From positions 1 through 41,236 of the forward strand of contig CALDSS010000093.1 in the NCBI GenBank assembly GCA_937924495.1: a DNA stretch of 41,236 nucleotides, written 5' to 3'. Shown in pieces: positions 1-41,236 of the stretch. The position numbers and the translations under genes were made by a program. The stretch comes from an uncultured Saprospiraceae bacterium. Lineage in GTDB: Bacteria; Bacteroidota; Bacteroidia; Chitinophagales; Saprospiraceae. Under the pieces are notes generated by a model. That model did not search any database. It saw only the letters and a list, made by a program, of their open reading frames with translations, and was not told the DNA's origin. Position 1 is the first letter of the stretch. Every line of letters begins with the position of its first letter.

Positions 1-39
1 GACTTAGGAGAAAATAAAGACGGAAAAGCCCGCTCCTAA
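1..39 (+). CDS. Possible 3' tail of an upstream gene (partial)
   Basis: Frame 1 is open from the window edge and ends at TAA after 12 codons (ending GKARS); the other two plus frames stop sooner. A hairpin follows at once, which fits a gene end. The product cannot be recognised, and the reading could be chance. Confidence 0.2.
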   Translation, partial: DLGENKDGKARS

Positions 40-50
40 TTTTTCTCCAA

Positions 51-75
51 AAAGCCCCTCTTTTTTGAGGGCTTT
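51..75. terminator. Hairpin, probable terminator
   Basis: AAAGCCCCTC and GAGGGCTTT pair around a T6 loop with one bulged C. The T-run after the stem is better on the minus strand, but the place fits the end of a gene left of the window. Confidence 0.45.
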
Positions 76-143
76 CTGGAAAAAAATATTGATTTTATAT
101 ATTATTTTTTAATAAGTGACACAGTTGTGTGAACCTAACCGTT

Positions 144-181
144 AAAAACGGTCAACAAATTCATTTTTGTTGGCCGTTTTT
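144..181. terminator. Strong 16-bp hairpin with A/T flanks
   Basis: AAAAACGGTCAACAAA pairs along its whole length with TTTGTTGGCCGTTTTT (one G-T wobble) around a 6-nt loop. The A5 and T5 ends would let it terminate in both directions. It insulates the porP promoter region from upstream. The rest of the 306-base gap (40-345) holds only a possible -7 box TATCTTTC at 287-294 and the 12-mer listed next. Confidence 0.6.
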
Positions 182-297
182 AGTATTCCATCAGCCAAGA
201 GGCCGTTATCGGTCATTCGCCTACCGTTTCTTTAAACATTAACGTAAATCCTAATACCTAAAAAGCAGATTTTTTACAAAAAGACCTATCTTTCCGC

Positions 298-309
298 ATC
301 GTTTTTCGA
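298..309 (+). promoter_or_regulatory. 12-mer ATCGTTTTTCGA upstream of porP-like gene
   Basis: The same 12-mer occurs upstream of porU (12063-12074). It ends 36 nt before the ATG here and 32 nt before it there. A possible -7 box (TATCTTTC) lies just upstream here. It could be a shared operator or leader element of surface/T9SS genes, but a 12-mer shared by two sites in 41 kb can arise by chance. Confidence 0.3.
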
Positions 310-345
310 GGATAACGTATCATTCTAAAAACCATAAAAATTTAT

Positions 346-1386
346 ATGAGACTTAGAAACTTACTTGCCACTTTCATTTTCGTTATTGGAATTGGAAATT
401 ACATTCAGGCTCAAGACATTCACTTTACCACTTGGGATATGGCTCCTTTAACGGTCAACCCTGCTTTTTCAGGTTCCTATCTTGGTAGTTTTAGGGTGGG
501 CGGTGTTTACAGAGACCAATGGTTTGGGTTTGAAGGTAGCCAGGGTAATTTTACCACACCAACCGCTTTTATTGATGCTCCAATCATTCGTGGACTTAGG
601 AAAAATGATTGGGTTGGAATTGGATTGATGTTTTTTTCAGATAAGGCAGGTACGTTTGATTTGGGATACTCTGCTACAAAAATATCAGCCGCTTATCATT
701 TAGGTTTAAATAAAAAACAAACCTCAGTTCTTACTTTAGGTTTTCAATGGGGACAAGGTAGTTATGATTTTACAGTACAGAATCCTAGCGATGTGGTTGC
801 CCAAGATGTTACTGAATTCAATATGCTTGCTGATGCTGGAGATCCATTTCAAGATTATAAAGTCGGTGTGTTGTTCAAATCACTGCTTAATAAAAGAATG
901 AATGTTTCTTTAGGCGCCTCGGGTGGTTATTTATCTACTCCACGAGTTGAAGTTTTATCAGCATCTGGGACGTCTGGCGGCGGTGGTGGAGTTGGTGGGA
1001 TAGGCTTTGAAAATCCACTTCTTCTTCAATTACACGGTCAGTTTGGAATTGGAATGACAGAAAAATGGTCTTTAACTCCACAGTTCTTTTATCAAACAAA
1101 AGCTGGTGCAAGTGAAGTTTCATTGCAAGCTTACGGAGGATATAAATTTAATAAAGATTATACTTTACGACCTGGTATAGGTTACAGAATGACTAACAAC
1201 GATGCAGTTGAATTTTTATTAGGAGTTGACATTAGAGACAATTTAAGAACAACACTTGCGTATGATCTTACCGTTTCAGAGCTTGCTGGGAGTACAGGTG
1301 GGGCTTTAGAAATAGGGGTTTCTTATATTGGAAAAATATTCAAGAAACCAGACATCAAGCCAGCTATCCTTTGTCCAAGGCTGTAA
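346..1386 (+). CDS. PorP/SprF family type IX secretion membrane protein
   Basis: Predicted outer-membrane beta-barrel of the PorP/SprF family, which helps export or anchor T9SS proteins and gliding adhesins. The 346-residue protein starts with a signal peptide ending near IQAQ, followed by the family hallmark (TVNPAFSGSY), alternating beta strands and a late ELAGSTGGALEIGVSY segment like the C-terminal family signature. A Gly-rich loop (GGGGGVGGIG) lies near residue 215. The next gene starts 45 bp downstream and encodes an OmpA-type partner, a usual Bacteroidota pairing. A second family member is at 10854-11879. Which adhesin it serves cannot be told; a partner upstream of the window is likely. 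Confidence 0.9.
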   Translation: MRLRNLLATFIFVIGIGNYIQAQDIHFTTWDMAPLTVNPAFSGSYLGSFRVGGVYRDQWFGFEGSQGNFTTPTAFIDAPIIRGLRKNDWVGIGLMFFSDKAGTFDLGYSATKISAAYHLGLNKKQTSVLTLGFQWGQGSYDFTVQNPSDVVAQDVTEFNMLADAGDPFQDYKVGVLFKSLLNKRMNVSLGASGGYLSTPRVEVLSASGTSGGGGGVGGIGFENPLLLQLHGQFGIGMTEKWSLTPQFFYQTKAGASEVSLQAYGGYKFNKDYTLRPGIGYRMTNNDAVEFLLGVDIRDNLRTTLAYDLTVSELAGSTGGALEIGVSYIGKIFKKPDIKPAILCPRL

Positions 1387-1431
1387 AATTCAAAATCCCT
1401 TAAATCTTAGTTTTTAAATTAAAAAGAGTAC

Positions 1432-3543
1432 ATGAAACATATATTTTCAATCATTTTCTTTTTGGGTATTTGTGCGACTGCAATTGGCCAACCAATTTCT
1501 GCATCAACTTATGGAACGAAGTTAGATTTGGCAGGTGAAGCAGTGGCAAGTAATGATTATTATAATGCATTGAAATATTACAAAGAGGCTTATGATGAGC
1601 GAAAGGATAAAGCTTTGATTCCTGATATCGCCGACCAACATTATAAACTTCGTGATTATAAAAAGGCAGAATCGTATTATCAACGATTATATAGAAAACG
1701 TAGAGGTAAAGCCATCGAGGTAGCTCCTGAAACGAGTTTCAAATATGCTCGTGTTTTAAAAATAAATGGCAAGTACGATGAGGCGATTGCTAAACTTCAG
1801 GAAGTTATTTCTAAAACAACTGATCAAACTTTAAAAGAGTTGGCGGAGTACGAGTTGAATGGTGCTGAGTATGCAAAGATTGCCAGACCAGTTCCTCGTT
1901 TGGAAATAAAAACGGCTGGAACAAAAGTTAATACGTCTTTTTCGGAGTATTCTGCTATCATTCAAGATGATGGCAACACCATGTATTTTACAACTTTCGA
2001 TAGAAATGATGTAATAATTCTGGATGGAGAAGATCAGGACTATCACGCTAAAATTTTCAAATCAACCAAGAAGGATGATAAATGGGGGAAGCCTCAAGCA
2101 TTGGGTGAAAAAATCAATAGACCTGGTTTTCATACTGGGAATGTCACTTTTACGAAAGATGGACAACGGATGTATTTCACTCGTCAATTAATCACAGGCA
2201 ACGAAGTATCTGAAAGTAAAATATTTTATGCAGATGCCACTGGTGATGGAATGTTTGGCGCTGCAAATGAATTAGGAGGAGCCAATGGCCCATGGATTGC
2301 AAAGCATCCAGCAATAGGCGAACTTTTCAACAAAGAAGTTCTCTTTTTTGTTTCGGATATGGATGGCGGAGAAGGAGGTATGGATCTTTGGTATGCCACC
2401 CATAAAGGAAATGGAATCTACGGTGATCCTGTAAACATGGGCCCAAAAATCAATACCACAGCTGATGAAGTAACACCTTTTTATAGAGATGGTACTTTGT
2501 ACTTTTCTTCAACGGGTCACCCAGGTATTGGAGGTATGGATATCTTTAATACCGTCTGGAATGGATCAATATGGAGTGAGCCTAAAAATATGGGTGTTGG
2601 TTACAATTCTCGATGGGATGATACCTATTTTACGATTGACCAAGAAGGATATAATGGAACCATTCTAAGTAATCGGGAAGGGACAAAATCTACGCATGGC
2701 AAAACTTGTTGTGATGATATCTATGAGTTCGGAATAAGTAAAATTAATGTAGATGCTTTAGTTGGAACTTTTAACGGTGAGACCAAAGAGCCATTATTGG
2801 GAGCCAATGTTCAACTTTTTGAAAGAAAAGACGGCCAACTTGTTCCAGTTGATGAGCAATCAGATCCTTCCGGAAATGCTTACAATTTTCCATTATTATT
2901 GGAAAGGTCATATATCGTAATCGCGATGGCTAATGGATTTTATCCAGATACGTCTGAATATATTAATACGGTTGGATTGACTGAGTCTAAGAAGATAGAA
3001 AGGAGACTTCGATTGAAGCCGATGCCAAAAGAGCCAGAATATGAAACGGTAGAAATTTCATTGAACGAACCTATCCGAATGAATAATATCTATTATGATT
3101 ATGATGATGATAAAATTCTTCCGGATGCAGAAATTGATTTAAGCCAGATTTTTGAATGGATGACTCAATACCCTGATATGGTGGTTGAATTATCTTCCCA
3201 CACAGATTCACGCGGGCGAGATGCCTACAATATGGATTTATCTCAGCGACGTGCCGAATCTGCTAAAGCTTGGCTCGTTGCCAGAAACATCGTGGGCGAA
3301 AGAATTCAAGCTAGAGGATATGGTGAAACTCAAATTTTAAATAGATGTACCAACGCTATCAAATGCTCGGATGAAGAACATAGGTTTAACCGTCGTACTG
3401 AGTTTAAAATTATTTCTGGTCCTACTTCAATCGAAATTAAAAAGACTGAAAAGCGCTTGAAGGTGGAAGAACCAAAGGTGCAAGAAAAACCTGCTCCACA
3501 ACGGCCGAAGCGTAAAAAACGTAAACGTAGAAGAAGGAATTAA
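1432..3543 (+). CDS. PorE-like protein: TPR, PD40 propeller, regulatory domain, OmpA
   Basis: Periplasmic or outer-membrane protein of 703 residues with a signal peptide ending near AIGQ. Domains in order: TPR-like helices (about 25-150), PD40/WD40-like beta-propeller (about 170-430, repeated MYFTR/LYFSS blades), carboxypeptidase-regulatory-like beta domain (about 440-530), OmpA C-terminal peptidoglycan-binding domain (about 550-665, with SHTDSRG and the NRRTEF arginines), and a very basic tail of Arg and Lys. This is the order described for PorE of Porphyromonas, which ties the T9SS to peptidoglycan. Being next to a porP-like gene supports a scaffold role for that barrel. Many paralogues share the plan, so it may not be the core PorE itself. 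Confidence 0.85.
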   Translation: MKHIFSIIFFLGICATAIGQPISASTYGTKLDLAGEAVASNDYYNALKYYKEAYDERKDKALIPDIADQHYKLRDYKKAESYYQRLYRKRRGKAIEVAPETSFKYARVLKINGKYDEAIAKLQEVISKTTDQTLKELAEYELNGAEYAKIARPVPRLEIKTAGTKVNTSFSEYSAIIQDDGNTMYFTTFDRNDVIILDGEDQDYHAKIFKSTKKDDKWGKPQALGEKINRPGFHTGNVTFTKDGQRMYFTRQLITGNEVSESKIFYADATGDGMFGAANELGGANGPWIAKHPAIGELFNKEVLFFVSDMDGGEGGMDLWYATHKGNGIYGDPVNMGPKINTTADEVTPFYRDGTLYFSSTGHPGIGGMDIFNTVWNGSIWSEPKNMGVGYNSRWDDTYFTIDQEGYNGTILSNREGTKSTHGKTCCDDIYEFGISKINVDALVGTFNGETKEPLLGANVQLFERKDGQLVPVDEQSDPSGNAYNFPLLLERSYIVIAMANGFYPDTSEYINTVGLTESKKIERRLRLKPMPKEPEYETVEISLNEPIRMNNIYYDYDDDKILPDAEIDLSQIFEWMTQYPDMVVELSSHTDSRGRDAYNMDLSQRRAESAKAWLVARNIVGERIQARGYGETQILNRCTNAIKCSDEEHRFNRRTEFKIISGPTSIEIKKTEKRLKVEEPKVQEKPAPQRPKRKKRKRRRRN

Positions 3544-3577
3544 TCATTTCAGAATAAACGCTTTCTTAATGATTTTC

Positions 3578-3614
3578 AAAATGCCATTTCGTTGAAAACA
3601 CGAAATGGCATTTT
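3578..3614 (+). terminator. Rho-independent terminator after the PorE-like gene
   Basis: A perfect 15-bp stem (AAAATGCCATTTCGT / ACGAAATGGCATTTT) around a 7-nt loop, followed by more T-rich sequence, 35 bp after the stop codon. Confidence 0.85.
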
Positions 3615-3659
3615 GCGTTTTTATGATTGCCCATTTTTTATGATTTAATTATATCAAGA

Positions 3660-4121
3660 ATGAAAAAATACTTATTCGTTATTGTCACTACTTTCTTACT
3701 TTCGGCTGGTTGTCATACTCAAAAAAAGATAACTGAGATTCATGAATATTCTTCCCTTCACGGGAAAAAGGAATTGAAAGGTGCGCCAATCATGCATTTT
3801 GAACAAAGAGAATTTGACCTCGGAACAGTGAAAAAAGGGGAGAAACGACAATTGGTTTTTCCATTTGTAAATAAAGGCGATGCCGATCTAAGTATTTCCA
3901 TTATCACTGCTTGCGAATGTACAACAACAAACCAAGATGACATCCGTGGAAAAATCTATAAACCAGGCGAGGGTGGGGTGCTAAAAGCAACTTTTGATAG
4001 TTCTGAAAAAGATTATGGCGAACTAATAGATATTGAAATTATCTTGGATCAAATAGAACCCGGAACAGATGATGTTCCAATTTTTGAAAAACTGTACTAT
4101 AAATTTGAAATAGAAAAGTAA
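3660..4121 (+). CDS. DUF1573 lipoprotein
   Basis: 153-residue protein. The ATG at 3660 is chosen over the ORF-track start because it gives a clean lipoprotein signal, MKKYLFVIV...LLSAGC, with the lipidated Cys at 18. The mature part is one DUF1573 immunoglobulin-like domain: FDLGTVKKGEK, NKGDADLSI and the typical CxC pair in ACECTTT. Such domains are common in exported Bacteroidota proteins; their molecular role is unknown. It is a single gene between a terminator upstream and a convergent neighbour whose stop codon lies 11 bp away. Confidence 0.8.
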   Translation: MKKYLFVIVTTFLLSAGCHTQKKITEIHEYSSLHGKKELKGAPIMHFEQREFDLGTVKKGEKRQLVFPFVNKGDADLSISIITACECTTTNQDDIRGKIYKPGEGGVLKATFDSSEKDYGELIDIEIILDQIEPGTDDVPIFEKLYYKFEIEK

Positions 4122-4138
4122 AGTTGCTTTTCTATTTC
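4107..4138. terminator. Bidirectional terminator overlapping two stop codons
   Basis: A perfect 12-bp stem, GAAATAGAAAAG (4107-4118) with CTTTTCTATTTC (4127-4138), around an 8-nt loop. The TAA of the DUF1573 gene (4119-4121) starts the loop, and the TAG of the cytochrome gene (4132-4134, minus) is inside the right arm. Confidence 0.7.
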
Positions 4139-4479
4139 TTATTAAAGTTATCGATAGTGTATTGGGCAACAGCCTCGATTTGCGCTTCCGTCAAAACGCC
4201 TTTGAATGGAGTCATTAGGTTCTTCCCATTGGTAATTATTGTTATCCTTTGTTCCAACGCCAAAACGGAAAGATTCAAGTCTTTGGCACCGTTTACTTCC
4301 ATGTCTCCATATAGGCCATGACAAGCAACACAGTAGGTTTTGAATATTTTTTTGCCATCTACTTTTTTTGAAGAAGATGAACTATTTGAAGAAGAAGAAG
4401 AGGAGTTGTTGGAAGTATCGTCGCCCCCACATGCCCAAATCATTCCTCCCATAAGGGCAATCATTATATATTTTTTCAT
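4132..4479 (-). CDS. Small c-type cytochrome lipoprotein
   Basis: 115 residues from the ATG at 4479, which is preferred over the longer ORF because it starts a lipoprotein signal (MKKYIMIAL...IWAC, lipid Cys at 17). A Ser/Asn-rich linker (about 23-37) tethers one class I cytochrome c domain: haem-binding CVACH (Cys50, Cys53, His54), likely axial Met89 in LMTPFKG, and the C-terminal helix AVAQYTIDNF. It should carry electrons on the outer face of a membrane. It lacks clear redox partners nearby, so the physiological chain is unknown. Confidence 0.85.
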   Translation of the reverse strand: MKKYIMIALMGGMIWACGGDDTSNNSSSSSSNSSSSSKKVDGKKIFKTYCVACHGLYGDMEVNGAKDLNLSVLALEQRITIITNGKNLMTPFKGVLTEAQIEAVAQYTIDNFNKK

Positions 4480-4563
4480 AAGAATAGATTTTGAATTTAA
4501 GTTGCGGCAAAAGAAAAACATTAATTTCAAAACAGAAAAAATATAAGGAGGTTTAAAATAAAA

Positions 4564-4592
4564 ATGCCGAATCTTCAGAGAAGACTCGGCAT
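4564..4592. terminator. Bidirectional terminator
   Basis: ATGCCGAATCTTC pairs with GAAGACTCGGCAT (one mismatch) around AGA, with T-runs on both strands. It sits 25 bp past the stop of the MORN-caspase gene on the minus strand and separates it from the cytochrome gene. Confidence 0.8.
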
Positions 4593-4617
4593 TTTTATTT
4601 TGGCGTTGGACCAAGTA

Positions 4618-6354
4618 TTATTTCAAAGTTACTGCAACCGTCATGGACGGGTCATAATCTCCCTTAATAATTGGTGTTTGCCGATTTCCAGTATATTCTT
4701 TAACGCCTTTATTAATAAAGTCAAAGAGTTCCTGAATAGATACAATACTATTGGTATTTGCATCAGCTTCCCCTTTCAACCCTCTAATCAAATAATGGCT
4801 AAATACACCTTGTCTCAATCCACTCGATTCAAGTGAAGTTTCGTCAGACTTAGAAGACATCAAAAGAGCAGTGCCTGCTTCTGCTTGCCCAAGGGTCTCA
4901 TAATACGTTTCTAAAGTTGCTAATTCAGAAGCACTTCTCGCAGCGAATAAACTTCCTGAGTGGCAGGCATCAGCAATACACAACTTGAATTTTGCATTAG
5001 ATTCAGCCATGATTTTGTTTATTTCATCATGGGGCAGTTTATTATTAAAACCATCATAGTTGATAGGTAAAAATGAACCTTTCAATCCATGACCGCTGAA
5101 GTAAAGCATTACTAAATCATTCGGCCCCGCTTTGCCAAATATTTCTTTCATTGTTCTGATGATATTACCTTTTGTTGCTTGCTCATCTATCAACAACCTA
5201 ATCTGATCATCTGGTAAAGCTCCGCCTGCTGGGCTTTTTAAGAACATACCCATTTCATAGGCATCATCTTTTGTATATCTTAATGCCGGCATGTGATTAT
5301 AAGAAGCAATTCCAACTACTACAGCATATACTTTGAAACCAGCTTTCTCGCGAATTGCTGCTTGAAGTTCGGAAGGGGATAATTCCTTCACGTGCTCTTC
5401 TACAATCTCTTCAATAATATCCTCTTCAGGTGCGCCTCCGGTTGAAGCTAAAATTTCATCAAAATCTCCAGGCTTATCCAAGCCCATATAATTTCCTTTA
5501 ATCCACCAGCCTTCAACTTGGGCACCATCCAATCTATACAAAGTTCCGTATCCGAAGAAACTATCATAAGCCCAAGAACCAGAGTATTTCTCTCCATTGG
5601 AGTAGTAAATAACCCCTTTTCCATGAGCCATATCATTTTTGAAAGAACCCACATATTTTGCTTCGCCACCTTCAAAAACATAAGTTCCGCTTCCGTTATC
5701 ACAATCACCTTCAACACATCCTTCACTACCAGATTGGATGACAGGGTTTCCTAAATATTCTCCTTTTTCCCAATCACCAGATACTTTTGTTCCATCAATA
5801 TTGAAAAAAGTGCCCTTTCCATGCGAATGGCCATTTTTGAAGCCTCCAACATATTTATCTCCGTTTACGAAAAAGAATGTTCCATATCCATCTATTTGGC
5901 CGCTGACAAATTGGCCTTCATATTTGCTTCCATCAGCATAAGCATATATTCCTTCTCCATTTTTACAATTGCCTTTTAAGCAACCAGATTGGATATTATC
6001 TTCCTCGATATCTACTTCTTTTCCAGGGAAAAGATTTTCGATAATTTCACCATATTTATCAATCGGATGGCCCCTTTTCCAACTCCCCGTCCACGTAGCT
6101 CCATCGGCAAATGTCATTGTTCCTCTACCTTCAGGGTACCTGTTTACCCATCCACCTTGGTATTTTTTACCATCGGTATAATAACAAGCACCTGTTCCAT
6201 GAATTTCTCCATTTTTGAATTGTCCAATGTATTTTGCACCACTTGGATAAATGTAAATACCAGTTCCATTTCTACAATCACCAGACTTGCATTGAGCTGA
6301 AAGTAAAGAGAACAAAAAGACTTGAAAAAAAACGAACAGAAATAGTTTTTTCAT
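4618..6354 (-). CDS. Secreted MORN-repeat caspase-like peptidase (C14 family)
   Basis: 578 residues with a signal peptide ending at LSAQ. The first half has three long repeats starting at about residues 22, 125 and 213. Each opens with a Cys pair and Gly pattern (CKSGDC, CLKGNC, CVEGDC; then NGxG) and holds about three MORN units (YxGxFKNGxxHGxG). An acidic linker (about 298-325) leads to a caspase/metacaspase domain (about 340-578) with catalytic His422 in YFSGHG and Cys464 in DACHSG. The catalytic pair is intact. The export signal suggests it acts in the periplasm or at the surface, unlike cytoplasmic defence caspases. Substrate unknown; no partner gene is adjacent. Confidence 0.9.
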   Translation of the reverse strand: MKKLFLFVFFQVFLFSLLSAQCKSGDCRNGTGIYIYPSGAKYIGQFKNGEIHGTGACYYTDGKKYQGGWVNRYPEGRGTMTFADGATWTGSWKRGHPIDKYGEIIENLFPGKEVDIEEDNIQSGCLKGNCKNGEGIYAYADGSKYEGQFVSGQIDGYGTFFFVNGDKYVGGFKNGHSHGKGTFFNIDGTKVSGDWEKGEYLGNPVIQSGSEGCVEGDCDNGSGTYVFEGGEAKYVGSFKNDMAHGKGVIYYSNGEKYSGSWAYDSFFGYGTLYRLDGAQVEGWWIKGNYMGLDKPGDFDEILASTGGAPEEDIIEEIVEEHVKELSPSELQAAIREKAGFKVYAVVVGIASYNHMPALRYTKDDAYEMGMFLKSPAGGALPDDQIRLLIDEQATKGNIIRTMKEIFGKAGPNDLVMLYFSGHGLKGSFLPINYDGFNNKLPHDEINKIMAESNAKFKLCIADACHSGSLFAARSASELATLETYYETLGQAEAGTALLMSSKSDETSLESSGLRQGVFSHYLIRGLKGEADANTNSIVSIQELFDFINKGVKEYTGNRQTPIIKGDYDPSMTVAVTLK

Positions 6355-6481
6355 CTAATTGGTGGTTTGATAAACAAGTAAGAAATAATTAAACGGCATT
6401 AATAACCAGTTTCTTATACTTGGACGTAATTATTTGTTTTATGTTAGGTGGGATAAGAAAAAAACAGCAATTTTTAAGCCA

Positions 6482-7267
6482 CTACTTTCCAGTAAAATTT
6501 GCTTTTCTTTTTTCAATAAAAGCTGATGCACCTTCTTTAAAGTCTTTGGTATCAGCACAGGCACCAAACGCCTCGGTTTCATATTTAAAACCGTTCTTTC
6601 TTTTGTTAAAAAACATGTTGACAGCTTCTATTGTTTTGGCAATGGCTATTGGCCCTTTGGTAGCGATCTTTAGAAGGATTTCTTTTGCCTTTGCCACTTC
6701 TTCTCCAGCGGGCACTACATGGTTTGCTAATCCTAATTTATGAGCTTCTTCGGCTCCAATCATATCTCCAGTTAGCAACAATTCCATTGCTTTTCCTTTT
6801 CCAATTAATTGGACTAAGCGTTGAGAACCTCCATAACCTGGGATGATTCCTAAATTTACTTCTGGTTGGCCAAATTTGGCTTTTTCTCCTGCAATTCTAA
6901 TATGGCAAGCCATCGCCAGCTCACAACCGCCGCCTAAAGCAAATCCATTGACAGCAGCAATGACTGGTTTGTCAAAATTTTCGATTGCATCATAAGCAAC
7001 ATGACCTTGTTTTGAAAGTTTTTGAGCCTTTTTATTATCTAAACTCAAAAACGCCTTGATATCTGCCCCTGCCACAAAAGCTTTATCGCCAGCTCCAGTA
7101 ACAATGACCCCGCAAAGACCTTCTAATTTAGGAGCAGTTTTTTTGAAAAAATGGCCGATTTCACCCATCGTCTCAGCGTTTATGGCGTTGTAGGCCTTTG
7201 GCCGGTTGATAGTCAGTGTGCCAATTCCATTTTCGTCAATATCGTATAGAAGATTTTTATATTCCAT
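6482..7267 (-). CDS. Enoyl-CoA hydratase/isomerase (crotonase family)
   Basis: 261 residues from the ATG at 7267; the ORF-track start nine codons earlier adds residues outside the family. Crotonase fold with the oxyanion pieces AGADIKAF and NGFALGGGCE, and both acid residues of true hydratases: Glu116 (GGGCE) and Glu136 (GQPEVNLG). It hydrates trans-2-enoyl-CoA esters in fatty-acid or amino-acid breakdown. It lies 58 bp downstream of the acyl-CoA carboxylase gene on the same strand. That pairing would suit methylglutaconyl-CoA hydration in leucine breakdown, but a general 3-hydroxybutyryl-CoA dehydratase is equally possible. Confidence 0.9.
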   Translation of the reverse strand: MEYKNLLYDIDENGIGTLTINRPKAYNAINAETMGEIGHFFKKTAPKLEGLCGVIVTGAGDKAFVAGADIKAFLSLDNKKAQKLSKQGHVAYDAIENFDKPVIAAVNGFALGGGCELAMACHIRIAGEKAKFGQPEVNLGIIPGYGGSQRLVQLIGKGKAMELLLTGDMIGAEEAHKLGLANHVVPAGEEVAKAKEILLKIATKGPIAIAKTIEAVNMFFNKRKNGFKYETEAFGACADTKDFKEGASAFIEKRKANFTGK

Positions 7268-7325
7268 TGTGTTAACTTCAAGATTAAGGATCAAGTGTAA
7301 TTTTAAATAACTAAACTATTGATTG

Positions 7326-8960
7326 TTAAGTTTGAATAGCCCCTACATTAAATTTTTCAACAGGAGCATTATTTGCCACTTCGATAGCCATACTAATCCA
7401 TTCTCGAGTTCGCATAGGGTCGATGATTGCATCTACCCAAAGTCGAGAAGCAGCGTAATAGGGTGTAGTTTGTTTGTCGTATCGTTCCGTTATCTTTTTG
7501 AGCAATTCTTCTTTATCTTTTTCAGAAAGGGTTTCGCCTTTTGCTTCCATGGTTTTGGTCTGTATTTGCACCAAAGTTTTTGCAGCTTGTGCTCCTCCCA
7601 TCACTGCCAATCGAGCAGTTGGCCAAGAGACAATAAATCTTGGATCGTATGCTTTCCCACACATTGCATAATTTCCTGCTCCATAGGAGTTGCCCATCAC
7701 AATGCTTATTTTCGGAACGGTAGAATTGCTAACTGCATTTACCATTTTTGCTCCATCCTTTATGATGCCTCCATGTTCGGATCTACTTCCAACCATAAAG
7801 CCTGATACATCATGTAAAAAGAGCAGGGGTATTTTCTTTTGGTTGCAAACCATAATAAACCTTGTCGCTTTATCTGCCGAATCAGAATAAATGACTCCTC
7901 CAAATTGCATTTCTCCTTTTGCGCTTTTCACCACTTTACGATGATTGGCTACAATTCCTACTGCCCAACCATCAATCCGAGCATAAGCACAAATAATGGA
8001 TTTTCCGTAACCAGCCTTATATTGAGTTATTTTAGAATCATCTACGAGTCTTTTTAAAATTTCAATTGTGTCATATTGAACCGCTCTTTCGACGGGAAAT
8101 AATTGCCACAATTCTTTAGGGTCAAATTTTGGAGGAGCTGGTTTTGCTCTATCAAATCCAGCTTTTTCAAAATCGCCGATTTTATCAACTAAATCCTTGA
8201 TGGTATCGAGGCAAGATTTATCGTCAGGCAACTTGTAATCACAAACACCTGAAATCTCAGATTGAGTGGTTGCTCCTCCTAAGGTTTCTTTATCGACTGA
8301 TTCGCCAATCGCGGCTTTGACCAAATAAGGGCCAGCTAAAAAGATGCTTCCAGTTCCTTCTACAATCAATGCTTCATCACTCATGATGGGTAAATAAGCA
8401 CCACCCGCAACACAACTCCCCATGATGGCTGCAATTTGAATAATGCCTTTGGAAGACATAATTGCATTGTTTCTAAAAATGCGACCAAAATGTTCCTTAT
8501 CAGGAAAAATTTCATCTTGCATTGGAAGAAAAACTCCTGCACTATCCACCAAATAGATGATTGGCAATCTGTTTTCCATCGCAATTTCCTGAGCTCTAAG
8601 ATTTTTCTTTCCTGTCATCGGAAACCATGCCCCGGCCTTTACGGTGGCATCGTTGGCGACTACCATACATTTTCTTCCTCTGATAGAGCCAATCATGATG
8701 ACAACTCCTGCAGCTGGGCAGCCACCGTGTTCTTCATACATTTCGTAGGCGGCGAAAGCACCGATTTCAAACTTTGGTTGATCTTCGTCTAAGAGATAGT
8801 CAATTCTTTCACGCGCGGTGAGTTTTCCTTTTTTGTGTTGTTTGGCAATTTTAGCTTCTCCACCACCTAAATAGATTTTTTCAAGCCGATGATTCATTTT
8901 AGAAATCATCAATTTGAATTCATCTTCATTTTTACTTTTTGCTAAATCTATCTTTGCCAT
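7326..8960 (-). CDS. Acyl-CoA carboxylase carboxyltransferase (beta) subunit, MccB-like
   Basis: 544 residues, the usual length for biotin-dependent acyl-CoA carboxylase beta subunits. It has the N-terminal KGKLTARERIDYLLD motif and two crotonase-like halves with the Gly-rich turns MGSCVAGGAYLP and NSYGAGNYAMCG. The segments FPDKEHFGRIF, DEALIVEGTGSIFLAGP and MCGKAYDPRF resemble methylcrotonyl-CoA carboxylase more than propionyl-CoA carboxylase. It moves carboxyl from biotin to an acyl-CoA. The biotin-carrying alpha subunit is not in the window. The enoyl-CoA hydratase gene follows, probably in one transcript. Confidence 0.88.
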   Translation of the reverse strand: MAKIDLAKSKNEDEFKLMISKMNHRLEKIYLGGGEAKIAKQHKKGKLTARERIDYLLDEDQPKFEIGAFAAYEMYEEHGGCPAAGVVIMIGSIRGRKCMVVANDATVKAGAWFPMTGKKNLRAQEIAMENRLPIIYLVDSAGVFLPMQDEIFPDKEHFGRIFRNNAIMSSKGIIQIAAIMGSCVAGGAYLPIMSDEALIVEGTGSIFLAGPYLVKAAIGESVDKETLGGATTQSEISGVCDYKLPDDKSCLDTIKDLVDKIGDFEKAGFDRAKPAPPKFDPKELWQLFPVERAVQYDTIEILKRLVDDSKITQYKAGYGKSIICAYARIDGWAVGIVANHRKVVKSAKGEMQFGGVIYSDSADKATRFIMVCNQKKIPLLFLHDVSGFMVGSRSEHGGIIKDGAKMVNAVSNSTVPKISIVMGNSYGAGNYAMCGKAYDPRFIVSWPTARLAVMGGAQAAKTLVQIQTKTMEAKGETLSEKDKEELLKKITERYDKQTTPYYAASRLWVDAIIDPMRTREWISMAIEVANNAPVEKFNVGAIQT

Positions 8961-9001
8961 TGGTAATTTTTAGAAAGGATTGCTCAAGATTTTAAGGAAA
9001 A

Positions 9002-9009
9002 CAAAAGTA
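9002..9009 (-). promoter_or_regulatory. Possible -7 box of the carboxylase-hydratase operon
   Basis: On the minus strand TACTTTTG matches the Bacteroidota -7 consensus TAnnTTTG, 41 nt before the ATG at 8960. No clear TTTG -33 box lies at the right distance. Confidence 0.35.
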
Positions 9010-9041
9010 TGATAATTAGGGGAATAAAAGCAGCGGCATTA

Positions 9042-9087
9042 AATCAAAAAACCCATGCAAAAATTAATTTACATGGGTTCTTTGATT
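9042..9087 (-). terminator. Terminator after gldJ
   Basis: AATCAAAAAACCCATG pairs with CATGGGTTCTTTGATT over 16 positions with one mismatch, around a 14-nt loop. The T-run follows the stem when read on the minus strand. It starts 15 bp after the gldJ stop. Confidence 0.75.
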
Positions 9088-9102
9088 TGAAGAGAATACG
9101 TA

Positions 9103-10605
9103 TTATTTAAAACGTCTCTTTACTTTCTTTCTTTTTACTTTGAAAGTATTACCAGCTGAATCTTCATTTCCAGTCGGGCCACCGGTTCGTGTCATTGCAC
9201 AACGGAAACCAACTGTACGAGAAGACTTATCTTCTTCCATGTATCGACGAGTACCTGGAGACATCCAGTAAGCTCTATCAGCCCAAGAACCTCCTTTTAC
9301 CACTCTTGATTTATCGGAAATCAACGTAGTAACACCAAACTCATAGAATACTTCAGATTCTCTATCACCATCAAGGTAATTGTGAACCTGACCTCTTTTA
9401 TAGTTATCTCTGGTTGCCGCCTCATCATCTTCAACATCACGGTATCTCAATCTACCTAAACTATCTTTTTCAACTGGCTTACCATCTTCATCCAAAACTA
9501 ACGTTTGGAATCTGTTACCACGATATGAGTTTAAATCATGAGAATCAACATCTCTCAAATCTTCAGAAGTTAATGGACGGTAGATATCACCAGTCCACTC
9601 ACTTACATTTCCACCCATTGCGTATAAACCAAAATCGTTAGGAACGAATTTTCTTACGTCAGAAGTAATGTGAGCGTTATCATTAAGCTTACCTGCCATA
9701 CCCATGTAATCACCACCACTTCTTTTGAAGTTAGCCAAAATCTGACCTTGGTAACGATTTCTTTTTTGGAAACGAACTGTGTTTCCATCCCACGGATAAA
9801 TTCTTCTATCTGTAATTCTTTCATCTTTTGAAGATGCCTGATTTCCTATTAAAGCTAAAGCAGCATATTCCCACTCTGCTTCTGATGGTAATCTATATTC
9901 AGGCAATAAAATACCATCTGCTGCTCTTACAGGTCTTTCACCACCTGTCTTCAAATCTTTAAGATTTTTACGAACATCACCCTGATATTGACCTGCGTAG
10001 TAGGCTTTAGTGTTGAAGTTGTCTTCATCCTTTTGCTCCGTATTCAGGTTTAAAATTCCTCTTTCTACAAGAATCATTTCATTAACCCTTTCAGATCTCC
10101 AAGCGGAATAATCATTTGCTTGAGTCCAGGTAACACCCACTACTGGATAATCATCATAAGCTGGGTGACGAAGATAAGTTTCAACAAACGGTTCGTTGAA
10201 AACTAATTCATCACGCCATACTAAGGTGTCTGGTGTAGCATTTTGTAGAACTTCTGGATAAGATTCACCAAAAACTCTATCCAACCAATATAGGTATTCG
10301 TTGTAATTGTGATTAGAGACTTCTGTTTCATCCATATAAAAAGACGAAACTGTAACTCTTCGAGGTAAGTTATTCCAGTCGTAAGTAACGTTTTGTTCGG
10401 TCATACCCATGGTAAAGGTACCCCCTTCAATCAAAACTAAATTAGGACCAGTCACTTGACCTTCATAATCTTTTTTCTCAAATCCACCCCATTTGGTGTC
10501 ATTAAATTGCCATCCTGTTGCACTTGATCTCTCGCTTGATTTACAAGCAGCGAAAAATGTAACAACTCCTAAAAGCAAAATACTGAATTGCAGCAGTTTT
10601 TTCAT
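9103..10605 (-). CDS. gldJ: GldJ: gliding motility / T9SS lipoprotein (SUMF1-like)
   Basis: 500-residue outer-membrane lipoprotein: signal MKKLLQFS...FFAAC with lipid Cys at 21. It carries a formylglycine-generating-enzyme-like (SUMF1) fold without a known catalytic role. GldJ-type traits are the early ATGWQFND...GGF stretch, IEGGTFTMG, YDWNNLPRRV, SFYMDETEVS, TPDTLVWRDEL and YLRHPAYDDYPVVGVTW. The end is very basic (KVKRKKVKRRFK). In Flavobacterium, GldJ is needed for gliding and stabilises the T9SS ring and motor parts. The nearby porU and porV agree, since gldJ, porU and porV are neighbours in flavobacteria too. GldK is the alternative; the missing gldL/M/N neighbours and sequence details favour GldJ. 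Confidence 0.85.
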   Translation of the reverse strand: MKKLLQFSILLLGVVTFFAACKSSERSSATGWQFNDTKWGGFEKKDYEGQVTGPNLVLIEGGTFTMGMTEQNVTYDWNNLPRRVTVSSFYMDETEVSNHNYNEYLYWLDRVFGESYPEVLQNATPDTLVWRDELVFNEPFVETYLRHPAYDDYPVVGVTWTQANDYSAWRSERVNEMILVERGILNLNTEQKDEDNFNTKAYYAGQYQGDVRKNLKDLKTGGERPVRAADGILLPEYRLPSEAEWEYAALALIGNQASSKDERITDRRIYPWDGNTVRFQKRNRYQGQILANFKRSGGDYMGMAGKLNDNAHITSDVRKFVPNDFGLYAMGGNVSEWTGDIYRPLTSEDLRDVDSHDLNSYRGNRFQTLVLDEDGKPVEKDSLGRLRYRDVEDDEAATRDNYKRGQVHNYLDGDRESEVFYEFGVTTLISDKSRVVKGGSWADRAYWMSPGTRRYMEEDKSSRTVGFRCAMTRTGGPTGNEDSAGNTFKVKRKKVKRRFK

Positions 10606-10641
10606 GCGTATTCTAAAAGTTTATTTTGAAATAAATTCGGA

Positions 10642-10671
10642 CAAAGATAGTTAAAAATTGTAATCGCCAAA
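10642..10671 (-). promoter_or_regulatory. gldJ promoter (Bacteroidota type)
   Basis: On the minus strand TTTG (10671-10668), an 18-nt spacer and TATCTTTG (10649-10642) match TTTG/TAnnTTTG exactly. The ATG is 36 nt downstream. This suggests gldJ is transcribed on its own, apart from the porP gene upstream. Confidence 0.6.
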
Positions 10672-10853
10672 TTGACGTAAGTTAAAACTTTTAAATTGTC
10701 CAGTTGGCAAAAAATTAACACAACATTCTTTAAAATGTCGAAATTAATTTTGGTAACAACTTAAATCACAAAAAAAAATGATTTTTTTGATTTAGTAAAG
10801 TTGAAATAATAAAGTTTCGAAATTGAGGGGAGCGGTTGTTTTTACAACTTTGC

Positions 10854-11879
10854 TTACCTAAACAATTTGAAACAATCGTTATACTGTGATTTTCTTCGTT
10901 TGTTTTTGATTCGGTCACTATTTTCAAAATTAATAATGAAAGCTAATTCATGAGCACCACCTGTTCCATTGGTTGCTAATTCTGAAATGGTAAGATCAAA
11001 GCTATATCCAATTTTGAAAATATCTTGCTGAACACCGACAGAAAAAATGGCTGCGTCTGGATTGGTTTTGGCATGTCGATACCAGGCACCAGCGAAAAAC
11101 ATTCCATATCCCAAATAAGCACCCACATCTAATTGTGCAAAATCACCTTGCCAAATATAGGTGGCATTGGGTGACAGGAAGATTGGCCATTGACGTCGAT
11201 TTCCTTCTTGAATATTTATTTGAGCACCTCCATGAATAGACCATCTCACAGGCAGCCCACTCTCTAAATTATTATTAAATCGGATAAAACTTTCATCAGG
11301 GGTATTCAAATGTTTGCCAGAAATACCTGCGTAAAAGTATGGATTATAAAATAGGAACCCTGCTCCCACGTCAAATGTCGTATTTGAGAGATCATCTGGT
11401 CTTATTTCGTCAGATATGAGTGGAATACCTCCTGGGCCACCCGGACCATCTATTTGATCAATCTGGTCTGCAAATATTAATCTGTTCCAATCAAGATTCA
11501 CTTGCCTTGCACCGATGTCGGTTCCAAATTTTGCGAAAAACCCCTCCCTGATGGTCAACCGATATGAATAGGCCAATTTCAAATCTGAAGTTTGATAGAT
11601 ACCTCCTCCTGAATCATCTACTTGGACTAAAACGCCTAATCCACTGTTTACTGCTTCAAACATTTGTTCATAAGATGCGGCATAGGTTACATAGGGACTG
11701 CCCAGGCTCGGCCACTGATGTCGATAGTTTAAGGCAATACGTGGTGCGTAGGTATTTCCAGCGAAAGCTGGGTTTAATTGAAGCGGTGCGGAATAGAATT
11801 GGCTAAATACTGGATCTTGGCTAAACGCACAGCATGAAATTAGACTCAAAAAAGTAATCGATAGTATTTGTCTGATCAT
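10854..11879 (-). CDS. porP: PorP/SprF family type IX secretion membrane protein
   Basis: 341 residues with a signal peptide ending at CAFSQ. It has the family start DPVFSQFYSAPLQLNPAFAG, then RIALNYRHQWPSLG, strand-rich barrel sequence and the late motif YSFDLTISELATNGTGGAHEL. PorP is an outer-membrane T9SS component. It lies between gldJ and porU but is divergent from porU, with a 227-bp shared upstream region. Only about 248 bp separate it from gldJ, which has its own promoter. It may be the core PorP of this T9SS, but paralogues are numerous in these genomes (one is at 346-1386). Confidence 0.88.
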   Translation of the reverse strand: MIRQILSITFLSLISCCAFSQDPVFSQFYSAPLQLNPAFAGNTYAPRIALNYRHQWPSLGSPYVTYAASYEQMFEAVNSGLGVLVQVDDSGGGIYQTSDLKLAYSYRLTIREGFFAKFGTDIGARQVNLDWNRLIFADQIDQIDGPGGPGGIPLISDEIRPDDLSNTTFDVGAGFLFYNPYFYAGISGKHLNTPDESFIRFNNNLESGLPVRWSIHGGAQINIQEGNRRQWPIFLSPNATYIWQGDFAQLDVGAYLGYGMFFAGAWYRHAKTNPDAAIFSVGVQQDIFKIGYSFDLTISELATNGTGGAHELAFIINFENSDRIKNKRRKSQYNDCFKLFR

Positions 11880-12062
11880 TGACTAAGGAAGGTTGTTAAA
11901 TCAATAAAGAAAAGGGTTTGTTTTATGTTTATGTGTCATTATCAATGACATAATTAAATGTTATTCTCAAAAACTTGTTTAAATAACGGTATTTTTTTGG
12001 TTCATCTTATTAAAACCTGACTAAATGCCGTCCTTTTAACAAAGCAATAGTAAAACTTCAAT

Positions 12063-12074
12063 ATCGTTTTTCGA
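12063..12074 (+). promoter_or_regulatory. 12-mer ATCGTTTTTCGA upstream of porU
   Basis: Second copy of the 12-mer at 298-309. It lies in the divergent porP/porU region, ending 32 nt before the porU ATG. No exact TAnnTTTG box was found for porU. Confidence 0.3.
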
Positions 12075-12106
12075 ATAATATTGAAAAAACTCAAAGTTTA
12101 TCGATT

Positions 12107-15100
12107 ATGAGAACCCTTTATCTAATTTTGATTTTTTGTTTTATTTCTTCTTTTCTCACTGGGCAGATAAACCGTCAATCTGTTTTGGCTGACGGTGATA
12201 TTCTTAAAATTCCGATTTCAGAAACGGGAATTTATAAAATTGATTATACCTATCTCAAAAATGCTGAGGGAATAGATATTGACGCTTCCAATCCTCAAAA
12301 TATCAGTATTTATGGAAATGGTGGAGGAATGATGGAGGGATTAATTACTGCTAATTATAAGGCTCCAGAACAAGACTTGATTGAAAACCCGATCTTCATT
12401 TCTGGAGAGGGTGATGGTAAATTTGATGATGGTGATTTTATTCTTTTTTATGCCGAAGGGCCTTCAAAGTGGAAATACCAAAATGGAAAATTGACTCTAC
12501 CCACTAATTTATATGATTCTAAAAATTATTATTTCTTAAAAATAGGAGGTAGTGCTGGAAATAGAATCGAGTCTCAATCAAATCTTGATAATGCAAATGT
12601 TACAATCGATAAATTTGATGACGTAATCCGGCATGAGAGTGAAACCAAAAACCTTCTGGCTGATTGGGTTCAAGCTCAGGGTAGTGGAAGGTTATGGTAT
12701 GGCGAACAATTTAAAAATACCAGAGAAAGAGTTTTTGATAGCCAATTCCTTTTCGAAAATTTGATTTTGGAAGATAGTATTGATGTTGATGTAAGAATGG
12801 TTTCGAGAGCATTTGGGTCTAGTTCAAGATACTCAGTTGAAATCAATAATCAGAAGTTTACCAGTCCTACTTTTTCTTCAGTTGGTACAGGGAGTAGTAT
12901 CGTGCCTTATTGTTGGGCAAGAGTCATTGAGAAAAAGTTTAAACCTTCATCAAACAACATTGCTGTAAAAATAGACTACCCAAGATCAAGTTTTGAAACA
13001 GAGGCATGGTTAGATTACATTGAGATTTCTGGAAAAAGGAAATTGGAAATGGCGGGCGATCAAATGAGATTTAGAAATATCAGTACAATTGATTTTCAAG
13101 CCTCACAATTCAATTTATTGAATGCCAATTCTGATATTGAAATTTGGGACATTTCTGAGCCAACTGCTCCAACTCGACAAGAATTTGACTTAGATGGAAA
13201 TGCAATTTCTTTTATTGCTGAAACAAGGGGTCAGGTAAAGGAATTTATAGCTTTTAATAAAAACTCAGGATTCTTAACACCTGAAAAGTCTTCAGTAGTT
13301 GAAAATCAGAATGTTCATGGAATTGCGGATGCTGAATTGGTGATAGTTTATCATAGCGACTTCGAAGAAGCCGTTGAAAAATTAGCTGAATTTAGAAGAG
13401 AGCAGAATGGATTTGAAGTTTCAACAGTGAGAATTGATCATATTTTAAATGAGTTTTCCTCAGGAAGAATTGACCCAGTCGGAATACGTAATTTTTCCAA
13501 AATGCTACATGATCGAAATCCAGAGAAATATAAATGGCTATTATTATTTGGAGATGGTAGTTATGATTTTAGAGATATCAATGGGCATGGCAAAAATTTC
13601 ATTCCTGTTTATGAAACCTTAGAATCACACGATCCTGTCGATGCCTTTCCTGCAGATGATTATTTTGCTTTATTGACTGAAGGCGAAGGAGATGATCTCA
13701 GAGGAAAATTGGATATTGCTATCGGGAGGATTCCTGTCGAAACTTTAGACGAAGCTAATAACGTGGTAGATAAATTAATTAGCTACGACTCCCAACCTGA
13801 AAATTTGAGGGATTGGAGAAACAGATTGACATTGGTGAGTGATGATGACGATGATGATAGTCCTTGGACTCATGTCGATCCTTCCGAATATCATTACAAT
13901 GTGATAAAAGAGAAATACTCCAACTTTAATATTGACAAAATTTACTTAGACGCCTACACCCAAGTGGCTACCTCTGGCGGGCAAAAATACCCCGCCGTAA
14001 ATGAGGCAATTGATCAAACCTTATTTAAAGGGGTGCTTTTGATTAATTACTTCGGGCATGGTGGTCCAAAAGGATGGGCTCAGGAAAGAGTTCTGAAAGT
14101 TGAAAACATCTTATCATGGGATAATTCAGATAGGTTGCCTCTATTTATGACTGCAACCTGTACGTTTACGGGGTATGATGATCCTTCTTTCAAATCGGCC
14201 GGAGAAGAAGTTTTATTGAATCCAACCGGAGGAGCATTTATGCTACTTTCAACAACCAGAGCTGTTTATATTAATGGAAATGAAAAATTGGTCAAATCTG
14301 TCATGGAGCGAATATTTGAAAAAGTAGATGGCGAATATTTATCCTTAGGAGAAGTATTTTCTAATGGAAAAAATAGTTTAACTGCAGGTGATATTCGTAA
14401 TTCAAGAAAATTTGTACTCATTGGTGATCCTTCCATGAAATTAGCTTTGCCTAAGTATAAAGTTTCTACAACATTTATTAATGATCATGATGTTTTAGAT
14501 GGTGTGCCAGATACGCTTCGAGCACTTCAAGAAGTAACCATCGAAGGAATTGTTGAGAATGAGAATGGCGATATTATGCAAGATTTCTCTGGAGCCATTT
14601 ATCCTACCATTTACGATAAACCAGATACAATTTATACACTTGGCCAAGATGAAAGAAGTCCAGTGGCTCCTTTTGAATTACAGAAAAATGTTCTTTTTAA
14701 AGGAAAAGCAACTGTAGAAAATGGAAAGTTCAAATTCTCTTTTGTAATGCCGAAGGATATTAATTACGAGTTAGGAAATGGTAAAATAAGCTATTACGCA
14801 GAGAATGGGGTAGAACTTGATGCAACTGGAAATTACCAAAATATAATTATTGGCGGTACCAATCCTAATTTTGCAAATGATGATGAAGGGCCAGTTGTAG
14901 AAGTTTATATGAATGACGAGAATTTCAGATTCGGAGGAATCACAAATGAAAATCCGGTTTTGTTTGTGAAAGTGAGTGATGATAATGGCATCAACGTTGC
15001 AGGTAACAGTATCGGACATGATTTGACGGCTGTTTTAGATGGAAACAACCAAAATACTTTTGTCCTCAACGATTTTTATGAATCGAATCTTAATGATTAC

Positions 15101-15553
15101 ACTCAAGGAGAAGTAAGATACCCTCTTTTCAACCTTGAAGATGGATTACATAAAATTGAAGTTACGGCTTGGGATGTCGCTAATAATTTCGGTAGAGGAT
15201 TTACCGAATTTGTAGTCGCTTCATCCGAGCAAGCTGCCCTCCAGAATATTATAAATTATCCGAATCCTTTTATTGACCAAACTTGCGTTTCATTTGAGCA
15301 TAATCTTACTGGCCAAGATCTTTGGGCTCGAGTTGATATTTATGCAATGAATGGAAGTTTAGTGAAAACGATTATTCAAGAATTAAATGAGGAAAGTTCT
15401 AAGGAATGTATCCTATTTAATGGAACAAGTGATAACGGAGCTCGTTTGGCTAAAGGAATTTACGTTTACAACGTTAAAGTGATGGATAAAAATGGAGATT
15501 TAGGTAATTATTTAGGAGAAAGCGAGTTTGAAAAAATGGTTATCTTGAAATGA
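12107..15553 (+). CDS. porU: PorU: type IX secretion sortase/signal peptidase (C25 family)
   Basis: 1148-residue surface peptidase that removes the C-terminal sorting domain from T9SS cargo and attaches the cargo to the surface. It begins with a signal peptide ending at LTGQ. A gingipain-type C25 domain occupies roughly residues 400-790, with catalytic His651 in YFGHGGPKGW and Cys685 in TATCTFTG. Beta-rich domains follow, then its own C-terminal sorting-type domain (YPNPF near 1058, GIYVYNVKVMD near the end). A run of six Asp (about 580) lies in a loop. PorV is the next gene, its known partner in the attachment complex. The stop codon is followed directly by a 165-bp palindrome. Confidence 0.93.
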   Translation: MRTLYLILIFCFISSFLTGQINRQSVLADGDILKIPISETGIYKIDYTYLKNAEGIDIDASNPQNISIYGNGGGMMEGLITANYKAPEQDLIENPIFISGEGDGKFDDGDFILFYAEGPSKWKYQNGKLTLPTNLYDSKNYYFLKIGGSAGNRIESQSNLDNANVTIDKFDDVIRHESETKNLLADWVQAQGSGRLWYGEQFKNTRERVFDSQFLFENLILEDSIDVDVRMVSRAFGSSSRYSVEINNQKFTSPTFSSVGTGSSIVPYCWARVIEKKFKPSSNNIAVKIDYPRSSFETEAWLDYIEISGKRKLEMAGDQMRFRNISTIDFQASQFNLLNANSDIEIWDISEPTAPTRQEFDLDGNAISFIAETRGQVKEFIAFNKNSGFLTPEKSSVVENQNVHGIADAELVIVYHSDFEEAVEKLAEFRREQNGFEVSTVRIDHILNEFSSGRIDPVGIRNFSKMLHDRNPEKYKWLLLFGDGSYDFRDINGHGKNFIPVYETLESHDPVDAFPADDYFALLTEGEGDDLRGKLDIAIGRIPVETLDEANNVVDKLISYDSQPENLRDWRNRLTLVSDDDDDDSPWTHVDPSEYHYNVIKEKYSNFNIDKIYLDAYTQVATSGGQKYPAVNEAIDQTLFKGVLLINYFGHGGPKGWAQERVLKVENILSWDNSDRLPLFMTATCTFTGYDDPSFKSAGEEVLLNPTGGAFMLLSTTRAVYINGNEKLVKSVMERIFEKVDGEYLSLGEVFSNGKNSLTAGDIRNSRKFVLIGDPSMKLALPKYKVSTTFINDHDVLDGVPDTLRALQEVTIEGIVENENGDIMQDFSGAIYPTIYDKPDTIYTLGQDERSPVAPFELQKNVLFKGKATVENGKFKFSFVMPKDINYELGNGKISYYAENGVELDATGNYQNIIIGGTNPNFANDDEGPVVEVYMNDENFRFGGITNENPVLFVKVSDDNGINVAGNSIGHDLTAVLDGNNQNTFVLNDFYESNLNDYTQGEVRYPLFNLEDGLHKIEVTAWDVANNFGRGFTEFVVASSEQAALQNIINYPNPFIDQTCVSFEHNLTGQDLWARVDIYAMNGSLVKTIIQELNEESSKECILFNGTSDNGARLAKGIYVYNVKVMDKNGDLGNYLGESEFEKMVILK

Positions 15554-15718
15554 TGAAGTTTTTTAAAAATAGATTTTAAGTTGAAAATCCGATTTTAAAG
15601 AAACTGATTTTGCCAAATTTTAAATCCGTAGTATAAGACTATGAATTGAAAATTTGACATCTTCAGAACCTTTTAGCCTCGAATTTTCACAACTAAACTC
15701 CATTCTTAAACAACTTCA
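15554..15718. repeat. Long imperfect palindrome directly after the porU stop
   Basis: Starts TGAAGTT and ends AACTTCA, with the centre TAGT-ATAAG-ACTA at about 15635. The arms pair imperfectly along the whole length. The right arm, reversed, shares the 22-mer starting GAAGTTGTTTAAG with the palindrome at 27542-27703, and the left arm resembles that copy's other arm. It is probably a dispersed chromosomal repeat that forms a long RNA hairpin or a cruciform. The remainder of the porU-porV gap is T/A-rich and then holds the porV promoter. Confidence 0.75.
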
Positions 15719-15843
15719 ATCAAACTTTTTTTAAAAAAAACATTTTTGCTAAAATACCATTCCATTATTACCGTTTATGGTTTGAAAATTTAAGAATGCT
15801 TTAACAAAACCCGCTTTGAAAAAATCGCTTAGTGGGCTACACA

Positions 15844-15874
15844 TTTGGCAAAGCATATTTAATACATACTTTTG
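15844..15874 (+). promoter_or_regulatory. porV promoter (Bacteroidota type)
   Basis: TTTG (15844-15847), 19-nt spacer, TACTTTTG (15867-15874): an exact TTTG/TAnnTTTG match, 26 nt before the ATG at 15901. It lies inside the longer ORF-track reading and so argues against the upstream start at 15832. Confidence 0.65.
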
Positions 15875-15900
15875 CGATTTTTAAAAATACTTTCAATCTC

Positions 15901-17082
15901 ATGAGAAGAGAATTTATTTTACTATTCATTATTTGCTTTTCTTTTGCTGGTACCACATTCGGGCAGCAATGCACTGATGCAGATAGCAGACATCCAATTA
16001 CTGGTGAATTTTGCCTAAGATCTATATCAACCGCAGTTCCTTTTTTAAGGATTGTTCCTTCTTCAAGAGGTGCTGCTATGGGAGATGTAGGTATTGCACT
16101 TTCTCCAGATGCCAATTCTTTACACTTTAATGCTTCTACTTTGGCTTTCGCCGAAAAAGATATGAGTATGGCGCTGACTTTCACACCTTGGTTAAGAGCT
16201 TTAGGTTTAAATGATGTTTACTTGGCTTACCTAAGTGGTTATAGAAAGCTAAATGATCTACAAACAGTTGGTTTGAGTTTAAGATATTTCTCTCTGGGAA
16301 GTATTCAGTTTACGGATAATGATGGAAACCTTTTAAGTCAAGGAAGACCTTATGAATTTGAACTTGCTGGTGCCTTTGCCAGAAAGTTGACTGAAAAGTT
16401 CTCTGCTTCTATCACAGGTAAATTTATTTATTCAGATTTGGCATCTGGACAACAAGTACCTGGACAAGGTCAGACGATTGAGGCAGGAGTAGCTGGAGCT
16501 GCAGATGTAGGCTTTACGTATGAGTCTCCATTGAATGTAGGTGATTTAGATTCTGATTTAAGACTTGGATTAGCCTTTACGAATATCGGTTCTAAAATTA
16601 CTTATACCAACTCAATCAACAGAGATTTTCTTCCTGCAAACATTGGATTGGGTGCGGCTTGGAAAGTAAATATGGATAAGTATAATACAATTACTGCTGC
16701 CATCGATTTTAATAAATTAATGGTTCCGACGCCTGTTGCAAGTGGTGCGCATTTAGACCAGTCCGTTATTTCTGGCTTGTTGAGTTCTTTTGGTGATGCT
16801 CCTTCAGGTGGCGGTGAAGAATTGAGAGAGGTGATGTATTCTATCGGTGCTGAATATTGGTATGACAATCAATTTGCAGTAAGAGCAGGATACTTTAATG
16901 AGCACCAATCAAAAGGAAATAGAAAATATATGACTGTTGGATTAGGTTTGAAATACAACGTATTTGGGTTGGATTTATCTTACCTCGTACCTACTACAAG
17001 CCAACAAAATCCTTTGGATAATACTTTACGATTTACATTGACTTTCGACTTCGGTGAGGTTGGTGTGATTGCTGATGAATAA
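15901..17082 (+). CDS. porV: PorV (LptO): T9SS outer-membrane shuttle protein
   Basis: 393 residues from the ATG at 15901, chosen because it starts the signal peptide (MRREFILLFIICFSFAG, cut near FGQ) and follows a good promoter. Family marks are AVPFLRIVPSSRGAAMGDVG, LHFNASTLAF, FTPWLRALG and a FadL-like 14-strand barrel pattern ending in LRFTLTFDFG. PorV carries T9SS cargo from the translocon to PorU and the attachment complex. It follows porU, but the palindrome and its own promoter suggest separate transcription. Confidence 0.93.
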   Translation: MRREFILLFIICFSFAGTTFGQQCTDADSRHPITGEFCLRSISTAVPFLRIVPSSRGAAMGDVGIALSPDANSLHFNASTLAFAEKDMSMALTFTPWLRALGLNDVYLAYLSGYRKLNDLQTVGLSLRYFSLGSIQFTDNDGNLLSQGRPYEFELAGAFARKLTEKFSASITGKFIYSDLASGQQVPGQGQTIEAGVAGAADVGFTYESPLNVGDLDSDLRLGLAFTNIGSKITYTNSINRDFLPANIGLGAAWKVNMDKYNTITAAIDFNKLMVPTPVASGAHLDQSVISGLLSSFGDAPSGGGEELREVMYSIGAEYWYDNQFAVRAGYFNEHQSKGNRKYMTVGLGLKYNVFGLDLSYLVPTTSQQNPLDNTLRFTLTFDFGEVGVIADE

Positions 17083-17100
17083 TTTAAATTTTTACAAAAA

Positions 17101-17134
17101 AAAAGCCTGATTGATGCATTTCAATCAGGCTTTT
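17101..17134. terminator. Terminator between porV and the convergent gene
   Basis: AAAAGCCTGATTGA pairs perfectly with TCAATCAGGCTTTT around TGCATT, with A and T runs outside the stem, so it should work in both directions. Confidence 0.9.
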
Positions 17135-17145
17135 TTTTTGAGCTA

Positions 17146-18159
17146 TTATTTCAAGCCATGTAGATTTTGATTGATAAATTCCTTTGGAAATTCCTCAACT
17201 CCTGGAAAACCAAGTTGAATGTCTCGACCATCATTTGGAATATAGGCAGTTCCAAAAAGATAATCCCAAATCGCTAGAGTGAGGCCGAAATTAACCCCTG
17301 TATGCCGTTCTTTTGGTAAATGATAGGAATGGTGCCAAATGTGCATTTCAGGGCTGTTGAATAATTTTTTCATGATTGGCCCAAGTGCAAAAACACCCAA
17401 AACGGTAGTACTTGCGAAAACAAGAATTTTCCCCGTAAGGGAATAATGCTCAAAAATAGATATTTCTAAAAGTCCATTTGACAAAATAATTCCTACTAAA
17501 ACCCCTAAAATGCCGCCCGTAACTTTGCCATCAACAGATAAGTTGGAATGATTGAAATGTCCCCACGCAAGCGTGAAAATGTGGATTACAAAAAAGTCAT
17601 ATAAGCCAATCCCAAGCATTGCAAGCGGAATATATTCTAAGGTTCGATAAACTACATTTTCCATCCAATGAAAGCGCAGATGCGCTGCAAACCCCATTTC
17701 CTCGACAGAGTGATGCACTTTGTGAAACTCCCATAGCCTTTCGGACTTATGAAGTAACCGATGTATCCACCATTGTATAAAGTCTCTTACAATAAATCCT
17801 ATCAACAAAACAGACCAATAGGGAAATGAATTGAGCGGATTCATTGATTGTAAATCGAAGCCAAAGAGGGATTTTACGCCATCATTGAAAAAATTGACGA
17901 CCACATCTGATGCAGCATTGTAAATGATGAGAGAAAAAAGGAAGAAATTGAAAAACATATAAAACCCATCCATCCAAAAGTCTTTTCGCTGGATTGGTTG
18001 TTTTTTTCGCCAAGGAATTATTATTTCTAATAAAAAGAAGAACAAAGAGACCAAGATTAACCAATAGAAATATGAATTCCAGCTTGGATTGATGATGTCA
18101 TTCCATAAATAATTGGCGTAACCTTTATAACCGTTGATGAAAATGTCAAAATATTTCAA
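17146..18159 (-). CDS. Sterol desaturase / fatty acid hydroxylase family membrane protein
   Basis: 337-residue integral membrane di-iron enzyme. Hydrophobic spans are near 29-50, 70-85, 110-130, 185-200 and 240-262. The His clusters that bind iron are present: HRLLH (HX3H), HKVHH (HX2HH), GHFNHSN and HIWHHSYH. Members hydroxylate or desaturate lipids using oxygen. The substrate cannot be told; Bacteroidota members often modify fatty acids, sulfonolipid-like lipids or carotenoids. Single gene on the minus strand, separated from its upstream neighbour ggt by 72 bp and possibly co-transcribed with it. Confidence 0.85.
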   Translation of the reverse strand: MKYFDIFINGYKGYANYLWNDIINPSWNSYFYWLILVSLFFFLLEIIIPWRKKQPIQRKDFWMDGFYMFFNFFLFSLIIYNAASDVVVNFFNDGVKSLFGFDLQSMNPLNSFPYWSVLLIGFIVRDFIQWWIHRLLHKSERLWEFHKVHHSVEEMGFAAHLRFHWMENVVYRTLEYIPLAMLGIGLYDFFVIHIFTLAWGHFNHSNLSVDGKVTGGILGVLVGIILSNGLLEISIFEHYSLTGKILVFASTTVLGVFALGPIMKKLFNSPEMHIWHHSYHLPKERHTGVNFGLTLAIWDYLFGTAYIPNDGRDIQLGFPGVEEFPKEFINQNLHGLK

Positions 18160-18231
18160 AGTCTATTTTTTTTGATATTAACCCTTAATCTGTCGAGTGG
18201 TTTACTTGAGAAAGCTGAAAATAAAAGAATT

Positions 18232-19938
18232 TTAATAGCCAGCAACGTCATCTTCTTCCAATCTCGGATCTCCCACACCATGCAATTTACCATCTGGCCT
18301 CACTAGGATGGCCTTGACTTTAGCCATCCTTTTTTTAAATTCAATGTCATGGCCTTTTTCTTTTAAATCTTCAATCACTTCAGGAGCAAATTTTCCTTCT
18401 TCCATCATCAATTTGTCAGGAAGCCATTGGTGATGAAATCTTGGAGCGGCCACTGCTTCATTCAAATCCATTCCAAATTCTAATACATTTATAATAACCT
18501 GAAAAACTGCAGTGATGATAGTCGAGCCCCCCGGAGAACCTAAAACCAGCTTTACTTTTCCGTCTTTTTCTACAATGGTTGGTGTCATTGAACTTAGCAT
18601 ACGTTTGCCAGGGGCAATGGCATTGGCCTCGGCACCAACTAAGCCATAAAAATTGGGCACTCCGGGCTTAGCGCTAAAGTCATCCATCTCGTTATTAAGA
18701 AAGAAACCTGCGCCTTTTACAACTAATTTACTACCATAATTGGTGTTCAAAGTTGTGGTAACAGAAACGGCATTTCCATCTTTATCAATAATTGAAGTAT
18801 GCGTGGTTTCAAAACTTTCAATTAATAAATCAAAATTACCAGCTAGCACTGAATCACTTTTTGAAGCCATTTTGAGGTCAAAATCTGCAATTTTTTCTAC
18901 CAAATAGTTAGAGTCCAAAAGCATTTCGAAAGGCACATCATAATGATCGCTATCTCCGAGGTGCTCTGCTCTATCGGCAAATGCCCTTCTCATAACTTCT
19001 GCCATGGTGTGGATAGAAGTTGATTGATGAAAACCAGCTTCTTTAACGGGTAGCCCTTCTATCATTTCAAACATTTGCGAAATAGCAATTCCGCCGCTGG
19101 AGGCTGGAGGCATGGAAATGATTTTATGACCTTTATAATTTCCGATAATAGGATCTCGCCATGCTGCTTGATAGTTTTCAAGATCTGCATGAGAAATTAG
19201 ACCATTACCCGCTTTCATTTCCTCCACAAATAAATCAGCCGTTTTGCCTTTGTAAAATCCATCACGACCATTATCTCTAATTCGCTCTAAGGTGTTTGCT
19301 AAGTCTGGCTGTTTAAGAATATCTCCCTGATCCCATCCCCAAAATTTGACAAAAGGGGTTTTGAATCGATTGATTCCTTTTATGTCTTTCTTTTTTTCTT
19401 CAAAGCGTTCAGCCTCCGAACCCATGATAGGGAAACCTTCTCTTGCAATATCAATTGCAGGTTGTAATAGGGTTGCCCAAGGCAATTTTCCATATTTTTT
19501 GTGAACTGCATCCATTCCTGCAACTGTACCGGGTACACCCACTGCCAACGCTCCGTAAGTACTAACACCAGGTATGACATCTTTTTTATCATCCAGATAC
19601 ATATCTCTGCTTGCCAGAGCAGGTGCTTTTTCTCGATAATCAAGTGCAGCCGTTTCACCGTTTGCCATTCTCACTATCATGAATCCACCTCCACCAATAT
19701 TGCCAGCTCTCGGGTAAACGACAGCAAGTGCAAATTGAGTTGCAATAGCGGCATCTATTGCATTTCCACCTTTTAATAAAATAGTTTTTCCTACTTCTGA
19801 GCTTAATGGGTGAGCGGTCACCACCATAGCTGAGTCCGTAACTGCTTGTTGGTCAACAGAATAGGGGAGTTTTACCAGATTTTTTTTACATGAAAAAAAG
19901 CAAATTGTGACAAGGCAAAATAATATTTTTTTTATCAT
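18232..19938 (-). CDS. ggt: Gamma-glutamyltransferase lipoprotein
   Basis: 568 residues, with lipoprotein signal MIKKILFCLVTICFFSC (lipid Cys at 17). It is an Ntn-hydrolase that cuts itself before a Thr nucleophile; Thr379 in ETTHTSIIDKDGN matches the E. coli Thr391 position. Other family marks: HPLSSEVG, GGNAIDAAIA, NIGGGGFM, NEMDDFSAKPGVPN, SSMTPTIV and GSPGGSTI. It would break down glutathione and other gamma-glutamyl peptides outside the inner membrane. The active-site residues look intact and the length is normal. Confidence 0.92.
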   Translation of the reverse strand: MIKKILFCLVTICFFSCKKNLVKLPYSVDQQAVTDSAMVVTAHPLSSEVGKTILLKGGNAIDAAIATQFALAVVYPRAGNIGGGGFMIVRMANGETAALDYREKAPALASRDMYLDDKKDVIPGVSTYGALAVGVPGTVAGMDAVHKKYGKLPWATLLQPAIDIAREGFPIMGSEAERFEEKKKDIKGINRFKTPFVKFWGWDQGDILKQPDLANTLERIRDNGRDGFYKGKTADLFVEEMKAGNGLISHADLENYQAAWRDPIIGNYKGHKIISMPPASSGGIAISQMFEMIEGLPVKEAGFHQSTSIHTMAEVMRRAFADRAEHLGDSDHYDVPFEMLLDSNYLVEKIADFDLKMASKSDSVLAGNFDLLIESFETTHTSIIDKDGNAVSVTTTLNTNYGSKLVVKGAGFFLNNEMDDFSAKPGVPNFYGLVGAEANAIAPGKRMLSSMTPTIVEKDGKVKLVLGSPGGSTIITAVFQVIINVLEFGMDLNEAVAAPRFHHQWLPDKLMMEEGKFAPEVIEDLKEKGHDIEFKKRMAKVKAILVRPDGKLHGVGDPRLEEDDVAGY

Positions 19939-19998
19939 AATAATAATCTTACAAGTTAATTGGTATAGTGTTTGACTTCACACTTGAAAAAAACGAAT

Positions 19999-20700
19999 AT
20001 GTTTAATCCCTCAATTATTATTGCCAAAAAACACAATCCATTTTCCAAAGTCCTTTTTTTTACGGTTTTACAGCTGTTATTTATGGTAAATGGTTTGGCA
20101 CAGTGTGAGTATCAAAGCGCAATTGAAGTGAATGAACTTCAAATCGGAAATATGATAACTTGGGTAACTGTGAAGGAATTCAACAATGACAAATTTATCA
20201 TTCAAAAGTCAATTGATGGTATAATTTTCAAAATTGTTGGAGAAGTAGAGGGAGCCAAACACTCTGAGGAGGAAAAAAAATATAGGTATCTCGACACTTC
20301 CTTAGGGCACACCAAAGCATATTACCGACTTATTCAAATTGATAACGAAGGCGGAGAGCACTATTCTCCAACGGTAATTATTAATAGAGTTATTGATAAC
20401 AATTTTTTGTTAACTGGAATGAGTTCACCATTTACTGATGCTGAATTTTCATGTTCCTTAAGGTCAAATTTAGAAGGTGATATGTTATTGAATATTAGAA
20501 ATACAAATACTTCTGAAATCATTGACACCAAGCAATGGCCGATTGTAAAAGGATTGAACGTGGTGACCTTAGATTTTATGAAATATCCATTAGCCACTTA
20601 TGAAATTGATTTTGTGCTCGTAGGAGAAAAGGAAACAATAGTGGTAAATAAAGTTGATTCTGACAAAGTCCCAAATATAGATTATGTCGTAAAGGAGTAA
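19999..20700 (+). CDS. Small secreted protein of unknown function
   Basis: 233 residues from the ATG at 19999 (the ORF-track start is a TTG). Signal peptide cut near GLAQ. Residues about 60-120 follow a pattern common in Bacteroidota T9SS cargo just before the sorting domain: FNNDKFIIQKSIDGIIFKIV, then YRYLDTS and YYRLIQIDNEGG. The rest (about 130-233) is beta-rich, but lacks the usual PNP and GxY motifs of a sorting domain. It may be a reduced or standalone version of a cargo C-terminus. Divergent from ggt, with no operon partner. Confidence 0.65.
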   Translation: MFNPSIIIAKKHNPFSKVLFFTVLQLLFMVNGLAQCEYQSAIEVNELQIGNMITWVTVKEFNNDKFIIQKSIDGIIFKIVGEVEGAKHSEEEKKYRYLDTSLGHTKAYYRLIQIDNEGGEHYSPTVIINRVIDNNFLLTGMSSPFTDAEFSCSLRSNLEGDMLLNIRNTNTSEIIDTKQWPIVKGLNVVTLDFMKYPLATYEIDFVLVGEKETIVVNKVDSDKVPNIDYVVKE

Positions 20701-20760
20701 ATATTTAACCCCTCAATATTTATTGATTTTAGGTTATTTATTTTCATGGTTATGTTATTG

Positions 20761-20791
20761 TGCCATTCTCTCCAGAGAATGGCATTTTTTT
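20761..20791 (+). terminator. Terminator after the small secreted protein gene
   Basis: TGCCATTCTC pairs with GAGAATGGCA around TCCA, followed by T7. It lies 60 bp after the stop. Confidence 0.85.
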
Positions 20792-20821
20792 GTTTATAAT
20801 TTCAAAACGTTTCTAAATTTT

Positions 20822-20851
20822 TTTGAATTATTTTATTTATAAATATCTTTC
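20822..20851 (+). promoter_or_regulatory. Possible promoter of the sugar kinase-pfkA pair
   Basis: TTTG (20822-20825), 18-nt spacer, TATCTTTC (20844-20851): one mismatch from TAnnTTTG, 74 nt before the ATG. Confidence 0.4.
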
Positions 20852-20925
20852 TTAGTGTTATTTTTACACCTAAATAAGCTATATACCTAACCTGCTTATT
20901 TGCAAATGTTTATAAATATATTTTT

Positions 20926-21765
20926 ATGGAAATTGTTTGTGATAGCGGTTCTACTAAAGCAGATTGGATAGTTTATAAAGGTAAGAATGAAATATTCACC
21001 TCTTCTACTCGAGGAATCAACCCTGTTTTTCATGGAAAAGAATTCATTCAGAAAGAATTAAACAAAGAGCTTATCAAGGAAGTTACTTGCAGTGAAATTG
21101 AAAAGATTTATTTTTATGGAGCTGGATGCTGGGACACTAGATTAAAATCTGTGATCTCAGGAGCACTTTCTGAAATTTTTCCAAATACAGAAATTGATGT
21201 GCATCATGATTTATTGGGAGCTGCTCGGGCAGCTTGTGGTAAAGAACCTGGTATTGCATGCATTTTAGGAACGGGTTCTAATTCATGCCTGTATGATGGC
21301 AAGGAAGTAATTGACAATGTGAAAAACTTAGGATATTTGGTTGGAGATGAGGGGAGTGGCTCATACTTAGGAAAAGACCTTTTGCGCTGTTATTTTTATA
21401 GAGAATTGCCAAAAGACTTAATTGAGTCTTTCCGTGATTTAATCCCAGGCGGAAAAAGTGAAGTTTTAGAAAAAATCTATCAACAAGAAAATCCTAACGT
21501 TTATTTAGCTTCTTTTGCAAAATTTCTATCAGACCACAAAAAACACTTTTTCGTTCAGGAGTTGGTGTATGATGCTTTTGTGGAGTTTTTAAACCGTCAT
21601 GTTTGTAAATATAAGGGGCATTTAGAATTGCCAGTTAGTTTTATTGGTTCAATTGCCTATCATTTTTCGGATATTCTTAAAATTGCGTTAGAAAGAAAGC
21701 ACATGACTCTTGGGAAAATTGTAAGAAAACCCATAAACGAGTTAGTTCGTTTTCACATGAATTGA
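20926..21765 (+). CDS. BadF/BadG-type ATPase, N-acetylglucosamine kinase-like
   Basis: 279-residue ASKHA-fold kinase. It has the phosphate loop DSGSTKADW, the adenosine-side GTGSNSCLYDG and LVGDEGSGSYLG, and the hinge piece SFIGSIAYHF. This short form is common in Bacteroidota and resembles N-acetylglucosamine/glucosamine kinases rather than benzoyl-CoA reductase activators, which need an iron-sulfur Cys. It stands 19 bp before pfkA, so the pair may feed phosphorylated sugars (perhaps recycled wall amino sugars) into glycolysis. Substrate not proven. Confidence 0.8.
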   Translation: MEIVCDSGSTKADWIVYKGKNEIFTSSTRGINPVFHGKEFIQKELNKELIKEVTCSEIEKIYFYGAGCWDTRLKSVISGALSEIFPNTEIDVHHDLLGAARAACGKEPGIACILGTGSNSCLYDGKEVIDNVKNLGYLVGDEGSGSYLGKDLLRCYFYRELPKDLIESFRDLIPGGKSEVLEKIYQQENPNVYLASFAKFLSDHKKHFFVQELVYDAFVEFLNRHVCKYKGHLELPVSFIGSIAYHFSDILKIALERKHMTLGKIVRKPINELVRFHMN

Positions 21766-21784
21766 ATCTCACTTATCAAAATCT

Positions 21785-22768
21785 ATGAGCACCAATATTA
21801 AACGAGTTGCCGTTTTTACCTCAGGTGGAGACGCACCAGGCATGAATGCAGCCATCAGAGCTGTTGTTAGAACTGCATCTTACCACGATTTACATACCTA
21901 CGGAATCACCGGAGGGTATGAAGGCATGATCAATGGAAAATTGTCACGTCTCGAACCAAGAAATGTAGGAAACATTATTCATAGAGGAGGCACTGTTTTG
22001 AAAACAAGCCGTTCAGAAAAATTCAGAACTAAAGAAGGCAGACTCCAAGCATTCGAGTCCCTACAAGCACATGACATTGATGGATTAATAGCCATTGGAG
22101 GAAATGGAACTTTTACGGGTGCCAATATTTTTTCCAAGGAATTTAATATCCCAGTAATTGGAATACCAGGTACTATCGACAATGATTTATACGGTACTGA
22201 TTTTACAATCGGTTATGATACTGCTATTAACACAGCCGTAGAAGCTGTTGATAAAATCAGAGATACAGCGGACTCTCATAACCGAGTGTTTTTTGTGGAG
22301 GTAATGGGAAGGAACGCAGGTTTTATTGCTTTGGATACAGGAATTGGATCGGGTTCTTCTGGGTTACTAATTCCAGAAAATGGTAAAACACCTGAATCAT
22401 TAATTGATACGCTCAAGAAAAATATAAAGAGACAAAAGTTATTTAGTCTAATCATTGTGGCCGAAGGTAATCCTTGGGGAGGGGCAAATGTTGTGGCAGA
22501 AATGATCCAGAATAAGCTGCCTGAAATGGATGTTCGAGTAGCAATAATAGGTCATTTACAAAGAGGCGGATCTCCTACGGCGTTTGATAGGGTTTTGGCG
22601 AGTAGATTAGGTTATGAAGCCGTTGAAGGATTACTTGCTGGTAAAAAGAACTGTGCCGTTGGTTTTGTCAATAAAAAAGCAGTTTTCACTCCATTCAAAA
22701 AAGCGATTTCCGCCACAAAAGGTGTAGATGAAACCTTGGTAAAGATGGCTGAAATTCTTGCCATATAA
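21785..22768 (+). CDS. pfkA: 6-phosphofructokinase with Asn in place of the GGDG Asp
   Basis: 327 residues, the standard length of bacterial ATP-PFK. Landmarks: FTSGGDAPGMNAAIR, PGTIDND with the catalytic Asp132, VEVMGRNAGF, AEGNPWG and GHLQRGGSPTAFDR. It would phosphorylate fructose 6-phosphate in glycolysis. The Mg-ATP loop reads IGGNGTFTG instead of the usual GGDGS/T: the position equal to E. coli Asp103, a Mg contact, is Asn107 (codon AAT). The Gly after it, typical of ATP-users, is kept. Activity or nucleotide preference may be changed. Second gene of the kinase pair. Confidence 0.92.
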   Translation: MSTNIKRVAVFTSGGDAPGMNAAIRAVVRTASYHDLHTYGITGGYEGMINGKLSRLEPRNVGNIIHRGGTVLKTSRSEKFRTKEGRLQAFESLQAHDIDGLIAIGGNGTFTGANIFSKEFNIPVIGIPGTIDNDLYGTDFTIGYDTAINTAVEAVDKIRDTADSHNRVFFVEVMGRNAGFIALDTGIGSGSSGLLIPENGKTPESLIDTLKKNIKRQKLFSLIIVAEGNPWGGANVVAEMIQNKLPEMDVRVAIIGHLQRGGSPTAFDRVLASRLGYEAVEGLLAGKKNCAVGFVNKKAVFTPFKKAISATKGVDETLVKMAEILAI

Positions 22769-22914
22769 CTTGTATAATTTCATTATTGAAAATACTCATT
22801 TGTAATATATACTACACAGAAAGGTTTTGTGAGTTAAATCAAGATGTTTTTTAAGATAAGAACAATTTAATTTTTAATTTGCCAAGCGAATTCTCATTTC
22901 CAAACTGTGTATGT

Positions 22915-25761
22915 ATGATCAAACGTTTACGAATAACCTACTTCTTAATACTCTTTTTCCTTTACGCGATAACTACTTTTTCACAGACCACGATTAAAGG
23001 AATAATATTAGATGCATCCAATAATGACCCTATTATTGGTGGCACATTGGTCATTCAAGGAACAGGCGATGGTACTGCCTCCGATTGGGATGGTACTTTT
23101 GAATTTTCTACCGAGCAAGCGTTACCCTTTATGCTTGAATTTTCTTACACAGGTTATGAAACAAAAGTAGTTGAAGTAAATTCAACTAAACGTTTGGAAG
23201 TCTTTCTATCGGAAGGTGTTGTAACAATTGATGCCGTAACTGTCAAAGGAAGTAGAATCTCCGATAAGCAAAAGGAATCGCCACTTACTGTGGAATCGAT
23301 GGATATCTTGGCTATAAAAGAAACTCCTGCTGCAAATTTTTATGATGGATTAGGTGCCCTGAAGGGAGTGGATTTAACGGCTGCCAGTTTAGGCTTTAAA
23401 GTCATTAACATGCGTGGCTTTAATAGTACGAGCCCAGTTCGTTCTCTCCAAATCATTGATGGAGTTGATAACCAAGCACCGGGTTTGAATTTTTCTCTTG
23501 GTAACTTTTTGGGTTCCTCAGAATTGGACGTGAATAAAGTAGAAATAGTGGTTGGTGCAAGTTCTGCCTTTTATGGCCCGAATGCTTTCAATGGAGTGAT
23601 TAGTATGGAAACCAAAGATCCTTTTTTTCATGATGGCCTTTCGGCAAATGTGAAATTAGGAGAAAGAAATATGTTAGATGCTGCAGTGAGATGGGCGGAT
23701 AAGTTTCAAAATAAGGATGGTAAAGATTATTTTGCCTACAAAGTGAATTTGAGTTATTTACGAGCAGACGATTGGGTTGCTGATAATTATGATCCAGTGG
23801 ATCATTCCAGAGTTCCTGCTAATAACCCAGGAGGGTTCGATGCTGTAAATATTTATGGGGATGAATATGTTTCAGGAGGTGATTTAACAGATTTAGCACT
23901 TAGCGAGCCAAATTCGACTATAGGTATTTTCTATAGAACAGGGTATCGTGAAATTGATCTGGTAGATTATGATACTCGAAATTATAAAGCAAATGCGGCT
24001 CTACATTTTCGACTTAAACCTGATGAAGAAGAACAATCTCCTGAAATAATTTTGTCTGGAAATTTTGGGTCTGGAACAACAGTTTATCAAGGTGACAATC
24101 GCTTTAGCTTAAAAGGCATCACATTCTTACAAAATAGACTTGAACTTCGTAAACGTAACAAGTATTTCGTAAGAGCCTATACTACAAGAACTGGTGCTGG
24201 AGATTCCTATGATCCTTATTTTACAGCACTTCAGTTGCAAGAATCATCCAAAGGACAAGTCGAATGGTTTTCCAATGATTATGGTGATTATTGGCTAAAT
24301 GTCGTGGTTCCCCAGATTGTGGATTCAGATTATCCAAAGTTAGAGTTTTTGAGAGACCCAGAAACAGGGCAAATAATAATTGACCCAGAAACAGGGCAAA
24401 TTGCAACGGATTTCGATATCGATGCAGCGAGAAAATGGTTGTTGGATAATCGAGAACAATTGACTCAATGGCATTCAGAAGCCGCTGAGATAGCGAATGG
24501 ACCAGGGAGACGTCAATCAACTTCGGTATCGTTTTTTGAACCAGGCACTCAAAGGTTTCAAGAGGAATTTGATAGAATTACTGGCTCACTAAGAAGTGAA
24601 GGTGGGACTAAGTTCTTTGATAATTCAGCACTTTATCATGCTCATGGTGAATATATATTTACTCCAACTTGGGTTGATAAAATTACGGTAGGAACCAATG
24701 CGCGATTATATGCACCTGTTTCAAAAGGAACAGTTTTTATTGATTCTGCGGATATAAAAATTACAAATCGGGAGGTTGGCTTTTATGGAGGAGCAGAAAA
24801 GTCTTTTTATGATAATAAAATGAAAGCTACGATAGCAGCAAGAGCAGATAAAAATGAAAATTTTGATTGGTTGTTTTCTCCTGCAGCAAGCTTAGTTTAT
24901 ACTCCTTCAAGAAATAATTATTTTAGAATCTCTTACTCTTCAGCTATTCGAAATCCAACTTTAAGTGATCAATATTTAGGATTAGATGTTGGACGTGCAA
25001 CCTTAGCTGGAAACCTTAAAGGGGTACAAAACTTAGTTACCATTGAATCACTGATAGATTTTTTGAACACACAGCAATCTATTTTATTAGATAGTTTTAA
25101 TATTAATGCAATAGCACCTGAAGAAGTGCAAACTTTTGAGGCAGGGGTCAGGACTACCTTGTTTGAAAAACTTTACGTTGATGCAGGATATTACTATAGT
25201 ATTTATAATAATTTCATTGGCTTTAGGGTTGGGGCAGATATTAAATTTGATGCTCTTGATAATGTTGAAAGGGTAAATGTTTTTAGATATGCTGCAAATT
25301 CTGAAAACCAAGTAGAAACTCAAGGATTTTCGATTGGTTTGAATTATTTCCTTCCTAATAATTTGGCTTTGAACGGAAATTACTCATGGAATAAATTGGT
25401 CAAAACAGTAGAGGATGATCCAATCATCCCCGCTTTTAATACACCTGAACATAAGTTTAATATTGGATTAAGTGGAAGAAATTTATCCATGAATTTCGGA
25501 GAGTCTCAATTGAAGAATTTTGGATTTAATGTGAATTATAAATGGATAGAAGGATTCATCTTTGAAGGTTCACCACAATTCACTGGTTTTATTCCAACTT
25601 ATGATATGCTTGATGCCCAAATAAATTTTGGAATCAAAAAGATAGATACAACCTTGAAAATAGGGGCGTCTAATGTGTTGAACAATAGAGCTTTCCAAAC
25701 ATACGGGGGGCCGAGGATTGGTAGATTAGCTTATGTGACTTTACTGTATGAACCTAAATAG
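22915..25761 (+). CDS. TonB-dependent receptor with carboxypeptidase-regulatory-like N-domain
   Basis: 948 residues from the ATG at 22915 (the ORF track begins at an upstream TTG). Signal peptide ends at TTFSQ. A beta-sandwich domain (about 22-105, GTASDWDGTFEFS) precedes the plug (about 120-235, with MRGFNS, SLQIIDGVDNQAP and VEIVVGASSAFYGPNAFNGVI) and a 22-strand barrel. It takes up an unknown ligand using TonB. No SusD-like gene is next to it, so it is not a standard SusCD pair. The next gene, 54 bp on, encodes an exported hydrolase-like protein. A 9-residue tandem duplication (DPETGQI twice) sits in a loop near 480-500. Confidence 0.88.
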   Translation: MIKRLRITYFLILFFLYAITTFSQTTIKGIILDASNNDPIIGGTLVIQGTGDGTASDWDGTFEFSTEQALPFMLEFSYTGYETKVVEVNSTKRLEVFLSEGVVTIDAVTVKGSRISDKQKESPLTVESMDILAIKETPAANFYDGLGALKGVDLTAASLGFKVINMRGFNSTSPVRSLQIIDGVDNQAPGLNFSLGNFLGSSELDVNKVEIVVGASSAFYGPNAFNGVISMETKDPFFHDGLSANVKLGERNMLDAAVRWADKFQNKDGKDYFAYKVNLSYLRADDWVADNYDPVDHSRVPANNPGGFDAVNIYGDEYVSGGDLTDLALSEPNSTIGIFYRTGYREIDLVDYDTRNYKANAALHFRLKPDEEEQSPEIILSGNFGSGTTVYQGDNRFSLKGITFLQNRLELRKRNKYFVRAYTTRTGAGDSYDPYFTALQLQESSKGQVEWFSNDYGDYWLNVVVPQIVDSDYPKLEFLRDPETGQIIIDPETGQIATDFDIDAARKWLLDNREQLTQWHSEAAEIANGPGRRQSTSVSFFEPGTQRFQEEFDRITGSLRSEGGTKFFDNSALYHAHGEYIFTPTWVDKITVGTNARLYAPVSKGTVFIDSADIKITNREVGFYGGAEKSFYDNKMKATIAARADKNENFDWLFSPAASLVYTPSRNNYFRISYSSAIRNPTLSDQYLGLDVGRATLAGNLKGVQNLVTIESLIDFLNTQQSILLDSFNINAIAPEEVQTFEAGVRTTLFEKLYVDAGYYYSIYNNFIGFRVGADIKFDALDNVERVNVFRYAANSENQVETQGFSIGLNYFLPNNLALNGNYSWNKLVKTVEDDPIIPAFNTPEHKFNIGLSGRNLSMNFGESQLKNFGFNVNYKWIEGFIFEGSPQFTGFIPTYDMLDAQINFGIKKIDTTLKIGASNVLNNRAFQTYGGPRIGRLAYVTLLYEPK
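24355..24401 (+). repeat. Tandem 20-bp perfect repeat, 27-bp period, in the receptor gene
   Basis: GACCCAGAAACAGGGCAAAT occurs at 24355-24374 and again at 24382-24401, giving two in-frame copies of DPETGQI. The lack of silent changes suggests a recent duplication. Confidence 0.9.
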
Positions 25762-25815
25762 CAATTAACCTAAATTTAATAAAACGAACTTAAATCATTC
25801 ACCAAATTAATTTTT

Positions 25816-27477
25816 ATGAAGAAGATTTTTACATTTTTTATGTTTGTACTCGTGCTAAATGCGAGTTATGCACAACGATATTTAGAGCCTGTTTTTGATA
25901 ATGTAACCGTTGTTCCAGATCAGCCATATGCTTTAAATTCCACGATGTTGCTTTTTGCCAACCTCGGTGCTACAGCAAAGGTTCCTTTATGGACGGACAT
26001 ATATATGCCTGAAGGTGATACTGAAACTGATAGACCTTTAGTTTTAGTTTTTCATACTGGTAACTTCCTTCCTCCAATCCTTAACCAGCAAATTGCTGGT
26101 CATAGAAAGGATTCCTCTGTGGTACATGTTTGTACTGAATTGGCAAAAAGAGGGTATGTAGCTGCTGCTGTTTCTTACAGAAGAGGCTGGAACCCTGCGG
26201 CTCAAGATCAGCCAACCAGAGCACTTGGATTGATTCAAGCGGCTTATAGGGGAGTTCAAGATGGTAGAACTGCTATTCGTTACTTCAAAGCTACAGCGCT
26301 TGCTGGTGGCAATCCTTATGGAATTGATCCAGAAAAAATTGCTGTTTGGGGTAATGGAACTGGTGGTTATTTGACCCTTGGTTTGGTTGGACTTTCCGAT
26401 TACAACGAAATTATAACTACGACTAATGGTACAGGTAAATTTCTTTTAGATACTGACGGAGATGGAGTAGTTGAAACTCCAATGGTGGTTCCGGCATATC
26501 ATGGAGATATTGAAGGAAAAGATACTACAATAGCTCCAAATGCAGCTTTTTTAATCCCTCAAGGAGATACGAGTAATTTTGGCTTTCATACTCAGTTTAG
26601 CTCTGATTTCCAATTAGGAATTAACATCGGTGGAGCATTGGGTGATATTTCATGGTTAAACGATAATACGACTCCCACTATCTCTGTTCAGTCAGCTTTT
26701 GATCAATTTGCACCTTACAACGATGCTGTTTTGATTGTTCCTACAACAGGTGATCCAATTGTGCAAGTACAAGGAGCACAACAAATTGGTGCTTCTCAAG
26801 AAGCCGCAGGAAATAACCAACCTTGGAAAGACTTTGGCTTTACAGATGATGTAACTGAATTGGCTCGGAAAAATTCAGCAATTGCAGGTCACCCATATTA
26901 CGAAGGTGTTTTGCCATGGGTACATGCAAGAAACAGCCTTGGAATTGATGAAGGTGTTGTAATTAACTGGTGGAACCCAGATGATGCTGCTATCGGTCTT
27001 GGAATTCCAGGTGTAGGTGTTCCTCATGAAGGAGCTCCATTAAATGCGATTCCTCATCCATCAGATTCTACTTTGACTTACCATACTCAAGGACTTATTC
27101 TTAATGAGGGTATGAGTGCGGCAAAAGCAAAAGCGAACTTGGATACGATTTTCCAATATGTTCTTCCAAGAACTTGTTTGGCACTTGGTTTAGATTGTGA
27201 TTTAGCTGGTTTTTCAAGCATTAAACACTTGGATGCTTCTGAATTAGGGTTGGTAATATCTCCAAATCCAACGCAAGATGTTACTTACATCAGAACTGAA
27301 AACGAAAACTTTAATGAAGTTAGAGTTTTTGATTTGCAGGGAAGATTGGTAGCAGGAGAAGATGGTTTAAATACTAGCTTCTATGCTTTAAAAAGAAATT
27401 CATTACCTGATGGAATGTATGCTGTTCAAATCAAATTTGATGATGGCGTCATCACTCAGAAGTTGATGTTTAACTAA
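25816..27477 (+). CDS. T9SS-exported alpha/beta-hydrolase-like protein lacking the Ser nucleophile
   Basis: 553 residues, signal peptide ending at SYAQ. Residues about 50-380 look like a carboxylesterase/BD-FAE-type alpha/beta hydrolase: DIYMPEGD, PLVLVFHTGNF (oxyanion side), RGYVAAAVSYR and the helix leading to IAVWGNGTGGYLTLG. At the nucleophile elbow the usual GxSxG reads GNGTG, so Ser is replaced by Gly181. The C-terminus (about 475-553) is a T9SS type A sorting domain (SPNPTQDVTYI, VFDLQGRLV, LPDGMYAVQI, QKLMFN). Probably made with the TonB-dependent receptor upstream. It may bind rather than cleave an ester, or use another nucleophile. Confidence 0.8.
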   Translation: MKKIFTFFMFVLVLNASYAQRYLEPVFDNVTVVPDQPYALNSTMLLFANLGATAKVPLWTDIYMPEGDTETDRPLVLVFHTGNFLPPILNQQIAGHRKDSSVVHVCTELAKRGYVAAAVSYRRGWNPAAQDQPTRALGLIQAAYRGVQDGRTAIRYFKATALAGGNPYGIDPEKIAVWGNGTGGYLTLGLVGLSDYNEIITTTNGTGKFLLDTDGDGVVETPMVVPAYHGDIEGKDTTIAPNAAFLIPQGDTSNFGFHTQFSSDFQLGINIGGALGDISWLNDNTTPTISVQSAFDQFAPYNDAVLIVPTTGDPIVQVQGAQQIGASQEAAGNNQPWKDFGFTDDVTELARKNSAIAGHPYYEGVLPWVHARNSLGIDEGVVINWWNPDDAAIGLGIPGVGVPHEGAPLNAIPHPSDSTLTYHTQGLILNEGMSAAKAKANLDTIFQYVLPRTCLALGLDCDLAGFSSIKHLDASELGLVISPNPTQDVTYIRTENENFNEVRVFDLQGRLVAGEDGLNTSFYALKRNSLPDGMYAVQIKFDDGVITQKLMFN

Positions 27478-27502
27478 TTGATTTACAATTAGTTATAGGA
27501 TT

Positions 27503-27539
27503 AAAAATGCCACTCAGGGAAACCTGAGTGGCATTTTTT
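27503..27539 (+). terminator. Terminator after the hydrolase-like gene
   Basis: A 16-bp stem, AAAAATGCCACTCAGG with CCTGAGTGGCATTTTT, closed by a GAAA tetraloop and continued by T's. Confidence 0.9.
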
Positions 27540-27541
27540 GT

Positions 27542-27703
27542 AGAAGTTGTTTAAGAATGGAGTTCAGAAGCGAAAATTTGAAGATAAAGGTTCTGAGGAA
27601 GGAAAATATATTAGGCATAGCATCGCTACGGCTTATATATTTTACAAAATCAGGTTCTTTAGATTCGAATTTGTAGTTTGAAATCTATTCTTAAATAACT
27701 TCA
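27542..27703. repeat. Long imperfect palindrome reaching into the acyl-CoA reductase stop codon
   Basis: Second copy of the element at 15554-15718. Centre TAGC-ATC-GCTA at about 27623; inner arms AAAATATATTAGGCATAGC and its near-complement pair at 16 of 19 positions. The right end, read on the minus strand, begins TGAAGTT, and its TGA is the stop codon of the acyl-CoA reductase gene. It fills nearly all of the intergenic space between two converging genes. Confidence 0.8.
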
Positions 27704-28717
27704 AAAAGTAGTTAGAAATTTTAGAGCATCATTCTTTCCTTGAAAATCACTAAATTCAGGATGATTTGATTTTCCGAAAGAAGTTATTTTATATGATAGA
27801 ATGCCTTCTTTTCCAACGATGTTTTCAATAGCACCTTTATTTTTTTCTATATCAACTTTGACTTCATTTAGGTCTTTGTAAAACTCATAATTGAGTGCAC
27901 CAACTCTTGAGCTGATTTCTTTCTTTTCAACCAAAATTATACACCCATTAATATTGAAAGGAATCTGATTGAGTGCGTATAATGAAAAGTTATAGTCAAA
28001 ATTGTTTTTGTATTTGTTGTTTAGAACTAGGCTTTTAAACTCGTGTAAAACTTCAAGTAGGTGTTTTAAATCATAACCAGCAGGCAGGTAAACCTTGGAC
28101 ACATTTTTTGAAGTTCTTCCAAAATGCATGAAAATATCATCCCCTAATTTTAGCAAATCAGCATTAGACTCAGACCCATCTAAAATTGCAATTGAATTTT
28201 TTTTCTTTCGGAAAAGGTGTGGTTTTTTGCCAAAATAGGTTGAGAAGGTTTTTTCTGATTTATCATCTGTTTCAGCAATAACCCCATCAAAACCATCCAA
28301 TTTTAAAACAGCCTGAAAGTATTCCTCCGTTTTTGGATTGATTTCTTTTAAGAATTTTATCAAACATGGGAAGAGGTATAATTCTTCTTTTGAAAGTTTT
28401 ACCAATGAAATATTACCAGAAACAAAAACAGAAATGATGTCATAAATCAAGGATAAAGGCTGATAATCGGCTGGAATCAAAGCGATTTTTTGCTTTTCAC
28501 CTATTTCAGATATTTTATAATTTTTTACCCAGCTTACTAATTTTTCTCTATCGAGAAAATTTTCTGCAATAATTTTTATTCTTCGTTGCTGGTTTTCTTT
28601 CGAGAACCATTTATTGTTGAAATTAGTGCGATGAATGACAGCATCTAAATATTCATCACCAGCCAATAATCGATCTCCTAATTTTCCTAAAACTTCAATT
28701 CTTTCTTTTAAATCCAT
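27701..28717 (-). CDS. LuxC-like acyl-CoA reductase family protein, probably inactive
   Basis: 338 residues, similar along its length to the Bacteroidota acyl-CoA reductase family (aldehyde-dehydrogenase fold). Recognisable parts: FDGVIAETDD, YFGKKPHLFRKKKNSIAIL, LGDDIFMHFG, KNVSKVYLPAGYD, YKNNFDYNFSLYALN and a final FGKSNHPEFSDF. From memory of family members, the region FGLGCRNVSK that holds the catalytic Cys reads FGRTSKNVSK here, so Cys is Ser203. The early GNIPLVGFHD segment is also changed (PADYQPLSLIYD). It follows proC by 30 bp, likely in one transcript. It may be a non-catalytic binding protein or a decaying gene. Confidence 0.75.
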   Translation of the reverse strand: MDLKERIEVLGKLGDRLLAGDEYLDAVIHRTNFNNKWFSKENQQRRIKIIAENFLDREKLVSWVKNYKISEIGEKQKIALIPADYQPLSLIYDIISVFVSGNISLVKLSKEELYLFPCLIKFLKEINPKTEEYFQAVLKLDGFDGVIAETDDKSEKTFSTYFGKKPHLFRKKKNSIAILDGSESNADLLKLGDDIFMHFGRTSKNVSKVYLPAGYDLKHLLEVLHEFKSLVLNNKYKNNFDYNFSLYALNQIPFNINGCIILVEKKEISSRVGALNYEFYKDLNEVKVDIEKNKGAIENIVGKEGILSYKITSFGKSNHPEFSDFQGKNDALKFLTTF

Positions 28718-28747
28718 ACCCTTTATCTGATTAGGGTGCGAAATTAG

Positions 28748-29560
28748 TTAAACCAATTGTTTCTGACCTAATTCGATAGCTCTATTTAAAGCAGCCTTTG
28801 CTCCTTTCTTAATAGAGTTTTCCAAATCTATATCTGACCAAGTGCTTAGAGCAGCCTCTGTCGTTCCGCCACGAGAAGCGACTTTTTGAATCCATTCTTC
28901 GCAATTGTTATTTCCTTTTTGAAAAAGGTCAACCGTGCCCTTAAATGTCTGAGAAACAAGGAGTTCGGCTTCACTTTGGTTGAACCCAACCTCTTGAGCA
29001 GCTTCCATCATAGCCTTCATAAAATAGAAAACATAAGCAGGTCCACTTCCAGAAATTGCAGTGGCCGCATCAATTGCTTCCTCTTTTTCCACATAAACCG
29101 TTTTTCCTGTTGTATTCAAAAGATTTTGAACCATAACCAATTCAATTCGAGTCACATCATCCGTTGAGGTAAAAGCAGTCATGCCCATTCCGATTTGAGC
29201 TGGCAAATTGGGCATAGCACGAATTACTTTTTTTGCATTCAAACCTTCTTGAATGGTTTTAATTTTCACGCCCGCCATGATGCTCAAAAATACCTGTTGA
29301 GGGTCGATGTGTTCACTCAACGATTTGAAGAGGGAAGGGGAGTCCTGAGGTTTTACCGCTAAAACGACTAAATCAGCCTGCTTCAGGCAGTCTTCAGGAT
29401 TGCCACATACTGTTCCGATATCTTTGGTAGCGAGGATTTTTGCTTTCTCCGGAGATTTTTCAAGAATCAACAAATCTTCCTTTTGGGCTATTCGGGAACG
29501 AAGGATACTTTGAGCATAGGTCAAACCCATGTTACCTCCTCCTATGATTAGGATTTTCAT
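28748..29560 (-). CDS. proC: Pyrroline-5-carboxylate reductase
   Basis: 270 residues from the ATG at 29560; the ORF-track start adds 35 residues unlike the family. The Rossmann motif ILIIGGGNMG sits at the start, AVKPQD and RAMPNLPAQIGMGMTAF follow, and the C-terminal P5CR signature is clear (AISGSGPAYVFYFMKAM, then SRGGTTEAALS). It makes proline from pyrroline-5-carboxylate with NAD(P)H in the cytoplasm. Divergent from the hydroxyacid dehydrogenase gene by 82 bp, and upstream of the LuxC-like gene. Confidence 0.94.
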   Translation of the reverse strand: MKILIIGGGNMGLTYAQSILRSRIAQKEDLLILEKSPEKAKILATKDIGTVCGNPEDCLKQADLVVLAVKPQDSPSLFKSLSEHIDPQQVFLSIMAGVKIKTIQEGLNAKKVIRAMPNLPAQIGMGMTAFTSTDDVTRIELVMVQNLLNTTGKTVYVEKEEAIDAATAISGSGPAYVFYFMKAMMEAAQEVGFNQSEAELLVSQTFKGTVDLFQKGNNNCEEWIQKVASRGGTTEAALSTWSDIDLENSIKKGAKAALNRAIELGQKQLV

Positions 29561-29642
29561 TTTAAATTTTTTGTTTAGAGAGTTGCAGTATGGCTGCGAA
29601 AAATCTTGCCATATTTGCAAAATAATTAATATAACGATAGGA

Positions 29643-30593
29643 ATGCCAAAAAAGATTTTGATCATTGATGATATACATCCTCTTTTAAGGAAAAAATTGC
29701 AGAAAATAGGATTTGATTGTGAAGTAGATTTAGATTCTTCAGAGGATGAATTTTTAAATAAAATTGGAAACTATTTTGGATTGATTTGTAGAAGTAGATT
29801 TTCAATAAAAAAGGCTGTAATAAAGAAAGGAAAAAAGTTGAAATTCATTGCAAGGGCGGGGGTAGGGTTGGAGCATATTGATGTAAAATATGCAGAAAAA
29901 AAAGGAATAAAAGTTTTCTCATCACCGGAAGGAAGTTCAGACACAGTAGGGGAGCATACACTCGCACTTTTGCTAAATCTTACCAATAATATTTCAAAAT
30001 CCAACAATCAGGTTAAAAATGGAAAATGGATTCGAAAATCTAATTCAGCAAATGAATTAAAAGGAAAAACAATTGGCATTTTGGGGTATGGAAATATGGG
30101 GAAATCATTTGCCAAAAGAGTATCTGGCTTTGGTGCAAAAGTGATTACCTATGACAAGTATAAATCGAATTATGGAGATAAGTATGCCGAGCAAGTTTCA
30201 TTAAAAAAACTACAAAAAGAAGCGGATATTTTATCTGTTCATATTTTTTATGAACCTGATAACCATTATTTTATAAATAAAAATTTTATAAATAATATTG
30301 ATAAGAATATTTATTTAATTAATACATCAAGAGGCTTAGTTCTGAAAACCAAAGCTTTAGTAGCTGCTTTAAAAAGTGGAAAAATATTGGGTGCAGGCTT
30401 AGATGTTATTGAATACGAAGAGACCTCTTTTAATCAATTTTCGTTTAATGATTTGCCAATAGAATTTGAGTATTTAGTAAAAGCTGAAAATGTAATTTTA
30501 ACTCCTCATGTTGCGGGTCTTTCTAAAGAAAGCTACAAAGGTCACGCTGAAGTTTTGGCAAAGAAAATTTCTAAATGGATGAAGACTATTTGA
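29643..30593 (+). CDS. D-2-hydroxyacid dehydrogenase (phosphoglycerate dehydrogenase-like)
   Basis: 316 residues from the ATG at 29643. NAD-binding GILGYGNMG, then the catalytic set of D-2-hydroxyacid dehydrogenases: Arg in INTSRG, Glu in LDVIEYEE, and His in LTPHVAG. The substrate side has ARAGVGLEHID and SDTVGEHTLALL. Length and lack of an ACT domain fit short SerA-type or broader 2-hydroxyacid enzymes. The protein is very rich in Lys, Ile and Asn and the gene is AT-rich. In many Bacteroidota a serA-type gene sits near an acyl-CoA reductase gene, which is also so here. The end overlaps the converging gene by 8 bp. Confidence 0.85.
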   Translation: MPKKILIIDDIHPLLRKKLQKIGFDCEVDLDSSEDEFLNKIGNYFGLICRSRFSIKKAVIKKGKKLKFIARAGVGLEHIDVKYAEKKGIKVFSSPEGSSDTVGEHTLALLLNLTNNISKSNNQVKNGKWIRKSNSANELKGKTIGILGYGNMGKSFAKRVSGFGAKVITYDKYKSNYGDKYAEQVSLKKLQKEADILSVHIFYEPDNHYFINKNFINNIDKNIYLINTSRGLVLKTKALVAALKSGKILGAGLDVIEYEETSFNQFSFNDLPIEFEYLVKAENVILTPHVAGLSKESYKGHAEVLAKKISKWMKTI

Positions 30594-32022
30594 GTTCTTC
30601 GATTTTTTCGGATAACCACTTAGCACCAACCAAACCTTGTTGTTTTTCTTTGGCTAAATCGTTTTCAATTTTTGTAATTGCTTTTTCATCTCCAGGAATA
30701 ATTTTAGTCAATTTTTTTATCATGCTCAAAAACCGAAGATAGCGTTGCTGTCTGGCGTCGTTTAATTCTTTGCTTTTTCGTTTTCGGCCTAGGTAGACCC
30801 TGAAACTTTCGATGTAGAAATCTAAGAGATCATATTTGTCAGTTTCGAAATAGGTGATTGTCGTAAAGGTTTTTGCATTTAAACTTGCTAAAAGATCTTC
30901 ATATTCGAGTTCCATTAGTAGGTCGAGAACTTTATCGTATTCTTTTAAATGGAAATAGTATTGTCCCCAATTGAATTTTAAGGAGTTTTCCTTGTATTGC
31001 TCAGGTAGTTTCGGCCCCAGTTCAAGGATATACTCTTTTGTCCAATCAAATTTTTTCATAAAAAGTCCAATACCCACACCATTTTTGAAATCCCAAGGAG
31101 AAATTTCACCTGATTCAGTTAGAAGTATTTCTTTTGTTCTCATTTCATCATACAGGTGGAATAGCTCATCAGAAAATTGATAATCTCCTTTATTATTTCT
31201 TCTTATACAATAATTTGCAACAAAATAATAGAGCGATAGTGCTTCACTTTTGGGAAAATCAGAACCATTTTCAGTAAGAAGCTCTTTTAATTTGTAATAG
31301 TGTTTTAGATTGTCACTCTCTTTAACTGTTAACAAGCAGTAATAATAAATGGAGATGGCTGGTACCTTTAATAAATCTGATTTCCCAACTAAATCAATAA
31401 GTTCATCGGCAAATTGGATATCATATTTATCCTTAATATAGGTTTGTTGAGATAGGGCAGCAGAGTAGAATCTTAATTTTTCGCTGAAGTAAAAATTGTC
31501 GAGGTTATTTGAAATGGATTCTATATTACTTCTGTTCAATCTCTTTAATTCACTGTCCGTTAATTCGTATAAAGTTTTTTCAACGATGTATCTATTCAAA
31601 TGAGCATTTGCAGATTCATCTTGATTTTCTGCAGCCAATTTTCTTGAATTTCTGATATACGAACTATAGAGATGTTCTATTTTTCGTTTTCGAATAGCTT
31701 CAAGCGTAATATTAGTTTTGGCGATCTTATCATTAGATACATGCTCAAAGGCTAAAAATGATTCTACATTTTTCAATAGATCTGAACAGTACTTTCTGAA
31801 TCGAACATCATTATAAGATTCTTTAGGAATTAGTTTCCTCCAGATATCCTCTTTCAGAAACTCTTTTTTACTTGTTCCGTTGATTCTTTTGGCCATAATA
31901 TCAAACAGATCAATAATCTTTTGATCTGAGTTAAAGTAAGGAGATCTGAGAAATTTCCTTAACCGATTCTGTTCATATTTGTTAAAGTTTTGAAGGACAT
32001 TATATATTTTGGTATTTTTCAT
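30586..32022 (-). CDS. Helical protein of unknown function, conserved in type
   Basis: 478 residues from the ATG at 32022; the longer ORF reading adds 32 residues that look non-coding. Not recognised as a named family. The start (IYNVLQNFNKYEQNRLRKFLRSPYFN) resembles a pattern I associate with uncharacterised Bacteroidota, mainly Saprospiria, proteins. No signal peptide or membrane span; almost all alpha-helical, with a TPR-like feel in the second half (YYYCLLTVKESDN, WGQYYFHLKEYDKVLDLL). Probably cytoplasmic. Divergent from the large T9SS protein gene, sharing a 149-bp upstream region. Confidence 0.7.
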   Translation of the reverse strand: MKNTKIYNVLQNFNKYEQNRLRKFLRSPYFNSDQKIIDLFDIMAKRINGTSKKEFLKEDIWRKLIPKESYNDVRFRKYCSDLLKNVESFLAFEHVSNDKIAKTNITLEAIRKRKIEHLYSSYIRNSRKLAAENQDESANAHLNRYIVEKTLYELTDSELKRLNRSNIESISNNLDNFYFSEKLRFYSAALSQQTYIKDKYDIQFADELIDLVGKSDLLKVPAISIYYYCLLTVKESDNLKHYYKLKELLTENGSDFPKSEALSLYYFVANYCIRRNNKGDYQFSDELFHLYDEMRTKEILLTESGEISPWDFKNGVGIGLFMKKFDWTKEYILELGPKLPEQYKENSLKFNWGQYYFHLKEYDKVLDLLMELEYEDLLASLNAKTFTTITYFETDKYDLLDFYIESFRVYLGRKRKSKELNDARQQRYLRFLSMIKKLTKIIPGDEKAITKIENDLAKEKQQGLVGAKWLSEKIEELK

Positions 32023-32108
32023 GTGTAATATGCTGAAAACAAATAGATTGGGATGATTTTTGTGTAAAGTTAAGAACCTGAAATAAAATAAAAAACAATG
32101 GCATTTTA

Positions 32109-32140
32109 ATTGCACCAAATATAATTTTTAAATATATTTG
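32109..32140 (+). promoter_or_regulatory. Possible promoter of the large T9SS protein gene
   Basis: ATTG (one mismatch from TTTG, 32109-32112), a 20-nt spacer, and an exact TAnnTTTG match TATATTTG (32133-32140), 31 nt before the ATG. Confidence 0.5.
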
Positions 32141-32171
32141 CAAAGTCAAGCAATGATTTAAATTCTCAACC

Positions 32172-34688
32172 ATGAATGTACATTTACGAAACACTAAATT
32201 TTGGTCTGTCATAGGCATTCTGCTCTTCGCAGTTTGTGGTGTGATTGGTCAAAATTACAAAATTGACCCACCTGAGGAGTACGAGGTCGTTCAGGGTCAA
32301 ACTTATGACTATGTTTACAGTCACTACGGCCCACAACAGTTTACTCGAATTGTAAACAATTTAACGAGTAACTATCACGGAATCTATAACAACTCCTCAA
32401 ACCCTCGTCCTCAAAGAATTGGGGCTACCTCTTACAAAATTTCTTACAATACTAATGTTGGAACGATTGGGTTAGATACACTAACAATTGAATATTTCGC
32501 TTCAGGTTTTACCTTTCAGCGAAGAATCGTTTTTAATGTAGTGCCATCTATAGTAAGGGCTGAGGATGATTTTATATGTATTCCTTTGGGAGCTTCCGTC
32601 GGAATTCCGATTGAAAATAATGATTACAGCAATAGAAGTGTTTTGAATATCACGGATATTTCTGTTGAAAATAACGGATCTGTTTCCGTTGCTAATAACA
32701 TTGCTACATTCACGCCTTCTAATAATTTTGAAGGATTAGCAAATTTCAATTATGTTATCTGTGATGATATTGGGACCTGCGACAAAGCAACAGTACATGT
32801 GTGTGTTGGAGATCCGAATGGGTATGCCAACAGTACAATCGATTTGATCACCAAAAAGAATAAAAATCTCCCTGTATTTACTCCATTAGACGACTACTCA
32901 AACACTCAAAATCCATCTAATGGTACCCTAACAAGCATGAATGGAATCCTTTACTATTCTCCAAATGCGGGATATCACGGGGCTGATGAGTTTAAATACA
33001 CCCACAATATTACTGGCATTGTGAAAACTATTGCAGTTGATGTTTTAGATATTGAGGCTAACAATGAATATGTAAAGGATGATTTAGGTTATACATTCAT
33101 TGATGATTCCTACATTATTAATGTAACGGAAAATGATGAATTTGGAATTAGTCTCTTCAATGTAGGTATTGTAAATGGGCCAAATAACGGAAGCGTTGTT
33201 CAGGTTCCAGGACTGAAAGGGATTTATATTTACACTCCTAATCCTGGATTTACAGGAATTGACGAGTTTACCTATTCTGCTTCTCCAGCTTCCAATGGCT
33301 CAAATCCAGAAGAAGGGATTGTTTCTATTATTGTTAATGATTTGAACCCTGCTTTTCCAACCTTTGACCTAAGGACGCCCGTAAATACGCCATTAGTAAT
33401 CGATTATAATATAGAACCAACTTCCTTTATTTTTAATATTACTAGTAATCCAACAAAAGGGAATGTAATTTTTCTACCTGGGATTGTAGATACTACAATT
33501 AGCAACCAAGTAATTAAAGGAAATAACATAGTTGTCTATACTCCTAATTTGAATGCTACAGGGCACGACGAATTTGAGTTGGAATACTGTGCCGGAATTG
33601 GAACTAATTGCCCAACAGTCAAGGTAAACGTTGATGTTCAAAATATTATGTCTAGCAATATTTGTTTTGGAACAGACTGCGTTTGGCCTGGAGATGCAAA
33701 TGATGATGGAATTGTGAACTTGAAAGATATGTTGCCAACGGCTTGGTGTATCGGTGATGTCGGAACCTCAAGATATAGTGCCACCATAAATCCTTGGCAC
33801 GGACAAAGTAGTACTAACTGGGGAATTGTTTTTCCTCATACAGATGTTGATTTGAAGCATTTGGATTCAAATGGAGATAGTTTAATCAACATTTCTGATA
33901 CAACTGCTATTGGTCAACATTATCAGAAAAACCATAGTCTTTCTCCTACACCTATTAGCTTTCCAGCAAATATTCCTTTGTTTTTGGGCACACCTGATAC
34001 CATTCATGTAGTAGGACCTGGAGATACTATCCGAATTCCAATTATCCTTGGAGATCCAAGTTATCCTGCAAAAAATATGTATGGCTTAACTTTTAATATT
34101 GATTATGACCCAACTGTGGTCAATCCTTCTGGAACGAATATTCACTTTGATAAAGAAAGTTGGGCTAATTATACTTCCCCTGTAATGAACATGGTAAAAT
34201 CTCCCTTTATAGGAAGATTAGATGCGGCATATTCTCGAACCAACGGTGTAACAACTGATGGGTATGGAAGAGTAGGCTATGTTGATTTCGTCATTATTGA
34301 AGATTTAGAGTTTCAAAAACTTCCAGAAAAATTCTTCGCCAGAATCAATGGTAGTTTCTTTGACGGTAATGGAGGTTACACTGATTTCGATGAGTCATTC
34401 GTTACCTTTAAATTCAGAGACCAAGAAGATGTTAAGCGTGGTAATGATGTTCAATTATTTCCTAACCCTACTTCTGATTATATAAATTATCAGGCAGTGG
34501 ATGGAAATGAAAATATTAATGAAATTGAAGTATTCGACATTGCAGGAAAAGCTGTTCTAAGAGCTTCTCATCAACAATTAAATGGTAGAGTAAATACTTC
34601 AGATTACCACTCTGGCGTTTATGTAATACGTTTAAATACAACTACTGGAGTTGTAACTAAGAAGTTTAGAGTAATATCTGGTAGATAA
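32172..34688 (+). CDS. Large T9SS-exported protein with Ig/cadherin-like, dockerin-like and cohesin-like parts
   Basis: 838 residues, signal peptide ending at VIGQ. Residues about 30-490 hold repeated cadherin/Ig-like domains (IPIENNDYS, NVTENDEFG, YTPNPGFTGIDEFTY). About 500-600 has two Ca-binding dockerin-type loops, GDANDDGIVNLKDM and DSNGDSLINISD, split by an insert of some 45 residues. About 606-745 resembles a cohesin beta-sandwich (DTIRIPIILGD, MYGLTFNIDYDPTVV). The end (about 755-838) is a T9SS type A sorting domain (LFPNPTSDYI, VFDIAGKAV, GVYVIRLNT). Likely a surface adhesin or scaffold. This dockerin form is one I associate with Saprospiraceae cargo proteins. No enzyme domain seen. 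Confidence 0.82.
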   Translation: MNVHLRNTKFWSVIGILLFAVCGVIGQNYKIDPPEEYEVVQGQTYDYVYSHYGPQQFTRIVNNLTSNYHGIYNNSSNPRPQRIGATSYKISYNTNVGTIGLDTLTIEYFASGFTFQRRIVFNVVPSIVRAEDDFICIPLGASVGIPIENNDYSNRSVLNITDISVENNGSVSVANNIATFTPSNNFEGLANFNYVICDDIGTCDKATVHVCVGDPNGYANSTIDLITKKNKNLPVFTPLDDYSNTQNPSNGTLTSMNGILYYSPNAGYHGADEFKYTHNITGIVKTIAVDVLDIEANNEYVKDDLGYTFIDDSYIINVTENDEFGISLFNVGIVNGPNNGSVVQVPGLKGIYIYTPNPGFTGIDEFTYSASPASNGSNPEEGIVSIIVNDLNPAFPTFDLRTPVNTPLVIDYNIEPTSFIFNITSNPTKGNVIFLPGIVDTTISNQVIKGNNIVVYTPNLNATGHDEFELEYCAGIGTNCPTVKVNVDVQNIMSSNICFGTDCVWPGDANDDGIVNLKDMLPTAWCIGDVGTSRYSATINPWHGQSSTNWGIVFPHTDVDLKHLDSNGDSLINISDTTAIGQHYQKNHSLSPTPISFPANIPLFLGTPDTIHVVGPGDTIRIPIILGDPSYPAKNMYGLTFNIDYDPTVVNPSGTNIHFDKESWANYTSPVMNMVKSPFIGRLDAAYSRTNGVTTDGYGRVGYVDFVIIEDLEFQKLPEKFFARINGSFFDGNGGYTDFDESFVTFKFRDQEDVKRGNDVQLFPNPTSDYINYQAVDGNENINEIEVFDIAGKAVLRASHQQLNGRVNTSDYHSGVYVIRLNTTTGVVTKKFRVISGR

Positions 34689-34694
34689 AGATAT

Positions 34695-34716
34695 AAAGAG
34701 TCCGAATGAACTCTTT
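34695..34716 (+). terminator. Weak hairpin after the T9SS protein gene
   Basis: AAAGAGT and ACTCTTT pair around an 8-nt loop, 7 bp after the stop; there is no good T-run. The stronger terminator lies 40 bp on. Confidence 0.4.
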
Positions 34717-34755
34717 TCAATCCAAATCATTCATAGAATTTTATCATTGCAAGTG

Positions 34756-34789
34756 AGTCGTATATCGTTTTGATGTACGACTTTTTTTT
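34756..34789 (+). terminator. Strong terminator after the T9SS protein gene
   Basis: An 11-bp stem AGTCGTATATC / GATGTACGACT (one wobble) with loop GTTTT and T8. A further 7-bp hairpin (AAGGGCT / AGCCCTT) lies at 34814-34830. Confidence 0.85.
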
Positions 34790-35039
34790 GCTTTCAATTA
34801 AATAAGATTCCAGAAGGGCTTTTAGCCCTTTATTGCGGTAATTTTGAGCTATTTGAACTCCTACTTTTGATTTATTTTTTATTTTTTCTGACTTTTTTAG
34901 GCTTGAAAACACTTTTTTTTAAAAAAAATAAAGAAAAAATAAGCTAACATTTTATTGATTTTCTTCACAAACTGTTTTTATAAAAACCTGATAATCAGTT
35001 ATTTATAAAAATTTTACAAATAAATAAGGCTGAATTTTA

Positions 35040-35102
35040 TTCACAAATACATGCAGATGTACTATAAAACAGGGTTGATATGCTGCATATTTGTATCGTG
35101 AA
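35040..35102. other. Imperfect dyad upstream of the hairpin array
   Basis: TTCAC and GTGAA mark the ends, ATGCAG (35051-35056) and CTGCAT (35083-35088) the inner arms. A further small hairpin, GACACT/AGTGTC, is at 35131-35152. This is the sequence just before the repeated units, so it could be an operator or leader of the array. The stretch 34830-35040 is very A/T-rich and shows nothing else. Confidence 0.4.
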
Positions 35103-35165
35103 GTTGAATAAAGAGGTAGAAAGAAGCAATGACACTTTAAAAGTTTAGTGTCCACAAAATGTAGA

Positions 35166-35233
35166 TTATGTTCATGGGATTATAATTTGTTGGTAGCAAG
35201 TCGTCCTACCCTCATGGCCGGCTTGCTATTTTT
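35166..35233 (+). ncRNA. Array unit 1: conserved leader plus terminator-like hairpin
   Basis: A 26-nt leader (containing GTTCATGGGATTA) identical to that of unit 2, then a 10-bp stem TAGCAAGTCG (35194-35203) / CGGCTTGCTA (35219-35228) with a 15-nt loop containing ACCCTC, then T5. It reads like a small RNA with its own terminator. No ORF fits. No Rfam family recognised. Confidence 0.6.
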
Positions 35234-35266
35234 AACAAACCCATCAAAATCTACACATTGAAAGTT

Positions 35267-35340
35267 TTATGTTCATGGGATTATAATTTGTTAGTAGTGA
35301 GTCGTCCCTTCACCCTCTTGAAGGGACACTTACTATTTTT
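35267..35340 (+). ncRNA. Array unit 2: conserved leader plus long terminator-like hairpin
   Basis: Same 26-nt leader as unit 1, exactly 101 bp on. Stem TAGTGAGT / ACTTACTA, a bulged C, then GTCCCTTCA / TGAAGGGAC with loop CCCTCT, ending in T5. Compared with unit 1, stem changes are paired (C-G to T-A; A-T to G-T), while TCGTCC, ACCCTC and CTATTTTTAA are kept. Confidence 0.65.
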
Positions 35341-35367
35341 AAATTACAACCCTGATAAAAATACAAA

Positions 35368-35391
35368 ACTCAATCGGTGGGACGATTGAGT
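35368..35391 (+). ncRNA. Array hairpin A with GTGGGA hexaloop
   Basis: Perfect 9-bp stem ACTCAATCG / CGATTGAGT around GTGGGA. A T5 run follows 4 nt later. The loop is identical to hairpin B 50 bp on, but the stem is unrelated. Confidence 0.6.
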
Positions 35392-35420
35392 AGCATTTTT
35401 CCCCAAAGGGAATAAAAAAA

Positions 35421-35442
35421 GTCAGACAGTGGGATGTCTGAC
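35421..35442 (+). ncRNA. Array hairpin B with GTGGGA hexaloop
   Basis: Perfect 8-bp stem GTCAGACA / TGTCTGAC around GTGGGA, preceded by A7. Same loop as hairpin A with a different stem, which points to selection on the loop. Confidence 0.6.
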
Positions 35443-35454
35443 CTTCAAGTTCGC

Positions 35455-35509
35455 GTTCATGGGATTAACCTGTTAATAGCAGTACATGGGAAATTTAACT
35501 GTGTTAATC
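35455..35509 (+). ncRNA. Array unit 3: 13-mer leader plus nested dyad
   Basis: GTTCATGGGATTA at 35455-35467. GATTAAC (35463-35469) pairs with GTTAATC (35503-35509), and inside them GTTAA with TTAAC. The loop carries another CATGGGA (35485-35491). Confidence 0.5.
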
Positions 35510-35597
35510 TGACGCAAATATAAAGGGATTTTACATTTAAACAAAAGTTTAAATGTTAATTTCTTTAATTTAATAGGCAATTATTGTTTTTGGATAT

Positions 35598-35626
35598 GTT
35601 CATGGGATTACCCTTTTAATGGGTAA
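35598..35626 (+). ncRNA. Array unit 4: 13-mer leader plus short hairpin
   Basis: GTTCATGGGATTA at 35598-35610; TTACCC (35608-35613) pairs with GGGTAA (35621-35626). It is followed by GGCT-AAAAA-AGCC and then the terminator at 35651. Confidence 0.5.
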
Positions 35627-35650
35627 AGGCTAAAAAAGCCACAAAAATTC

Positions 35651-35676
35651 AAAGCCACATCGTCAGATGTGGCTTT
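35651..35676. terminator. Bidirectional terminator between the array and the LytTR gene
   Basis: AAAGCCACATC / GATGTGGCTTT, an 11-bp perfect stem with loop GTCA and T-runs on the plus strand; on the minus strand it is 53 bp after the regulator's stop. It could end both the array transcript and the two-component operon. Confidence 0.85.
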
Positions 35677-35729
35677 TTTATTTTGCGATTAACCTTAATT
35701 GGTTACCAATAATTTTGTTTGGAAAATAT

Positions 35730-36446
35730 CTAAATTCTATTCTTATTGACCACCTCGTAAATTCTATCTCGATAGTTTTTTCCGATTGGAAGGTGTTTCG
35801 GGCTACCTTTTTCAATCACTTCTACCATATTTCCTATCACTGCCTTTATTTTTTGTGTATTGACAATATAGGAACGATGGATTCTTTGGAAGTTGTTAGT
35901 CGGTAGTTTTGCTTCAAGAGCCTTCATTGTTTGGAGGGTAATTACTCTTCCCGTTTCCATTTTTATGATGACGTAGTCCTTTAAACCTTCTATGTATATA
36001 ATATCCGAATAATTGACTTTGATTAGTTTCTTATCTGCCTTTACAAAGAAGTAATCCAAATCAGATTGAATGGAAGTTGTTCCTCCTTTTTGCAAATCTA
36101 ATTGCTCTTTTGCCTTATTTACTGCCTTTAGAAATCTATCCAAAGAAATTGGCTTAAGCAAATAATCAATCGCATTGAGCTCAAATCCTTCTAAAGCGAA
36201 ATTTGGGTAAGCGGTAGTGAAGATTACCAAAGGAGGATTTTTCAGCGTTTTCAAAAACTCAGTCCCAGTTATTTGTGGCATTTCAATATCCAAGAGCATT
36301 AAATCAACATCCTCCTCTTGAAGAGCAGTCATTGCTTCCATAGCATTATTACACTTCCTAACCAGTTTTAAATCTGATAATTGACTTATATAGGTTTCTA
36401 AAACATCTTGAGCAAGGGGTTCATCATCTACAATAAGTACATTCAT
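35730..36446 (-). CDS. LytTR-family response regulator
   Basis: 238 residues. Receiver domain (1-120) with acidic pocket VDDEP, phospho-acceptor Asp53 in LLDIEMPQ, Thr in FTTAYP and Lys in LLKPIS. A LytTR DNA-binding domain (about 135-235) has FFVKADKKLIKVNYSDIIYIEGLKDYV, FQRIHRSYIVN and LPIGKNYR. LytTR proteins bind direct repeats of a roughly 9-bp site. It follows the sensor kinase gene by 21 bp, so they form one system. The target genes are not shown; the repeated GTTCATG sequences downstream of this gene contain a core like LytTR half-sites. Confidence 0.93.
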   Translation of the reverse strand: MNVLIVDDEPLAQDVLETYISQLSDLKLVRKCNNAMEAMTALQEEDVDLMLLDIEMPQITGTEFLKTLKNPPLVIFTTAYPNFALEGFELNAIDYLLKPISLDRFLKAVNKAKEQLDLQKGGTTSIQSDLDYFFVKADKKLIKVNYSDIIYIEGLKDYVIIKMETGRVITLQTMKALEAKLPTNNFQRIHRSYIVNTQKIKAVIGNMVEVIEKGSPKHLPIGKNYRDRIYEVVNKNRI

Positions 36447-36467
36447 AATTGAGTATGTTTTGGTGAT

Positions 36468-37517
36468 TTATTGTGTATTTAATTTAAGTCTGACGGTGTA
36501 GACATCTGGGGCATCTTCGATTTCTAAATCATGTTTATTCGCATAAAGTAAATTCAATCTCCTTTTTACATTTACTAATCCTATACCTCCAGCACGTTTG
36601 TGCTCTTGATAGGGTAGGGAATTCGGTTTGCTATTTCTTACTTCAAAATTCAATTCTTTATCAATTACTTTGATGTTTAATTCAACAAAGCCTTTTTCCA
36701 AACTATTTTTAATACCATGTTTGAAACAATTTTCAATGAAGGTAATCAATAACAAAGGAGCTATTTTTTGATGCCCAACACTACCTTCTAAATTAAAGGA
36801 AATTTCTACATTATGCTGTTGTCTTATTCTTTCAAGATCAAGATAGTTCTTAATATAGTTTAGTTCTTTGCTCAATAACACTTTCGGTTCGTTGCATTCA
36901 TACAACATATAACGCATCATTTCAGATAGCTTAATTACAATCTCAGGAGCTTGATCTGATTTTTTTAAGGTGAGCGCGTATAGATTGTTTAACGTATTAA
37001 AAAGGAAATGCGGATTAATCTGAGAGCGCAAAAACTTTAATTCAGACTGCATATTCTGTGTCTCCAAGTCTTGTTTTTCTTGAATCTGGGCAGCCCATTC
37101 CGTAACTATATTATATATGGTAGAAAAACCGCCAACGAAAAAATTAGAAAGTAGAATTAATCCTTGGTTATGTATTAGTTGATTGATACCGGCTGGTTCA
37201 TTATGCAAGTTCAGATATAAGGCAAAGGTCTTTATTGGAGAAAGGATAAGAATGAACAGGCCAAGAAATAAAAAGTATTGACTAAACTTATTTTTCTTTA
37301 AATATCGTGGGATGAAGTAAAATAGGTTGGAATAAACGATTAGCGCATAAAACGATATGTTGATTAATTCATAGGATAAAGTATTCCAAAAGCCAATATG
37401 AATCCCTTCAACAATAATTAGAAGACAAAGAAAGGTCAGCCAAAATATCAAATGGTGAATCCATTTGATATTAGTTGATTTAATTTTGGTCGATATGTTG
37501 GTTCCTATGGAAGTCAT
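36468..37517 (-). CDS. LytS/YpdA-type sensor histidine kinase
   Basis: 349 residues. Four membrane spans (about 21-40, 48-70, 80-100, 115-135) without a large outer domain, then a coiled linker and a His_kinase domain: His170 in RSQINPHFLFNTLNNLYAL, ATP-site Asn263 in FIENCFKHG, and GGIGLVNVKRRL. It would phosphorylate the adjacent LytTR regulator. Signal unknown. It diverges from folE with 177 bp between them. Confidence 0.92.
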   Translation of the reverse strand: MTSIGTNISTKIKSTNIKWIHHLIFWLTFLCLLIIVEGIHIGFWNTLSYELINISFYALIVYSNLFYFIPRYLKKNKFSQYFLFLGLFILILSPIKTFALYLNLHNEPAGINQLIHNQGLILLSNFFVGGFSTIYNIVTEWAAQIQEKQDLETQNMQSELKFLRSQINPHFLFNTLNNLYALTLKKSDQAPEIVIKLSEMMRYMLYECNEPKVLLSKELNYIKNYLDLERIRQQHNVEISFNLEGSVGHQKIAPLLLITFIENCFKHGIKNSLEKGFVELNIKVIDKELNFEVRNSKPNSLPYQEHKRAGGIGLVNVKRRLNLLYANKHDLEIEDAPDVYTVRLKLNTQ

Positions 37518-37661
37518 TTATTCTATGACAAAGCAAGTCAAAATTCATATAATCCACAGCCAATTTTAGATGAAATTGCGAAATATATTGATGAATAACA
37601 AGATAACACTTTCGTAACCTCAATTTCCTTGTCATGGACTAAAAATTTAAAAAGTAGAAAT

Positions 37662-37669
37662 TACCTTTG
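37662..37669 (+). promoter_or_regulatory. Likely -7 box of the folE-fabD operon
   Basis: TACCTTTG is an exact TAnnTTTG match, 25 nt before the folE ATG, the same spacing as for porV. No clear -33 TTTG. Confidence 0.4.
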
Positions 37670-37694
37670 CGGCCAATTTTTAAATTCAATCTAA

Positions 37695-38273
37695 ATGGCA
37701 AAAAAGAAAGCTGCGTGGGAAAAAATGCTCAAAAATTATAAATCTATAATTGGCGAGACTGGGGAGGATGTTAAACGAGAAGGATTATTGAAAACTCCTG
37801 AACGAGCAGCAAAAGCAATGGAGTTTTTGACACATGGGTACAATCTGGATCCTGAATCTATTTTAAAGAAAGCACTTTTTACGGAAGATTATAGTGAGAT
37901 GGTGATTGTGAAAGATATTGAGATGTATAGCCTTTGCGAGCATCACATGCTTCCTTTTTTTGGGAAAGCTCATGTAGCTTATATTCCTGATGGAAAAATT
38001 GTAGGGTTGAGTAAAATTCCAAGAATTGTGGACGTTTATGCTCGTCGATTACAAGTACAAGAACGACTAACGGATCAGATTCTACATTGTATAAATAACA
38101 CCTTGAAACCAAGAGGCGTGGGAGTGGTCATTGAGGCTTGTCACATGTGCATGATGATGCGGGGAGTGCAAAAACAAAATTCAGTAACAACGACCTCTGC
38201 CTTCCGAGGCCAATTTATGAAACAAGAAACTCGATCAGAATTTTTAACCTTAATAGGCACTAATTTGCATTAA
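37695..38273 (+). CDS. folE: GTP cyclohydrolase I
   Basis: 192 residues, first enzyme of tetrahydrofolate (and pterin) synthesis: GTP to dihydroneopterin triphosphate. Zinc ligands Cys81 and His84 in [12 protein letters not shown] and Cys152 in [11 protein letters not shown]; further family motifs are [21 protein letters not shown] and TTTSAFRG. Normal length, no fusion. fabD follows after 9 bp, so the two are probably co-transcribed although their pathways differ. Confidence 0.96.
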
Positions 38274-38282
38274 TCAAATTTT

Positions 38283-39164
38283 ATGAAGAAAGCATACATT
38301 TTCCCTGGACAGGGAGCACAGTTTGAAGGAATGGGAAGGTCGCTTTACGACTCAGGCGAAAAGGCGAAATCTATTTTTCATGCTGCAAATGACCTTTTGG
38401 GTTATGATATAACTGAAGTGATGTTGAATGGCTCTGCTGCTGATCTGAAGGAAACAAAAATCACTCAACCAGCCGTATTTTTACATTCTTACATAAGTTC
38501 TCAGATTCAGGAGCAACCTATAGCGCCAACGATGGTTGCGGGTCATAGTTTGGGAGAATTTTCTGCCTTAGTTGCTGCAGGTGCTTTGCAATTTGAAGAT
38601 GCTCTTTTGCTGGTAAAACAAAGAGCGATGGCCATGCAAAAAGCATGTGAAAAGGAAAAAGGAACCATGGCTGCTATTTTGGGTTTGGAGGATGAAGTCG
38701 TTGAGGAAATTTGCCGAGCTGCAGAGGGCGTTGTGGTGGCTGCCAATTATAATTGCCCAGGCCAATTAGTAATTTCAGGCAGCATCAAAGGAATAGAAAA
38801 TGCCGTAAAATTATGTAACGAGGCTGGTGCCAAAAAAGCGATCGTACTTCAAGTTGGAGGTGCCTTCCACAGCCCTTTAATGCAGCCAGCGATGGAGGAA
38901 TTGAAAGAGGCATTAGTTGCTACCGATTTTCAAAAGCCAAGCTGTCCTATTTATCAAAATGTAAACGCAAAACCTCAAACAGATCCAGGAGTGATTCGTC
39001 AAAATTTAATAGACCAATTGACGGGGCCTGTAAAATGGACGCAGACCATGAAAAACATGATGGCTGGAGGTGCCGAAGAGTTTGTAGAAGTAGGAGGAAC
39101 CGGTAAGACTTTGAGAGGATTTGTGATGCGGGTTGAAAGACGTTTTCCTACTTCGACCATTTAA
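38283..39164 (+). CDS. fabD: Malonyl-CoA:ACP transacylase
   Basis: 293 residues. Loads malonyl groups on acyl carrier protein for fatty acid synthesis. FPGQGAQFEGMG at the start, nucleophile Ser89 in GHSLGEF, malonate-binding Arg114 in KQRA, and His196 in GGAFHSPLM; ends with the VGGTGKTLRGF motif. Complete. Second gene of the folE-fabD pair. Confidence 0.96.
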   Translation: MKKAYIFPGQGAQFEGMGRSLYDSGEKAKSIFHAANDLLGYDITEVMLNGSAADLKETKITQPAVFLHSYISSQIQEQPIAPTMVAGHSLGEFSALVAAGALQFEDALLLVKQRAMAMQKACEKEKGTMAAILGLEDEVVEEICRAAEGVVVAANYNCPGQLVISGSIKGIENAVKLCNEAGAKKAIVLQVGGAFHSPLMQPAMEELKEALVATDFQKPSCPIYQNVNAKPQTDPGVIRQNLIDQLTGPVKWTQTMKNMMAGGAEEFVEVGGTGKTLRGFVMRVERRFPTSTI

Positions 39165-39266
39165 TCGTAAAGCAATTTAGCTATCCATAATTCGTAACCA
39201 AAGTTAATAAGCTCGCAACTTAAAGCTGCTTTTTTGAGTTTATAAATAATACATTCTAAAAACCGC

Positions 39267-39824
39267 ATGAATAAAATTTCTTTGAAAGGAAAAGTACTGG
39301 TGGCAGAACCTTTTTTGGATGATCCGAACTTTAGAAGAACAGCGGTAGTGATTTGTGATCACTCAAAAGAGGAAGGAACAGTCGGCTTTATCTTGAATCG
39401 TCCAATTGAGATGAGGATCGATGAAGTTGTTGAAGATTTTCCTGAATTTGAAGCAGAAGTTTATTTTGGCGGGCCAGTCAAAACAGATACCATTCATTAT
39501 TTACATCGGGTTGGAAATCTCCTTGAAGGAAGTACTAAGATTGTAGAGGGAGTATATTGGGGAGGAGACTTCGACAAATTAAAATTTTTAATAGAACAGG
39601 AATTGGTAAAGCCTGATGATATTCAATTTTTTGTGGGGTATTCTGGTTGGGCGGATGGTCAATTGGAAGATGAGCTTAATTTGAAGACATGGCTCATCGA
39701 AGATATGTTTTCGAATTATCTTTTCAAAACTGATCCATTTGCTTTATGGTCAAAGATTCTAATTCATAAAGGCGACAACTACTCTGTTATTGCACAAATG
39801 CCCGATACAGCTTTACTAAACTAA
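39267..39824 (+). CDS. YqgE/AlgH family protein
   Basis: 185 residues. Family pattern: GKVLVAEPFLDDPNFRRTAVVICDH, GFILNRP, VYFGGPVKTDTIHYLHR, VYWGGDF and FFVGYSGWADGQLEDEL. Widely conserved cytoplasmic protein whose biochemical role is not settled. It lies 102 bp after fabD; that gap shows no clear terminator, so read-through is possible. Confidence 0.92.
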   Translation: MNKISLKGKVLVAEPFLDDPNFRRTAVVICDHSKEEGTVGFILNRPIEMRIDEVVEDFPEFEAEVYFGGPVKTDTIHYLHRVGNLLEGSTKIVEGVYWGGDFDKLKFLIEQELVKPDDIQFFVGYSGWADGQLEDELNLKTWLIEDMFSNYLFKTDPFALWSKILIHKGDNYSVIAQMPDTALLN

Positions 39825-39923
39825 TTTTTTGTTATGAAAAACCCAATGGTAAGCCCCTGACTAAAAAAATGAGAACACCTTTCTAACTTTGTTTTCTTGC
39901 TTTCCTAAAGAGATAAAAAAAAT

Positions 39924-39956
39924 CCCCTAAGATATTCATTCAGAAAATCTTAGGGG
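39924..39956 (-). terminator. Hairpin with T-run only on the minus strand
   Basis: CCCCTAAGAT (39924-39933) pairs perfectly with ATCTTAGGGG (39947-39956) around 13 nt. The A-run before it becomes a T8 on the minus strand. Both flanking genes are on the plus strand, so its direction is odd. Confidence 0.5.
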
Positions 39957-39982
39957 CCCATAATCGCAGTTTTTAGCAAATG

Positions 39983-40020
39983 TGTCACCCTGAGAAATAT
40001 TTAAGGTGAGACATATTTTT
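39983..40020 (+). terminator. Probable terminator after the yqgE gene
   Basis: TGTCACC and GGT-GA-GACA pair with a 2-nt bulge, followed by TATTTTT. Confidence 0.45.
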
Positions 40021-40067
40021 AATTGCAAAACACATGCCAATTTTTTATAATATATAAATTTAGGTTC

Positions 40068-41236
40068 ATGAGAATTGTTGCTCTACTCATCTTTTCATTT
40101 TCTACTCTCTTTCTTTTCGCACAAACACCGATTGAAGGTGTCATTAATGAATATGCTCGGGTCGATTTTATTGATTATTGTGATGGAAAAATTGCAGTAC
40201 CTGATGCTGCTCAATTTGAAGCAGGTGATCAGATTATTGTTATTCAAATGCAAGGTGCCATTATCAATGAAAACAATGGAGTCAATTTTGGAAATATAAA
40301 TAATGTTCGCTCGGCAGGCCTTTATGAGGTTGCAACAATTGATAGGAAAATCGGAGATACCGTTATTGTTCAAAACTATTTGGTCAACGAATATGACTTG
40401 GATGGATCGGTTCAAATAGTTTCCTACCCAAAATATAACAATGCCATAATTACCAATGAGTTGACAGCCAAATCTTGGGATGGAGAAACAGGTGGAGTAT
40501 TGGCTTTTTCAGTAGAGAATGATTTAACTTTTGACGCAAATATCAATGTGGATGGAAAAGGATTCAGAGGTGGTAATTCAGCCTCCTTAGCCAACGATTG
40601 TTCTGGCGCACTTAATAATGCAAGTCTTTATTTTTATCCGGAAGATAATTGGAGAGGTGCCCAGAAAGGTGAAGGGATAGCTAAAAAAATTATCAATAAA
40701 GAAAACGGAAGAGGTGCTCAAGCAACTGGTGGTGGTGGCGGAAATGATCACAACGCTGGCGGTGGTGGTGGTGCAAATATTAGTAGAGGGGGTAGAGGAG
40801 GAGATAGAATTACAAATTTCTTAACAGGTGACTGCAAAGGCGATAATCCTGGTATTGGCGGTAAAGCAGCAACGAATGTTAATGAAAGAATTTTCATGGG
40901 CGGTGGTGGTGGTGCAGGCCATTCCAACAATGATTTAGGATCTGATGGAGGCAATGGAGGTGGAATTGTTATTATGGAAGTTGCGACTGCTACTATGCAA
41001 AATTTCTCCATTTTTGCCAGAGGTGAAACTGTTGATAGGATCGCAGCTGGGGATGGTGCAGGAGGTGGCGGTGCAGGTGGCTCCGTAGTTTTAAAACTAA
41101 ATTCAACTGCTCCGTTGGCAGGCTCAATTAATTTACAAGGCGGCAACGGTGGCGCTGCTAATAATGATTTTTCAAGTACTTGTTTCGGCCCAGGTGGGGG
41201 CGGTAGTGGAGGGCACTATATTTCAAACTCTTCTGG
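40068..41236 (+). CDS. Glycine-rich secreted protein, N-terminal part (runs off the window)
   Basis: Not in the ORF track because no stop codon is reached. From the ATG at 40068 the frame stays open for 389 codons to the window edge. Signal peptide MRIVALLIFSF...FLFAQ. Residues about 20-160 are beta-rich (DQIIVIQMQGAII, YEVATIDRKIGDTVIV, GGVLAFSVENDLTF); after about 165 the chain becomes Gly/Asn-rich with blocks such as TGGGGGND, AGGGGGAN and MGGGGGAG. Likely a large surface protein with a sorting domain beyond the window. Glycine runs of this sort occur in Bacteroidota adhesin-like proteins; function is not assigned. The shadow ORF of 132 residues on the minus strand is rich in Pro because of these Gly codons. 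Confidence 0.8.
   Translation, partial: MRIVALLIFSFSTLFLFAQTPIEGVINEYARVDFIDYCDGKIAVPDAAQFEAGDQIIVIQMQGAIINENNGVNFGNINNVRSAGLYEVATIDRKIGDTVIVQNYLVNEYDLDGSVQIVSYPKYNNAIITNELTAKSWDGETGGVLAFSVENDLTFDANINVDGKGFRGGNSASLANDCSGALNNASLYFYPEDNWRGAQKGEGIAKKIINKENGRGAQATGGGGGNDHNAGGGGGANISRGGRGGDRITNFLTGDCKGDNPGIGGKAATNVNERIFMGGGGGAGHSNNDLGSDGGNGGGIVIMEVATATMQNFSIFARGETVDRIAAGDGAGGGGAGGSVVLKLNSTAPLAGSINLQGGNGGAANNDFSSTCFGPGGGGSGGHYISNSS

Follow-up and report, generated by a model that had tools for sequence, protein, structure and literature searches.

A predicted type IX-exported pseudo-esterase encoded with a TonB-dependent receptor in Saprospiraceae, a putative ligand-capture partner of the transporter

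A contig of 41,236 nucleotides from an uncultured Saprospiraceae bacterium (CALDSS010000093.1, assembly GCA_937924495.1), the whole of which is called the window here, carries a gene for an esterase-like protein directly downstream of a gene for a TonB-dependent receptor (Table 1). The nucleophile elbow of this protein has Gly in place of Ser, and the locus raises the question of what an esterase fold that has lost its nucleophile may do beside an outer membrane transporter. The initial annotation had suggested a surface ligand-binding protein with a SusD-like role.

Table 1. Features of the window and of the two-gene unit
Feature	Position	Strand	Length	Basis
BD-FAE-type alpha/beta hydrolase, predicted to be non-catalytic, with T9SS type A sorting domain	25816..27477	+	553 aa	domain matches, AlphaFold2 model
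Predicted signal peptide, residues 1-19, ...SYA/Q, signal peptidase I type, no lipobox Cys	25816..25872	+		sequence; family N-termini
Rewritten oxyanion loop H80-T-G-N-F-L-P86 (Ser-type relatives: HGGxF)	26053..26073	+
Nucleophile elbow G179-N-G181-T-G183, Gly181 replacing Ser	26350..26364	+
Asp296, kept acid of the former triad	26701..26703	+
T9SS C-terminal sorting domain, residues 481-551	27256..27468	+		Pfam/NCBIfam; fold match RemA CTD
Partner TonB-dependent receptor (CarbopepD_reg_2, plug, barrel)	22915..25761	+	948 aa from ATG 22915
Insert of the receptor (residues 471-510) within a predicted extracellular loop, almost wholly lacking in partnerless paralogues	24325..24444	+
PorU-like C25 peptidase beside PorV, T9SS sortase machinery	12107..17082	+
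PorP/SprF-like gene beside an OmpA/PD40/TPR protein, T9SS part	346-3543	+
Fusion of a caspase-like (C14) peptidase with MORN repeats	4618-6354	-
Another T9SS cargo, carrying three Big_9 (bacterial Ig) domains	32172-34688	+

The hydrolase fold and its catalytic positions

The product of the downstream gene matched the Pfam model BD-FAE over residues 61-200 with 35.2 bits (cut-off 26.8) and, at its C-terminus, Por_Secre_tail with 39.3 bits (cut-off 27), both calls lying above Pfam's curated cut-offs; the type A sorting model TIGR04183 scored 44 bits (cut-off 23). The AlphaFold2 model (mean pLDDT 86.5) has an alpha/beta hydrolase fold in which residue 181 is located exactly between strand 170-180 and helix 182-192, as in a classical nucleophile elbow. 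Fold searches with the main domain retrieved the esterases 5ao9, 6nkf and 6tkx, and the C-terminus was matched to the RemA CTD (8gl6, TM 0.84). The closest sequence in the PDB was Lip_vut4 (6nkf), with GDSSGG at the elbow; the corresponding stretch of the window protein is W178-G179-N180-G181-T182-G183-G184-Y185. The BD-FAE profile was matched by 32 of 33 family members.

To collect homologues, a family profile was run against 299 genomes from the order and 396 from the phylum. Matches above 300 bits were taken as full-length members (n = 139 after removal of duplicates), and 24 of the weaker matches below 260 bits, all of them with Ser at the elbow, were sampled for comparison as Ser-type relatives. 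The family profile was derived from members found in a first single-sequence search, nearly all of them linked to a receptor; this first search itself gave the same picture, with about 30 full-length homologues from 61 related genomes and Gly at the nucleophile position in 27 of 30. A second collection, drawn from named public contigs labelled mostly Saprospiraceae and partly overlapping the first set, had Gly in 82 of 83.

None of the 139 members possesses Ser at the nucleophile position, which is occupied by Gly in 111, Asn in 24, Asp in 2, and Glu and Ala in one each. The catalytic His was likewise absent from all 139, and no His was found at an alternative HxPW alignment position scored in 134 members, whereas Ser, Asp and His were all retained in each of the 24 sampled Ser-type relatives. 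The acid at position 296 was kept in 136/139 (119 Asp, 17 Glu), the members of family f9 having Glu instead of Asp. The oxyanion motif, HGGxF in the Ser types, reads HTGNFLP in the family, and its His80 occurs in 126/139 members and in 19/24 of the sampled Ser-type relatives. The Gly at the elbow described in the initial annotation is thus confirmed by the elbow sequence, the model and the homologues, and one finding named there as refuting, homologues with Ser in the same context, did not occur (0/139). The loss of the catalytic His and the change of the oxyanion motif had not been mentioned. With Ser converted to Gly and the catalytic His gone, the serine-hydrolase reaction would not be possible for this protein, and judged by its sequence the family is a pseudoenzyme, presumably without activity. 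Chance or a sequencing error at Gly181 was ruled out by the conservation in a large family, and a pseudogene by open frames of full length (482-557 aa, 5th to 95th percentile, n = 139).

In a maximum-likelihood tree calculated with the elbow columns left out, the Ser types were split from the dead-hydrolase family with a support of 100, and the Gly and Asn members were placed on opposite sides of one branch with a support of 95. Linkage to a receptor was found in both the Gly and the Asn clade, so the link must be old. The simplest history is a single loss of catalysis and an early tie to the receptor, after which the elbow position, now free, diverged. Two further observations were made on the elbow. 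The elbow of the Asn clade, GG[ST]NSG[GA]Y, puts a Ser directly after the nucleophile position (loci L068, L238, L029 and relatives; families f9 and f22), and tandem copies of the dead hydrolase were present at four loci (L189, L217, L235 and L249), one copy at L189 having Glu at the elbow.

The sorting domain claimed initially was upheld by both domain models, and the protein has the properties of a T9SS type A cargo, the window also encoding PorU-like C25, PorV and PorP/SprF proteins. Since the sortase machinery lies in the same window, the export route is encoded there, and the protein is probably located at the cell surface. Domain searches of the hydrolase found no SusD domain. Its signal peptide without a lipobox, its fold and its sorting domain also set it apart from lipid-anchored beta-propeller proteins, and a lipobox-like string was found in just 8 of the 139 family members.

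The receptor and the two-gene unit

The start of the receptor is probably ATG 22915 rather than TTG 22879, because a good signal peptide begins at the ATG. The receptor gene ends 54 nt upstream of the hydrolase ORF, and no SusD gene adjoins it, both as originally noted; three SusD genes are present elsewhere in the genome. With 106 bits against the SusC/RagA model (cut-off 368), the receptor falls far below that family, and a SusC/SusD reading was rejected for the receptor and its partner from domain and model scores. The receptor model (pLDDT 74.9, moderate) resembles Cir, PirA, PfeA, BtuB, the Bacteroides BtuB (8p98, 8bmx) and XusA (9gbc), and a complex of FhuA with a superinfection-exclusion lipoprotein (8a60) was also among the fold matches. 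By this fold resemblance the receptor is modelled like a small-molecule transporter and not like SusC, and the hydrolase is co-encoded with a TonB-dependent transporter of what, by the same resemblance, would be the small-molecule type. One long predicted extracellular loop of the receptor was about 35 residues longer than in the paralogues (median 138 versus 101; 2 of the 17 paralogues are exceptions), and the insert at residues 471-510 is a candidate docking site for the hydrolase.

For 115 of the 139 members a receptor gene precedes the hydrolase gene on its strand, with a median gap of 39 nt and within 200 nt in 111; in 3 more members it was detected by tblastn alone, which brings the count to 118. 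Among the partly overlapping named public contigs the receptor was upstream in 77 of 78. The association of the homologues with TonB receptors, which the initial annotation had proposed to check together with the conservation of the Gly, therefore holds for most of the family. In the 299 genomes of the order, with presence set by sequence-score thresholds, both genes were found in 112, the receptor alone in 3, the hydrolase alone in 5 and neither in 179 (Fisher p about 1e-71, a value in which independence is overstated owing to shared ancestry). The genomes with a single gene, 5 with a hydrolase but no detected receptor and 3 with the reverse, were mostly fragmented drafts. In the family of the window about four fifths of the sampled genomes carried the pair, and the presence patterns of the two genes agreed in every listed genome except G020, where fragments of both genes lie at contig ends; in genome G211 fragments of both lie on one contig. 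The pair was present in most genera sampled and in several families. In two other families of the order the genes were often unlinked, and most of those genomes still carried both.

None of the 24 sampled Ser-type relatives adjoined this receptor, a count that refers to neighbours related to it and, for some of the Ser types, to about 1.5 kb of upstream sequence. Receptor paralogues at about 40% identity had no dead hydrolase as a neighbour, and distant relatives of the receptor, found on plasmids of Spirosoma and Hymenobacter, had unrelated neighbours. Across the loci compared no conserved neighbour was found besides the receptor and the hydrolase, and since the pair alone is conserved the neighbouring genes gave no hint of a ligand. 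A gene for a ZIP-type metal transporter was seen on the same strand just upstream of the receptor at four loci in four genera (L041, L048, L050 and L063), which probably reflects shared synteny only. Linkage and co-occurrence show a functional coupling of receptor and hydrolase, as distinct from contact between them.

Capture of a ligand, contact or catalysis

The coupling could be explained by a dedicated ligand-capture partner, by a partner for protein contact, by an unusual enzyme, or by mere convenience of transcription. We favor the first, namely that the T9SS-exported pseudo-esterase is a dedicated surface ligand-capture partner, or lid, of the TonB-dependent transporter whose gene precedes its own, with a probability of roughly 0.6. 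In this reading a BD-FAE-type esterase lost its catalytic His and had its nucleophile Ser changed to Gly (Asn in the sister clade). Exported by the type IX system and then kept at the cell surface, it would form the outer lid of the transporter in a putative complex. The remodelled former active-site cleft may bind but not cleave a small molecule, possibly one resembling a siderophore, cofactor or ester, and the captured molecule would be passed to the transporter as from BtuG to BtuB and from XusB to XusA. The known lids of this type are lipoproteins, but no lipid anchor was found on the hydrolase; its retention at the surface could be provided by A-LPS or by the receptor.

The active-site cleft of the alpha/beta hydrolase fold is lined by the loops after strands 3, 4 and 5. 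The loops of the former active-site face had an entropy of 1.53, as compared with 1.89 for the opposite loops and 1.95 for the domain. Conserved polar and aromatic residues include W125, invariant in 139/139, R135, Y144 and Y185, some of which are located in the cleft-lining loops. A cleft that has lost its catalytic residues and yet is conserved argues for binding. The same conservation bears on the possibility that the protein serves contact with another protein, as a scaffold, a gate, a shield (for example against phages or bacteriocins) or an adhesion molecule similar to neuroligin. The linkage and co-occurrence fit this equally, the complex 8a60 among the receptor fold matches can be cited for it, and the family profile weakly matched neuroligins in the PDB (E 4e-5); neuroligin, which lacks the active-site serine, is non-catalytic and has a binding function (PMC8526735). 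However, the greater conservation of the former active-site loops is easier to reconcile with a ligand pocket than with a binding surface lying wholly on the outside, and we consider a role in contact rather unlikely.

Residual catalysis is less probable still. The protein would then act on the substrate of the receptor before uptake by a non-classical mechanism based on Asp296, His80 and other conserved residues, for which the acid kept at 296, the frequent His80 and the conserved polar and aromatic residues could be cited. Yet the nucleophile and the general-base His are absent in 139/139, His80 is shared with most of the sampled Ser-type relatives, where it is part of the oxyanion motif, and a nucleophile position varying between G, N, D, E and A would be hard for one mechanism to tolerate. 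The chance that convenience alone accounts for the co-transcription of the two genes, their products being independent, is very slight, given that the pair is kept across most sampled genera and several families, near one-to-one even when the genes are separated, with every other neighbour varying.

If the capture reading is right, a T9SS-exported dead esterase would extend the range of transporter lids as well as the functions of T9SS cargo. The odds are about even that the protein is the first example of a new class of capture module for TonB transporters, in which a surface esterase lost catalysis early in the order and, as a type IX-exported pseudoenzyme instead of a lipoprotein, was fixed as a substrate-capturing lid of one small-molecule transporter. 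The pair gives narrow and testable access to an uptake system without a known substrate. The genes of the family match esterase models and yet should not be named esterases.

Comparison with known systems

Within the literature searched, nothing directly relevant was found on TonB receptors with a pseudoenzyme or a T9SS partner; those partners of Bacteroidota TonB transporters for which a description was found are lipoproteins with a SusD or a beta-propeller fold. The SusD-like role proposed in the initial annotation stands as an analogy only, in that SusCD shares the notion of a TonB-dependent transporter capped by a partner at the surface. SusD belongs to an unrelated lipoprotein family, and given the SusC score of the receptor and the lack of an adjoining SusD, BtuG and XusB are the closer comparisons. 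The BtuBG system for vitamin B12 uptake (PMC10404256) likewise pairs a small-molecule TonB-dependent transporter with a dedicated surface partner from the same operon, and the receptor model of the window matches its Bacteroides BtuB; BtuG, however, is a beta-propeller lipoprotein, whereas the window protein has an alpha/beta hydrolase fold and a T9SS route. The xenosiderophore system XusAB (PMC13142918) also consists of a partner and a transporter with a carboxypeptidase-like N-terminal domain, XusA being among the fold matches of the receptor; XusB, a lipoprotein folded as a seven-bladed beta-propeller, has known siderophore ligands and differs in fold and export route. With the BD-FAE or acetyl-xylan and feruloyl esterases (PF20434; Lip_vut4 6nkf, Est2 5ao9, 6tkx) the window protein shares the fold and the elbow and acid positions, but it is without the nucleophile Ser and the catalytic His, its oxyanion motif is altered, and its gene is tied to that of a receptor. 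In neuroligins the same fold lost its active-site Ser and turned into a surface protein that binds without catalysis; these are animal synaptic adhesion proteins without a transporter partner, and the likeness is convergent. The pseudo-esterase would then parallel, in bacteria, the path by which neuroligins turned from hydrolase into binding protein.
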